Part shown: positions 1 through 64,000 of the stretch, piece by piece
How positions within the stretch are numbered: the stretch's first letter is position 1
Layout: each line of letters starts with the position of its first letter
Origin: Triatoma infestans
Lineage: Eukaryota; Arthropoda; Insecta; Hemiptera; Reduviidae
Direction of reading: 5' to 3'
Assembly: GCA_011037195.1 (NCBI GenBank)
Contig: JAAEAF010000624.1
Location: forward strand, 1 to 64,000
Length of the DNA stretch: 64,000 nt
Notes under the pieces: generated by a model
What the model saw: only the letters and a program-made list of their open reading frames with translations
Told to the model about the DNA's origin: nothing
The model's database searches: none
Translations under genes and position numbers: made by a program

Positions 1-2285
1 TTCCTAGCGCCGTCGAACTTTTCTACGCTCCCTACTCACAGTCATCCTATCAATTAAAAGGGCTGAGACCAAATAACAAAATAAGCTACTTTTTTTTCAA
101 GAAAAAAGCAAGGCCTACAAGAAAATAAAAAACTTTCCTTCGAAATCCGCGTATCTTGGTATGAAACTTGACCGATCGCCTAAATAGTGAGTATACTAGA
201 AAGAGCAATGATATCATGATGATAAAAATGTAAATGAAATTTATTTGGAAATAAAATCCTAAATGTTGTAAAATACCCAATATACTTTAAAATACACGCC
301 GCTAAAGTACGAATAGTAAAAACTAAAGACTTCTGTGTAGTTGGAAAAAGAAGAACCAATACCTCTAGCTACAGACTGATTCAAGATGCTTTAAATTATC
401 GTTTTTACTTCCTCATAATCGATGTTAAAAGTTTTTGTGAGAACACAAGTTTCAAGCTGTCGGAATTCTAAAAAAAAATTATTTCATCAAATGGTATATT
501 TATTATATAATATGTGCGTGTGTGTGTGTGTGTGTTGCTGAATGTCAAACACACATTGTATCACATTACAACATCACAACACTTATAGTTGAAACAATGG
601 TTTTTCTTCTTGAAAAATTTACATATGTAAGGTGTTCGGGGGGGGTTGAGTTTAAGAATGATATCCGGCTTTTTCCCTATAAAGCGCTATAATAAAAAAT
701 ATAATTCGATTTTAACTAATTAACAAAAATTGGGACATTAAATATGATTAAAAAAATTGCCAAATTTGCAGAAAATAAGTTGACTTAAAAATATGCTGAC
801 GGTGTGGGGTTTCTCCATCGTCTGGTAAAAGTAGAAAGATTTACTAGAAATTCCGACATTTCTAAACATTTGCTAATGAAGTCTATGTGAGGATTATTTT
901 ACAAGTAAGACTGTTACATTATTTTACAAGTTATTATATACCCTGTTTAAGAGCGTGAATATTTCACATCAAATTTTATAATACACTCGGAAATATTAAT
1001 TATTAATAATATTTATAATAATTATCCATTTTTATTTAACTAAAAAAATTGAATATGCTAATATATATATATGTTAATCATTTTAAAATATTAGTTTGGA
1101 CCAAGAAATGTATAGGAAAACTAATCCGATTAGGATTAAAAATATATAATTTTTCGATAACAAAATTTTGTTACTATTCCTTTATAAATTTCAATTTAAA
1201 ATGAGAGATCAGCATACTATGTGGACAAAGTAATAAACTATGAGTAAGAAAACATTATAATGATATAGCAAATTTGATATAATAAAATATTTAACTGTTT
1301 TAGTAAGCATTTATATTAAAGTGTATAATTTAATTTAACTGAGAGCTGTAATATTACCTGTATAATAGAGTAACAGTTGTGAACATGATGCAGTTTATTT
1401 TTCAACACCAATTTTAACTGGATATGATTTAAAATTAAAAAAAAAAAAAAATTATACACATTATAACGTCAGCACAGAATACTTTTCTACTTCCATTATT
1501 AAAATATATATTTATGAATGTAGTTAAGTTTATTTAACAAATAAAATGTTGTCTACAACACAAAATTTCTGGCACAGTTTTACACAAATATGACGTTAAA
1601 AGCTACCTCTAAAAGTGTGCCGCAAATAACCCCATGTACCCGCCCGCACATTTTTTTACACCTCCTCCTGCTCCATGCCCCCCCGCAGGCTCCACATCCA
1701 CTGCCTACTTACTTTAAAAGTACTGTGTATGTATATAGGAGGTGTATGTCACGTGCTCAATGTGTCGCACATTAAACGCAAGAAAAAAATCTATAATGTT
1801 TTAGAAATTAAAGAAACAAAAATTCTCTAATGCTGTTTTGATGTCCATTGTATTAAATGCATTTAATTAAATTAGAAAAAAAAAAAATAGATATTACTAA
1901 ATAAGATCTAAGTTTAAATTAATAAGAACAGAGGTTCTTCTATAATTAAAATGACAAAGAAATGTAAATCCAAGAGTATATACCTGTTTAAGAATTGACT
2001 ATTGTTTCAGTGTACAACATAATCTTTATAAATCAATCAAGGCGTAAGAAATATGCACTTTAGAAGAACAGCGTTCAGTGATATGATTTTTGAGGGGTAA
2101 TACCATCTTATCTTATTCCCGAATGCTTAAGCATGTGAGTTGTATGAATGGTATTTCTACTTCCACTAATGGAGAAGCTTGATCAATTCAAAACTGATGG
2201 AACAAGTACGTATGTCTGATTTGAAACGGTGTGATGACTAATTATTATGATTTTCTTTGAGAACATTGTTAAAATATTTTTTTTT
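1..2285. other. AT-rich sequence, no gene seen
   Basis: I see no supported coding region, only short unrelated open frames. It contains a TG microsatellite (about 509-533), a G-run near 639-646 and several A-runs. The stretch 630-850 faintly resembles a decayed reverse-strand R1k module, but the match is too weak to call. Confidence 0.5.
509..533. repeat. (TG)n microsatellite
   Basis: A TG dinucleotide run interrupted by one C. It is not inside a recognisable R1k copy, unlike many TG/CA runs in this window. Confidence 0.9.
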
Positions 2286-2290
2286 ACACT

Positions 2291-2700
2291 GGTTACCACA
2301 GTTCAGTACTCCATGCACTTCGCCAGAACAGTACACAATACTACATACACTTCATAATTTCTACAACTATCCTACATAATTCTACACTTACTCCCGTAAT
2401 TCTATTCTTTACAGACAAGGATACAAACACAGTACACAAACTAGGGTCTCCGCCCCTAGTTAACTGGCCTAAGCCAAAGGAGAAAGAAGGGATTAGCTCA
2501 GTGGTAGCGCGCTGCACTAGCAACGTGGAGTCCTGGGTTCGAATGCAGCATGCTGCCCTTAGATTTTCTCTTCCTAAGAACCTCTACAACTCACTGTCCC
2601 GTGATGGGCAGTGTTGTCTTCGAGGCCGGCAGAGCACTGAGAAGGCTCCGAGGGGCACAACAGATCTTTGACATCGCAGTGCAAGTAAGAGAAAGTAATT
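2291..2700 (+). mobile_element. tRNA-derived SINE, copy 1
   Basis: This SINE has an internal tRNA-like promoter at about 2489-2551. The A box reads TTAGCTCAGTGG (2493-2504) and the B box GGTTCGAATGC (2536-2546). The tRNA part resembles tRNA-Ala, with AGC in the anticodon-loop position. It is preceded by a leader beginning GGTTACCACAGTTCAGTACT and followed by a body containing CCTCTACAACTCACTGTCCC and GAGGCCGGCAGAGCACTGAG. The same leader and body recur at 9160-9629 and, inverted, at 31262-31494; the body also recurs, inverted, at 41535-41732. The 3' end runs into AGTAAGAGAAAGTAAT, which resembles the end of R1k. I infer a non-autonomous element transcribed by RNA polymerase III and moved by a LINE; no clear target duplication was found. 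Confidence 0.85.
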
Positions 2701-3180
2701 AGGCTAGGAAGTCCTGCTTATTTTGCTTGGTTCCCCGCAAGCAGCCATTACTAGTGTCAAGCTTCATAGCAACGAAAACTAAGAGTACAACTAAATTTGC
2801 AAAAAAAGCTCAAAACATCACGACTCAAGAATATTTTATGCCGACACACATACAAAAAAACAATATGGTGTGAAGCAGACTAGTTTCTTTTCAAGTTATT
2901 ATAACCAATTTTTCTTTAAACTTGGCAGTTTTCATTCAACATTTAATTAAATTTGTATTACATGAAAATATAGTTGTGGTTGTGATTATACTTGACATGG
3001 TTGTGACCACCTATAGCAGCGCCCTCCTCTATCTCGTCCCGTAGCAAAACTTGTAATAAGAATTTAAATTGAATGTTTCTAGAACCTCATAAAATCAATT
3101 TTCTCTTGAAATTATTTTAAATAAATGTAATAGGTAACAAAGAATATCTCTGCAGTAAGTATTACAAGTTTCAAGTAAAT
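2701..3180. other. AT-rich spacer, no gene seen
   Basis: No coding or repeat signal that I can support between the SINE and the fold-back element. Confidence 0.4.
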
Positions 3181-3192
3181 CTTTGGAACCAT

Positions 3193-3662
3193 AGATGTTG
3201 TGGGTTCCGCAGAGCTGGAAAGCATCAGAGACATTTTCCGTGGTAATCGATCGTTTTGTGGTTATCGATCAGTTTCGGGCATTCACCCATCTTCAGGATG
3301 CGTCTGTCAGACAGTGTGATAACACAGACTTGCACAGAGCAAATTCAGTTTATACACTTTAGTTTTCAGTTTTCTTTTTATATTTTCTTTTTATTTATTT
3401 TATATATTTTATTATTTTATATTTTATTTTTTATATTTTATATATTTTCAGTTTATTTCTATAGTTTTCATTTTATACACTTTATAAGTTTTATTATAAA
3501 TTGCCAAGTTTATACACATTTTAGACTGTATAAACTGAATTTGCTCTGTGCAAGTCTGTGTTATCACACTGTCTGACAAACGCATCCTAAAGATGGGTGA
3601 ACCCCCGAGACCGGTCGATGACCACAAAATGAAGCAGGCTACCATGGAAAATGTCTCTGATG
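3193..3662. mobile_element. Fold-back element FB1 with 12-bp target duplication
   Basis: Two inverted arms of about 130 bp (about 3220-3355 and 3528-3662) flank a T-rich spacer. The left arm carries an extra 30-40 bp (ATGTTGTGGGTTCCGCAGAG and onward) with no mirror on the right. The 12-mer CTTTGGAACCAT stands on both sides (3181-3192 and 3663-3674) and reads as a target-site duplication. The arms contain a degenerate hammerhead-like core. Related copies lie at 42362-42632, 46727-46937 and 47620-47900. A duplication this long with asymmetric ends suggests retrotransposition rather than a cut-and-paste MITE. Confidence 0.8.
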
Positions 3663-3699
3663 CTTTGGAACCATTTCTGGGATAATTCTAAGAAAAAAA

Positions 3700-3960
3700 A
3701 TCAGAAACCCCTATTTCTTTTTTTCCAAACGGGAATTTTAGCCATGCTTTGAATGTACGTAAATATTACACATTTGGTAGAACCCAACATTATGCTGAAG
3801 TGGAATTTTACAGCCAGAATAATTTTCCCCGATAAAATTGTTAAGGAGCCATTTCTAAGAAAAATCGAGCAAAATTAAAGAAAAAAAAATTTCAAAAAGT
3901 TGCACTTGTTAATGAATTTTGGACCGAAACTTTCGTGTTCGGATTTGATGGAAGTTTTTA
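3700..3960 (+). repeat. R1k fragment, strongly diverged
   Basis: It keeps the module order of R1k: a CCAAACGGGAATTTTAGCCAT segment, a GAGCCATTTCTAAGAAAA segment and a GCACTTGTTAATGAATTTTG segment. No ends are visible and the core ACTTCCGG is lost. It is probably an old copy. Confidence 0.4.
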
Positions 3961-4658
3961 GAATAATTTCATTAAACGTAATTTATTAATAACTTAATTA
4001 TCTAGTCCATTATTTGAGCTTATCCTATTAATCATTAAAATTAGTTTAATTTATTTATAAAATAAACCTGTATTTCGTATGCTTCTTACAGCAATAGCAT
4101 TTTTAAAACTTTTCAAGTTTATTTTAAAATATTTATAAACAGATGTAGAACGTAAATACAGTAGCTGAATGATAGAAAAAGGGTGTAGTAGTTCTGCAAC
4201 ATTTGGCAAGTATTACTACCAAAGTTATGTCCGGTCAGATTAAGTGTTAATAAACAAGATGGCGGCGAGAAGATGTGGCGTCAATATGAAACTGGTTTGT
4301 TTATTGTCTAAGGTCTGTTTTACATTCTTATCTAATATATAAGTTTCTGAAAAAAAAAATAAATAAATAAATAAATTATAATTGACAAATTTGTATAAAC
4401 TTTGTTTATTCAAATTTTCCTTAATTTTATAATTTGTGGAAATCAAGGAAACCGTGTAATATATATAAATTACCACTTTAGGGAAAGAGACTAACGTCGT
4501 CAGAAGTTCTCCAGACAATTCTCAAAAATCTATCATACCGGGACAAATAATAATGACGGATCTACATTAAGTGTATAAACATTTGGTTAACCTGATTTTC
4601 TTCAAACTTGTAAGTTGCAATACATTTCATTATTCACAGTATAACCCCCCTCCCTACT
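3961..4658. other. AT-rich spacer with one short CpG-containing open frame
   Basis: Mostly AT-rich. At 4258 a short plus-strand frame begins ATGGCGGCGAGAAG and runs 27 codons to a stop, with AAG followed by GTCTGT inside it. The local CG content stands out against its surroundings, but there is no further support for an exon. Confidence 0.25.
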
Positions 4659-4677
4659 ACTTTCAATGAAAATTATT

Positions 4678-5452
4678 ACTTTCAATTTTAAGTAATTATT
4701 ACTTTTAATTTAAGAGCTCAAAAAGAGAAAGATTGGTAATTAACACCTCCAAAACTAAATGTATGACAGTGTCTAGGAGTGAAGAACAAGTGCAGATAGA
4801 AATAGACGGAAAACGGATAGAACAAGTGTCTGTGTTTAAATATCTGGGCGTGATGCTAAGTAAGAGCGGCAAACTCAAAAATGAAATCAATACAAGAGTA
4901 GACGCCGCAGGAAGACTATTCTACGCCATAAACAGAAATTTTCTCAGTAAAAAGGAAGTAACAAAGGACACAAAAATGGCAGTCTTCCGTTCGACCTTCG
5001 TTCCAACGCTGACATATGGAAGTGAATCATGGGGCTCTAAGAGAAGCGGAACGTAGCCAACTCCAAGCCGCGGAAATGAGGTACTTAAGAAAAGTGGCAG
5101 GAAGAACCAGAAGAGACAGAATCCGCAACACCACCATTAGAACCATACTTAAAAGTGAACCAGTATCTCAAGTTATTGAGAGAGGTCAGCTACGATGGTT
5201 TGGACATGTGTGTAGGATGCGTGACGAGAGGTATCCGAAGAAAGCATGCGAAACGCGAATGACTGGTAGAAGGCCCCTTGGAAGAAAGAGAATCACCTGG
5301 GAGAACAACCTCCGAGAGGTCATAACAAAAAGAGGGGTCAGATGGGAAGAGGCCAAAAACTTAGCCAGAGATAGGGAAAGATGGAGCTCCTTCTGCAAAC
5401 CTCGACACCCTAGGGTATGAAGAGGTCTCCGACTAAGTAAAGTAAGTAAATT
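4678..5452 (+). pseudogene. 5'-truncated non-LTR retrotransposon, RT C-terminal part
   Basis: The C-terminal end of a LINE reverse transcriptase, read in two frames. Frame one (about 4712-5056) has NTSKTKCMTVSR, then FKYLGVMLSKSGKLKNEIN and LTYGSESW. The next frame (about 5030-5420) has LQAAEMRYLRKVAGR, then QLRWFGHVCRMRDERYPKKA and a terminal WSSFCKPRHPRV. These are the usual C-terminal motifs of LINE polymerases: the K-x-K-x-M block, YLG, EMRxLR and LRWFGH. A frameshift near 5030 breaks the protein, and everything upstream of the palm C-terminus (endonuclease, YADD) is missing, as expected for 5' truncation. The tail is AGTAAAGTAAGTAAA, a microsatellite-like 3' end. The 19-mer ACTTTCAATGAAAATTATT at 4659-4677 and 5453-5471 is a clear target duplication. 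The clade is not assigned. Confidence 0.9.
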
Positions 5453-5464
5453 ACTTTCAATGAA

Positions 5465-5715
5465 AATTATTTTTCGTAAAAATTTGACACGAAGTTTTTT
5501 TTTTAAAAAAAAAATCGAGAAAATGAGGAAAAACTGGAAAATTCTTTTAGTAAATTGGTACTTCCGTTTTGTCCGATTTTAACTCGATTTCTCCTCTAAC
5601 CAGAACCTAAAACAATGTTCCAGCAGTATGCGACTTTTAGTTTTTGAATTATGCTAGCACAACCCAGTTCTAAAAACCATTTTTACGCACTTTTAAAAAT
5701 CTGACACGAACACAT
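5465..5715 (+). repeat. R1k fragment, diverged
   Basis: It holds GGTACTTCCGTTTTGTCCGA, a TTTGAATTATGCT segment matching the R1k GAGCTATGCTGTTCACA block, and a CTAAAAACCATTTTTACGC segment. The LINE at 4678-5452 lies directly at its 5' edge and may have inserted into it. Confidence 0.5.
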
Positions 5716-6283
5716 AATTAAGATTAATTATTTTGGCAGTTATTTAAAAAATGTTAGCTCTATTAATTAATCAAACTTGACTTATAGGGGAAATGATAAA
5801 TAATGAATTTTAACATAATTGAAAAGAAAAAAAAAAGTTATTGATAACTTTTTATAATATATATTATTTTAATTAAATTAACATACGAACTAATCTTTTG
5901 TACGAAGAGATAATATTTGTTATGTGTAGAGTATAATAGTCAGTACAATATTTAGCAATAAAATGTCTCAATATCTATAATATAAATTCTCACAATAAGA
6001 AATAGTAAAACAGAGAATAGAGGGGCGTGGCTTTGAACTACACACGGTAACAACACAAATAGATTGTGTACTAAATCTAATAAACAATGAATGAAATTAC
6101 ATAATCGTGGGATCAAATTTTGAAACAATACAAAACTGAAATATATCTATTATATTGTGTTTGTTCAGTTTCTCAATGATGAGTTGACAGTAGTTGTCTT
6201 CTATAAGTATAAAGAAAGGAACTCTGCATTTTAATTAAGAATATTTACTTCTTTCCATCCAGTTTTGGAAACAAATTTGTCAT
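5716..6283. other. AT-rich spacer, no gene seen
   Basis: Low-complexity AT-rich sequence with no supported frame or repeat match. Confidence 0.4.
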
Positions 6284-6286
6284 TTA

Positions 6287-6610
6287 AGGCCCGTCTATAC
6301 GTTCAGTCTTATCGTCAATCTTGCCATGACAAAAACCAGTTTGACTACAAGATGGACGCAAAAATTACTTGTCCACAATGGTCAGTCTTTTGTTCAGTTT
6401 TTCAGAAGCATCATGGATAAAGAACTGTTGTTAGCAATAATTTCACTTTGCGATGAAACTGAAGAAAAAAAAAAAGAGTACTGCATCGCTCTCAGTGGCT
6501 ACTGAAGAGAGGAAGGTTCTCTCATGTAAATTTGCTACGCGAATTAAGGCAGCAACCAGATAATTTCGTACAAAATTATGTTCAAAATTTAACAATGTGC
6601 AAGTGAAAAC
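6287..6610 (+). pseudogene. PIF/Harbinger transposon fragment, transposase N-terminus
   Basis: The left end AGGCCCGTCTATACGTTCAG follows TTA (6284-6286), matching the TTA-type target and GGCCCGT-type ends of PIF/Harbinger elements. An ATG at 6413 opens MDKELLLAIISLCDETEE. After a frameshift in an 11-A run (about 6465-6475) the protein continues as WLLKRGRFSHVNLLRELRQQ and then PDNFVQNYVQN. That resembles the N-terminal segment just before the DDE domain of Harbinger transposases (the pattern R-G-F-L-x-x-E-L-x-x-D-x-x-x-F-x-x-Y). The DDE domain and the right end are absent: the element stops near 6610 and R1k-like sequence follows. It is a dead fragment, and the family assignment rests on motif memory only. 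Confidence 0.65.
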
Positions 6611-6654
6611 AAAAGACAAAGTTTGCCTATGCCAGTGACACTTTAGAGTAATAT

Positions 6655-6800
6655 AATGTTACAATTCCCCCAGAACGCTTCCAAAGGCAGTTCATCTGGA
6701 CAAATGTTTCAAATAAATGTGACCGCCAATCATTTAAATAGATAATATGCGAAGTTTCAAAAAAAAAAAAAATGCTTCCAATGGCATTTTCGAGAAAATC
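6655..6800 (+). repeat. R1k fragment, weak
   Basis: It shows a CAAATGTTTCAAATAAATGT segment, a GCGAAGTTTCAAAAA segment and a GGCATTTTCGAGAAAATCG segment in the R1k module order. Both ends are lost. Confidence 0.35.
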
Positions 6801-7655
6801 GGGAGCAAAAAAATTGAACAAATTCAGCAAAGATATTATTTCCCATTGATGGAATTTTAAGATTGAAAGGTGAAAAAAGTAGGCCTAAACGGAATAATGT
6901 ATGTTGAGTTCCATCTATCCTCAATAGTCTATAGCTTTATAAAAAAAAAAAAAAAAAAAATACACCCTTTTAGGTGTTCTTATAAAACTCATAATATTTA
7001 TTTTTTTATTATCTGAGAGTATATGCCAAAATATTAACGAAACTTTGGGACTCTAATTTATCTCCCATAAAACAAAAAAAAAATCCAGAGATAACGTTAG
7101 AAGGCAAAACAATTTTTAAATATAGGCGATCAGCAATGTTTCTAGTTTACTTGAATTCCTCAAACTTCATGCAGGATAATATATTTTCTTTAAACATATA
7201 ATAAAGAATTTTTACAATAGTATTAAATAATGTATTTGTCGGAGCACAGTAACCAAGTTAATTCCTATGATGTAAACCGAGAGAGACCAATTTGTAGCCT
7301 GCAAAAATTATTCTTTACAGATAGGAATCCCTGATCCGTCTTGACAGCCTCAATCTTTTACCCAGAGTATATATAAAAAAAAAAATTTAATATGCTTCAA
7401 CATCTGACGTCATTGGCGCCGGAAGCCTTCTTCTCAGCGCACTGCCGCCTTACAGACATTGCATACTACAGGAAGATTTTCATCTTAGTGATGAGTTGCA
7501 GTTTCGTTAAGTATGTGAGGATCGTAGTATATAACATAAGATCATATTTTTTACTTTAAGAGAACAGTCTATTCTAGCATCACTATCCATTTCTCTCTAC
7601 ATTTAGTAACTAAAGCAGCATAAGCATGACTGACTTTTTAACGTAGAATACTTTT
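6801..7655. other. AT-rich spacer, no gene seen
   Basis: It contains an A-run at about 6942-6960 and a short GC-richer patch (7400-7450). No coding signal. Confidence 0.4.
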
Positions 7656-7659
7656 TTGG

Positions 7660-8439
7660 GAGATACCTATTTGGTAAAAAGCGAACGCACGTTTTCTCAT
7701 AACTGGGAGGGTAGTGGGTGATTTGGGGGATGTTGAAAAACATAAAAACTTATTCTACGCATATGCAACTGTCACATATGGCACATACCTTTTTCCACCC
7801 ATGTGCAGCTTCAGGGAGGTAAAGAGATAGTAATCTGAAGGTGGTAGGTCAGGGGAGTGCGCGGGATGGTTCAGGACATCCTATTTAAACGAGGCAAGCA
7901 GTGTGTGGTCTGGCATTGTCGTGCAGCAGGCAGACTCCCTTTGTCAGCATGCCTCTTCTCCTTTTGTTCTGAATCGCCCTCCGCAATTTTTTTTAGGGTC
8001 TCACAGTATCTTGCAGAGTTGATGGTCTCCCCTTGAGGCATATATTCAATTAAAATTATGCCTTGACAGTCCCAAGTTTTTGGCGGAGGGTGAAGAGGTG
8101 TGACGCCACTGTTGAGACTGCGTTTTGGTTTCAGGTGTGTAGTGTGCAACTCAAGTTTCATCTCCAGTAATTATGGAGCGGAGAAATTCATCTCCATGGA
8201 GTTTGTAGCCTCTCAAAAACTCCTGAATCTCTAGCGTGTTTCACACTTGGCGGGAGATTGGATTGACATTTTTCACGAAACGTATTGTCGCGTCGGCAGT
8301 TCTCAACGAACTGACCTCGAACCGGTCTCGTTGCGGAGAGGAGGAATCAGGCTAGACGACAGTGTAGCCAACATGTCGAAAATAAAATCCCTTCGGCCGT
8401 GAGAGCCTCAGTGCACTTACTTTCTGGACATACCTCGTA
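7660..8439 (-). pseudogene. mariner transposase remnant
   Basis: On the minus strand this encodes a mariner-type DDE transposase core in broken frames. WDCQGIILIEYMPQGETINS and ARYCETLKK (about 7990-8075) are the classic mariner central block. HDNARPHTA, with the second catalytic Asp, is readable in another frame around 7903-7930. The C-terminal SPDLAPSDFHLF block is eroded. A mariner-type inverted terminal repeat, CTTACTTTCTGGACATACCT followed by CGTA, lies at about 8415-8439 on the upstream side. The downstream repeat and the helix-turn-helix N-terminus are not recognisable. Several stops and frameshifts make it inactive. It differs from the mariner at 13544-14406 in its end sequence. Confidence 0.85.
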
Positions 8440-8739
8440 TTAAGGAGTTTTAAGGCCTCAAATGCTGTATTTATCAGAAAAGAATCAATGTTTTTATGAA
8501 GAAAGGTGTATGATATTTGCTTTATATAGTTCACTTTACTGTGGCAGATAGAATTCCATATTTATTTAATTCTGAACATTAAAAGATAAAAAAAAGTTCA
8601 TCTAATTGGGGGGGGGGAACCCATTATATAGATAAAATTAATTTCAATAAATCCTTTTAGTAAAAGGAAGCAAAAATTAATATATTTATTTGGGAACAAG
8701 AGAACTGAGTAAGGGGAGGGAGGAAGTATTGCGATGAAG

Positions 8740-8985
8740 ATCGAATTTTCAAATTATAGTTTTGTCAACCAGAAATACATTACTTTGTACCCCGTAAGTA
8801 AGAAAAAGTGCCTGAATTCTCTGTATGGTTATGTGCGTATATTTGTGGAGATGTGAACAAAATATTTCAAAAACGAAATATCGGAAAAAGTTGGAAACTT
8901 GATATTCCACACTGACATCGCATCTGTCAAAATTCATGAACCGGAATGCGAATAAATGATTTTTTTTTTTTGAAAGAAAAATCAT
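8740..8985 (-). repeat. R1k fragment, reverse strand
   Basis: It matches the R1k tail half on the minus strand: AGAAAAAGTGCCTGAATT, then ATTTCAAAAACGAAATATCG, AAACTTGATATTCC and ATCTGTCAAAATTC followed by ACCGGAA. The terminal hairpin is eroded. Confidence 0.6.
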
Positions 8986-9159
8986 ACAAGTCAAGTGACG
9001 TGAAAACTAGCTTAAATTGTGGGCGCAAAATGTAGATTATTTGAAGAACCAAGGGCTCGTTCTTAATTTTTTGGATCACTTGATGATCCGTTCAAAGTAA
9101 GAAAGTATCTCTATTCATTAATTTTCCCGCATTGGTATCTGTTGGATGCATTTACCACG

Positions 9160-9629
9160 GGTTAACACAACTCAGCACTCCATGCACTTCGTAAGAACAA
9201 TACACAATCCACTTAAACTACATATACTCTACACTTTACAGACAAGGACAAACACAAACTAGGGTCTCTGTTGTAGTTGACTGGCGCAAGTCAAGGGAGA
9301 AGGAAGGGATTAGCTCAGTGGTAAAGCGCTGGACTAGTAACGGTCCCGGGTATGAATCCGGCATGCTGTCCAGCCATGGTTTGACTGGCGCAAGTCAAGG
9401 GAGAAGGAAGGGATTAGCTCAGTGGTAAAGCGCTGGACTAGTAACGGTCCCGGGTATGAATCCAGCATGCTGTCCAGCCATGGTATGTCTTAGATTTTCT
9501 CTTTCTTAGATCCTCTACAATTCACGTACGGTGATGAGCAGTGTTGCCTATAGCCAGAGAACACTGCTTGGAGGCCGGCACTGAGAAGGCTCCGGGGGGC
9601 ATAATAGATCTTTCAGGTCGCAATGCAAT
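9160..9629 (+). mobile_element. tRNA-derived SINE, copy 2, with duplicated head
   Basis: Same family as 2291-2700: leader GGTTAACACAACTCAGCACT, then a tRNA-like part and the shared body (CTCTACAATTCACG, GAGGCCGGCACTGAGAAGG). The tRNA-like part is present twice in tandem, at 9277-9380 and 9381-9484. Both units keep the A box TTAGCTCAGTGG and a B-box-like GGGTATGAATCC. The two units differ at one position, so the duplication is recent. It could give two internal promoters. Confidence 0.85.
9277..9484 (+). repeat. 104-bp tandem duplication of the SINE tRNA head
   Basis: Two 104-bp units beginning TTGACTGGCGCAAGTC and ending CCAGCCATGGT. The single difference is CGGC versus CAGC near the end of each unit. 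Confidence 0.95.
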
Positions 9630-11058
9630 AGTCCCCTACAACAATTTACATCTACATCCGCCATTTTGCAGGCAGTCATAACTAATCATACAACACGCTT
9701 GGATTATATCAAATAAAGTAAAGTTAAAAATTGTAAGCCCACAGGGAACCAACTCTATGTACACCATTCCCCTCGAATGTTCACTAAACATCTTTCTGTC
9801 AAATCTCTATCTTCTGGTTGCTGAAAAAGCCGGCTGACCTGGATAACCAATTATTTTTGTGAGGATTAGGATTATTAAAAGAAATCCTTTTATTCGCAGG
9901 GGGTCATACTGTTTGACCAAACAAGAATTTACTTAGTTTTTTAAATGAAAATGTATTCTCAAGTTTCACTGGACACCAGTGCCTAGTTCTGTATAGCGAT
10001 TTTTTTTAGAAACCCCTAAAGTTGACGAAAGTGATCAAGCTATTCTCTGCCTCCAGAGCTTTCTCCACCCTCGCCAATCTTCCAGATAAAGAGGAAGACG
10101 CCAGATAAAGTGTCTTAGTGCTTTCTCTATAATGTTAAAAAAAACAAACAAAAAACTGATAAATGAGAATGATAATACAAATAAAATTTATATAATTAAA
10201 ATATACGATTAAATGTTTATAGTTAATTTTAGATATTGGAAATGATTCAATATATTTATCGAAAAGAGAAAGTTATTTGTATAGTAGTCGTGTATACCAT
10301 ATTGGTTAATGGTGATAGATGTAATATTAGTTTTTGTAGTGTGTGTATGTGTTCGTGTGTGAGGGAGGAGGTGATAGTGTATGACGACGAGAGTGGCCAC
10401 AAGTTATAAATTTCTTCAGACAGAGAAACTAGTTAATCAGACTAGATATTTTTACTATTTTCTAAAAAAAAAAAAGTAAACTGATACTATTAGTGGAAGA
10501 CACTTTACTATTACTTTTATGGGTAATTAGAAAAACAGTGAAAGTATTAATTGCCACAATAAAGTAATTATACTACTCTCAAATACCGAAAAACTATATA
10601 ATTATAGGAAAATCTTTTTTAGGATTCATTAGACGATAAAATCATTACCATTGGAAATAAAAACCTTACCAACTTTAAATAAATTATAATTATAAAAAAT
10701 CTATTTCATTAAAATATTTTCAAATAAAAGGGTAGACTATATAAGAATAAAATAGGGTAGAGTAGATATATACATTATTTAAAGTAATATTTATCGAAGA
10801 AATCCCCGAAGACAAAAAAAAATTCACTCCTCCGTTTCACCTATATTCTACCAAGTCCAAATTCTAACTTATTTCCTTCTATATAAACCATTTCCTGTAA
10901 GAGGAAGTAAGAGAAGCGGGAAAATCAACAAGAATAAAATAAAAGAGGATTATAATACCAAACAAGGATCTAGTGTAAAACAAGTCTAACTAATAAGTAT
11001 TCTTCTTTACACTTGGATTTTTACTGTTTAGTTCGCCAAAGAATGATATATAAATCTG
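9630..11058. other. AT-rich spacer, no gene seen
   Basis: No supported gene. A purine/pyrimidine-biased patch with GTGTGTATGTGTTCGTGTG at about 10340 is simple-sequence-like. Confidence 0.4.
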
Positions 11059-11059
11059 T

Positions 11060-11339
11060 GGTTGTTAGGCAACGTCCTCATGCGTTGGTCTAGTGGCTAA
11101 CGCACTCGTCTTTCGTGCGAGAATTCAGTGTTCCATTACCGTGAGGGCAAAGTCAGTGTTGACCCAACATCATGATGAAAACTGGGAAGCTACAGTTACT
11201 AGCGCCCTAGTTAGCGAGGGCCGGAACTAAACGGCTGGGAACGGCGGGGTGCCTACCACACGCCACCCTATTCAAATCGCCGTCTGGTAAGCCTTGGCCT
11301 TTTCATGGGATTTTGCGTCATGGAGGAGGGGTTGTTAGG
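11060..11339 (+). mobile_element. tRNA-Glu-like SINE with 10-bp target duplication
   Basis: The element (about 11070-11329) is flanked by GGTTGTTAGG on both sides (11060-11069 and 11330-11339). The head reads GTTGGTCTAGTGGCTAACGC, with the A box at TGGTCTAGTGG, an anticodon-loop-like CTTTCGT and a degenerate B box GTGTTCCATTACC. This is close to tRNA-Glu (TTC). The body (GGGCAAAGTCAGTGTTGACC onward) is not shared with the Ala-like SINEs. No poly(A) tail is obvious. Confidence 0.85.
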
Positions 11340-12195
11340 GAACAGGGAAATAAGTATGGAATATTTTAAAGTAATTTATCCCTTTTTCTCTATCAACTTT
11401 AGAAATAAGTGCTGGACGATTAAACTTGGTTGGATTTTAGAGATGTGAGTGACTTCTTGTCAGGTGTTTCACTGAATGAGGAGACTATCATGTCGGTAAA
11501 CAGAAAAACTAATTGCACTTTAAAGCTAAGTATAATTTACTACAGATTTCAACTTTTTTCCGGAAAGATGTTACAAATAAAAGTGACCGGGTTAAATACG
11601 GGAAATCAACAATCAAAGGAAAATCAAGTATTTGATCTACCTGTGTTGGTTTTGAAGTATTTTGTATCATGTACACTCACTTTCAGATATTGGTTAAAAT
11701 ATATATTAATGTATATATATACAGAAGAAGCACAAAATACGTACTTCTAAAAAAAATCAAACTTCTAAAGTTTGACTAGATCGCAATTCTTCTAATCAAT
11801 GAAGAAGATATTGTAACCGGAATGTGACTGCTGGAAAAGGAATCTAGGAGTATCTCGGTTGCAAAGGAGAACAAATATAGTCACACAAAAAAGAGATGGG
11901 AATAGATGAAAATATATTACAGGGAAGGGAGAAGAGAGATTTGTCAATATTTAGTTGGACATATAAATAAATGACGGGAGACAGATGGCCCCTAAGAAAA
12001 TTATACAATGGACTCTACAAGAAAGGCGTAAAAGAGGCAAGGGCGATATGAGTCAAACGACGCAATGACGCTGAGAAATATGAGTCTATCAAACTGCATG
12101 GACAAAGGGACGTGTAGATTAGGCATGGAGAAGTGGAAACTATTGTCACCAATCTGTTTATATATATAAAATATATACGTATATATAAATATATA
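11340..12195. other. AT-rich spacer, no gene seen
   Basis: It contains a 106-codon open frame (11430-11750, plus) with no recognisable domain and codon use like the surrounding AT-rich DNA. I see no evidence that it is a gene. Confidence 0.35.
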
Positions 12196-12484
12196 TAACT
12201 CCCCCCACAAAAAAAATAGGACACATATGTTACTACATAAATACTCAGTAACTAAATGGTAATTCTACAAACTTTGTACTAGCTTTGGTGTACTTATAAT
12301 TAATTCAAATATTATTTACAATACTTTAATCACAAAAACTCCTAACTTTCTTGAGAATAAATATGGAAAATCGTAGAAATTCACTTAGTGTGGCTTTCTG
12401 GTCTGGGATATGACTTATATTTTTTTTTAATTCCACATTAATTTTAATTATATTGTTCAGTTACTACTTTATTAATAGAAAAAT

Positions 12485-13460
12485 GGCATTTCTTCAGTCA
12501 GTCGGTCGCTCATGAGGTCCACACATCACAATATGTGGCACAAGGTTTCGATCTTTCTGTAGTTCATTCAACAATCGTGCATTTTAAGGGAAACTGGGGA
12601 ATACGGTCTGAGACTCGGAAATGGTCATAGAAGTGTCACAACAAATAGGGACCACCGATTTCTTTAATTCTCAGTTCTACAGCAAATTGGTTTCTTATAG
12701 CTACAGTGTTCAGGGATAAGTTCGAGGAGTCACGAGAGCTCTGAAACTGTTTGAAGACGATTGCAAAGTAGATCTGATGGCTAGAAGATCAGCATCTGAG
12801 CCAGTGACAACCAGGAATCATCGTGTAAGTAGGTTAGCTTTTGCCAATCGGAATTCCACTGGAAGAACCATAGACGGCTAATCTCTTTTTATAGATGAAT
12901 TGTATTGTATTGATCTACATTCTACAGACGGTCGGATTCGTGAGTGGAGAAGGCAGGGGGAGCACTTCATTCAATGTAGATCCTACTAACGGAATGCTTC
13001 TTTCCTACGATAGTCAATTATGGTGTGGGTTTGGATAAGTTTTGGAGGCCCTCACCGAGTTAACTGTTGTTATTGGATATTAACGCGATGACCGCTGTTA
13101 GTTATGTTGAAGAAGTTCTTCTAGAGACAGTCATACCGTTTGCTCCATTTATCTGGGACAGTTTTATGCTAATACATGATAACTCTAGACCAAACTACTA
13201 AGCCAGAGTTGTCGTCATCCGCTTCTTGGAGGAAGTCGGTATAAATGTGATTGTTTGGCCTCCTGTACGTTCACCGGACATGAATCCTATAGAACAACTA
13301 TGGACATGCTCAAGCTCGCGATCAGCCTCCATCTAGCCTGCAACAACTCTGAATTGCCTACAAAAAGAATGGAGATGCCTGCAGTTTGACAAGATTCCAT
13401 TAAAAAATCGGATGCCCCGCCGTATCAGTGCTCTTTTTTACATCAATCCAAATCAATAGT
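12485..13460 (+). pseudogene. Tc1-like transposase pseudogene
   Basis: Broken plus-strand frames encode Tc1 motifs in order. RNHRVSRLAFANR comes first. LFIDELYCIDLHSTDGRIRE follows, with the first catalytic Asp at about 12894. WRRQGEHFIQC and WVWISFGG come next. LIHDNSRPNY holds the second Asp at 13178-13180, and VRSPDMNPIEQLW holds the catalytic Glu at 13292-13294. The last two acidic residues are separated by 37 codons (one of them a stop), compared with 34 in classical Tc1. A frameshift lies between the first and second Asp, and other stops make the gene dead. The N-terminal helix-turn-helix is only faintly visible (RALKLFEDDCK region near 12740). Confidence 0.9.
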
Positions 13461-13541
13461 TCATGTAAAAAAATTGTCATTACACGATGTTATTAAGGTA
13501 GTGAATTGTATATAAAATAGATTGTTGCAATAAATGTTATT

Positions 13542-14408
13542 TACGAGGGTCGCTGTAGCTCAAAAACGATTTATTTAATCAATACAAAACTTTGACTACT
13601 TTTCAACATAGTCCCCAGCAACATTCATACACTTGTCCCAACGTTCTTCTAATTTGTGTATGCCTCTGGCATAAAATTCTTTGGGTTGATCTCGAAGCCA
13701 CTTTTGCACCTGATTTTTTAACTTCTTCATTGGATTGAAAATGTTTCCCACATGGAGCCACTTTAATGGGTTCAAACAAATGGAAGTCTGATGAACGAGG
13801 TCGGGGTAGTAGGGGGGATGTGGAAGGATCTTCCACCCCACTTTCTTTGTGGCGTCCGTAAGTTGTCTTGGAACCCCATCTCTCACAAGATTTCTTGTAC
13901 TGAAGGTTATTCTGAATAATGTTATGGACAGTTCCAACACTCGCGTGCATTTCTTCAGCATCAGTTCTACAGTACGCTTGTTCTCCTGATTTAACGCGTA
14001 AATGCGAGATTCGAGGGAGGAAGTTGCAACTTCAACTGGTCGTCCACTTCGTTGCTCGTCATAGACACTTACAAGGCCACTTTTAAACTGTTCTACCCAT
14101 TTGTAAACGATTGAACGGTTCAAACAATTACACCCTACACTTTCAACAATCTTTCGTGGATTTCACTACCTTTGATACCCTCTGCATCTAAAAACTAATC
14201 AGTGAGCGTTGTTCTTCTAGGGGTGCAATGCTCGAACGGACTCGCCATTGTTAACTGAGTATATTTGAGGTTATGCTTACCAAATACTCTCGAACAGCTG
14301 ATGAGAAACTAAGTACAAGGATGCCAACTTGACGCACTGAAACGATTGTACTGATTAAACAAACCGTTTCTGAGCTACTGCGATTTGCCTCGCTCAGCAA
14401 CCCTCGTA
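13542..14408 (-). mobile_element. mariner element, internally deleted, TA target duplication
   Basis: The element proper is 13544-14406, flanked by TA on both sides. The inverted ends are CGAGGGTCGCTGTAGCTC on the left and, complemented, CGAGGGTTGCTGAGCGAG on the right; a second shared block is TAGCTCAAAAACG / TAGCTCAGAAACG. The length of about 863 bp is well short of a full mariner (about 1.3 kb), so internal sequence is missing. It lies inside the 3' part of the Tc1-like element. Confidence 0.9.
13596..14255 (-). pseudogene. mariner transposase, internally deleted
   Basis: The minus-strand N-terminus reads LDAEGIKGSEIHERLLKV, interrupted by stops, then NRSIVYKWVEQFKSG and DEQRSGRPVEVATS, the mariner helix-turn-helix and linker. 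The next readable part is already C-terminal: GWKILPHPPYYPDL, with SSDFHLFEPIKVAPCGKHF in the adjacent frame, then LEERWDKCMNVAGDYVEK at the end. The catalytic middle, including HDN, is missing. A frameshift inside the PYYPDL block splits the C-terminus. It is inactive. Confidence 0.9.
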
Positions 14409-14450
14409 TTAATGCAAAAACTAATGTTCCATTTTTTTTTTTTGTGACTG

Positions 14451-16112
14451 TACATTCATATAAATTTTATTTTCTTTCACAGCTCTAAGAGGAAAGTATC
14501 AGGATCATGTTATTCGTTCATTACAACCTTGTTTTTAGATGATATTACACAATTATAAATAAACTGATTAGAAATTCCGAATTTGGACCAAATTTGTTGA
14601 TTATAATTTAAGAACTCTGGTAAAAGAAAGTCATAACAGTGTTTTATTTCACACACATATATTCGCAGCAACTCTATTTACACAAACAAGCTTTGAAACA
14701 ATGGCAAAATATTTCATTTCAATTATACTATATTTTTAACATGTGATATGTCCCATCGTATTAATTTTCTGTTTACTAATAATTATTAAATTTATATAAA
14801 CATTTATATGTCTAGTTGTGACTTCACTGACCCCTAAGAAGCCATACTGATAGATAATGTTCTGAACAGGTGTGAGGGAGCCAGTCTACAGCAAATTAAA
14901 TGAAGCCTTACTTTTTTTAAATAGGATACTTTAATGTAAGAAAACTGAAAATATCACTAATTTATTTATATATAATATTATTTGGTAAAAACCAATAAAT
15001 ATAAACAATTATGACAGTATTCCTCTGTCAATAGTGATGACGTACTTTGTAACTAAATAAGTACAGAGGAAAATAGAAAATTATGTAATATTATACATGA
15101 TTATATAAACAAAATTTAAAACAAAAAAACAAATTACTGATTAAAAATATGATGGACATTTATATATACATATATATATCGATAGTAGTTGGGAATTTGA
15201 ACACGGACATTTTGAATAGACTGTTCAAGATAAACATTTCTTGTTTTTCTAAAATACAAAATTAAGGCGAAATTTTAGTGGGATCCGGTAAGCAAATGGA
15301 CCTTGAAACTAACTTAAGCTGGGATTATTAAAAACAATAAAAATAAAAAATAAAAAAAATCACAAATCTGGCCTAAGAAAAGAGAACTCAAAGTCAGTGT
15401 ATGTTATCCCCCTACCATCATACTATAATAAAAGTTGGCTATAAAATTTTTAAAAATATAGCGAAATATCCTGAGATTAAAAATAAAAATAAGATAAAAA
15501 AAAAAATTAGAAACCGTTTTATAACTTTGACGTAGCAATTTATTTTTCTATTTGGTAATAAATTCCACCAACAAACACCAAGGGTAACATGTTATATATT
15601 CATCAAATTTGCAAAGTTAATATCAAGGAAAATTCAATTATATAAACAAGAAATAATTGTACTGAAATAGTTAGAATTCTTTAATTGAATTAACACATAT
15701 TCTATATTTATACTTTAAAACATCGGTGAGTATATATATTAGCAGGAAGTATAAACTGATTAAACATACGATGGACATTTATATATACATATATATCGAT
15801 AGTAGTATGAAATTATGCGCGATCACTTCAGCATTTATACTGTTTTCATTTATACTGTTGTTTTTTTTTTTTTTTTTACATCTTCCTAATTCCACGAAGC
15901 TTTAGCAATAATAATAACATTGCAAAGTATAAAACTTTTAATAGACAAATTCTATTTTAAAATGACCTTAAGTTTATCGTCGTGATCTTCACTTAATCTT
16001 AAAAAAATCTCCATTAGAAAACAAATTTCTTTTTTAAATGTATTATTATTTGTATTCTGGCCCTAAATAATAATAGTACCCTTTATTATTTTTAATAAAT
16101 TTAAAAAAAAAA
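14451..16112. other. AT-rich spacer with a 54-bp direct repeat
   Basis: No gene seen. A 54-bp sequence containing GATGGACATTTATATATACA and CGATAGTAGT occurs at about 15136-15189 and again at about 15753-15806. Confidence 0.5.
15136..15806. repeat. Two-copy 54-bp direct repeat
   Basis: The copies at 15136-15189 and 15753-15806 share ACTGATTAAA, then GATGGACATTTATATATACA and TATCGATAGTAGT with a few substitutions. The 560 bp between them is AT-rich and unrecognised. They could be the direct ends of an unknown element. Confidence 0.6.
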
Positions 16113-17107
16113 ATCTGGTGTGAAACACTCACACAACTTTCTCTTACTCCAGTTTTCAAAATGATAATTGACAAATTTTATACTTTGTGTACCAAATTTA
16201 ATGAAATTCGTCGAAAACTGAAAAAACTGTTCAGTAAAAGTGCACTTCCGGTTTACTAATTTTCTTGAAACTCGGAATTTCAGCCATCTATTTATTTCCA
16301 ACTAATTATGTTTGGATGATAGAATTGTATAATCAACTAGGATAGCACTTTGATGAAAATCTAACCCCACCCCTCCCCTAAAAGTGCTCTTAAAAGAAAT
16401 TTCCCAGAGAAATGTTTTAGATAAAGTTCTAGATCTTTGCATGTTTAGTTTATATACGAAGTTTCAAAAAAATCGTCGGAGCCATTTTTGAGAAAATTGC
16501 GAAAAAGTGAATAAATCATTTAGTAAAGTGGTAAAGTAAACGCACTTCCGGTTATCCGATTTTTTTCAAACTCGGAATTTCAACAACATATTTAATTCTA
16601 ATTAACATTATTTAGATGGCAGAATTGTCTAATAAACTAAAATAGCACTTTAGATGGAAACCTAACCCACCCCTCCCCCAAAAGTGCCCTTCAATGCATT
16701 TTACCCGGAGAAATGTTTCTAATAAAAGTTGTAGCTCTTTGTATGTGTTTGATGTTTATGTTAAAGAAAATCGTCGGAGCGATTTTTGAGAAAATCGCAA
16801 AAAAGTAAAAAATCCAACTAGTAAAGTGGTACTTCCGGTTGAGGAATTTTTACAGATAACGTACAGTCAGATCCCGTGTGACCTCTAAACAGAATATCAA
16901 TTTCAACTTTCTACGATTTTTCGTTTTTGAGCTATGCTGTTCAACATACATACATACATACATACATAGAGACACACACACAGACCATTGCTAAAAACCA
17001 CTTTTTTGGACTCAGGGGACCTCAAAACGGATATTTCCGGTGAAAACTCGATATCGAAAATTTGACACGATTACAATACTTCCTCTTACTAGGAGTAAGA
17101 GAAAGTA
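16113..17107 (+). repeat. R1k full copy, forward
   Basis: A reference-quality copy. Head: ATCTGGTGTGAAACACTC after an A-run. Module starts (CACTTCCGG or ACTTCCGG) lie at 16243, 16543 and 16831. A CATACATA/ACACAC microsatellite is at about 16950-16983. TCGATATCGA is near 17050. The terminal hairpin CTTCCTCTTACTAGGAGTAA is followed by GAGAAAGTA. No coding frame spans it. Confidence 0.95.
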
Positions 17108-18143
17108 CAAAGTTTACAATTATGTAATTTACAGTTATGTAATTTTTTACGAATTATGCGTGAATAAAATATCTTAAAAATAGAAACTAGTTGGAAGTTC
17201 AACTAGTATTACCAGATTTTTTTTTTTTAAATGTTCTGTAGAAAAACAAATTTAATATTGTTTTGTAAAATAAATTATTACATCATCTTATTATCAAAAC
17301 CTTAACTATCATATTTATAATCTTGATGCTGATTATAGTAATCTTATTATCTAATAATTTTAATTTTAAATAATTATTCATGATCTGCAAAATATTATTT
17401 CACAATAACTACCTGCATCGTTCTATCAATAGAAATAAATCTCACAATTCTCAACATAAATAAAATAAAATAAAATAAATTTTCAAATGTATATAATTAT
17501 TTTTTTTTTTTTTTTTAAGAAATTAATGGCTGTAATAATTGTATATTCCTTATTATAAACAAATGATGGGAAATCAAGAGAAACCATTAATTAAGAGAGA
17601 GAGAGAGAAATAAGATGTGGATAACAATAAAAAAAAAAAAAATTAAAAAAAATGACGAAATATTTGAATTCATTAAAGAACAAAGAAAATAAGATAAAAT
17701 AAAAAGAGGTAAAGATGTCCTTGTGCATGCATGCTTAACTAAACAATCGGGGAAGAAAAACAAATCTGGTGTGTGAGAAAAAGTTTCAATAACTGCAACT
17801 GATAAACAAATATTGTGTAATTGACAAATTCACTTCAAATTTGGCACTTTTTAACTGAACGCTCGGTTGACTTTCAAGAATTTCATATAAATATAGGATT
17901 TATGGGCAGCGCTCTCTGTCTTCCTACTAAATCTTGCAACGCCAGATTCCCCCTTAAAATACATTTTTCAACAAAGTGTTTCATCCAACTTTAACAAAAA
18001 TCCGTTCGAACACTGTTTTGAAAAATAAAAACAAATTCTTCAATTCGTTACCGTTATTCTTCAAAACTAGTACAATACATTTAAAGTGGTATTTCAGATA
18101 TTCCCCTAGAACCTTCCAAAAATCAATTTAAATAAAAACAAAA
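17108..18143. other. AT-rich spacer, no gene seen
   Basis: It contains T- and A-runs (about 17220, 17502 and 17628) and an AG-run near 17596-17609. No supported gene. Confidence 0.45.
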
Positions 18144-18635
18144 ATCTGGTGCGATATACTCACACAATTTTGTCTTACTTTCTCCAGTTTTCAAACTTGT
18201 AAGCGGTGTTTTTATGGAAAAATAGCAAAAATTCAAAATCTATTCAATAAAAACGCACTTCCGATTTATTAATTCTCTTGAAACTCGGAATTTTGGCCAT
18301 CTTATTTCTAATTAATTTTGTTTGGATGGTTAGATTTGTATAATCAACTACGACAGCAACTTTAGAGAAAAACATAACCCCACCCCCTCTCCTAAAACCC
18401 CCTCTTCTTAAATGACTTTACATAAGAAATGTTACAAATAAAAGTTATACTTTTTATAAGTGTAGTTCAAAGTCCAAGTTTAAAAAATTGGAGTCGTTTC
18501 AGAGAAAAAAGCAGAAAACTGAAAAATACTTCCTAGTAAAAACGCACTTCCGGTTATCCGATTTTTTTTTCAAACTCGGAATTTCAACAACACATTTAAT
18601 TCTAATTAATATTATTTAGATGAAAGAATTGTATA
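18144..18635 (+). repeat. R1k outer copy, left half
   Basis: Head (ATCTGGTGCGATATAC) and first module followed by the start of the second. It breaks off at AAGAATTGTATA, where the LINE of 18636-20624 begins. The copy resumes at 20625, so this is the left half of a copy split by LINE insertion. Confidence 0.9.
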
Positions 18636-20624
18636 TGGTATGATATGATATATTTTATTTGCGTGTATACATCACTTACAATATAATAGGCTCGTCATAA
18701 AACTTATTCACTTACAAAAATTTACAGCTGTGATCACTGACAATGAACTTTACACCCAATAACAACAAACAAAACTCAATGGTATACTTTACTTGTAATT
18801 CAGTTTATTTTAAAATCTTCTACCGTCCAGTTCTGTTCCATAAACTCTATTATGTTATAAAAACATTCCTTTATTAAAGAAGTGGTTCATAATTTTTTAC
18901 TTTCTCTTACTCTAGTAAGAGGTATTGTAATCGTGTCAAAATTTTCGATATCGAGTTTTCACGGAAATATCCGTTTTTGAGTCCCCTGAGTCCAAAAAAG
19001 TGGTTTTTAGCGAATGGTCTGTGTGTGTGTGTCTGTGTGTGTGTATGTATGTATGTGAACAGCATAGCTCAAAAACGAAAAATCGTAGAAAGTTCAAACT
19101 TGATATTACGTTTAGGTATCACCATGGGATCTGACGGTGCGTTATGTGTCAGTATTCCTCAACCGGAAGTACCACTTTACTAGTTGTTTTTTTTTACGTT
19201 TTGCAATTTTCTCAAAAATGGCTCCGAAGATTTTCTTTAAACTTCCTATATCAACTACACATACAAAGAGCTACAACTTTTATTTGAAACATTTCTCCAG
19301 GAAAATTCATTTAAGGGCACTTCTGGGGAGGGGTGGGGTTAGGTTTTCATCTTAACTGCTGTTTCAGTATATTAGACAATTCTGTCATCTAAATAATGTT
19401 AATTAGAATTAAATATGTTGTTGAAATTCCGAGTTTGAAAAAAAATAGATAACCGGAAGTGCGTTTTTCTGAAATATAATTTTCAGTTTTCTGGTATTTT
19501 CTCGAAAATGGCTCCAACGATTTTCTTTAAACCAGCGTTGTTAACTATACATATAAAGAGCTACAACTTTTATTTGAAACTTTTCCCCTGATAAATTCAT
19601 TTAAGGGGACTTTTGGGGGAGGGGGGTTATGTTTTTCTTTAAAATGCTATCACAGTTGATTATACAATTCTGTCATCCAAATTGAAATAACTAGAAATTA
19701 ATATATGACCGAGTTTCAAGGAAATTAGTAAACCGGTTTTTACTGAACAGTTTTTTCACTTTTCGACGAATTTCATTAAATTTGGTACACTAACTATAAA
19801 ATTTGTCAATTATAATTTTGAGTACTGGAGTAAGAGAAAGTTGTGTGAGTGTTTCACACCAGATTTTTTTAAATTGGAGGTAATCCAACTGCCTTAATTC
19901 ATTTGGAATTTTATTATATATCTTCGCGAACATAATACTTGGAACCACTGCAGATTTTGTCAGTCTTTTTGAAGGTAAGTTTATATATTTATTGTTGCGT
20001 ATGTTATAACAGTGTCTGTTGCCTATCGTATCCTTATTTGGATATTTTCTTTTGTTGCCGAGCGAGCTTGTAGATAAACAGTGATGGTAATGTCAGGATG
20101 TTTAATGCCGGAAATAATGGCCTACAGCTATTATTACTCGAGTTCTTTTGAACATCATAATTTTCACTGCTCTTTTCTGTAATTTGAAAATACTCGAGGC
20201 GTTAGCTGAAATCACCCACAGCTCAACACCATAAACCATCCTGGAGTGAAACAATCCGAAATAGGCTAGTCTCATTACTTCTGGTGGAACTTCTTCTCTC
20301 AGCTTCTTCAGAAGGAAAGTTATCTGAGATAGCTGACTGCTCAGTTGCTGTACGTGGTTCTTTCCAAGATAGAGAGCCGTCTAGTAATATACCAAGAAAT
20401 GGAACTGTACGCTTCTCTAAATCCTTATTCAAGCTAAAAATTTTATTCTTAGTCTTCTCTTGATTTAGCAATAACATATTATTATTTAACTATTTTTTAA
20501 GACAAGATACATTTCTATCTGCTTCTATCACAGCCTCTTCAGTATTCTTCCCTTTGGCAACTAGTGTTGTGTCATCAGCGAACAATATGCATTTTCCTGG
20601 AAATAACGTCTCAACACTATAGTA
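18636..20624 (-). pseudogene. 5'-truncated LINE, interrupted by R1k
   Basis: A minus-strand non-LTR retrotransposon. The 5' end (about 20624) enters within the RT palm: GKCILFADDTTLVAKGK carries the catalytic FADD motif at about 20573-20584. Then come LLNQEKTKN (K-x-K block) and VPFLGILLDGSLSWKE, then FKLQKRAVKIMMFK and IYNKIPNELRQLDYLQF, typical of the C-terminal end of insect LINEs. The coding end resumes beyond the inserted R1k (18898-19864) at about 18897, with FYN-x-IEFMEQNW spread over broken frames. The 3' tail at 18636-18660 carries AATAAA and repeats of ATATCAT (minus strand). TATA on both sides (18632-18635 and about 20612-20625) may be the target duplication. The LINE part is about 1.0 kb. 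Confidence 0.9.
18898..19864 (-). repeat. R1k full copy, reverse, nested in the LINE
   Basis: A complete copy inserted in the 3' coding end of the LINE. Both flanks are LINE sequence (CCTCCAATTT... and ...TTATGAACC on the minus strand), so its boundaries are defined by context: A-run plus ATCTGGTG at one end, GAGAAAGTA at the other. No long target duplication is visible; both flanks are A-rich. Confidence 0.95.
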
Positions 20625-21064
20625 AACTGAAATAGTACTTTTGGGGGAAAAATCTAACCCCACCCCTCCCACAAAAGTGCCCTTCAATGACTTTTCCCAG
20701 AGAAATGTTTCAAATAAAAATTGTACATGTTTGTATGTGTAGTTGATATACCAAGTTTGAAGAAAATCGTCGGAGCCATTTTTAAGAAAATAGCCAAGAC
20801 GTAAAAAAAAAAAAAAAATTCAGTAAAGTGGTACTTCCGGTTGAGGAATTTTGACAGATGACCCACTGTCGGATCGCATGATGATACCTAAATGGAAAAT
20901 CAAGCTTGAACTTTCTACGATTTTTCGTGTTTGAGCTAGGCTGTTCACCATATATATATACATGTATATATATAGAGACCATTTGATAAAAACCATTTTA
21001 TTGGACTCAGGTGACATCAAAACGGATATTTCCGGTGAAAACTCGATATCGAAAATTTGAAAGA
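20625..21064 (+). repeat. R1k outer copy, right half
   Basis: It resumes at TATAGTAAACTGAAATAGTA, exactly where the left half (18144-18635) stopped, and runs through module 3, the microsatellite and TCGATATCGAAAATTTGA. It then passes into a diverged tail instead of the usual hairpin. Confidence 0.9.
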
Positions 21065-21419
21065 AAAATTTCGAAAAAATCGCGATAAACATTGAATATT
21101 ATTCAATTCCTACCATTATAAAAAAAAGTCGCACTTCCGGTTTGTCAGATATTGACAGATCCCTGGTTCCTGTTGATATGATGAGGATATCTAAACGAAA
21201 TATGAAGTTCTTGAGTTACATGCCTTTATTGTTTTTAAAATACTTTACTCCCCACATACTCTTATAATTAAATATAAATATCTAAAAATTCATTTAAAAA
21301 ACTTCATTTTTTATTTTCCATATTCAAAGGACCCAAAACCAGTCTATCCAAGAATGAAAACTCAATTTCTACAATTTTACGTCGCAATACTTCCATTTAA
21401 AGAAGTAAGAGAGAGTAAT
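21065..21419 (+). repeat. Diverged R1k-like tail
   Basis: A second, more diverged tail: GTCGCACTTCCGGTTTGTCA, then GATATCTAAACGAAATATG, a GGACCCAAAACCAG segment matching GGACCTCAAAACGG, and the end ACTTCCATTTAAAGAAGTAA followed by GAGAGAGTAA. The order suggests an older copy or subfamily fused to the younger one. Confidence 0.6.
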
Positions 21420-22379
21420 ATCTGAAGTACGTAATAAATAATTTAGTGGGAAATATTATTAATGTAATAAATTATAAAAGTAATCATAAAAAATACCCAA
21501 TATTTAGAATATTCAATATTTCTGCTCTAATTACTAAGCAAAGAAAAAAAAAAACGGAAATGGTGAAAATAATATGATTTTCTCGTTTTCCTTTATAATA
21601 ATTAATCAGGCTAAATAGGGACCCACATATGACCACATAATATTATACAATTTTTATAAATATATATATATAAAATTTTCCCAATAATTGTGACCATCAA
21701 GTGATCTATACAGCACTTCTGATACCGTAGATGGTGAGCTTGCTCGCCTTCTAGGCCCATCTTTCTCAGATGTCCCCTAAAGTCTGCAATGCCCCGTGAG
21801 AAATCCCATAAAAATACGGATTTGGAAAATAATTAGATGATCTTGCTAATTTCATTTACTAACTCGCTTAGGTCCTGAAAGATGCGATGTGAAGGTGAAC
21901 TGTTTCTTGTAACATGAGATTTCTTGTTATCATTATTTTGATAGTTCACATTAAAGAAAGCTCGGCACAAGTGTAGTTTGGGACATCTACAGAAAATGTC
22001 AGTAAAAAAAATCCCATAATGAATACTGTAACTATAGGTACTATAACCGAGTGGAACGCAATTATTATTATTATTATTATTCTATAACCACAGACCGTGA
22101 GATGAAAACGACCATGTCTGCTATGTATAAACCGATACACAGGGCAATCTAGGTAATTTGAGGATTAAAACGTTAGAATGGAGTGAACGGCGAGCTCATT
22201 TCATGAAAGGTCCTTCCTTGCAGAGCAGCGTAGTACAATGAAGGAATGTGTATTCTATAGATCTACGGAACCACCTATAATACAGCAAATGTGCGCGAAA
22301 GTTTTGTGCGTGAACCATATAGCAAGAATAGATCTTATCAGTTTCTTATCAGTTATTAGATTTTGATGCGCCTTCCTAC
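21420..22379. other. Spacer, no gene seen; one short dispersed repeat
   Basis: A segment at about 21744-21815 (AGGCCCATCTTTCTCAGATG, then CAATGCCCCGTGAGAAAT) resembles 40284-40362. An ATT microsatellite lies at about 22060-22080. Nothing else is supported. Confidence 0.4.
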
Positions 22380-22635
22380 AGGTTGCAATTTTCCACAGTA
22401 ATTCCACTTTCGGTTGATGGAGTTTGCCGGCAACCTTCGTGCCAGCCGCGGTAGTAGTAAATACAAGTATTTTATTTTTGAAATATTTTGTTAACACACA
22501 TTCACAGAGAAAGTATAATCGCTAAAATCATATTTTTCATACTGAGGGAATCCTATTCAATTCCTACTCAATTTTGGAAATTTGTCACAATCGAAATAAT
22601 AATTCCTCTTATCAGGAGGAATAAGAGAAAGTAAA
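22380..22635 (+). repeat. R1k diverged tail
   Basis: It contains ATTCCACTTTCGGTTGATGG, ACACACATTCACAGAG, and a hairpin end ATTCCTCTTATCAGGAGGAA followed by TAAGAGAAAGTAA. Confidence 0.55.
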
Positions 22636-23442
22636 AAAACACAAAACAAAATTTGTGGGGGGGGGGGTACCTAAATAAACTAAAATTGTTCACCACTGAA
22701 TATGGACAACAATTATTATAATTCTAAGTGAGAACCAAATATGCAGTAAATCGTATATAATTGATAACAATGTTTGCGAAGTGGTCATATATATACACAA
22801 AACCAGGAATGAGGAAAGGGGGTGAAAGAGTGATAGGGAGAGAGGGTGATCGTGTAGGTGTTAGAAAAGGGAAAGTATAACAAAGAGATAATGCAAAAAT
22901 AACAACAAACTGGAGAACAAAGTAATATGTGTAGGCGGCGGCCGATTGGTTATATATATATGTACATATGTGTTTGTAAAAGTATAGCTGATACAGGTGT
23001 GTAGTAGAGTGGTGAAATACTAAGGTGGTAGGTATATTTGAGAGAGAGAGATACACTAATATTGGGAGAGTGTTGGTAGTATACTGGCAGTAAGTAGTGT
23101 AACTACAGACAAACAAACAAACACAACAATCATATCAACTGTATATACAACAGATATGTATATATATATATACAAACACAAACTCAATGTACTGCATACC
23201 TACATACTACTACGGACTAGTAGTAGTTGGTAGTAGTAGTAGTAATAGTATCAGAACACTAACTAACATTACTACCACCACTACAACCACTACAAATCAG
23301 TACATCAGAATGTCAACCTCTATCATAAAATGTTTGTCTGTCCACTATACAAACAGCTCCGTAACACAATGGACTACTACTGGGAATGTTTTTGAAACAT
23401 AGTAAAGCCAATATCAATAACAACCAAAATAACTCTGGTGTG

Positions 23443-23482
<40 letters not shown>

Positions 23483-24589
23483 GTATCATCTATCCATATA
23501 ATGACAACTGTTCTCCTACTCTATCTATGTCTATAATTAAAATTATAAAACAACGCCTACATTGTATTTATTATATTGTTAGATTATAAATAACTTATCT
23601 ATTCAAACCCACTCATAATAAAAAATTTTTTCACAATTAATTTTAATAGGATTAAAACTAGGTAAATAAAAAGGATACCATAATAATAGAGAGTAACTTC
23701 CATGATAGTTGGTCTATAAATTCACTAAAAGAGAAACATGTCCTCCATTCTCAGCACAGCTTTCTCATGCATTGCCACTACTATTGTCACATTACAACTG
23801 ACAAAATTTTTATTAAATTAGAATTTTTTTTAATTTATATTATGTTGTATAACACGTATTGCATTCCTCGAAATTGTGGTTTTATCGGAAATAATTGTTT
23901 TAGAAATTTGTCTCTCTTTCTGAATGTGTGTGTGTGAGAGAGAGAGAGAGTGAGAAAGAGAAAGATATAAACAATAAAAAGAAAAAAAAAGAAAAAGGAA
24001 AATGGCATTGACACTTCGTTCAGGAGCTATAGAGAGTAGGAACCTGACAAACTAGTCTTTGCTTGTGTTACTCACAATTAAAAAATATAAGATCTAAACT
24101 CTATTGAGGGGCATCCATCCCCACATAACTTTTTTCTTAACTATAATTATTACGATTCTAATTGAAAATATTTCTGTAAACTTAACAACAACAAAGTTTA
24201 GTAGTTGGTAAGCCTGGCATTACATTATAAATATTGTGGGGGGGGGGGATTATAGGGTTGTTTATCTATCACAGTGCCATCACCAATCTGAACTCTTTTG
24301 GTACAACCTATAACGGTAATTTGAGACATTTGAGTCGTAAGTCACAAGTTCCCTAACGCCTCCCCCCCCCCCCAAAATCGATATTTTCGAAAAAACTGAT
24401 AACAAAAAAAAACTAACTTTTTTCTGTACAATTTTGCACTTTTTGGAATTTTCTTCAAATTTGGAATTCTTGAAAGCATTTAATTGTAGCTTAGTATTAT
24501 TATATAGATTGTAGGAGAACCATAAATTGTACTGAATGGCATTTAGCAGTAAGCTTAACGTCACTGCACCCCCAATAAACACCGCCAAA
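22636..24589. other. Low-complexity rich spacer, no gene seen
   Basis: It holds G-runs (22658-22666, 24237-24248), a TAG/TAC-rich stretch (23215-23300), a (TG)n run at about 23444-23481 and a TG/AG run near 23925-23952. From about 24330 it begins to look like a very diverged R1k module, with CCTCCCCCCCCCC in the position of the pyrimidine tract. No supported gene. Confidence 0.4.
23444..23481. repeat. (TG)n microsatellite
   Basis: About 19 TG units, outside any recognisable R1k copy. Confidence 0.95.
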
Positions 24590-25055
24590 AAATCAATTAT
24601 TCCCAGAAAAATGTTTCAAAATAAAAATAATTAGGTATTTATGTTTGTAGATATTTTGGGAAGAAGTTTAAAGATCGTCGTTGGAACGAATTGAGAAAAT
24701 CGCAAAAAAAAAAAAAAATAGGTAAAAGATAAAAACTTTCATTAAAGTTGTTAATACTATCTCGGTTGATGGATTTTCCTGAAATGTCAATATGTGGGGG
24801 GGGGGGTGACGAGATACTTTAAAACGGTGTATAAAATTTGAACTTCTTAGGATTTTTCCTTTTAGAGCTATTATGTTTACACATACACTCATTCACTCAG
24901 AAATACGCACACGCACAGTTTACTAAAAACATTTTTTCATTTGCATTTCCGGGGAGCCTCAAGTTAAAAATCTGACAATTCCTGATCGTAAAATATGTAT
25001 TTCCGGTGTAAAACTCCAATTCTGAAAGTCTCTCAATATCGCAATATTTCTTCGC
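24590..25055 (+). repeat. R1k diverged fragment
   Basis: It keeps CCCAGAAAAATGTTTCAAAA, GATCGTCGTTGGAACGAATT, CTCGGTTGATGGATTTTCC, TAGAGCTATTATGTTTACAC and GTATTTCCGGTGTAAAACTC in R1k order. The ACTTCCGG core is eroded and the terminal hairpin is not seen. Confidence 0.55.
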
Positions 25056-25870
25056 AATAAACATTAAGAATGCAATATATAGTGAAATGTTAGCGCTCTT
25101 AATTTTAAATAAAGGAGTTTTTGTTAAATATAAAATATAAATATTATGAACGAATACAAAATTTTGGTTATATGGAACAATGAATAATTGAGGTTTATTT
25201 TCTTTGAAATCATTCTTCTTCATTTTGTGCTCCTCGATCGGTTTTGGATGTTCATCTATCTTCCAGAATGTCCTAAATAAACAGATAATATCATATAATG
25301 ACTTGAATTGGAGACTTTTATCCTTGTGATATCAATCTATTTTGTGGTAACCAAAAAATAAAGTAGAGGCTGGCTATCACGGAAAAAATCTTTGATGTTT
25401 TCCTACAGGGCAGAACAATTATCACCCTTACTAAATGAAGAAAAAAAAAATGAATTCAAATAATGTATCACTAAGGTAGATTATCTGGTCTTGAAAGCAA
25501 TATAAATAAATGCTTATTAATATTAAATTAATTTAAAAAAAAAAAATTATTTATAATTCAAAAACGAAACAAACACACACACACGCGCACAAGAAGAGAA
25601 CCGAATGGTTGATGTAGGCGTGGCGACTAAATGTCTCAAATGTAGAGGAAGTTATCAGAGCGAAGAAAAAGAGAATATATATGGAGACAAGTAATAATGT
25701 TGATGACGGTGTATGGCTATGGCAAGGCACTATATATTCCAATAGTAATGTGACACACCACACCACACACAACAGTTCTTTATATATGTGATAGTAATAG
25801 TTGTGGATGATACACGGGGTAGTGGACAAGCACTAGTGAGGAGGCAGACATATGAAAAGAGAGTGTGTGT
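25056..25870. other. AT-rich spacer, no gene seen
   Basis: No supported gene or repeat family. Confidence 0.4.
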
Positions 25871-25875
25871 GTGTG

Positions 25876-25945
25876 TGTTTTGTGTGTGGGTAGTTGGTTA
25901 GGTTGTCAGTCCGACCTAACCACTACCCACATACAACACCACATC
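25876..25945 (+). ncRNA. Candidate pre-miRNA-like hairpin
   Basis: A strong inverted repeat: GTGGGTAGTTGGTTAGGT (25886-25903) pairs with ACCTAACCACTACCCAC (25914-25930) with one bulged T. Pairing extends outward through GTGTGT / ACATAC (with one G-U if RNA) and partly beyond, giving about 25 bp with a loop of 6-10 nt. The size and shape fit a microRNA precursor. There is no expression evidence, and the 5' side merges into a TG microsatellite, so it could be an accident of simple sequence. Either strand could fold. Confidence 0.3.
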
Positions 25946-26396
25946 GCCACCACCAGTACCCGACCCGACATCATCATGTTCTCTATACAGTCACACAAAC
26001 TCGCTTGGCACCAACCATTCTCTTTGCAACTATCTATTTCGATTATTATTCTGTCTTCTTTCACTAGTATTATACATATACATATATTGCCGCCCATTTC
26101 AAACAATATATTCAGCCAATATATTATATTATTTATATATACATCTAAATTCATAAATTTTTATATATAATTGACAAAAAATATTTACAAGTTGCAAACT
26201 AATTAGTTTAAAATGAAGTCAAGTAAGCTATCATCACAAATTGTAACGTGCATTATTAATAAATTTATAACACGGAAAATTATAAAGCACCGTTAAACAG
26301 TGCGTATTTATAAAATAATTTCAATTTAATATAGATACTATTTTTTGTATCCTTATGTACGTGAGCTAAGAAGCCTGCCTTTAGGAAGAAAACAAA
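25946..26396. other. AT-rich spacer, no gene seen
   Basis: Nothing that I can support. Confidence 0.4.
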
Positions 26397-26650
26397 AGCT
26401 GGCGTGACCCTAACAACTTTCTCTTACTGCAATTTACGCACGCGCGCGCACACACACTTATAATTCTTACCAGATGTATAGTTTAATGAAAACAGTCGGT
26501 GTTTTTAATACAGTAAATTCAACTTTTTAACTTCCGGTCAACCAATTTTCTTCAAACTCGGAAAAATTTTGGCAACATATTCAATTCTGAATTAATATTA
26601 TATGGATTATAGAATCGTAGAATAAATTAAAATTGCAATTCAAGAAAAAA
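26397..26650 (+). repeat. R1k fragment, head and part of module 1
   Basis: Head-like AACAACTTTCTCTTACTGCA, then CTTCCGGTCAACCAATTTTC, a CAAACTCGGAAAAATTTTGG segment and ATAGAATCGTAGAATAAA. It stops near an A-run at about 26647. Confidence 0.6.
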
Positions 26651-26992
26651 AAAAAAACATGGTCCTTTCATTTTCGAATTACGCTTTTTTATTATTCATA
26701 TTCAAATCATGAGTTTACAAAGTAAAAAAAAATCAATTTCGAAATTTCTGAATTCATGAATCAACCGCCATGTTCATCAATAAAATGATGTCTTAACTAA
26801 TAAATAAATATGGATCAATGTTTACAATAAACAACTTCATATAAAAACAAAAAGAGAACATAGGCAAATGTTTTGAAAAAGAGAGAAAGAAAAAGCCAGA
26901 TGAATAGTTAATAAAGAAGAGATGGGAGATGGCAAGAGTACAATTAGACAGGAAGTAAGTAACAGTGACTACATTGGCCAATAGAAAAAAAA
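26651..26992. other. Spacer, no gene seen
   Basis: AT-rich with purine-rich patches. No gene. Confidence 0.4.
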
Positions 26993-27759
26993 ATCTTGCG
27001 TAATACACTCACACCACAACTTTCTTTTACTCGAGTTTTCAAAACTGCCACTAATCAATTTTATATTTAGTTCACAAAACTTAATGACATTCGTTGGTTA
27101 TGGAGAAAATAACAAAAATGGGAAAAAAAACTGTTCAGTAAAAACGAACTTCCGGTTTACTAATTTTCTTTAAACTCGGAATTTTGACCATCTATTTATT
27201 TCTAATTAATTCTGTTTCGATAGTAGATTTCTATAATCAACTCTGATAGCACTTTAGAGAAGAACACAACCCCATCCCACCCCCCAGTAGCCAATTTAAC
27301 TGACTTTACCAAGAGAAATGTTTCAAATAAAAGTTGTAGCTCTTTACATGTGTAGTTTACATCACTAGTTTTAAAGAAAATCATTGGAGCCATTTTAGAG
27401 AAAATAGCATAAAACTGAAAAAAAACTTATCAGTAAAAAAACGCACTTCGGTATCCGGTATTATTCAAATTCGGAATTTCAACAACATATTTAATTCTAA
27501 CTAATATTATTTCGATGATAGAATTGTGTAATAAACAGTATCACTAAGGTATAACATTTTGGAGGAAAAAACTAAGCTCGCCCCTCCCCCCAAAAGTGCA
27601 AAAGTGTCTTTAAAATAAAAATCGTATTAGACCATTTTTTAAAAACCACTTTTTTTTTGGACTCAGTTGACCTCAAAACGGATATTTCAGATGAAAACTC
27701 GATATCGAAAATTTAAGAGGATTATTATACTTCCTCTTAAGAGGAGGTAAGAGGAAGTA
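26993..27759 (+). repeat. R1k copy, forward, module 3 deleted
   Basis: Head ATCTTGCGTAATACACTCAC, two modules (ACTTCCGGTTTACT near 27149; CACTTCGGTATCCGG near 27443), then a jump from the second pyrimidine tract to ACCACTTTTTTTTTGGACTC and the end hairpin CTTCCTCTTAAGAGGAGGTA. The third module and microsatellite are missing. Confidence 0.85.
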
Positions 27760-28082
27760 ATAAATGAAGATGTTAAAGAAAGAATATGCCCTAAATCCCA
27801 ACTACAATCTCCAACTCCAATATTTATATTCTTTATACTTGTTGTAAAAATTTCAAATTTAAAGGTCATTTAGAATTATTGCCAATAATTGCAGTGAAAG
27901 AGAGTCAGATTGTTTAATTAGCCATAACGTCTTTTATTTAGATTAATATTTCTTGGGGTCAATTCCTTTCCTTCGAAAGATTGGATAAAGAAGTTCATTG
28001 CATGATGTTTGAAAGTTAAGTGGGAGGGAGAACTCATAGCCCATCTGACTGTCTAATAAAATCTGCATTCCATAAGAAAAAA
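27760..28082. other. Spacer, no gene seen
   Basis: Nothing supported between two R1k copies. Confidence 0.4.
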
Positions 28083-28776
28083 ATCTGGTGTGAAACACTC
28101 ACACAACTTTCTCTTACTCCAGTTTTCAAAATTATAATTGACAAATTTTATAGTTTGAGTAACAAATTTAACGAAATTCGTCGAAAACTGAAAAAACTGT
28201 TCAGTAAAAGCGCACTTCCGGTTTACTAATTTTCTTGAAACTCGGAATTTCAGCCATCTATTTTTTATTTCTAACTAATTATATTTGGATGATAGAATTG
28301 TATAATGAACTAGGATAGCACTTTGATGAAAAATCTAACCCCATCCCTCCCCTAAAAGTGCTCTTAAAAGAAATTTCCCAGAGAAATGTTTTAGATAAAA
28401 GTTGTAGATCATTGTATGTTTAGTTTATTTACGTAGTTTCAAAAACATCGTCGAAGCCATTTTTGAGAAAATCGCGAAAATGTGGAAAAATCATTTAGTA
28501 AAGTGGTAAAGAAAACGCACTTCCGGTCATCCGATTTTTTTTCAAACTCGGAATTTCAACAAAATATTGAATTCTAATTAACATTATTTAGATGATGGAA
28601 TTGTTTAATAAACTGAAACACTTTAGATGAAAACCTAACCCCTCCCATCCCCTCCCCATACTGCTCTTAAATGAATTTTCCCAGATGTTTCAAATAAAAG
28701 TTGTAGCTGTTTGCATGTATAGTTGATATACCAAGTTTGAAGAAAATCGTTGGAGCCATTTTTGAGAAAAACACGA

Positions 28777-28826
<50 letters not shown>

Positions 28827-29104
28827 AAAAAAAAAAAGTAAAGTGGTACTTCCGGTTGAGTAATTTTGGACAGATGCCGGTGATACCTAACGGAATATCA
28901 ATGTTTCAACTTTTACGGTTTTTCGTTTGAGCTATGCGGTTCACATACACTATACATACATACATATACACACACACAGACCATTTGCTAAAAACCACTT
29001 TTTTGGACTCAGGGGACCTCAAAACGGATATTTCCGATGAAAACTCGATATCGAAAATTTGACACGATTACAATACTTCCTCTTACTAGGAGTAAGAGAA
29101 AGTA
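28083..29104 (+). repeat. R1k full copy, forward, with long internal poly(A)
   Basis: Module starts lie at 28213, 28518 and 28848. The A-rich end of module 2 is expanded to a run of about 60 bases with one C (28779-28838). Microsatellite CATACATACATATACACACA at about 28958-28980 and terminal hairpin at about 29076-29104. Confidence 0.95.
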
Positions 29105-29635
29105 ATAAATACCGGCAACTTATAAGTAACAACGACGCGTTTCTTAAACAACTAATTTATTGGATACTGTTATTTAAATTGTAACTTTAAGCTGACCAAT
29201 TTAGTACTGTTCTCTTTATATAGTAAATAATAAAAAAAAAAATAAGAAATAACATTTCTTCAGAAAGAAATAAGATTCAATCTAAAAATAATACAAAGAC
29301 TAAATGTAAACAAGTGGAGAAAACAGTGTGGTGACTAACTGCTAACCTTTTAGCAGCATATAGAGTTAAGTGTAATCAATTAAATAAAAACAGGTTAGTG
29401 ATTAAGTCGGTGACAAAAATAAAATTATTAAACAACATAATAAATTACAAAATAGTAAGACTTACAATTATATAGTTTACAAGCAACATCGCAGCTAACT
29501 TACCTGAAACACGAACAATAAAAAAATATATATATATAAATTTTTATATTATTAAATTCGAAAATATAAATAAACATAAATTTTGAAATACCCAGGCTAT
29601 TAAAAGAAATGTGACATTTTCATTTATTTGTATAG
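29105..29635. other. AT-rich spacer, no gene seen
   Basis: Nothing supported. Confidence 0.4.
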
Positions 29636-30424
29636 AAACACAACAGATCTGAATTTTGTATTAGCTTTGTTTATAACAAATATAATTCTTATTTTCAATA
29701 CTTTAAAACACAAAAACTCCAACTTTTTTGTGTATAAAAATTGAGAACAATAGAAATTCATTTAGTGTGTTCAGGCTTTTATGGTCTTGTTTTGTTTTTT
29801 AATTCTACATTACGTTTAATTAATTTTATTGTTAAATTATTTTATTTGCTTAACATTATTAAAACAGAAAAATGGTCATTTTTTTTTTTTTTTTATCATG
29901 CCGTCGGAGCAGTCGCTCTTGCGGAGGAAGGATATAGCCCACCATATGTGGCAGAGACCTAGAAATGATCGTAGAAAGGTCACAACAGATCAGACGACCG
30001 ATAGCTCTAGTTCTACGCAATAGGTTTCTTACAACTACGAAGTTCAGAAAATTCGGGGAGTCACCGAGAGCTCTGAAACGGTTCGAAGACGATTGCGAGA
30101 AGTAGTTTTTATGGCTAGAAGACCAGCATCGGGGGGGCAGTACTACTATGAATCATCGTGTAAGCAGGTCAGCTTTTGCCAATCTGATCTGTGTTTTTCA
30201 GATTGTCGAACTTGTATGTGAAAAGACAGCGAGCGGCAGAGCTTCATTCAATATGTTACTAGCGGAAGTGCTCCTTTTCAACGCCAATCAATTATAGAGT
30301 TTGGTGATGGGATAAGTTAATTGTTATTGAAAATTTTGCAAAGACCGCTGCTAGGTAAGTTGAAGAAGTTCTTCTTGAAGCAGCCAGTCATAAAATTTGG
30401 GTCCACTTATCCAGGGATAGTTTG
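29636..30424 (+). pseudogene. Tc1-like element fragment, second copy
   Basis: It aligns along its length with 12260-13150 of the other Tc1-like element: the shared 5' part (CAATACTTTAA, CACAAAAACTCC), the CGGAGCAGTCGCTC region, GTCACCGAGAGCTCTGAAAC, ATGGCTAGAAGACCAGCATC and AATCATCGTGTAAGCAGGTC. It loses the rest of the DDE domain at about 30424, where an R1k-like tail begins. It has frameshifts, an expanded T-run at 29879-29894 and a G-run at about 30130. It is inactive. Confidence 0.85.
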
Positions 30425-30567
30425 AGCTCACACACAGCACGTATACATACAAAGTTTGCTGAAAACTTTTTTTCATGCTGAAAAGACCACAGAACATGTA
30501 TTTCCGGCTAAACTTAATTTAAATAATTTGACATGATGGCAAGTTATCCCCTCTTACAGTAATATGA
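30425..30567 (+). repeat. R1k-like tail
   Basis: It has CTCACACACAGCACGTATAC, then AAGTTTGCTGAAAACTTTTT, ACATGTATTTCCGGCTAAAC and the remnant CCCCTCTTACAGTAATATG. Confidence 0.5.
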
Positions 30568-31142
30568 AAAACTAAAAATGTTTGGAAACACAAGAAACAT
30601 TTTCTTTGCTAATATTCACACATTACGATTACACAGACAGAAAGAACATGGAACATGGTAACAAAAAACTTTAAACTTATATTAATTAATAAAAATAACA
30701 AAAAAAAATATCCCAAGTATTATTAATTTTTACAAGAAACTAGTCTGGGATACTATTTTTAATAATTACAATAATATTAAAACGGTTAGGAGTAAATTCG
30801 TATGAAATATTTGGACTCTATAACAATTTATAGTAAGTTTTATACATAAATATATAAAACTTTTATATATATATATATATATATAGTTTTATTTCTTTTA
30901 GTATGAAATGAGATCACAGGAAATACGTAATCTGGCTATTTATTGAACACAAATGTGCCACCACAATGTCAGCAATCTTCTTTAATATTAAGTGTGCGTT
31001 TGTGTGTGTATTTATATACACACTAACTTTTATTTAACTCTTAGATTATTTCTAAAAAACTAATAATACTGAACAATAAAAACGCCATAAAAATGTATAC
31101 ATATTTCATCATTACGAAGAAAATACGAATAGAATATAAGAT
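30568..31142. other. AT-rich spacer with (TA)n
   Basis: It contains a (TA)n run at about 30863-30885. No gene seen. Confidence 0.45.
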
Positions 31143-31247
31143 ATGAAAAAACACTTTTTTCGTATTCAAGGGACCACAAAACATGAATCCTCAATTTCGA
31201 AAAGTTGTGACATATTTTTACAATACTTTCTCTTAAAAGAGAAAGTA
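31143..31247 (+). repeat. R1k-like tail with perfect terminal palindrome
   Basis: AAAACACTTTTTTCGTATTC, then GGGACCACAAAACATGAATC, CTCAATTTCGAAAAGTTGTG and the end CTTTCTCTTAAAAGAGAAAG, a perfect 9-bp-arm palindrome followed by TA. Confidence 0.6.
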
Positions 31248-31261
31248 GATTGTTAAAGGGG

Positions 31262-31494
31262 GATCATCGCACTGCGACCTGAAAGATCTATTGTGTCCTG
31301 GAGCCTTCTCAGAGCACTGCCGGCCTCTAAGCAGTGTTCTCTAGCTGCAGACATCGCCTCCGGTTGCTAGTCCAGAGCGCTACCACTGAATAATCCCCCT
31401 TCTTCCTTGGCTTACGCCAATTAACTAGGGACGGAGACCCTAGTTTGTGTACTGTTCTGATGAATTGCATGGAGTACTGAGCTGTGATAACCCG
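31262..31494 (-). mobile_element. tRNA-derived SINE, copy 3, internally deleted
   Basis: The minus strand reads leader GGTTATCACAGCTCAGTACT, then GGGATTATTCAGTGGTAGCG (A box damaged) and, after loss of the B box, AGAACACTGCTTAGAGGCC and the end AGATCTTTCAGGTCGCAGTG. The body between is deleted. It is the same family as 2291-2700 and is probably unable to use an internal promoter. Confidence 0.85.
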
Positions 31495-31778
31495 TAGTGT
31501 CGATACACCCCAAGTAACTGCATGCAGCATATACCCCTTGCGGGCTAAGAGAAAGTAAAAATAGTAAATAGCTGAAAGAACTAAAATAGCAATAACTCCA
31601 TTCCATAAGCCTCCTAAAAATCAATTTTGAGGGGAAAGATATTTTATATGAAAATGGTAAGATTTATGGATAGAGTGGTAGTTAGTATAAAAGACGGAGA
31701 AGTACTCGTATAGAAAGAAAGAAATACATAGTAGTTTTCCCTTCGAAAAAATATGGAAAAACAAAAAAAAAAAAAAAA

Positions 31779-33148
31779 AGATTCAGTTACGTCACAATAC
31801 AGTTGTCAAAAACCATTTGACGGTACTCTGTTATTACCAAGACAATATATCATTTTTGTGCTTCTTGTATGCACAACACATTCACAAAGAGAGACAGAGG
31901 GAGAGAGATTAGTTTATAGTTTCAACGTTCAGTTTTACCAGTCGCTAAAAATTAATTCGTAGAAAACTCAATTTCGAAAAATTAACACGAACGAAGTACT
32001 TGCTCTAATAACTTATGTGAAACAATCACACCTCTTTCTACAAGTGCAATTTATATAACTGCCAAATTTTTGTTTTTTAAGGAAAGTACAACCGCAGGCC
32101 TTAAATCACTTTTCTCAAAAATATCTGGTGTGAAACAATCACACAACTTTCTCTTACTCCGTTCTCAAATTATAATTGACAAATGTTATAGTTTGTGTAC
32201 CAAAATTTAACGAAATTTGTCGAAAACTGAAAAAACTGTTCAGTAAAAGCGCACTTCCAGTTTACTAATTTTCTTAAAACTCAAATTTTGGCCATCTATT
32301 TATTTCTAATTAATTTTGTTTGGATGATAAAATTGTATAATCCACTATGATAGCACTTTAGAGGAAGCTATAACCCCACCTCTCCCCTAAAAGTGCCCTT
32401 AAATGAATTTTCCCAGAGAAATATTTCAAATAAAAGATGTAGATCATTGCATGTTTGGTTTATACACGATGTTTCAAGAAAAATAGTCGGAGCCATTTTT
32501 GAGAAAATCGCGAAAAAGTGGAAAAAAAATCATTTAGTAAAGTGGTAAAATAAACGCACTTCCGGTCATCAGATTTTTATCAAACTCGGAATTTCAACAA
32601 AATATTTAAATCTAATTAACATTATTTAGATGATAGAATTGTTTAATAAACTGAAATAACACTTTAGATGAAAACGTAACCCCACCCCTCCCCAATAACT
32701 GCCCTTAAATGAATTTTCCCAGAGAAATGTTTCAAATAAAAGTTGTACCTCTTCGTATGTGTAGTTGATATTTCAAGTTTAAAGAAAATCGGGAGCCATT
32801 TTTGAGAAAATCGCCAAAAAAGTAAAAAAAAAAAAACAACAAATAAAGTGGTACTTCCGGTTGAGGAATTTTGACAGATGGCCCACTGTTAGATGCCACG
32901 GTGATACCTAAACGGAATATCAAGTTTCAACTTTCTACGGTTTTTAGTTTTTGAGCTGTGCTGTTCACATACATACATACATACATATATACTCACACAC
33001 ACACACACACACACACAATTTGCTAAAAACCACTTTTTTGGACTCAGGGGACCTCGAAACGGATATTTCCGGTGAAAACTCGATATCGGAAAATTTGACA
33101 TGATTACAATACTTCCTCTTACTAGGAAGGAGTAAGAGAAAGTAAAAA
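31779..33148 (+). repeat. First unit of a 1.37-kb tandem duplication
   Basis: The segment starting ATTCAGTTACGTCACAATAC (31779) recurs at 33149. The shared part runs about 335-385 bp (to CGCAGGCCTT at about 32101 and 33513). The first unit also contains the R1k copy 32123-33144. Within the shared part an older R1k tail and head are joined (AGTACTTGCTCT followed by TGTGAAACAATCACAC), so an older tail-to-head junction was duplicated with it. Confidence 0.85.
32123..33144 (+). repeat. R1k full copy, forward
   Basis: Head ATCTGGTGTGAAACAATC, modules near 32252, 32556 and 32852, microsatellite CATACATAC/ACACAC at about 32970-33017, TCGATATCGG, terminal hairpin with a four-base insertion (CTAGGAAGGAGTAAGAG). 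Confidence 0.95.
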
Positions 33149-33535
33149 AGATTCAGTTACGTCACAATACAGTTGACACTAAAACCATCTGACGGTACTG
33201 TGTTATTACCATGACAATATATCATTTTTGTGCTTCTTGTATTCACAACACACCCACAAAGAGAGATTGAGAGAGAGAGAGAGAGAGAGAGTGAGAGAGA
33301 GAGATATATATATATATATTAGTTTATAATTTAACGCTCAGTTTGCAGTCGTTAAAAATTAATTCCTACAAAACTCAAAGTCGAAAATTTAACAAGAACG
33401 AAGTACTTGCTCTACTAACTGGTGTAAAACAATCACACTTCTTTCTCTAACTTACAACTTATATAATAATTGCCAAATTTTTGTTTTTTAAGAAAAGTAT
33501 AACCGCAGGCCTTGAATGATTTTTTTTCAGAAACG
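33149..33535 (+). repeat. Second unit of the tandem duplication, partial
   Basis: Matches 31779-32110 with substitutions. An AG-rich patch is expanded here to a long (AG)n plus (TA)n run (about 33264-33320), absent as such from the first unit. Confidence 0.85.
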
Positions 33536-34079
33536 TTATGTTTATGAGATATGTTTCAAAACAAAAGTTAATAGTTTCTCGTATGTATAGTTACAATCCA
33601 AAATAGCGCTTTAAAGAAAAGCTTGAAACCCCTTAAATGAAAGCCTAAACGCCCCTTAAATGAATTTTCCTAGAAAAACGTTATAAATAAAAGTTATAAA
33701 TAGACTTACTTTAATGTATCAGAGTATTTACAAAGTTTAAAGAAATTCATTGGAACTCTTATCGATAAAATCGTAAAACCTGATGAATCCATACTGTAAA
33801 ATGTTATTTCCGTTTGAAGAATTTTGACCAGGTGACTTCCTGTCAAATCACATGGTGACACCCAAATTGAATGTCAACTTTTGATTTTTCATTTGTGAGC
33901 TACGCTGTTCACATACATACAGACAGAGACAAAGGCACTCCCCCCCCCCCCGACACACACATCACAACTTTTTTGGACTCAATACATATCGGAACATGTA
34001 CTTCCGGTAGATACTCAGTTATCGAATATTTGACACGATCGTAATACATCCTCGGTCTTACCAGCAGTAAGAGAAAGTA
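33418..34079 (+). repeat. R1k copy, diverged, tail-to-head with an older copy
   Basis: The head CTGGTGTAAAACAATCACAC directly follows an R1k-type tail (AGTACTTGCTCTACTA). The body is shortened. Recognisable parts are CCTTAAATGAATTTTCCTAG, TTATTTCCGTTTGAAGAATT, TGAGCTACGCTGTTCACATA and an end reading CTTACCAGCAGTAAGAGAAA followed by GTA. Confidence 0.75.
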
Positions 34080-34835
34080 AAAAAAGTGAAATCTATTTTA
34101 TGACAAAAACACTCATATAACACTTTCTTACACTTACTTTCTTCGATCTTCTATTAAAATAAAATAATTACTAAAAGCTTGAAATTTAGACAATACTTAT
34201 TGACAAAATCTAAACTGAAAAATTTATATTATATTATTTATTTATTATTAGAACAAAACAAAAATAGAATAAAAAAACAATTTACTTTTTAATTTAACAA
34301 CAATTTAATTAAAACAATTAATAACAATTTAATTAAAATTTATACAAACTGATAATAAGGCCGTCGTCCTATAAGTACTGGCGTCAAGGTTAGATACGTT
34401 ACTCGTATAACAAAATTCTTTATACGGCCAACCATCACCAAAATTATATATAGAAATCTATGATTTGACATACTCGTATTTAACCCAATCTATGAACGTT
34501 GAGAACTCAAAAGTTAAAAAAAAAAAAAATTGTTATCGGAACAAATTTAATTGCGGACGATTGTAAGAGTTTCCTATTTAATCTTAAATTCTTATAGTAT
34601 TTTTTAAAAGAAAACTTATGGCTGCATAATAAAATGATGATTCAAGAACAATAAATTTTAAGCAATGAGCTATGAAACAAAAAGTGCAGGGGATTTGTTA
34701 AATACATAATTTGAAGTAATTATAAGTATAATGAAGAATATTTTCGACACTATCTCTTTTATACTTGAAATACGTAATAATCAGTTTGGCAAATATTTAA
34801 GCAGCAATTTGATCAAATTTTTACAAATAAAAAAA
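34080..34835. other. AT-rich spacer, no gene seen
   Basis: 34100-34140 (ACACTCATATAACACTTTCT) may be another R1k head remnant. Otherwise nothing is supported. Confidence 0.35.
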
Positions 34836-35653
34836 ATCTGGTGTGAAACACTCACACAACTTTCTCTTACTACAGTACTCAAAATTATAATTGACAAATT
34901 TTATAGTTAGTGTACCAAATTTAATGAAATTCGTCGAAAAGTGAAAAACACTGTCCAGTAAAACTGTCCGGTTTACTAATTTCCTTGAAACTCGGAATAT
35001 GGGTCATATATTAATTTCTAGTTATTTCAATTTGGATGACAGAATTGTATAATCAACTGTGATAGCATTTTAAAGAAAAACATAACCCCCCTCCCCCAAA
35101 AGTCCCCTTAAATGAATTTATCAGGGGAAAAGTTTCAAATAAAAGTTGTAGCTCTTTATATGTATAGTTAACAAACGCTGGTTTAAAGAAAATCGTTGGA
35201 GCCATTTTCGAGAAAATACCAGAAAACTGAAAATTATATTTCAGTAAAAACGCACTTCCGGTTATCTATTTTTTTCAAACTCGGAATTTCAACAACATAT
35301 TTAATTCTAATTAACATTATTTAGATGACAGAATTGTCTAATAAACTGAACAGCAGTTAATGAAAACCTAACCCCACCCTCCCCCAGAAGTGCCCTTAAA
35401 TGAATTTTCCTGGAGAAATGTTTCAAATAAAAGTTGTAGCTCTTTGTATGTGTAGTTGATATAGCAAGTTTAAAGAAAATCTTCGGAGCCATTTTTGAGA
35501 AAATTGCAAAAACGTAAAAAAAACAACTAGTAAAGTGGTACTTCCGGTTGAGGAATATTGACACATAACGCACCGTCAGATCCCATGGTGATACCTAAAC
35601 GTAATATCAAGTTTGAACTTTCTACGATTTTTCGTTTTTGAGCTATGCTGTTC

Positions 35654-35696
<43 letters not shown>

Positions 35697-35832
35697 AGAC
35701 CATTCGCTAAAAACCACTTTTTTGGACTCAGGGGACCTCAAAACGGATATTTCCGGTGAAAACTCGATATCGAAAATTTGACACGATTACAATACTTACA
35801 ATACTTCCTCTTACTAGGAGTAAGAGAAAGTA
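34836..35832 (+). repeat. R1k full copy, forward
   Basis: Head ATCTGGTGTGAAACACTC after an A-run. Module 1 has lost part of its start (CTGTCCGGTTTACTAATTTC). Modules 2 and 3 start near 35251 and 35540. (CA)n at about 35658-35693. The tail repeats TTACAATAC before the hairpin CTTCCTCTTACTAGGAGTAA. Confidence 0.95.
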
Positions 35833-35897
35833 ATATATACTCTAAATGACAGTTAAATAAACAGTAATTTTTAATATTGCTAATAAATTTACAAAAC

Positions 35898-35980
35898 TGC
35901 AACAGTCAGAACGCATGTTTAGGTCATAAGAAGCCTACAGCTTCCTCCCAATTAGCATGATTATTCATCATTCTTGTTGC
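35898..35980 (+). repeat. 83-bp structured repeat, copy 1
   Basis: It begins TGCAACAGTCAGAACGC and ends TTCTTGTTGC, with AAGAAGCCTACAGCTTCC in the middle forming a small hairpin. Related copies lie at 38826-38906 and 39759-39839. Confidence 0.85.
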
Positions 35981-36599
35981 TAATTGTTCTGCTTATAGCA
36001 TTTAAGGTAATAAAATAAATTGAGCCTATATAAAACCATTTTAATTTAAAAAAAAGCTATTGATAGTAACAAATAAAAGACAAACAAATTTCTGATAATA
36101 AAGTCATTCAGTGCATAGAATTGTATTTCTATTGAAGTAAAAGAAAAAAATAACACCCTGGATGTTGAATAATCAAATTAAGTTAAAGAGGGGGGGGGGA
36201 CACAAAAAAAGGAGCAGTCTAGTAATTTCATTTTCACATAAAATAGACGGTAATATAAAGAAAGTAGGAGGAGAAGAAGGAAAATGGCCAGTTATTGTGA
36301 TTAGATGGGAAACAGCACATGCGAAAATCTACAGCATTCATTGTTATCTTTAATACAAGTGAAGAAAAGATCTTTAGAAACGGTGAAAGGCCGTGAATAA
36401 TGATATAATGATAAATTACATTCAAGTCGCAGACGAATTGTAATAAAAAGTTCTTTATGTGCTGAAAATAGAAAATCTTAATTGTTGATATTATACATAT
36501 CAACGATATTAATATATCAACAATATTGATATATATGTATATATTACGTAATTAACTAGCAATAGTATCCACCGCTGACCTCAGCTATGCATTGTCGAA
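35981..36599. other. AT-rich spacer, no gene seen
   Basis: It contains a G-run (36190-36198) and overlapping short palindromes built from GTTGATAT / ATATCAAC (about 36484-36535). No gene. Confidence 0.4.
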
Positions 36600-36910
36600 C
36601 TTAAAAATAAATAATTGAAAAAATCTTAGGAGCAAAAATATCGGCGTAAAAAGAGAAATATTTGCAATTAGGATGCCAAGTTTAAAAAAAACTTAAAGAA
36701 CCCATTCAGAAAAGTCGCAACTTCCTGCTGATGGAGTTTGACCGAGACTTTCCTAGTGGATCCCAAACTGATACCCAAACTGAGTAATCAAGATGCAGTG
36801 CTCTGCGTTTTTCGTTATTGACTTATTTTGTATACATACACACACACACATACCATTCACATAAAACTCAATTAAAAATCTGGCACGACCTCAATACTTC
36901 CTCTTATAGG
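36600..36910 (+). repeat. R1k diverged tail half
   Basis: AGTCGCAACTTCCTGCTGAT, then AGTGGATCCCAAACTGATAC, CGTTTTTCGTTATTGACTTA, (CA)n and the end CTTCCTCTTATAGGAGTA. Confidence 0.6.
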
Positions 36911-37086
36911 AGTACACGTGTACACATACATACATACAAACATATATATACATACACAGAGTGAGAGAAACCAATTGCTAAATACCTTTTCGCATACTCA
37001 AAGAGGCCTGAAAAGATGTATAACAGTTGCAACTCAATTTCAAAATTATATCCGATCTCTGTATTTCCTCTTAAAGGACGTAAGAC
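36911..37086 (+). repeat. Second R1k-like tail directly after the first
   Basis: A repeated tail: CATACATACATACAAACATA, AGAAACCAATTGCTAAATAC, CAAAGAGGCCTGAAAAGATG, and the end TTTCCTCTTAAAGGACGTAA followed by GA. The head of the next copy follows within 10 bases. Confidence 0.6.
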
Positions 37087-37094
37087 AAAAAAAA

Positions 37095-37936
37095 ATCTGG
37101 TGTGATACACTCACACAACTTTCTCTTACTCTAGTTTTCAAAATTGTGATTGACAAATTTTATAAATAGTTTGTATATCAAGTTTAATAAAATGCGACGA
37201 GTTTTTGTGGAAAACGCACTTCCGGTTTACTAATTTTCTTGAAACTCGTGGGCAATCTACTTATTTTATTATTAATTTTGTTTAGATGGTAGAATTTTAT
37301 AATCAATTAGAGGGATAGCACATAACACTACTCCCTCCCCCACAAGGCCTTTTTACATGACTTTACCCGGAGAAATGTTTCAAATGAAAGTTGTAGCTCT
37401 TTATATGTGTAATTCACATTCTTACTTTAAAGAAAATAGTTGGGGCCGTTTTAGAGAAAAAGCAGAAAACTGAAAAGTACTACTCAGAAAAACGCACTTC
37501 CGGTCATTTGATCTTTTTCAAACTAAATAATAATTAACATTATTTAGATGATAAAATTTGTGTAATAAACTGAAATAGCACTTTAGAGGACAACCTAACC
37601 CTACCCCTCTCTAAAAACTGCGCTAAAAAGCTATTTTCCAGGAGAAATGTTACAAATAAAAGTTGTAGATATATATAGCAAGTTTAAAGAAAATCGTTAA
37701 AGCCATTTTCGAAAAAATTGCAATAAAGTAAAAAAAAAAACGGTTTGTAAAGTGGTACTTCCGGTTGAGGAATTCTGACAGATAACCTACTGTTGGTTTC
37801 TATGGTGATATCTAAACAGAATATGAAATTTGAACTTTCTAGGATTTTTCGTTTTTTGAGCTATGCTGTACACATAGGTACATATACACACAGACACGAT
37901 TATAATACTTCCTCTTACTAGGAGTAAGAGAAAGTA
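37095..37936 (+). repeat. R1k copy, forward, shortened tail
   Basis: Head ATCTGGTGTGATACACTC, modules near 37217, 37494 and 37757. The tail jumps from the CACACAGACACGA microsatellite directly to TTATAATACTTCCTCTTACT, so the GGACCTCAAAACGG and TCGATATCGA blocks are deleted. Terminal hairpin intact. Confidence 0.9.
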
Positions 37937-38825
37937 ATAAAAATGAATCTAGAAATGGATGAAACAGTCTGAACATGAAAACCAAGACTTTAAGAAGATA
38001 TTACGTAGTACATTAATTGTAAATTCATCCTCCACAAAATACATTAAATTGTATATTAAATCCAATTTAGTAATTTTAATCAAAGAATTGATATTAACAA
38101 AAATATGATTGCCGTAGGCCTTAAGTATAAATCCTTTAACAAAACAATCTATGTTTCCACCAACTAATAATTATATACGTGATTAATTTATTATTTAAGA
38201 TGATTCTTTATAAATAATCCGACAGACAAAACTGCAACTATTTATACATATATAAAACTAAACTTCAATAAAATCTCTTCATTATATAATACATAAGTTC
38301 CACTCAATGTTATACCAGTACTATTTGCCCACTTAGTATTGGGTAGTACCGGCAGGTACTGCTTTAACAACTATCACTACATATCAAACAGCAAAAATTA
38401 GCCAAACAAGCGTGCACATCAATCATTTTTGCAAATAGATATTTTTAGCTATGTTAAGGTTTTATATGTTCTCTACGGTAACAATGATACAAAGTTCCCA
38501 CCAGATAGCCTATTTTACCAACCTTATCCACGGTTAATAATTTACAAACTTGATTGGACTATTTGTTCATATTATCTATAAAATCTAAGTACCTAATTTA
38601 AAGGTTTTTTTAAAAAAAAGGCAATGATAAGGTTTACAAAACACTAATGATAAGAATATACATGAGTGGAAGCCAAAATTGTTCCTTGAATTAATATAGT
38701 AATCATTAAATATTTAAAAAAATATTTTAAGTCTCGCTAAATTGTTTTTAAAAAGTTTAATGAGTTAATAAAATAAGAAATATAGTTCTGTAAAAATGTT
38801 AACTTATGAGAAAGGCTTGGGCTAT
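37937..38825. other. AT-rich spacer, no gene seen
   Basis: No supported gene. The last 30 bases (TTAACTTATGAGAAAGGCTT) are shared with the upstream flank of the repeat at 39759. Confidence 0.4.
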
Positions 38826-38906
38826 TGCAACAGTCAGAACGCAATTCCGGTCATAAGAAACCTAAAGTTTCCTCGAATTAGCATGTTTATTCATCATTCT
38901 GTTGCA
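38826..38906 (+). repeat. 81-bp structured repeat, copy 2
   Basis: TGCAACAG at the start and CTGTTGCA at the end are exact inverted repeats. The middle has GAAACCTAAAGTTTC, a 5-bp hairpin. CAGAACGCAATTCCGGTCAT and TTAGCATGTTTATTCATCAT are conserved with the other copies. Confidence 0.9.
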
Positions 38907-39193
38907 TTAATATTATTTTGAACGTCTCTTCTGATTTAAAATACTGAAAGGCAAAACAAACATAAATTAAGAAAAGATACTGATATATTTATATTATTCT
39001 TTGACAGTTCACGATTTCAATTAAAATTAATTAAAAAACCCATTAAAATTTCTTAACATAATTTTCATATTTCACCCAGATGCTCATTTGATTAATTTTA
39101 ATTTTATTTGGATCAACAATTATATATAATCTTTTCAGAAATTGATATTAAGTTACTATCTACAATTGATCTTTTTCACTAGTAAAACAGGTT
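38907..39193. other. Spacer, no gene seen
   Basis: Nothing supported. Confidence 0.4.
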
Positions 39194-39475
39194 TTACTTC
39201 CTCTATTACTAAGAGAAAGTATTGTAATCGTGTCGAGTCGAGTTTTCATCGGAAATACACGTTTTGAGTGCAAAAAAATTGGTTTTTACTAATTGGACTG
39301 TGCGTGTCTGGCAACAGCATAGCTCAAAAACAATTAATCGCAAAAAGTTCATATATCGACATTCGATAACCGGAAGTACCACTTTACAGAATGAATTTTT
39401 CAGTTTCTTTAAACTTAGTATATCGACTACACATACAAATGAGCGTTTATCGACGTTGGAATGAATTCGCTAAAA
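39194..39475 (-). repeat. R1k fragment, reverse, tail part
   Basis: Starts ACTTCCTCTATTACTAAGAG, then GTAATCGTGTCGAGTCGAGT, CGGAAATACACGTTTTGAG, GCATAGCTCAAAAACAATTA and ACCGGAAGTACCACTTTAC. It ends in an A-run (about 39472-39490) where module 2 should begin. Confidence 0.8.
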
Positions 39476-39758
39476 AAAAAAAAAAAAAAATTATTAACTC
39501 GCGAAATGGGAGGTTTTACTGTAAAAATTTACCATCTGCATAAGTTATGAACGACATTATTAATTTTTTACAATCTGCAGGCACCAATAGAATTGGTTAA
39601 GAATTAAATGATGAAAATTATTAACTCATTAACTAAATAAAATGGTTTTGAACTCAGATGGATTAACCTCAATGTCTTAACTATCTCAATGGATGACTGC
39701 AATTCATCCTAGCACATTAAAAGTGGAAAAACACATTAACTTATGAGAAGGATTGGGC

Positions 39759-39839
39759 TGCAACAATCAGAACGCATTTCCGGTCATGGGAAGCCTAATG
39801 CTTCCTCGAATTAGCATGTTTACTCATCATTCTGTTGCA
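39759..39839 (+). repeat. 81-bp structured repeat, copy 3
   Basis: Ends TGCAACA...TGTTGCA. The middle hairpin GGAAGCCTAATGCTTCC has perfect 6-bp arms. CCTCGAATTAGCATGTTTAC is conserved. Its upstream flank matches that of copy 2 for about 30 bp. Confidence 0.9.
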
Positions 39840-40526
39840 CCTATATCATTCTGTTTTATTTATTTTACTTTATTTCCTTATCATATTTCAGATTTACATG
39901 GCCATTGACATTATTAGATTATTTGATTTTATTGGTATGATTTATAATTAATCAAAATTAAAAGAAGTTTGAAGTGTCACTGATAAAACAGTGATAAGAA
40001 TCCGATAAAGAAACAGTTAATAGGGGATGGACATGATGCACTGTATCTAGCGTTTTTATTGACCGTCTGACCATAATCTCTAATCCAAAGCCCCCTCCTA
40101 ACGCTAGAATGAAGCCAGATCTATTTGTTTGAGATTTCATAGCCGGAACGGTTTTAAGAAGGATATATTCTCCTCCGAAATCCCATAGGTACCTCCTAGG
40201 TTTTCTAAAGCTTTCCTAAATGACAGCGAGGCAGTCTAATCAGGGGAGGGGAATACTGGAATGTCCACAAAATTTGCACACGCCATCATTGTTTCAGGCC
40301 CAACTTTTTCAGATGCCCTATGAGTTTTCAATGCCCTGAGAGGTAACCCTATTAGTGTTCAGATTGATTCCTGACTTTGTTTCTGGCCATGGCCGTATAA
40401 ATATCTCATTATTTTTTACATATTACATATCATAATATATTATTATTCTTAAGATTAATATTATACATGTAATACATAATATAATATGTATTATACAATT
40501 TTATTATTAATAAAATATTATTTTTT
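39840..40526. other. Spacer, no gene seen; one short dispersed repeat
   Basis: The segment 40284-40362 (CAGGCCCAACTTTTTCAGAT, CAATGCCCTGAGAGGTAA) resembles 21744-21815. Nothing else is supported. Confidence 0.4.
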
Positions 40527-40632
40527 TACTTCCTCTTATTGTAATCGTGTAAAATTTTCGATATCGAGTTTTCACCGGAAATATCCGTTTTGAGGTCCCC
40601 TGAGCCCAAAAAAAGTGGTTTTCAGCAAATGG

Positions 40633-40684
<52 letters not shown>

Positions 40685-41519
40685 CATGTGAACAGCAGCT
40701 CAAAAACGAAAAACCGTAGAAAGTTGAAACTTGATATTTCATTTAGGTATCTCCATGGGATCTGACAGTACTTTACCTGTCAAAATTCCTCAACCGGAAG
40801 TACCACTTTACTAGTTGGATTTTTTACTTTTTTGCGATTTTCTCAAAAATGGCACGACGATTTTCTTAAAACTTGGATCATCAACCACACATATAAAGAG
40901 CTACAACTGTTATTTGAAACATTTATCCGGGAAAATGCATTTAAGGGCACTTTTGGGGGACGGGTGCGGTTAGGTTTCCATCTAAAATGCTATTTCAGTT
41001 TATTACACAATTCGGTCATCTAATTAATGTTAATTAGAATTAAATATGTTTGTTGCAGTTGGAAAAAATCGGATAACCGGAAGTGCGTTTACTTTACCAC
41101 TTTACTAAATGATTTATTCTCTTTTTCACAATTTTCTCAAAAATGGCACCGACGATTTTCTTGAAACTTTTTATATAAACTACGCATACAAAGATCTACA
41201 ACTTTTATTTAAAACATTTCTCTGGGAAAATTCATTTAAGGGCACTTTTAGGGAAGGGGTGGGATTACGTTTTTCTCTAAAGTGCTATCACAGTTGATTA
41301 TACAAATTCTATCATCCAAACAAAATTAATTAGAAATAAATAGATGGCCAAAATTCCGAGTTTTAAGAAATTTAGTAAACCGGAAGTGTGCTTTTTCTGA
41401 ACAGTTTTTTTCAGTTTTCGACGAATTTCGTTAAATTTGGTACACAAACTATAAAATTTGTCAATTATAGTTTTGAGAACAGGAATAAGAGAAAGTTGTG
41501 TGAGTGTTTCACACCAGAT
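40527..41519 (-). repeat. R1k full copy, reverse, one hairpin arm lost
   Basis: It starts ACTTCCTCTTATTGTAATCG, so the terminal palindrome has collapsed to one arm. It has a long (TC)n(TG)n run (40634-40684), three ACCGGAAGT module ends (near 40793, 41075 and 41381) and the head end GTGTGAGTGTTTCACACCAG followed by AT. Confidence 0.95.
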
Positions 41520-41534
41520 TTTTTTTTAAATTCA

Positions 41535-41732
41535 AGGCGCGTCTACATCTGTGGTCATTGGTGCCCGGAGCCGGCCTCCGGACAGTGTTCTCTCGTTACA
41601 GACAATACTGGTCCATCAACAGGACAGTGAGCTGTAGAGGCCCCTAGGAAGAAAAAATGTAAGCACCACAGGACTCGAACCCGGGTCCTCCGCGTGGGAA
41701 TCCAGTATGCTAACAACTTAGCTATTCCCTTC
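41535..41732 (-). mobile_element. tRNA-derived SINE, different head on the shared body
   Basis: The minus-strand head (about 41665-41732) reads GGGAATAGCTAAGTTGTTAG with the B box GGGTTCGAGTCC intact. The body (CTAGGGGCCTCTACAGCTCA, then ACTGTCC and GGAGGCCGG) matches that of the Ala-like SINEs at 2291 and 9160. So one body is joined to two different tRNA-like heads. It lies 15 bases from the end of an R1k copy. Confidence 0.8.
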
Positions 41733-42348
41733 CCTAATATTTTTTATTATTAAAATATATTTTGTATTTTAAAATGTATTTTTATATTAAAATATATAAT
41801 TATATTATTATTTTATATTATTATATCGTATTAATATATTTTTTTTTTACTATCCTATTTTTTTTTCTTCATCAATTTGTGTTTTCTTTAAAGAACTAAG
41901 GGGACAGAAGTAAATTTTCGTCACCTTTCTTTGTGTTTTTTTTTTTTTTTTAAATGTGACTCGCGTTAGTCACGCATAAACTAGGCCTCACAAAAATGTA
42001 AACTATCTTCATCCACATTTTGCTAACCTAATTTTCTACGACAGAAAATAGATCAAAACTGTAAATATCTCCTTCAATACAGAGATATAGGTTAAAAAAA
42101 CCTACGTACAATCATTCGTACAAATTTCTCTTACTGCCATAATTAAAATTGTAATTAATTAATAAATTTTCATTAATTTTGAAATGTTTCCAAAAGTTTT
42201 GTTGCCTTCAATATTACAGTAAATACGAATGTATTCATAAAATAATCGTATATTTTACTTGTTGTTCTTAGTACGTACACACATGAGGTATATGATAGTG
42301 ATTTCTTTTTGGAACAACAGCCAGTGCTTCAACAAAACTTCAATAAAC
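41733..42348. other. AT-rich spacer, no gene seen
   Basis: Long T/A-rich runs. No supported gene. Confidence 0.4.
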
Positions 42349-42419
42349 ACTTGAAATTTATGTTGTGTTGGTTGGTTACGCAGAGACATTTTCCGTTGTA
42401 CCCTGCTTCATTTTGTGGT

Positions 42420-42458
42420 CATCGACCGGTTTCGGGCGTTCGCCCATCTTCAGGATGC
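42420..42458 (-). ncRNA. Hammerhead-ribozyme-like motif, left arm of FB2
   Basis: The minus strand reads CATC, CTGAAGA, T, GGGC-GAAC-GCCC, GAAA, CCGG, TC, GATG. This has the order helix I strand, CUGANGA core, helix II hairpin, GAAA, a very short palindromic helix III (ACCGGU), cleavage triplet GUC and helix I strand. The extra T before helix II is not canonical. Activity is unknown. Confidence 0.45.
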
Positions 42459-42552
42459 GTTTGTAGACAGTGTGATAATAAATTCAGTTTATACACTCTG
42501 TATAAACTGAATTTGCTCTGTACAAGTCTGTGTTATCAACTGTCAGACAAAC

Positions 42553-42591
42553 GCATCCTGAAGATTGGCGAACGCCCGAAACCGGTCGATG
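42553..42591 (+). ncRNA. Hammerhead-ribozyme-like motif, right arm of FB2
   Basis: Helix I strand GCATC, core CTGAAGA (42558-42564), helix II region to 42577, GAAACCGGTC (42578-42587) and helix I partner GATG (42588-42591). One base of helix II is changed (TTGGC instead of TGGGC). Confidence 0.4.
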
Positions 42592-42699
42592 ACCACAAAA
42601 TGAAGCAGGCTATCACGGAAAATGTCTCTGATACTTGAAATTTATTTTCAGAGATTTTCGGCTTCCGAAAAAAATATCCTATTTGGTAGGTTAGGATTT

Positions 42700-43095
42700 T
42701 TTGCTAAATGGGTGGTGGGTTAGAAAGTAAAAGCAGGTAGTTAGCATTCCTGGTTTAAGAAAATTGTTACGAGCCTTTTCCAGAAAATTTTAAAAATAAT
42801 AGATATTATTAGGGGTAAAATTATACTTCCGTTTAGGCAATTTTTTTTTTTTTCAAACTCTGGGTTCTAAAAAATCATTATATATAGTCCTTATTATATT
42901 ACATATATGGCTAGAAGAACTCTATATATTGTACTTAAATGGCACATTAAAGAGGAATAATCTTAACTTTATTTTACCATAATCCCCCAAAAATTTGTTG
43001 AAATAATAAAGAACATTAAGAAAATTCTTGGCTCAGTTTTGAAATAATTACGAAAAACTGGAAGAAATAAGTTTCAGTAAAGTCGCATTACTAAA
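42700..43095 (+). repeat. R1k diverged fragment
   Basis: It shows TTACGAGCCTTTTCCAGAAA, ATTATACTTCCGTTTAGGCA and CTCAGTTTTGAAATAATTAC in module order. Its right edge abuts the reverse copy at 43107. Confidence 0.4.
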
Positions 43096-43106
43096 TATGG
43101 ATTATC

Positions 43107-44037
43107 ATTTTCTCTTACTCCTAGTAAGAGGAAGTATTATAATCGTGCCAAATTTTCAATATCGAGTTTTCACCGGAAATATCCGTTTTGAGGTTCCCTG
43201 AGTCCAAAAAAGTGGTTTTTAGCAAAAGTGTGTATGTATGTATGTATGTGAACAGCATAACTCAAAAACGAGAAACCGTAGGAAGTTGAAACTTGATATT
43301 CCGTTTAGGTATCACTATGGGATCTGACAGTAGGTCAGCGGTCAAAATTCCGTAACCGGAAGAACCACTTTCCTGAATGGTTTTTTTCATTGTCTTGCGA
43401 TGTTCTCAAAAACGGCTTCAACAAATTTTATTCAAACGTGGTATATCAACTTACACATGCCAAAATCTACCAACTTTTAATTAAAATATTTCTCTGGAAA
43501 AATTCATTTAAAGGCAGTTTTTGGGGAAGTGGTGGGGTGAGATTTCAGTTTATTATACAATTGTGCCAATGTATTGTTAAAATTCCGAGTTTGAATAATA
43601 ATATCGGATGACCGGAAGTGCGTTTACTTTACCACTTTACTAAGTGATTTCATTTACGCGATTTAAAAAAAAAAAAATGGCGACGATTTTGTTGAAACAT
43701 CTTGTATAAACTAAACAAACAAAGATGTACAATTTCTCTGTGTAAATTCATTTATGGGCAGTTTTAGGGAAGGGGTGGGGTTATGTTTTTCTCTAAAGTG
43801 CTATCATAGTTGATTATACAATTCTATACATCCAAACAAAATTAATCAGAAATAAATAGATGGCCAAATTTCCGTTTTCCAAGGAAATTAGTAAACCGGA
43901 AGTGCGCTTTTACTGAACAATATTTTTTTCAGTTTTCGACGAATTTCATTAAATTAGCTGCACAAACTATAAAATTTGTCAATTATAATTTTGTGAAGTG
44001 GAGTAAGAGAATGTTGTGTGAGTGTTTCACACCAGAT
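43107..44037 (-). repeat. R1k full copy, reverse
   Basis: Terminal palindrome TCTCTTACTCCTAGTAAGAG, TCGAGTTTTCACCGG, a GTATGTATGTATGTATG microsatellite, module ends AACCGGAAGAACCAC, GACCGGAAGTGCG and AACCGGAAGTGCG, and head end TTTCACACCAGAT. Confidence 0.95.
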
Positions 44038-45012
44038 TTTTTTCTACCTTATTTTCATACACTTTTTTCGAAGAAATTGTTTGAAAGAAAAACAGTATCA
44101 CCTACGAATTCTTGTGCATGGAATCTTCCTTTTGGGTAGTACTTGTGAAAGGAGATCATCAAACATTCCTAAAGGATGTTAATTCATTATCATTATACAA
44201 ATATGGAATGCATTTTTACTTTATTGTTTTATAACGAAAAAAGCAAGGGCTACCAAAAAAAAACATGAGTTTAAATTCAAATAAACCAAAATCCACTAGG
44301 ACTAATCAAAAGAAACACAGTTAGATGACCTAAATATTTAAGGAAAATAGTAAACATTCAAATCAACAAACCGTAATTTTTAAACAATTAAATACTAGCA
44401 TTATTATCTTGGGTAAATTATCAGTAAAAAGATGAGGAAAAAAAAACTCCCGCTATAGAAGATAAAAAGTCCCATTACAAGTTTATTGAAGCGTGTAGGT
44501 TGCGAATAATATAACTTGGCAATCTAGAGCTTGCTCCTTTTTCTTTTCTTTTCTTATTTCTTTTATAAAAGTTTGGCTTCATTTAGTTGTTAAAGTTTAA
44601 CAGCAGTATATTCAGACAAAAGTAAACAGCCTTGCCTAAAAGTAGTTGGCTACTCTACCTTTATAGTTTAGTCTAGTATTTTCTCTCATATTGTCTTAAA
44701 CAGTCAGTAGGAAGTTTATAACAAGTAATGTTGTTTAACAACAATAACACAACAACAAATTGAACTGTGTTATAAAGATAGCATGTCTATGTACAAACCA
44801 GACAAACAACCACAAAGAAATAAACTATCGATCTATAAATTGTAATTAGAAAAGACCCAATGTTTTGTTTCACACTTAGTAACATACAAGACGTTATAGA
44901 TTAATTAACTCTATAGCATTGAGTACTGAAAATAAAATGTTTTAAACAGTTTTTGTCTGATATATCCCGAACTATAAAAATCTATAAAAAAAAAAAAAAA
45001 AAAAAAAAAAAT
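44038..45012. other. AT-rich spacer, no gene seen
   Basis: No supported gene. A 30-base A-run (about 44986-45011) leads into the next R1k head. Confidence 0.4.
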
Positions 45013-46010
45013 ATCTGGTGTGAAACACTCACACAACTTTCTCTTCCTCCTGTTCGCAAAATGATAATTGACAAATTTTATAGTTTGTGTACCAAATTTA
45101 ATGACATACATCGAAAACTGAAAAAACCGTTCAGTTAAAGCGCACTTCCGGTTTACTAATATTCTTGAAACTTGGAATTTCAGCCATCCATTTATTTCTA
45201 ACTAATTATGTTGGATGATAGAATTGTATAATCAACTAGGATAGCACTTTAGATGAAAATCTAACCCTACCCCTCCCCTAAAAGTGCCCTTAAAAGAATT
45301 TTCCCAGAGAAATGTTTTAGATAAAAGTTGTAGATCTTTGTTCCCAGTGAAATGTTTTACTAAAAGTTGTAGATCTTTGTATGCGTAGTTTATATAAAAA
45401 GTTTCAAGAAAATCATCAGAGCCATTTTTGAGAAAATCGCAATAAAGTAAAAGAAAAACATTAAGTAAAGTGGTAAAGTAAACGCACTTCCGGTTATGCG
45501 ATTTATTTCAACCTTGGAATTTCAACAATATATTTAATTCTAATTAACATTATTTAGATGGGAGAAAAGTCCAATAAGCTGAAATAGCACTTTAGATGAA
45601 AACCTAACCCTACCCCTCCCCCAAAAGTGCCCGTAAATGAATTTTCCCAGAGAAATGTCTCAACTAAAAGTTGTAGCTCCTTGTACATGCAGTTGATGTA
45701 ACAAGTTTAAAGAAAATCGTCGGAGCCATTTTTTGAGGAAAACAGAAAAAAGTAAAAAAATCAACTAGTAAAGTGGTACTTCCGGTTGAGAATTTTGACA
45801 GGTAACGCATAGTCAGATCCCATGGTGATACCTAAACGGAATATCAAGTTTCAGCTAAAAAAACAATAAAGTGGTACTTCCGGTTGTAGAATTTTGACAG
45901 ATAACGTACTGTCAGATCCCATGGTGATACCTAAACGGAATATTAAGTTTGAACTTTCTACGGTTTTTCGTTTTTTAGTTATGCTGTTGTACTAGGAGTA
46001 AGAGAAAGTA
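45013..46010 (+). repeat. R1k full-length copy with internal duplications and tail deletion
   Basis: Head ATCTGGTGTGAAACACTC. CCCAGAGAAATGTTTT... is partly repeated (45302-45340 and 45341-45378). The module 3 start is duplicated (45771-45857 and 45863-45955). The tail jumps from ATGCTGTT to GTACTAGGAGTAAGAGAAAG, losing the microsatellite, the palindrome and one hairpin arm. Confidence 0.95.
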
Positions 46011-46726
46011 AAAAAAAAAATTATGTATGTAATGTTACAATATCTGCATCATGTTGATAAAGAGTTTCAGATTTTGCACTATGCTAGCGAGTTAAGCTGC
46101 CACTGAGATCCCCAATCTTCAACCTCTATTAAAAAGATAAAGGCAATTAAAAAAATGAACTATTACTCGAAAATAGAACCTAGACTACAACAATAGTCTA
46201 GACAGGCGATTATTATTTGTTTAGCCTCTTACGGACATGCTTACTGAATCTTTTAACAGAAAAAATGGAGTAAACAAGGTTATATATAAAGGCCTTGAAT
46301 ATGGAGAATTTAATTACACAAAAAAATCTGCACACTATAACATTGTAGATACAATTTACAGGAAATAGAGCAAATCAAATTTTCAAGAATGATAGAAATT
46401 TCTTGTGGTGAATTTGTATCGTAAATAGTTCTGACCTTAGCATAAACATTCATTAATTATCGACTGTAATCAGAAGAAAATATCGAGAGGTAACTAGGAA
46501 TTTCCCTCTATGATTTTTAGAAGCATAGAAAGAATAGCAGTTGTGTGGCTTTCCCAAAGTTCATCATGATGATTACAATAATGGTATGAAGTATTTGAAA
46601 TAATAGCGTTAAAGGACTTCAGTTTTATTCCACATTGTAACACCTGGACTCATCACAAAAGGAACCAAGGAAGAGCAAAAAATAGTTTGCGTTCTCTAGT
46701 TGATATTGGTTAAGCAAAAAAAAATC
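46011..46726. other. AT-rich spacer, no gene seen
   Basis: Nothing supported. Confidence 0.4.
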
Positions 46727-46937
46727 ATCAGAGACATTTTCCGTGGTAGCCTGCTTCATTTTGTGGTCATCAACCGGTTTCGGGCGTTCGCCCATCTTCA
46801 GGATGAGTTTGTCAAACAGTGTGATAACACAGACTTGCACAGAGCAAATTCCGTTTATACACTCAGTGCAAGTTTGTGTTATTACACTGAGTGACAAACG
46901 CATCCTGAAGCTGGGCGGACGCCCGAAACCGGTCGAT
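46727..46937. mobile_element. Fold-back element FB3, right end lost
   Basis: Left arm ATCAGAGACATTTTCCGTGG to about 46853 and right arm from about 46862 to GGTCGAT at 46936, where it is cut and joined to an internal point of an R1k copy. The right-arm hammerhead-like core has CTGAAGC instead of CTGAAGA. The left-arm core (minus strand, 46768-46805) is complete, with GGTT before GATG. Confidence 0.85.
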
Positions 46938-47319
46938 CCCGGAAAAGTTGTAGCTCTTTGTATTATGTGTAGTTGATGTAACAAGTTTAAAGAAAATCGT
47001 AGGAGCCATTATTGAGAAAGTCGCAAAAAAGTAATAAAAAAAACACTAGTAAAGTGGTACTTCCGGTTGAGAAATTTTGACAGGTAACGTACTGTCGGAT
47101 CCCATGGTGATACCTAAACGGAATGTCAAGTGTCAACCTTCTACGGTTTTTCGTTTTTGAGCTATGCTATTCACATACTACACACACTCACACATTTGCT
47201 AGAAAGCAAGCAATTTTTTGGACTCAGGGGACCTCAAAATGGATAAATCCGGTGAAAACTCGATATCTAAAATTTGACACGATTACAATACTTCCTCTCA
47301 CTAGGAGTAAGAGAAAGTA
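46938..47319 (+). repeat. R1k copy, forward, 3' part only
   Basis: Starts inside module 2 (AAAAGTTGTAGCTCTTTG) fused to FB3. Module 3 (ACTTCCGGTTGAGAAATT) and the tail are intact, with terminal hairpin CTTCCTCTCACTAGGAGTAA. Confidence 0.95.
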
Positions 47320-47619
47320 ATAATATATTACTAGTTTATTACTTTAAATATTATCCGTCATCACTCCATAAATTCATTCATAAACATTCAGATATTTTAT
47401 CATTTCTGATTTATTTAATTTTTTCTTTCCAAAAAAGTTTTATTCTGAATACTTGTAAAACCGGACATACCATAGCTATTTTAATGAAACAAGTTCTCGA
47501 CTTTTCCCAGTATTAAGATACATAATGCAAATATTTTGTTTTTAGCCATCTTGTCTCATTTTAAATTTTAGATTTAAAAGTTGACCTTTTCTAAGCTTCA
47601 TAACAAATACGCATAAAAT
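47320..47619 (+). repeat. Arm A of an inverted segment pair
   Basis: This segment matches the complement of 51240-51032 followed by 50057-49960. Shared pieces are CATCACTCCATAAATT, TCAGATATTTTAT, TTTATTCTGAA, TAATGAAACAAGT, TTTTTAGCCATCTTGTC and TTAAAAGTTGACC. The other arm carries an R1k insertion that this one lacks. Confidence 0.9.
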
Positions 47620-47900
47620 ATCACGATACATTTTCCGTGGTAGCCTGCTTCATTTTGTGATCATCGACCGGTTTCGGGCGTTCGCCCATCTTCAGGATGC
47701 GTTTATGTCAGACAGTGTGATAACACAGATAAAGAGTGAATAAACTGATTTTGCTCTATGCGAATCTGTATTATCACACTAATTTATCAAGACATCCTGA
47801 TGATGTGGGGCAATCGCCCGAAACCGGTCGATGACCACAAAAAGAAGCAGGCAATGTCTCTGATGCTTTCCAGCTCTGCGGAACCATCCACCACAACAAC
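47620..47900. mobile_element. Fold-back element FB4, reverse orientation
   Basis: The extra unpaired end lies on the right here (CTTTCCAGCTCTGCGGAACC to CCACAACAAC), so this copy is inverted relative to FB1 and FB2. The left-arm core (minus, 47662-47700) is complete. The right-arm core (plus, 47793-47833) reads CTGATGA, the canonical hammerhead heptamer, but has a longer insertion (TGTG) before helix II. No clear target duplication. Confidence 0.85.
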
Positions 47901-48787
47901 TAAAAAAAAAAATCATTTGGCCAGGCATAGATAGTGTAAGCATGTTTGTGCCCACACAGAGTTGCCAATCCTTTACTACTGGCCTTATAGTTTGTTAGTT
48001 TGATGGCAAAACCCAAAGCAGTTATCATTTCCTTCTGTGCCTAAACTAAGAATTATATTCAAAACTAAATTTATTAGCGCATTAAATAGTAGGTTTTTGT
48101 TAAAAAAGATAATAACGAGCAAAAAAATTTCTAATGATGAAATGAAAAAAATATATATATTCAATATAACAGTTAAACTGTATTTTAAAAAAGAAACAGG
48201 TAGGTACCAATGACCCTGTAAAATTCAGACAGCCTTGGAAGGTAGGATGTTCGGGGAAATTCCCGATGAGTCAGAATAAATATATATATATATATATAAG
48301 AAAAGAAAGAGAGGTTCTGAAAGAGGTGTAGAAAGAAGCAAAATGATGAAGTGGAGAGGTCGTTAGGACAACATTCCAACGAAGGCCAGTCCAACTACTC
48401 CAAACCTTACATGGTCTTGTAGTCCGCCCAACTGTATATATATAAATTATATATGTATACAGATTATTAAAAATATATTTTCAAAATTATCACAACATTT
48501 ATTAATAAAAATTATATACTTTTATTTGATTAAAACTAAATATTACAGATTTTAAATATTATTATTAAAGCGATGAATAGTTCACCAAGCTTAAGCAATT
48601 GATTGATTATAAGAAATGAGAAATTTTTTGATAAAGGGAATTTTTAAAAAACTAGTCTATTATGAAAATTAGATTAATACCAACCGAACTTCTAATAAAC
48701 CTTGACATTTGTTATGTTTTATCAATACTATCACTTTTTCCGCAATGAGAAAGAGCGTCACTTCTATCAGTTAGAGATCAGAAAATG
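47901..48787. other. AT-rich spacer, no gene seen
   Basis: It contains a (TA)n run at about 48279-48297. No supported gene. Confidence 0.4.
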
Positions 48788-49547
48788 TTAAGGTACGTAT
48801 CCGCCAAAGGAACAATGAGGAACATTCATGTTACTGTTGAATGTTTCGTAAAATGTTTGTTTGTTGTTGCAGTAAACAAAATGAAAAGTTGCTTTGTGTG
48901 TTTCGTGTTTCCGTTCGAAGCGGTAAACATCAAAGAAGACAGTGGAAACACTCGGCAACAATCGGATTGGATACTTTTTATTGCGGTAGTGGAGACAGTG
49001 TAGCGTTGCTGTTTGTTTCAGGTTTAGTTGTAGTGTACGTGGAGACAACTGCTTGTGCATTTATTGCGTCTTTTTAAGATTAAATAATTATGCCGCCACC
49101 AATTCACAAGTGGGGAGCAATGACAAAGTAATTGAATTACTCGAAACATACAGAACCATGGAATGCTTGTGGAACCCCAGAGATATATAATACAAGTGTA
49201 GAAATGCAAAGCATGATGCATGGTCTATGCTGTGTGGATTAACTGGCGCGGAAGAAGGAGAAGTGAAGTGAAAGATTAAAAACATGACAGCCCAGTTTTT
49301 CAGAGACAGAAAACTATATCGTTCATATAAAAAATGACTACATTTATATTGATGTAGCTTTGGTGGAGCCATTGTGTTTCCAGAAACAAATAAACTAGAA
49401 ACAAAACGTAAATGTTGATAAAAGTAGTTACTTTGGTGGAGACAGAAACTTTCCTTGTGTTGCCTCAAGTTCCATTATTGTGAAACAAGTGGCAATAAAT
49501 GGCAACACAAAGTTCCTCATTATTCCTTTGGTACATACCTACCTTTA
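48788..49547 (+). mobile_element. PIF/Harbinger-like element, TTA target duplication
   Basis: TTA at 48788-48790 and 49545-49547 flanks an element with inverted ends: AGGTACGTATCCGCCAAAGG on the left and, complemented, AGGTAGGTATGTACCAAAGG on the right, both continuing AA(C/T)AATGAGGAAC. The length is 754 bp. It carries no transposase, only a decayed MADF-type accessory gene, so it is a non-autonomous derivative. Confidence 0.85.
49116..49340 (+). pseudogene. MADF-domain protein remnant of the Harbinger-like element
   Basis: One frame reads NDKVIELLETYRTMECLWNP, then after a stop YKCRNAKHDAWSML, and then KIKNMTAQFFRDRKLYRSYK. This matches the MADF/Myb-SANT-like pattern (LI-x-x-V-x-x-x-x-x-LW-P, Y-K-x-R-x-x-x-x-x-AW, EEVKKKI-x-N-L-x-x-x-F-x-R-E), known as the DNA-binding partner protein of PIF/Harbinger transposases. 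Three in-frame stops (for example after RDI and after GEVK) make it non-functional. Confidence 0.8.
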
Positions 49548-49959
49548 GAAAACAGTTTCGGGAATGGTCTCTGAACTTCCTATGAAGGTTAAACGCCTTT
49601 TATGGGATCCATCTAAAACCATCCCTTCTTAGATTTATATATGCAATGTTTACTGCACGTAATTCATGGGCTTAATTACATACCACATTAATATTCTTAT
49701 CTTAAAACAAAACAATAAGATTTATTATATTATGCATTATTATAATTGTTAATACGTGAACAATGTAAATATGTAAATAAATTACAGTAAACAGTCCGGC
49801 AAGATACATTTCTCACAAAACTTTCTCTTAATTCATTTATCAATAACAAACTGACTAAATATTCTTCAAGCTGAGCATTCTTGTACTCGTATAACACTGT
49901 CTTCAATAATATTAGGTAGTGGAATCGTTAGGCCAATGTCTGTCACAAGTTCAGTAAAA
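49548..49959. other. AT-rich spacer, no gene seen
   Basis: Nothing supported. Confidence 0.4.
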
Positions 49960-51240
49960 GTATTCCATCGTATTATTATGAAGTTTAGAGGTCAACTTTT
50001 AAAACTAAAATTTAAAATGGGACAAGATGGCTAAAAAAAAATATATGCATTAATTTTTACTTTCTCTCACTCCTAGTAAGAGGAAGTATTGTAATCGTGT
50101 CAAATTTTCGATATCGAGTTTTCACCGGAAATATCCCTTTTGAGGTCCCCTGAGTCAAAAAAGTGGTTTTTAGCAAATGGTCTGTGTGTGTGTGTGCGTG
50201 TCTGTGTGTCTGTGAGTATGTCTGTGAACAGCATAGCTCAAAAACGAAAAACCGTAGAAAGTTGAAACTTGATATTCCGTTTAGTGTCCACATGGGCTGT
50301 ACGTTATCTGTCAAAATTCCTCAACCGGAAGTACCACTTTACTAGTTGAATTTTTTTACTTTTTTACACGATTTTCTTTAAACTTAGTACATCAATCACA
50401 CATACAAAGAGCTACAACTTTTATTTGTAACATTTCTCCAGCAAAATCATTTAAGGGCACTTTTGGGGGAGGTGTGGTTAGGTTTTCATCTAAGTGCTAT
50501 TTCAGTTTTATTAGATAATTCTATCATTTAAATAATGTTGATTAAAATTAAATATGTTGTTAAAATTCGAGTTTGAAAAATTGGATAACCGGAGTGCGGT
50601 TTAGACTTTACCACGCTGCTAAAAAAATGATTTTTTTCCTTTTTTCGCATTTTCTCAAAAATGGCTCCGACTATTTTCTTGAAACTTCGTATATAACTAA
50701 ACATGCAAATATCTACAGTTTTTATTTATAAACATTTCTCTGGGAAAATTCATTTAAGGGCAGTTTGGGGAGGGGTGGGTTATGTTTTTCTCTAAAGTGC
50801 TATCCTAATTGATTATACAATTCTATCATCCAAACAAAATTAATTAGAAATATTCACAGCCAAAATTCCGTGTTTCAAGAAAATTAGTAAACCGGAAGTG
50901 CGCTTTTACTGAACAGTTTTTTTCAGTTTTCGACGAATCTCATTAAATTTGGTACACAAACTATAAAAGCTGTCAATTATAATTTGGAGAACTGGAGTAA
51001 GAGAAAGTTGTGTGAGTGTTTCACACCAGATTTTTTAAGTTGGACTTGTTTCATTAAATGGCTACTATATAGGTCCAGTTTTACAAGTGTTCAGAATAAA
51101 ACCTTTCTGGTAAGAAAAAATTAAACAAATCAGAAATTATAAAATATCTGAATGGTTGTAATTGGAATAAATTTATGGAGTGATGGCGAATGAATTTAAT
51201 ATCTGAAGTAATAAACTAATAATATATTATCATGATATAT
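49960..51240 (-). repeat. Arm A' of the inverted segment pair, split by R1k
   Basis: 49960-50057 and 51032-51240 together align with 47320-47600 in inverse orientation. The R1k copy 50058-51031 sits in the middle, so arm A is close to an empty-site allele. Confidence 0.9.
50058..51031 (-). repeat. R1k full copy, reverse, with paralogous empty site
   Basis: Terminal palindrome ACTTTCTCTCACTCCTAGTA followed by AGAGGAAGT, TG-rich microsatellite, module ends ACCGGAAGTACCAC, AACCGGAGTGCGG and AACCGGAAGTGCG, head end TTTCACACCAGAT plus a T-run. Confidence 0.95.
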
Positions 51241-51387
51241 TATTTTCTGGTAGTTTCAATATAAATGAAAAATAATAAACTAATAGTTTTGTAACAGTCA
51301 TTCTTCAGTGATATGTAATTTTTGTTTATAGCAACAAACGACAGACGGAAAATGTCCAATGTGGAAGCTTATTTATTTTACCTCTAT

Positions 51388-51528
51388 TACTTCCTCTTAC
51401 TCCTAGTAAGAGGAAGTATTGTAATCGTGTCAAATTTTCGATATAGAGTTTTTACCGGAAATATCCGTTTTAAGGTCCCCTGAGTCCAAAAAAAGTGGTT
51501 TTTTAGTTAACGGTCTCTCTGAATATAG

Positions 51529-51562
<34 letters not shown>

Positions 51563-52104
51563 ATGACAATATACCTCAAAATCGAAAAAGTGCAGAAAGT
51601 TCAATCTTTATATTCCGTTTAGGTATCACCATGGGAGCCACCACAGTGGGTCATCTGTCAAAATTCCTCAACCAGAAGTATCAGTTTACTAGTTTTTTTT
51701 TTTTTTTTACTTTTTTTGCAATTTTCTCAAAAATGGCTCCGATGATTTTCTTGAAACTTCCTATATAAACTACACATACAAAGATGTATAACATTTATTT
51801 CAAACATTTCTCTGGGAAAATTCATTTAAGGACACTTTTAGGGGATGGAGTGGGGATATGTTTTCTCATGGTTAAAGTGCTATCATAGTTGATTATACAA
51901 TTCTATCATCTAAATAATATTAATTAGAAATAAATAGATGGTCAAAAATTCCCAGTTCAAGAAAATTAGTAAACCGGATGTGCGCTATTAATGAACAGTT
52001 TTCGATGAAATTTCATTAAATTTGATATACGTACTATAAAATTTGTCAATTATAATTTTGAGAACTAGAGTAAGAGAAAGTTGTGTGAGTGTTTCACACC
52101 AGAT
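51388..52104 (-). repeat. R1k copy, reverse, middle module deleted
   Basis: ACTTCCTCTTACTCCTAGTA palindrome, (TG)n at about 51540-51561, a module end with ACCAGAAGTATCAG (core changed), then only one further module end (AACCGGATGTGCGC) and head end TTTCACACCAGAT. One module is missing. Confidence 0.95.
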
Positions 52105-52959
52105 TTTTGATATTATTTAAATGTAGTTTAATTTAAATACATACACATTTACTATTATTATTATTATTATTATTGAATACTTTTGAATTCTTGACAGCGC
52201 ATTATGAACGCTCAAATACACATTTTAGGCGTAATTTTGTCAAATGACCTTCAATTTGGACGATCTATAAAAAGGAAGCTTTTAGAATCATGCAACGTGG
52301 AAAAAAATAAATAAATAAATAAATAAATTCTCACACTAATAAAAAGCTTAACTATGTTTTTATCCCGACACAGGAAGAATAATAATGTCTCGATAGGTTG
52401 TGACGTATCCTGACTAACACAGGATTTCCGGAAAACATTTCAGTTTAGGTAAACTAAAGACTTCGTCAATCTCAAAAACACAAAGTAGTAATTAATTACA
52501 ATAATCATCATCAACATAAAAATATAGAAATTTATAATATATACTGTATTTTATCTCCATATTTGGTTACAAAATTAAATTTAAAGATTACTGAAGAAAA
52601 GAAAACAAAAAACAAAATCATAACATTTGATAAAAAAATAAGAGCAATAATAATATATATGATTCATAAGGTTGGAAATAACTATCATTCATTTTTTATT
52701 ATAGCCGATAAGAATTTATGGTAGACATAGGGGATTTGTATTTTTGTCATTATATATTATATTTATTAGGCTGATAAAATTGCAAACAAATAAAAATCTT
52801 TCGTCAAACACTGACCTTTCATTCTCTCACTATCGCCGTCTATTTTACATATTTTCTTCTAAGTAGGAAATTTACACTCTGTTTTACTTCCTCAATATAA
52901 TGCAGGCAGTGAAATGGTCGTACACTAACTAATGCTAAAAGTGAAGAAAGAAACATGTA
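52105..52959. other. AT-rich spacer, no gene seen
   Basis: (ATT)n at about 52154-52175. No supported gene. Confidence 0.4.
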
Positions 52960-53200
52960 CTAAAGTGTAAATTCCGTAAGTAAGATTTTGAGCAAAACTC
53001 TGGTGGTATCGTGATCTCCAGAGGAATATTAAATTAGGAATAAATATTAAGTCTGAACTTTCTGCGATTTTTAGTTTTTGATCTGTCTGTACTCAAATCC
53101 TCAACACATATATATTTTTAGATTTTGATCTGTCTTTACTCAAATCATATCTCAACACATACATACTATTCCTAAAAACATTTTGTTCACAACTTAGAAG
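52960..53200 (+). repeat. R1k-like tail fragment with a small duplication
   Basis: TGAACTTTCTGCGATTTTTA and GTTTTTGATCTGTCTGTACT match the R1k block before the microsatellite. TTGATCTGTCT-TACTCAAATC occurs twice (about 53077 and 53117). Confidence 0.45.
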
Positions 53201-53345
53201 GGCTCTAGTTTCAGGGATTACGCTTTCATATGTGAATAAGTCTTTCAATAAGGTGGGATTTTCTATTGACGGATTCTGATTGAAACCTTCATATAGAGGA
53301 TAAAATTCCTCTCGTGGTAAATACACGGGGGACATCAAGTGCACT

Positions 53346-54318
53346 TAGTTTCTTCTTCTCTTGCTTCTCTAATAAGGAGATATAACGATAGTGTCCAAAT
53401 TTTCGAAATTGAGTTTTTTCAACGGAAATACATGTTTTGAGATCCAGTTTACGCCGGAAATATACGTTTTGAGGTCCCCTGAGTCCGAAAAAAGTGGTTT
53501 TTAGCAATTCAAACTTACTATTTCGTTTAAGTGACGAGCAGAAGACCGAGAGAATAAGCTTTGCGTAAAAATCGTTTAACTGAAAGTACCACTTTACTGA
53601 ATGTTTTTTTCTTTTTTTTTTAGTGATTTTCTTGAAAACTGCTCCATCTATTTTCTTTAAACTTTATATATGTACACACATACAAAGCACTACAATTTTT
53701 ATTAGAAACATTTCTTCGGGAAAATTCCTTTTAAGGTAGTTTTGTGGGAGAGTGGAGTTAGGTTTTCCTCTAAAATGCTATTATAGTTTACTGCACATTT
53801 CTATCACCGAAATAATATTAATTAGAATTAAATATGTTGTTGAAATTCCAAGTTTGAAGATTGAGTGCGTTTCTACTGAAAAGTATTTTTCAGTTTTTTA
53901 CTATTTTTTTTTCTATACCAGTTCCAACGATTTTCTTTAAACTAAGTATGTGAGTTTACACATATGAAGAGCTACAACTTTTATTTCAAATATTTCTTCT
54001 GCTAATGTCATTTAAGGTAGATTTTATGGGAGGGGCGGGATTATGTTCCTCTAAAGTGCTATCATAGTATACAATTCCACCAGTTAAACAAAATTAATTC
54101 GAAATAATTACCAAAATTTCGAGTTTTAAGAAATTTAGTACAGCGGAAGTGCGCTTTTACTAAATAGTTTTTTTTTTTTTTTTCAGTTTTTGCTATTTTC
54201 TCCATAAAAACACCGACGTATTTCATTAAATTTACTGTACTAATTATAAAATTTGTCAGTTTACAATTTTGTAAACTGCAGTGAAATAAAAGTCGTTTTG
54301 AGAGTTTCACATCATATT
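53346..54318 (-). repeat. R1k copy, reverse, diverged
   Basis: Hairpin eroded (TTCTCTTGCTTCTCTAATAA). The GGAAATA-CGTTTTGAG block is present twice (about 53421 and 53455). Module ends are partly lost. The head end is GAGAGTTTCACATCATATTT. A second reverse copy starts two bases later. Confidence 0.8.
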
Positions 54319-54320
54319 TT

Positions 54321-54450
54321 TACTTTCTCTTACTCCTAGTAAGAGGAAGTATTGTAATCGTGTCAAATTTTCGATATCGAGTTTTCACCGGAAATATCCG
54401 TTTTGAGGTCCCCTTAGTCCAAAAAAGTGGTTTTTAGCAAATGGTCTGTG

Positions 54451-54483
<33 letters not shown>

Positions 54484-55175
54484 AACAGCATAGCTCAAAA
54501 ACGAAAAACTGTAGAAAACTGAAACTTAATATTCTGTTTAGGTATCACCATGCGATCTGACTGTGCGTTATCTGTCAAAATTCCTCAACCGGAAGTACCA
54601 CTTTACTAGTTAACTTTTTTGCGTTTTTCTCAAAAATTGCTATAAACTTGACACATCAACTACACATACAAGGAGCTACAACTTTTATTTGAAACATTTT
54701 TATTATGTTGTTTGAGAAAAATCGGAAAACCGGAAGTGTTTTTGTTTTAACACTTTACTAAATATGATTTTTTCACTTTTTCGCGATTTTCTCAAAAATG
54801 GCTCCGACAATTTTCTTGAAACTACACATATAAACTAAACATTCAAAGGTCTACAACTTTTATATAAAACATGTCACTGGGAAAATTCATTTAAGGACAC
54901 TTTTAGAAGAGGGGTAGTGTTACAGCTTCCTCTAAAGTGGTATCATACTTGATTATATAACTCTATCATCCAAATGAAATTAATTAGAAATAAATAGTTG
55001 GCCAAAATTCCGGGTGTGAAGAAAATCAGTAAACCGGAAGTGCGCTTTTACTGAATAGTTTTTTTTTCAGTTTTCGACAAATTTCATTAAATTTGGTACA
55101 CAAACTATAAAATTTGTCAATTATAATTTTGAGAACTGGAGTAAGAGAAAGTTGTGTGAGTGTTTCACACCGGAT
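54321..55175 (-). repeat. R1k copy, reverse, head to tail with the previous one
   Basis: A clean terminal palindrome starts right after the previous copy's end. TG microsatellite at about 54449-54479. The first module lacks its pyrimidine tract (jump from TTTGAAACATTTTT to ATTATGTTGTTTGAG). Head end TTTCACACCGGAT. Confidence 0.95.
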
Positions 55176-55234
55176 TTTTTTTCATTTATGATTGATTACT
55201 ATTTATTGACTGATACACACACTTACACACTTTT

Positions 55235-55330
55235 AGATTAATTTCTGAAAGCCACAATTCGTCTTTAAAGCATGTATTTCCGTTAAAAATTCATTTTCTA
55301 AAATCTAACTGAATTCATACTTCCTCTAAA
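55235..55330 (+). repeat. R1k-like tail fragment
   Basis: TTCTGAAAGCCACAATTCGT, GCATGTATTTCCGTTAAAAA and ATTCATACTTCCTCTAAAAA. Confidence 0.4.
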
Positions 55331-56160
55331 AAACAATATGAATATATGAAAGGAAATAAAAGAAGAGAATGGTGTTACTAAATATAATATGTTGCTTGCA
55401 TGATATGAGAGAGTATTGTTATAAATATCATAAATAACATCTTGTATCGCTCTATTACCTGCTTTTACAACATTATATAAATATATAGGTAAGTGTAACA
55501 AGGTAACTGTAATGACCAGAGGAAGGTGGTACATATATACGTCTTGGCTATCTCATCTAATTACATTATTATACAGCAAAGATCAGCATTTCAATAACAC
55601 TATACTGTTTATACCAATAAAAATTATGAGTTGCAACTTTGTTCATTAATTTCGTTCAAACTAAAATTAAAGAAAATTTAAAAAAAATATCTTATTTTAA
55701 TAAAAATTAATGAAGTATTTCTTTTGGGAAAAAAATAAAAGACAAGTGTACAATAAGAGCAGATAAAAGTTAAGAAATAATTAGAAAGAAGGGAGAAAAA
55801 GCACGTTTTTAAATCACAGAGTTTTATGTATAACTCTCCCGTCATCATCATAAAACAAGCGGGGGGAAAAAAGTATAGACAAATTTATTGTCTGGATGCA
55901 GTGGTGGGGGTAATCAGATTATAGCTTAGAGCTTTTTTAGATTTTTTTTTTTTTTAAACATATTTTCTTCATATAAAACATACACTATCACGAAAAACAA
56001 TATTTTCGTACTCCAGGGACCACAAATTTATGTACTCGTATTTCGAAAATTGTGTCGTTTTCATTGTGATCAGCAGTAAAGAAACAAAAAAAAAAAAAAA
56101 ATATATATATTATTTCAGTCGAAATTTATTTACTAAGTTTAAATATGCTATTTTTATTAT
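55331..56160. other. AT-rich spacer, possible R1k tail remnant
   Basis: 55985-56060 (ATCACGAAAAACAATATTTT, CTCCAGGGACCACAAATTTA) may be an old R1k tail. No supported gene. Confidence 0.35.
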
Positions 56161-57110
56161 TACTTTCTCTTACTTCCTAGTTAAGAGGAAGTATTATAAT
56201 CGTGTCAAATTTTCGATATCGAGTTTTCACTGGAAAATATCCGTTTTGAGGTCTCCTGAGTCCAAAAAAAGTGTTTTTTTTTTTTTTTTTTTTTTTTTTT
56301 AGCAAATTGTATGTGTGTATCTATGTGAATAGCATAGCTCAAAAATGAAGAACCGTAGACAGTTGAAACTTGATATTCCCTTTAGGTATCAGTAAGTTAG
56401 TTATCTGTCAAAATTCCTCAACCGGAAGTATCACTTGGCTAGTTGTTTTTCTTTTTTACTTTTTTGCGATTTTCTCAAAAATTGCTATAAACTTGGTACA
56501 TCAACTTCACATACCTAAGAGCTACAACTGTTATTTGAAATATTTGTCTGGAAAAATTCATTTAAGGACTTTTTTGGGGAGAGGGGGAAAGCTATTTCAG
56601 TTTATTAGACAATTCTGTCATCTAAACAATGGTAATTAGAATTAAATTGATTATTGAAATTCCGAGTTTGAAACAAATCAGATGACCGGAAGTGTGGGTT
56701 TACTTTACCATTTACTAAATGATTTTTTTTTTTTTTCCACTTTTTCGCGATTTTCTTGAAACTCTGTATATAAACTACACATATAAAGATGTACAACTTT
56801 TTTTTAAAACGTATCTCTTGGAAAAATCATTTAAGGGCACTTTTAGGGGAGGCAGCTTCCTCTAAAATGCTATCATAGTTGATTAATCACTTCTATCATC
56901 CAAAGAAAATTAATTAGAAATAAATAGATGGCTAAAATTCCGAGTTTTAAGGAAATTAGTAAACCGGAAGTGCGCTTTTTACTGAACAGTTTTTTTCAGT
57001 TTTCGATGAATTTCATTAAATTTGGTACACAAACTTTAATACCATTTGTATCTCAATTTTAATTTTGAGAACTGGAGTAAGAGAAAGTTATGTGTGTTTC
57101 TATACCAGAT
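56161..57110 (-). repeat. R1k full copy, reverse
   Basis: Terminal palindrome with insertions (ACTTTCTCTTACTTCCTAGT), a T-run of about 29 (56274-56300), short TG block, module ends AACCGGAAGTATCAC, GACCGGAAGTGTGG and AACCGGAAGTGCGC, head end damaged (GTGTGTTTCTATACCAGAT). Confidence 0.95.
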
Positions 57111-57863
57111 TTTTTTTTATTTTATATAACTTTTAAGCAATGTAGCTGAAATTAAATGGATTTTATTACAGATAAATTTTCAATTTTATCCAATTTTTAT
57201 GGATACTAACCGATTCACACTAACCAATAGCATAAATCAAAAATTTTTTTTTTTTTTTGGAAACAATAAGAAGTTGTAAACAAAATAATACAGATGTTTG
57301 GGCATTGATGAATGATAAATTTTGAAAAAACATTACTAAAAAATTACAACAAATTAACAATAAATTACTGTATTATTAATTAATAATATTATCTATAAAT
57401 CTTTGACATCTAATTAAAATTCCCTGAATATCAGAAAAAAGAGAAGAAAGAAATACAAATTAAAAATAAATAATTAAAAAAATAAATTAAAGTTAAATAT
57501 AAATGATAAATGTATATAGATGGTTTTGGTCGGCAACATTTTAAGGCCACCCCCCTTAAATACTTAGTTATTTTAAACATTAACATACGATAGAGGAGAA
57601 GAGGTTGTAAAGAGAATCCCCCCTTCCCCACGAATGGATAGTATACAAAATATAATAATAAAGGATACTAAAGTTATGAAATAGTGATTATTAATTACTT
57701 CCCCCCAATTACATCATATCTCTACATGCTTGCCTGCCCATACATTACTATCTTACTTTTTAAACATAATTAATTAAATAAAGAAAGTAATGGAATTTTT
57801 ACGTTTTATTATTTCAAATCAATTCTTGATCAATTATAATGAATATATACATATAAAAAAAAA
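57111..57863. other. AT-rich spacer, no gene seen
   Basis: Nothing supported. Confidence 0.4.
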
Positions 57864-58862
57864 ATCTGGTGTGAAACACTCACACAACTTTCTCTTACTC
57901 CAGTTCTCTAAATGATAATTCACAAATTTTATAGTTTGTGTACCAAATTCAATGAAATTAGTCGAAAACTGAAAAAACTGTTCAGTAAAAGCGCACTTCC
58001 GGTTCACTAATTTTCTTGAAACTCGAAATTTCAGCCATCTATTTATTTCTAACTAATTATGGTTGGATGATAGAATTGTATAATCAACTAGGATAGCACT
58101 TTGATGAAAATCTAACCCCACCCCTCCCCTAAAAATGTCCTTAAAAGAATTTTTCCAGATAAATGTTTTAGATAAAAGTTGTAGATCTTTGCATGTTTAG
58201 TTCATAAAGGAAGTTCTAAAAAAATCGTCGGAGCCATTTTTGAAAAAATTGCGAAAAAGTGAATAAATCATTAAGTAAAGTGGTAAAGTAAACGCACTTC
58301 CGGTTATCCGATTTTATTTAAACTCGGAATTTCAACAACATATTTAATTCTAATTAACATTATTTAGATGACAGAATTGTTTTATAAACTGAAATAGCAC
58401 TTTAGATCAAAACCTAACCCCACCCCTCCACCAAAAGTGCCCTTCAATGCATTTTCTCGGAAAAATGTTTCAAATAAAAGTTGTAGCTCATTGTATGCGT
58501 AGTCGATGTTTGACGTTTAAAGAAAATCGTTGGAGCAATTTTTGAGAAAATTGCAAAAAAGTAAAAAATCCAACTAGTAAAGTGGTACATCCGGTTGTGG
58601 AATTTTGACAGTTAACGTACAGTCAGATCCCATGGTGATCTCTAAACGGAATATCAAATTTCAACTTTCTACGATTTTTCGTTTTTGAGCTATGCTGTTA
58701 ACATACATACATACACACGGACACACACACACACAGACCATTTGCTAAAAACCACTTTTTTGGACTCAGGGGACCTCAAAACGGATATTTCCGGTGAAAA
58801 CTCGATATCGAAAATTTGACACGATTACAATACTTCCTCTTACTAGGAGGTAAGAGAAAGTA
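57864..58862 (+). repeat. R1k full copy, forward
   Basis: Head ATCTGGTGTGAAACACTC, modules near 57994, 58296 and 58589 (third core ACATCCGG), CATACATAC/ACACAC microsatellite at about 58701-58736, TCGATATCGA, hairpin CTTCCTCTTACTAGGAGGTA ending AGAGAAAGTA. Confidence 0.95.
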
Positions 58863-59375
58863 ATAAAACTATTTAGAAATAAACAGTAATGAAGTATTCG
58901 GGGAAAAATTCCTTTAGTAAAAAATGGCCGGAAATAGTTTTAGTTAACCAATTATATACAGCAACAATGTTTTGTAAGTAAAGGTTTTTCTAAGAACTTC
59001 TTTCTTAAATCATGAAGGCACTTTCGAAAGACCAGAGAAAAAAAGAGGATATTTTTCGAAAATATTTAATTTTGATTGCGCCTGGATTATACTGCCATCA
59101 GTTTTAACTGATAAATTGATTTAATTTTATGATAAAGAACGGTATTTGGGACAATGATTGCATTATATTTTCTATAAATATGGAGCAGCGATAACTTTAT
59201 GTGTGATAGATTGGTAAATTTAGATTTGTCTTTTCGGATGAAATTCACTGAACTTCCAAATCATCATAATTTTTTTGTTAAAAGTTTGTTCGTGCAAGTT
59301 TCAGAGTTAAAAGCAAATTGATTTTTTAATGTGTGAAAAGTGAGAAGGCCTAATACCATAGCTCGAAGGGGCAAA
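58863..59375. other. Spacer, no gene seen
   Basis: Nothing supported. Confidence 0.4.
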
Positions 59376-60020
59376 GTGCAGCTCTACGGGGTACCCGGAC
59401 ATGCGGGAATAGAGGGCAATGAGAGGGCGGACTGGCTGGCTAGGGAGGGATCCTTCTTATCTTTTTGTGGACCCGAGTGAGCCCTTGCCGTCACTAAGAG
59501 GTCCTGTGACAATCAGATTAGGCTTTGGGAGACGAGAGCTTTGTAGAAATGCTGGGAGGACACGCAGAGGGGTGCCTCCAGGCTTAAAAATCAAAGGAAA
59601 AAATTAATCAAAGGGACTAAGCAGAGGGTTTCGGACTACTTCCTGTGCCTTAGTAAGATAGGATTGGGGGCCTTGGTGGGTGCAGTGACTGGACACACAT
59701 GGGTGTCTAGTCATTTGCATAATATAGGAAGGACGTCTAGTCCCATATGTCAAAACTGTGACGATGGAGTTAGGGAAAACGGGTTATCACTATTTATGTC
59801 GTGTCCCCGTTTCCCCCAAAAAAATTAATTAGAAATAAATAGATGGCTAAAATTCCGAGTTTTAAGAAAATTAGTATACCGGAAGTGCGCTTTTACTGTA
59901 CAGTTTTTTTCAGTTTTCGACGAATTTTTCAGGTTTCGTGTATTTGGGGCAGATATATTAGGGGGATAAAAGCCACATAGGCTTAGCCCCGGGCCGACAG
60001 GCACCCAGTTTTTTTAATAA
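59376..60020 (+). pseudogene. LINE RNase H and C-terminal fragment, interrupted
   Basis: The plus-strand frames read YGVPGHAGIEGNERADWLAR and EGS, the C-terminal part of a retrotransposon RNase H (the His-x-GI-GNE-AD motif). Further on come GALVGAVTGHTWVSSHLH, then CQNCDDG and LSLFMSCPRF, the usual TGH and zinc-knuckle-like CxxC...H...C end region of R1/I/jockey-type LINEs. There are several frameshifts. After CPRF an R1k piece (59816-59927) intervenes, and the LINE resumes as FRVFGADILGG before a TAATAATAAT tail at about 60014-60029. The clade is not decided. Confidence 0.85.
59816..59927 (-). repeat. Internal piece of R1k inside the LINE
   Basis: AAATTAATTAGAAATAAATA, GGCTAAAATTCCGAGTTTTA, ATACCGGAAGTGCGCTTTTA and CAGTTTTCGACGAATTT match the R1k head/module-1 region. 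Neither R1k end is present, so this is not a normal insertion of a whole element. Confidence 0.9.
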
Positions 60021-60029
60021 TAATAATAA

Positions 60030-60340
60030 TGTTGAAAAGGTAAAGTTCCTTGGATAGCTGATACTTTGTAATCCAGAGGTGAATATTTATTAGTAAAAAA
60101 AAAAAATATATACGGATGAAACTGTCGTATTACAAATATATGGCGTCCAATTTTGAATTTGGTGATGGTTTAACACATTTAAACTTAGTTCGTAGTTGTT
60201 CAGTAAACAAACACTTCCGTTTTACTCATTTCAGGGCAAAAATGAAAAAAAAGCAATTAACTTGAATTTTACTAATATTGCTATTTACTATGACTTGAAA
60301 CTTACTTTATTTACACGTCAGATTAACGTTTGTTATTGCA
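60030..60340. other. Spacer, no gene seen
   Basis: A weak R1k-like patch (AACACTTCCGTTTTACTCAT) lies near 60208. Nothing else. Confidence 0.35.
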
Positions 60341-60348
60341 ATTTACAG

Positions 60349-60481
60349 AGGAAGTGAATGATAACACAGTCACAAAAACCATAAACATTACGTTAGCGGC
60401 AGCTGAAAGCCAACTAGAATCATATAACAATAAAAAATATGTCGTGATAGGTGTACTGATAGATAAGTAGGGGGTAATAAA
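60349..60481 (+). other. Possible terminal exon with polyA signal
   Basis: TTTGTTATTGCAATTTACAG (ends 60348) resembles a 3' splice site. The frame that follows has 38 codons without a stop (VNDNTVTKTINITLAAAESQ, then LESYNNKKYVVIGVLIDK) and ends at TAG 60468-60470, with AATAAA at 60476-60481. No domain is recognised and no upstream exon was found. It could be chance. Confidence 0.2.
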
Positions 60482-60900
60482 ACAAGACTAATGAAATTAT
60501 TGACGATCGCGCCAATTTCAGCTTTATTTGTATGCACCGAATGTTTGTATAACAAAATAATTAAAAGTCGGCTAAATCAAAAAAGAGAACATTTTGAACA
60601 TATTTGAAAAAACAGTACACAAAGGAATTTTTGTTAAAAAAGAGAACCTTTTTCCCTTAAAAAGAGACCTGTTGGAAACCGTATTTTATAAGAAAACTCA
60701 TAGCAAATATTTGTACAGTTATTTTAGAAAGCATAACAATTCTATAAGTTACATCGAATTTCAATTTTAAATATTACAAAATCTTTCATAACTTGCTTAA
60801 AATGTAATCACTAACTGCATCTGAGAAATCACTTGAGTGTAACGGCAAGTGAGAAAACAGACTCTCTCTGGTACTCTCTGACTTAAGCAGGCTAGAGTGG
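60482..60900. other. Spacer without recognised repeats
   Basis: Not similar to the repeat families in this window. No gene seen. Confidence 0.35.
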
Positions 60901-60904
60901 GGAG

Positions 60905-60945
60905 AACCTGTATATAAGCCAGTGAGAGACCTAGACATCAATCTA
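60905..60945 (+). promoter_or_regulatory. Candidate RNA polymerase II core promoter
   Basis: TATATAAG at 60911-60918, with an initiator-like ATCAATC about 26-32 bases downstream (60937-60943). The first ATG downstream at 61136 (CAAGCAATGCC) opens only ten codons. It could be the promoter of a small gene, a spliced gene or a retroelement LTR; none can be shown. Confidence 0.3.
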
Positions 60946-61229
60946 TCAGATTCAACCATATACATCGCATCGTGTCATATTTCTACACCCAACATTTTAT
61001 CTATAAAATCATTACAAGTCCAGTGCAGTTTGTGTAAGCATACAGCTAGCTATATCATAACAGTGTCTTCATATCTCGTCTAATTAATTAATCCCAATTT
61101 CCCTCCTCATCAACTCCATTACAGTGAGCAAGCAATGCCTCTAACAATTCCCAATGAAACTTCTTAAAATGATAGTTTACACTTAGTCCTAATACAACAG
61201 TTTCCCCCTTAACCTCTACATTTTTCCCC

Positions 61230-61430
61230 CTTTAACATTTTTTCCCGCAGAAATTTTACAAATAATAGTTAGTTACAAGTTTATGTAATATGCGTCTAGA
61301 ATATAAATTTTAAAAAGTTTAAAGAGAATCGTAAGGAACCTATTATGAGAAAATGCACCAATTCAGAACAATTCTTACTTGTCCATAACCCAGTCATACT
61401 CACGACTTCCATCAGCAAGAGAAAATAAGA
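61230..61430 (+). repeat. R1k diverged tail before a further copy
   Basis: CCCGCAGAAATTTTACAAAT, AAAGTTTAAAGAGAATCGTA, CCTATTATGAGAAAATGC and the end ACTTCCATCAGCAAGAGAAA. The next head begins 14 bases later. Confidence 0.45.
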
Positions 61431-61443
61431 TAAAATAAAAAAA

Positions 61444-61885
61444 ATCTGATGTGAAACACTCACACGACTTTCTCTTACTGCAGTTTTCACAGATTTAAGT
61501 GACAACTTCTATTCAAACTTATAATTTTTACTAAATGTTAGCTTTTCTTCGAATTTTATTTCAATTGTAGAATCTAAACTTATACAATGACTTTTATGAG
61601 GAAACTATACACTCCCCTCCATTCACCCAACTTCTTTAAATGAACTTCCTAGGAAAAAAAGTTACCAATAAAAGTAATAGATCTCTGCATATTCATAGGT
61701 ACTATAATAAATTTAATGAAATCCGTCGATGTTTTTATAATTAAAACTCATAGAAAAGTGAAATAACTTCAATAAAAACGCACTTCCTGGATACTGATTT
61801 CCTTCAAACTCAGAATTTTGAGAAAATGTATTTAATTCTAATTAATATGATTTAGAAGAAAGAGTTGTATAATACACTATAATAT
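61444..61885 (+). repeat. R1k copy, forward, 5' half only
   Basis: Head ATCTGATGTGAAACACTCAC, then CAATAAAAACGCACTTCCTG and GATACTGATTTCCTTCAAAC, AGAGTTGTATAATACACTAT. It ends in module 2. Confidence 0.75.
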
Positions 61886-61969
61886 ACAGTCGAGGAACTG
61901 TAAACTGTATTACTTATTGCTTAATCAAGTGCAAACCATTAACGATATAAACTGGATAATTCTAAAAAA

Positions 61970-62272
61970 GTGCAGACGACTAAAGAAGATGGTTTTTCCT
62001 TTTCAAGTGTTTATGTATCAAAAGCAATATCCAGACTGCATGCTTATGTTGTATCAAAATTAGCACTAATATACAACACTTTAATAACAAAAATTCAAAA
62101 TGAAATAATAACAGATCTTTATTCAAATGAAGTCGATCTATATCCGATTTTGCAATTCATGTCATCGAAGCATTACCAAATAATCTATATTCATAGGTTG
62201 AAAAGGGGCTTACAGAAGGGAAAAGAACACAATTTATTTCAACAAAATCTCCCCACCATCAAAGCCATTTAA
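61970..62272 (+). other. 100-codon open frame before the jockey-like RT, nature unclear
   Basis: An unbroken frame (ATG at 61970, stop at about 62270) with no recognised domain. Its last residues (KEHNLFQQNL) run into the position where a jockey-type polyprotein would have the linker before the RT, and the RT frame continues one register away. It may be part of the LINE or a chance frame. Confidence 0.25.
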
Positions 62273-63790
62273 CTCTTCAGATGTAATTTACATTATACGT
62301 CATCTATCACTAAAAAAAAAAGCTCCTGGCCCCGACATAATCACCGCACAAATCCTTCGCAAAAAAACTATCATTTTTCTCACGTATATCTACAACTCCG
62401 TATTAACGACCACACTGTCTTTCCAAAACAGTGGAAACTTTCCAATATCCATATGATCCCTAAGAACCTAAACAATATCCAAAGAAACCTAAACATCTCC
62501 CGGCTCCCATCTTCCTACCGTTCGATAAGTCTGTTATCTATAATGGGCACAATACTAGCAAAACTCCTACTCAAACATCCTACCTATTCTTGATTGCTCT
62601 AATCTTATCCCAGACCACCAATTTGGCTTTAGACGCCACAACTCAACTATTCAACAGTGCCACCACGTTATAGACACTGTCGCTTCCTCTCTTGGGCGGA
62701 AGGAGTGCTGTTCTGCGGTCTTTCTAGATGTCAAACAAGCTTTTGATCGGGTTTGGCATCAAGGCTTGCTCTGGAAGCTCAAGGGAATACTTCCATTCAC
62801 TTACTATCTTATCCTTAAATCCTACCTTTCTGATAGGTGTTTCCAAGTAATAATAGGTTCTACTTCTTTCTCCTTCCATCCAACAGAGCAGCAGTACCTC
62901 AGGGAAGAATCCTGGGCCCTGTTCTCTACACATATACACTGCCGACATTCCTACCCATCCTCAAACCACCCTATCTACCTATGCAGATGATACTGCAATT
63001 CTTTCAGTTCATAAAAATCCTGTAACGTCAACTAGAAATCTTAAATCCTACCTTTCTTCCCTGGAAATATGGTTTAAGAACTGGAGAATAGAGTTAAACG
63101 AACAAAAATGTGAAAATATCACTTTTACTCTAAGGAAAATTACCTGTGCCCCAATATAGTACAATGGAATTCCTCTTCCTCACGTTAATGTTGTCTGCTA
63201 CCTTGGGTTGTATACAGACAAACGCCTAACATGGAATCCTCACACTAGACTGAAACGACAAGAACTGAACAGCCGCTTTAGACTGGTTAAAAGACTACTT
63301 GATAACAGATCTAAACTGACTTTACTAGCAAACGACTAATATACAACTCAATCTTATAACCAATCTGGACATTCGAATAGAACTTTGGGGTTCCGCGAAG
63401 CGTTCCAATATTCAACGAATCCAATCCCTACAATCTAAAATTCTGCGCGCCATTGTTAACGCTCCCTACTTTAGCTCGGACCTTACAATCCACAATGATC
63501 TTAATATCCCATTCGTGGACGATGTTGCCACCTCTCCTTATAAAAAATTCCATAAAATCCTACATGTCCTACCATGTAAACTCTTTAGCCAGAAACCCTC
63601 CCGGACAATCCCTCTCGTCGTCTAAAACGACAATGGCTTCGAGATCTTCTTTCTACAAGTGAAGTGACTGATTTGGAGTGCTATCAGTGGGTAGCTCCTC
63701 CACTCGTTTAGTGATTTTTTTTTTCATTATTATTATTACTATCTGTATTCAACGTCATCAGATTTCCTTGTGCGCACTAGCGCGTTGAAA
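62236..63790 (+). pseudogene. jockey-like non-LTR retrotransposon, RT region
   Basis: The reverse transcriptase motifs appear in order in several plus-strand frames. NSSDVIYIIRHLSLKKKAPG and PD come first (62270-62335). The SYR-SISLL equivalent follows, damaged. DHQFGFRRHNSTIQQCHHVI comes next (about 62614-62675), then AVFLDVKQAFDRVWHQGLLW (about 62717-62776), with the first catalytic Asp in FLD, and SYLSDR. The catalytic YADDTAIL lies at about 62979-63000. The C-terminal FGVPRSVPIF-x-x-x-x-SLQSKILRAIVNAP block lies at about 63380-63460, and a frame reading SSDLTIHNDLNIPFVDDVAT follows. The 3' part has an (ATT)n stretch and ends AGTAATAAAAAGAGAGAG. It has at least five frameshifts. The endonuclease and 5' part are missing. 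The motifs fit the Jockey clade. Confidence 0.9.
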
Positions 63791-64000
63791 AAGTAATAAA
63801 AAGAGAGAGAGAAATAAAATTTTCACAATTTTATCAGGTTTCAGATTCTCGTCTATCGCTAAGTTTATCAAGTTTGTTAGGGACAGACAGACAGTTTGTA
63901 AGTTTCTGTCTTACATTTCAGCGACTGATTGTATTAGCCTATATGAACTTGATGAATTAGGTTCTGCCGATGGAGAAAACTAGGTCAAAACCAGTCAGAA
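63791..64000. other. Spacer at the window end, no gene seen
   Basis: Starts with an AG-run (63800-63812). Nothing is supported up to the end. Confidence 0.4.

Follow-up and report, generated by a model that had tools for sequence, protein, structure and literature searches.

Fold-back elements of Triatoma infestans as probable ORF-less head-to-head pLTR pairs of Penelope-like origin with outward hammerhead-like motifs

The fold-back elements described here are very probably ORF-less pairs of head-to-head pLTRs of Penelope-like element (PLE) origin, which carry an outward-pointing hammerhead-like motif in each arm and would have been spread in trans by the reverse transcriptase (RT) and endonuclease of a PLE. 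Their structure is that of a Penelope-like element, namely head-to-head pLTRs, an optional tail and a short target-site duplication (TSD), and a hammerhead-like motif of the same layout is present in a complete PLE resident in the genome (locus L172); both observations support the Penelope derivation that had been proposed by an earlier, sequence-only reading of this DNA. Since the fold-backs carry no ORF with a telomerase-type RT or GIY-YIG domain, we name them PLE-derived elements rather than PLEs.

The window, i.e. the whole stretch of 64,000 nt that was analyzed, contains four clear fold-backs (A, C, D, and E) and a decayed fifth (B), with hammerhead-like motifs pointing outward in both arms. 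A search with the 30-nt motif, allowing up to 3 mismatches, gave 5 matches in the window and 0 in 100 shuffles. The features are as follows, with strands given for the motifs.

3181 to 3192: left target-site duplication of copy A, 12-nt repeat CTTTGGAACCAT
3193 to 3662: fold-back copy A; left arm with AC-rich tail, arms separated by an AT-rich filler of about 160 nt
3267 to 3296, minus strand: left-arm motif of copy A; helix III palindrome lost
3587 to 3616, plus strand: right-arm motif of copy A; core broken (CTGA to CTAA, GAAA to GAGA)
3663 to 3674: right target-site duplication of copy A, 12-nt repeat
25205 to 25410: fold-back copy B; strongly decayed, ends approximate, absent from the list of the sequence-only reading
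42349 to 42361: left target-site duplication of copy C, 13-nt direct repeat ACTTGAAATTTAT
42362 to 42632: fold-back copy C; two head-to-head arms, the left with AC-rich tail, the other ending at CTCTGAT
42424 to 42453, minus strand: left-arm hammerhead-like motif of copy C; core intact, 17.7 bits with covariance model R1
42558 to 42587, plus strand: right-arm hammerhead-like motif of copy C; core intact, one helix II pair gone, missed by R1
42633 to 42645: right target-site duplication of copy C, second unit of the 13-nt repeat ACTTGAAATTTAT
46728 to 46937: fold-back copy D; right arm shortened just past its motif, ends approximate
46772 to 46801, minus strand: left-arm motif of copy D; H17 is T, 18.3 bits with R1
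46905 to 46934, plus strand: right-arm motif of copy D; A9 lost (A9 to C)
47621 to 47900: fold-back copy E; right arm with AC-rich tail, ends approximate
47666 to 47695, minus strand: left-arm motif of copy E; core intact, 20.0 bits with R1
47797 to 47829, plus strand: right-arm motif of copy E; 3-nt insertion before helix II, 11.0 bits with R1 (E 1.9)

The sequence-only reading had reported four fold-backs with an outward motif in each arm. All four are present, but the motif is damaged in four of their eight arms (A right, D right, A left, and E right).

The arms of copy C comprise 84 nt with 95% complementarity, and its ends, exact at 42362 and 42632, are set by the flanking 13-nt direct repeat; a shared word of this length or longer was found in 10 of 2000 random window pairs. 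For the 12-nt repeat of copy A, an equal or longer shared word occurred in 11 of 2000 such pairs. The words shared between the ends of copies B and D, of only 7 and 8 nt, respectively (662 and 256 of 2000 at random), are unconvincing as duplications, and no shared word of at least 7 nt was found at the two ends of copy E. The filler of copy A (window 3362-3521), about 160 nt of AT-rich, repetitive sequence, lies exactly at the arm junction. Elsewhere in the window, a Pfam search of 10 frames detected a fragment of a LINE-type reverse transcriptase (PF00078; 62559-62987, plus strand) and a fragment of a mariner-type transposase (PF01359; 7874-8170, minus strand), and no GIY-YIG domain; one frame (13599-14162, minus strand) has a sub-threshold HTH domain as its sole Pfam match.

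Read outward, an arm consists of a TATA-like 5' part followed by CATC, CTGAAGA, T, GGGC-GAAC-GCCC, GAAA, CCGG, TC, and GATG. From GATG it extends for about 40 nt to CTCTGAT, and one arm only adds an AC-rich tail of about 36 nt ending CCACCACAACAAC. The complete element is about 250-330 bp in size and has no ORF. In 37 of 39 further genome copies, each examined with 200-nt flanks, one arm extends no further than about arm position 138 (range 135-151), whereas the tail of the other runs to positions 166-174. The two exceptions, L093 (153 and 146) and L102 (141 and 160), have ends too altered to orient and were left out of the duplication count. Words of at least 7 nt are shared between the ends of 18 of the 37 oriented copies, about half, and in 12 of these 18 the word is exactly 12 nt long; when flanks were swapped between copies, at least 7 nt were shared in 7 of 500 cases, the longest word being 8 nt. 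The other 19 copies have no exact duplication of at least 7 nt within the offsets allowed, and because the offsets were limited, a few real duplications may be missed in this count. Two pairs among the fetched copies are duplicates (L096/L097 and L109/L111), none of them within the 18 with shared ends. The centre junctions vary among copies by short gains or losses.

Long, nearly perfect inverted repeats and short, ORF-less copies by the thousands would also be compatible with a transposase-driven fold-back DNA transposon or MITE, in whose inverted repeats a hammerhead-like palindrome is present by chance. However, the terminal inverted repeats of such an element are equivalent, whereas here the ends are unequal, the AC-rich tail being confined to one arm in all but the two exceptions given above. 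The same head-to-head layout is, moreover, found in L172, a PLE with RT and GIY-YIG domains, and in the motif pairs of other hammerhead-like families. We consider movement by a transposase unlikely, and PLE-derived pLTR pairs remain the preferred reading.

In the genome containing the window (941 Mb in 13,959 contigs), the motif pattern CCTGAWGATG...CGAAACNGNTC has 19,620 matches (9,837 and 9,783), against 0 for the reversed pattern used as a control, and a second pattern, written for related motifs with a terminal ACGTC, has 4,064 (control, 0); 100 places of each pattern were examined. A genome search with the fold-back gave 4,987 first-look candidates, of which 40 were scored, yielding 80 matches, with one on each strand. 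Among the first 30 places matched by the motif pattern, which are unselected for layout, there are 28 distinct elements: 16 are head-to-head, 10 are single arms, 2 are in direct order (L170, and L168 with an additional inverted tail fragment), and none is tail-to-tail. In the two lists of 100 places each, the motif neighbours within 500 bp are head-to-head in 16 cases out of 16; up to 1 kb there are 22 head-to-head and 1 direct, and up to 5 kb 27 head-to-head, 3 tail-to-tail, and 2 direct.

This bias bears on the label "retrozyme-like" given to the elements by the sequence-only reading. A metazoan retrozyme would be a small non-autonomous retroelement whose hammerheads process its RNA into circles, and the type-I-like motif, the small repeats, and the many copies agree with such an element. 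As described in the accessible part of PMC7229834, metazoan retrozymes are indeed small repeats with type-I hammerheads, but they are arranged as direct tandem repeats, whereas the window family is head-to-head or in single arms and its helix III has no loop. With 16 of 28 distinct elements head-to-head versus 2 direct, and all 16 of the closest pairs head-to-head, the label is unsupported and a retrozyme nature is highly improbable.

A hammerhead has the core CUGANGA ... GAAA ... UH with helices I, II, and III, and is cleaved after H17. In the window motif, helix I is CATC/GATG, helix II is GGGC/GCCC, and helix III is ACCGGT without a loop; the core agrees with the consensus in C-left, C-right (where one helix II pair is gone), D-left, and E-left. 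It departs from the canonical form by an extra base between A9 and helix II, the unpaired T that the sequence-only reading had marked as non-canonical. The extra base is real, but it is a regular trait of all six families rather than an oddity: a structural scan of 112 own-genome loci, in which core, pairing, and a palindromic helix III were required and 0 or 1 extra base was allowed, gave 13 distinct sequences in six families, and every one of these has exactly one unpaired extra base at this place; it is T in the window's family and A in the other five.

Helices I and II vary among the families but remain complementary, and the core letters are constant. In an alignment of seven motifs covering the six families (two of them from the window's), 97.4% of cells are paired, both sides have changed in 8 of 11 pairs (2 of 500 shuffles reach 8), and the covariation score is 0.84, a value reached by 0 of 500 shuffles and replaced by at most 0.13 once the partners are slid, although the covariation figure is inflated because two families, F5 and F6 (L144 and L161), came from the scan that requires pairing; F1-F3 came from a scan without this demand. 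For the unconstrained pattern with 4,064 matches, helix II has at least 4 pairs in 83 of the 100 places examined and in 21 of 37 distinct inserts, compared with a mean of 12.25 and a maximum of 18 when the halves are swapped. The core and the between-family covariation support the hammerhead-type fold with a loop-less palindromic helix III that had been suggested, and the motif is, as judged from sequence, a putative ribozyme, a hammerhead type of the minimal PLE kind.

Rfam models, the check proposed by the sequence-only reading, reported no hammerhead in the whole window at gathering thresholds, none in 42300-48000 and 47650-47710 with permissive settings, and none up to E 5 in the motif-bearing loci L172, L122, L118, L144, and L161. 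Because the motif of the resident PLE in L172 was missed too, the outcome of this check says little about the window; hammerhead-like motifs of this class, which have one additional base ahead of helix II, go unreported by the Rfam models. The covariance model R1, built from five families with the window's family excluded, ranks E-left, D-left, and C-left first (20.0, 18.3, and 17.7 bits; E 0.0085-0.035), and its next match has 12.2 bits (E 0.98). E-right, with 11.0 bits (E 1.9), is below two unrelated places, and the other four of the 8 arms are unlisted by R1. The model scores sequence as well as structure, since among the 15 of 64 viral-collection loci on which it was run, a locus picked by its core letters has 18.6 bits. 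These viral-collection pattern loci (2 and 62 from the two patterns) were rejected as relatives: helix II has at least 4 pairs in only 10 matches at 9 loci, which is attributable to chance, and the two loci from the first pattern are without an inverted repeat.

In the predicted monomers of C-left and E-left, helices I and II form, but the core CUG pairs with CGG of the palindrome, an arrangement that would not be active, and the predicted fold of C-right is not a hammerhead; the window motif is probably weak as a monomer. In L172 and L122, stems I and II make up the lowest-energy predicted structure, yet one no better than those of shuffles, and of five single-motif folds compared with shuffles, three are no better and two slightly better. 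The full transcript of copy C is predicted to form one hairpin of -184.7 kcal/mol (z -23.8), in which each motif is paired with its complement.

These observations have to be weighed against the possibility that the hammerhead likeness is due to chance, and that GGGC-GAAC-GCCC and ACCGGT act solely as signals for protein binding or for the initiation of reverse transcription. The absence of an Rfam hammerhead match, the extra base before helix II, the weakly constrained core, and the tying up of this core in the predicted monomers of two window arms are all compatible with it. On the other hand, helices I and II change together across families while the core letters stay, and a PLE hammerhead with protein-dependent cleavage has been published, as described in the accessible part of PMC11167929. 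A fortuitous likeness appears improbable, and we retain the reading of the motif as a putative PLE-type hammerhead.

The resident element in L172 is a full PLE with an inverted pLTR at 1155-1309, a direct pLTR at 1319-1752, and a 3' pLTR at 4334-4766 (97.9% identical). Its hammerhead-like motif is located at 1627-1665 in the direct pLTR and, on the other strand, at 1205-1243; a motif scan of L172 found none in the 3' pLTR. The ORF, a frame of 809 aa from 1780 to 4203, starts about 115 nt past the motif, and its product matches RVT_1 just under the cut-off (29.0 bits versus 29.6) and GIY-YIG above it (28.1 versus 22.6). Among 7,995 candidates scored, this protein has 16 relatives of 528-878 aa, with an RT domain in 14 and a GIY-YIG annotation in one; two of the relatives are named, from the beetle Coccinella septempunctata and the ant Vollenhovia emeryi, in keeping with an insect host. 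A search of solved structures with the PLE ORF gave only weak matches (E 0.31 or more).

Most of 30 GIY-YIG loci scanned carry the motif AGGTA-CTGAGGA-A-GATTAT...ATAATC-GAAACGTT-TACCT, and some hold two more motif families; the scan, made without a pairing demand, also gave one unpaired, chance-like match in L137. A Penelope-like RT with the same arms, for which the sequence-only reading had suggested searching the genome, was not found in these 30 of 38 GIY-YIG loci, among which L131 alone contains the window arm, as a separate fold-back more than 1 kb away. The same loci together with the motif loci yielded no autonomous partner. In L170 (225-1576, contig C7), two fold-back-type arms in direct order flank about 1 kb of unrelated, frame-broken sequence, a layout that recalls the capture of host DNA between pLTRs known from Penelope; this interior being frame-broken and unrelated, L170 is not a PLE and was rejected as an autonomous partner.

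Several other inverted arrangements were observed in the course of the analysis. In L113, L114, L118, and L130, the 3' ends of 5'-truncated PLEs lie head-to-head (450-670 nt, 94-97%) around the endonuclease region. A second, unrelated fold-back in L122 (540-870, contig C3852) is a 335-nt palindrome, 96% identical, with its own motif GTTC-CTGAAGA-A-GACAAAC..GTTTGTC-GAAACGTC-GAAC near each end. Another GIY-YIG family, in L175 (1734-4264, contig C6569), is arranged as a head-to-head inverted repeat about 1.1 kb long (92%), inside which the motif scan finds no motif.

According to the accessible part of PMC3846280, Penelope has an adjacent inverted pLTR, optionally with a 31-bp tail on one inverted pLTR, TSDs of 8-10 bp, and a pLTR reaching the first ORF codons; its head-to-head junctions contain palindromes, for which the authors invoke self-priming. 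The window fold-backs resemble in particular Pen2a of Adineta vaga (the same source) in the head-to-head pLTR pair, the one-sided tail (31 bp in Pen2a versus about 36 nt here), the short TSD, and the palindromic junctions. They differ from Pen2a in having no ORF between or beside the arms and in their amplification to many thousands of copies.

A second comparison is with PAc, a Poseidon element of Anolis carolinensis, whose description in the accessible part of PMC11167929 places the ORF start at stem II, the ATG being preceded by C3 and G8, and the initiation of reverse transcription internally, in an AC-rich stem loop, with both target strands cut and extended. The extra T of the window family likewise creates an ATG at the start of stem II, in a frame open to the tail, and the predicted cut would lie 24 nt downstream, compared with 26 bp in PAc. 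Unlike the window fold-backs, PAc is an autonomous element; a protein had to be added for its cleavage. The codon positions of the fold-back frame are without a coding signature, and the L172 ORF begins about 115 nt after the motif rather than within it; we therefore take the motif ATG as suggestive only. Further literature, likewise accessible in part, is PMC6155905 and PMC6431247.

The very short, palindromic helix III is a likeness to the minimal PLE hammerheads, and the same helix had led the sequence-only reading to expect action as dimers. Lunse et al. reportedly found that minimal PLE hammerheads cleave as dimers. The dimer mechanism requires tandem copies (PMC6466107, accessible part), whereas the two motifs of a fold-back lie on opposite strands, so that no transcript of one element holds two motifs in tandem. 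Dimeric action by the fold-backs themselves accordingly finds no support.

The origin of the two arms was analyzed in 56 two-armed copies, comprising 37 of the 39 fetched copies (two duplicates were left out), 15 of the 16 head-to-head loci (without L158), and four copies of the window (without B). A copy with a common variant tends to have it in both arms, as do 14 of 19 carriers at position 40, 16 of 19 at position 54, 12 of 18 at position 119, and 5 of 6 at position 107. For variants present in at least 4 copies, 69 calls are concordant, versus a mean of 21.5 and a maximum of 38 in 1000 permutations. Many rarer variants are confined to one arm, as expected of later mutation. The divergence between left and right arms is 6.1% within a copy and 8.3% between copies, and no variant is restricted to one side in more than 5 of the 56 copies. 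Because the common variants are concordant between arms, both arms come from one source sequence and not from a mixed RNA pool. The concordance fits either snap-back self-priming at or near insertion or the use of two RNAs from one locus, and arm-to-arm gene conversion could mimic it.

We propose that reverse transcription, by the enzyme of a PLE acting in trans, would start downstream of the motif, at the AC-rich tail, and copy back through the motif to the 5' end of the pLTR. The new strand would then prime itself, or the second target strand would be extended on RNA from the same source, and the second, inverted arm would arise without a tail; integration would duplicate about 12 bp of the target. 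Alternatively, a finished fold-back could move as a unit, with a hairpin RNA through both arms being reverse transcribed and the second arm not made anew. Such movement would account for the uniform layout, in which 37 of 39 copies have one end near position 138 and the other at the tail. However, an independent lineage of such units should gather shared differences between left and right arms, whereas the commonest variants in the 56 copies are mostly in both arms, and the centre junctions differ among copies. Movement of finished units is possible but rather doubtful, and formation of the second arm from the source of the first is the reading followed below.

In the fold-backs, the ribozyme motif is probably a passenger, handed down from the parent pLTR, in which it may have a role. 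This interpretation is based on the damage to four of eight motifs in the window, on the predicted full-element hairpin, which buries the motifs, and on the lack of a tandem pair in any one transcript; in addition, the core is hardly better kept than the rest of the arm (97.5% conservation at core positions versus 95.5% at the remaining ones).

What is new is a high-copy fold-back without an ORF whose two arms derive from one template; its parts and mechanism are of already known kinds. A literature search, mostly without subscription papers, did not turn up any account of hammerhead-bearing, ORF-less pLTR pairs in head-to-head order, and the matches listed in a search with the arm sequence were all off-topic. 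In the accessible part of PMC7761336, both the activity of the minimal motifs and their role are described as "still a mystery"; how PLEs make inverted pLTRs and what their hammerheads serve are left open in the corresponding parts of PMC3846280 and PMC7761336.

We tentatively suggest, as a conjecture less probable than the PLE origin itself, that these fold-backs may represent a non-autonomous, high-copy retroelement that remakes its inverted repeat at each insertion from a single pLTR by PLE snap-back and is thus born as a near-perfect hairpin. If this is true, such hairpins could be a source of small RNAs that silence the parent PLE, and transcripts read out of one arm or the other could be cleaved by the hammerhead of that arm. 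Thousands of short ORF-less copies, many of them clean head-to-head pairs with target duplications and subfamily markers, constitute a natural experiment on the formation of inverted pLTRs, in which snap-back and two-template models can be told apart by the concordance of the arms and by the centre junctions.
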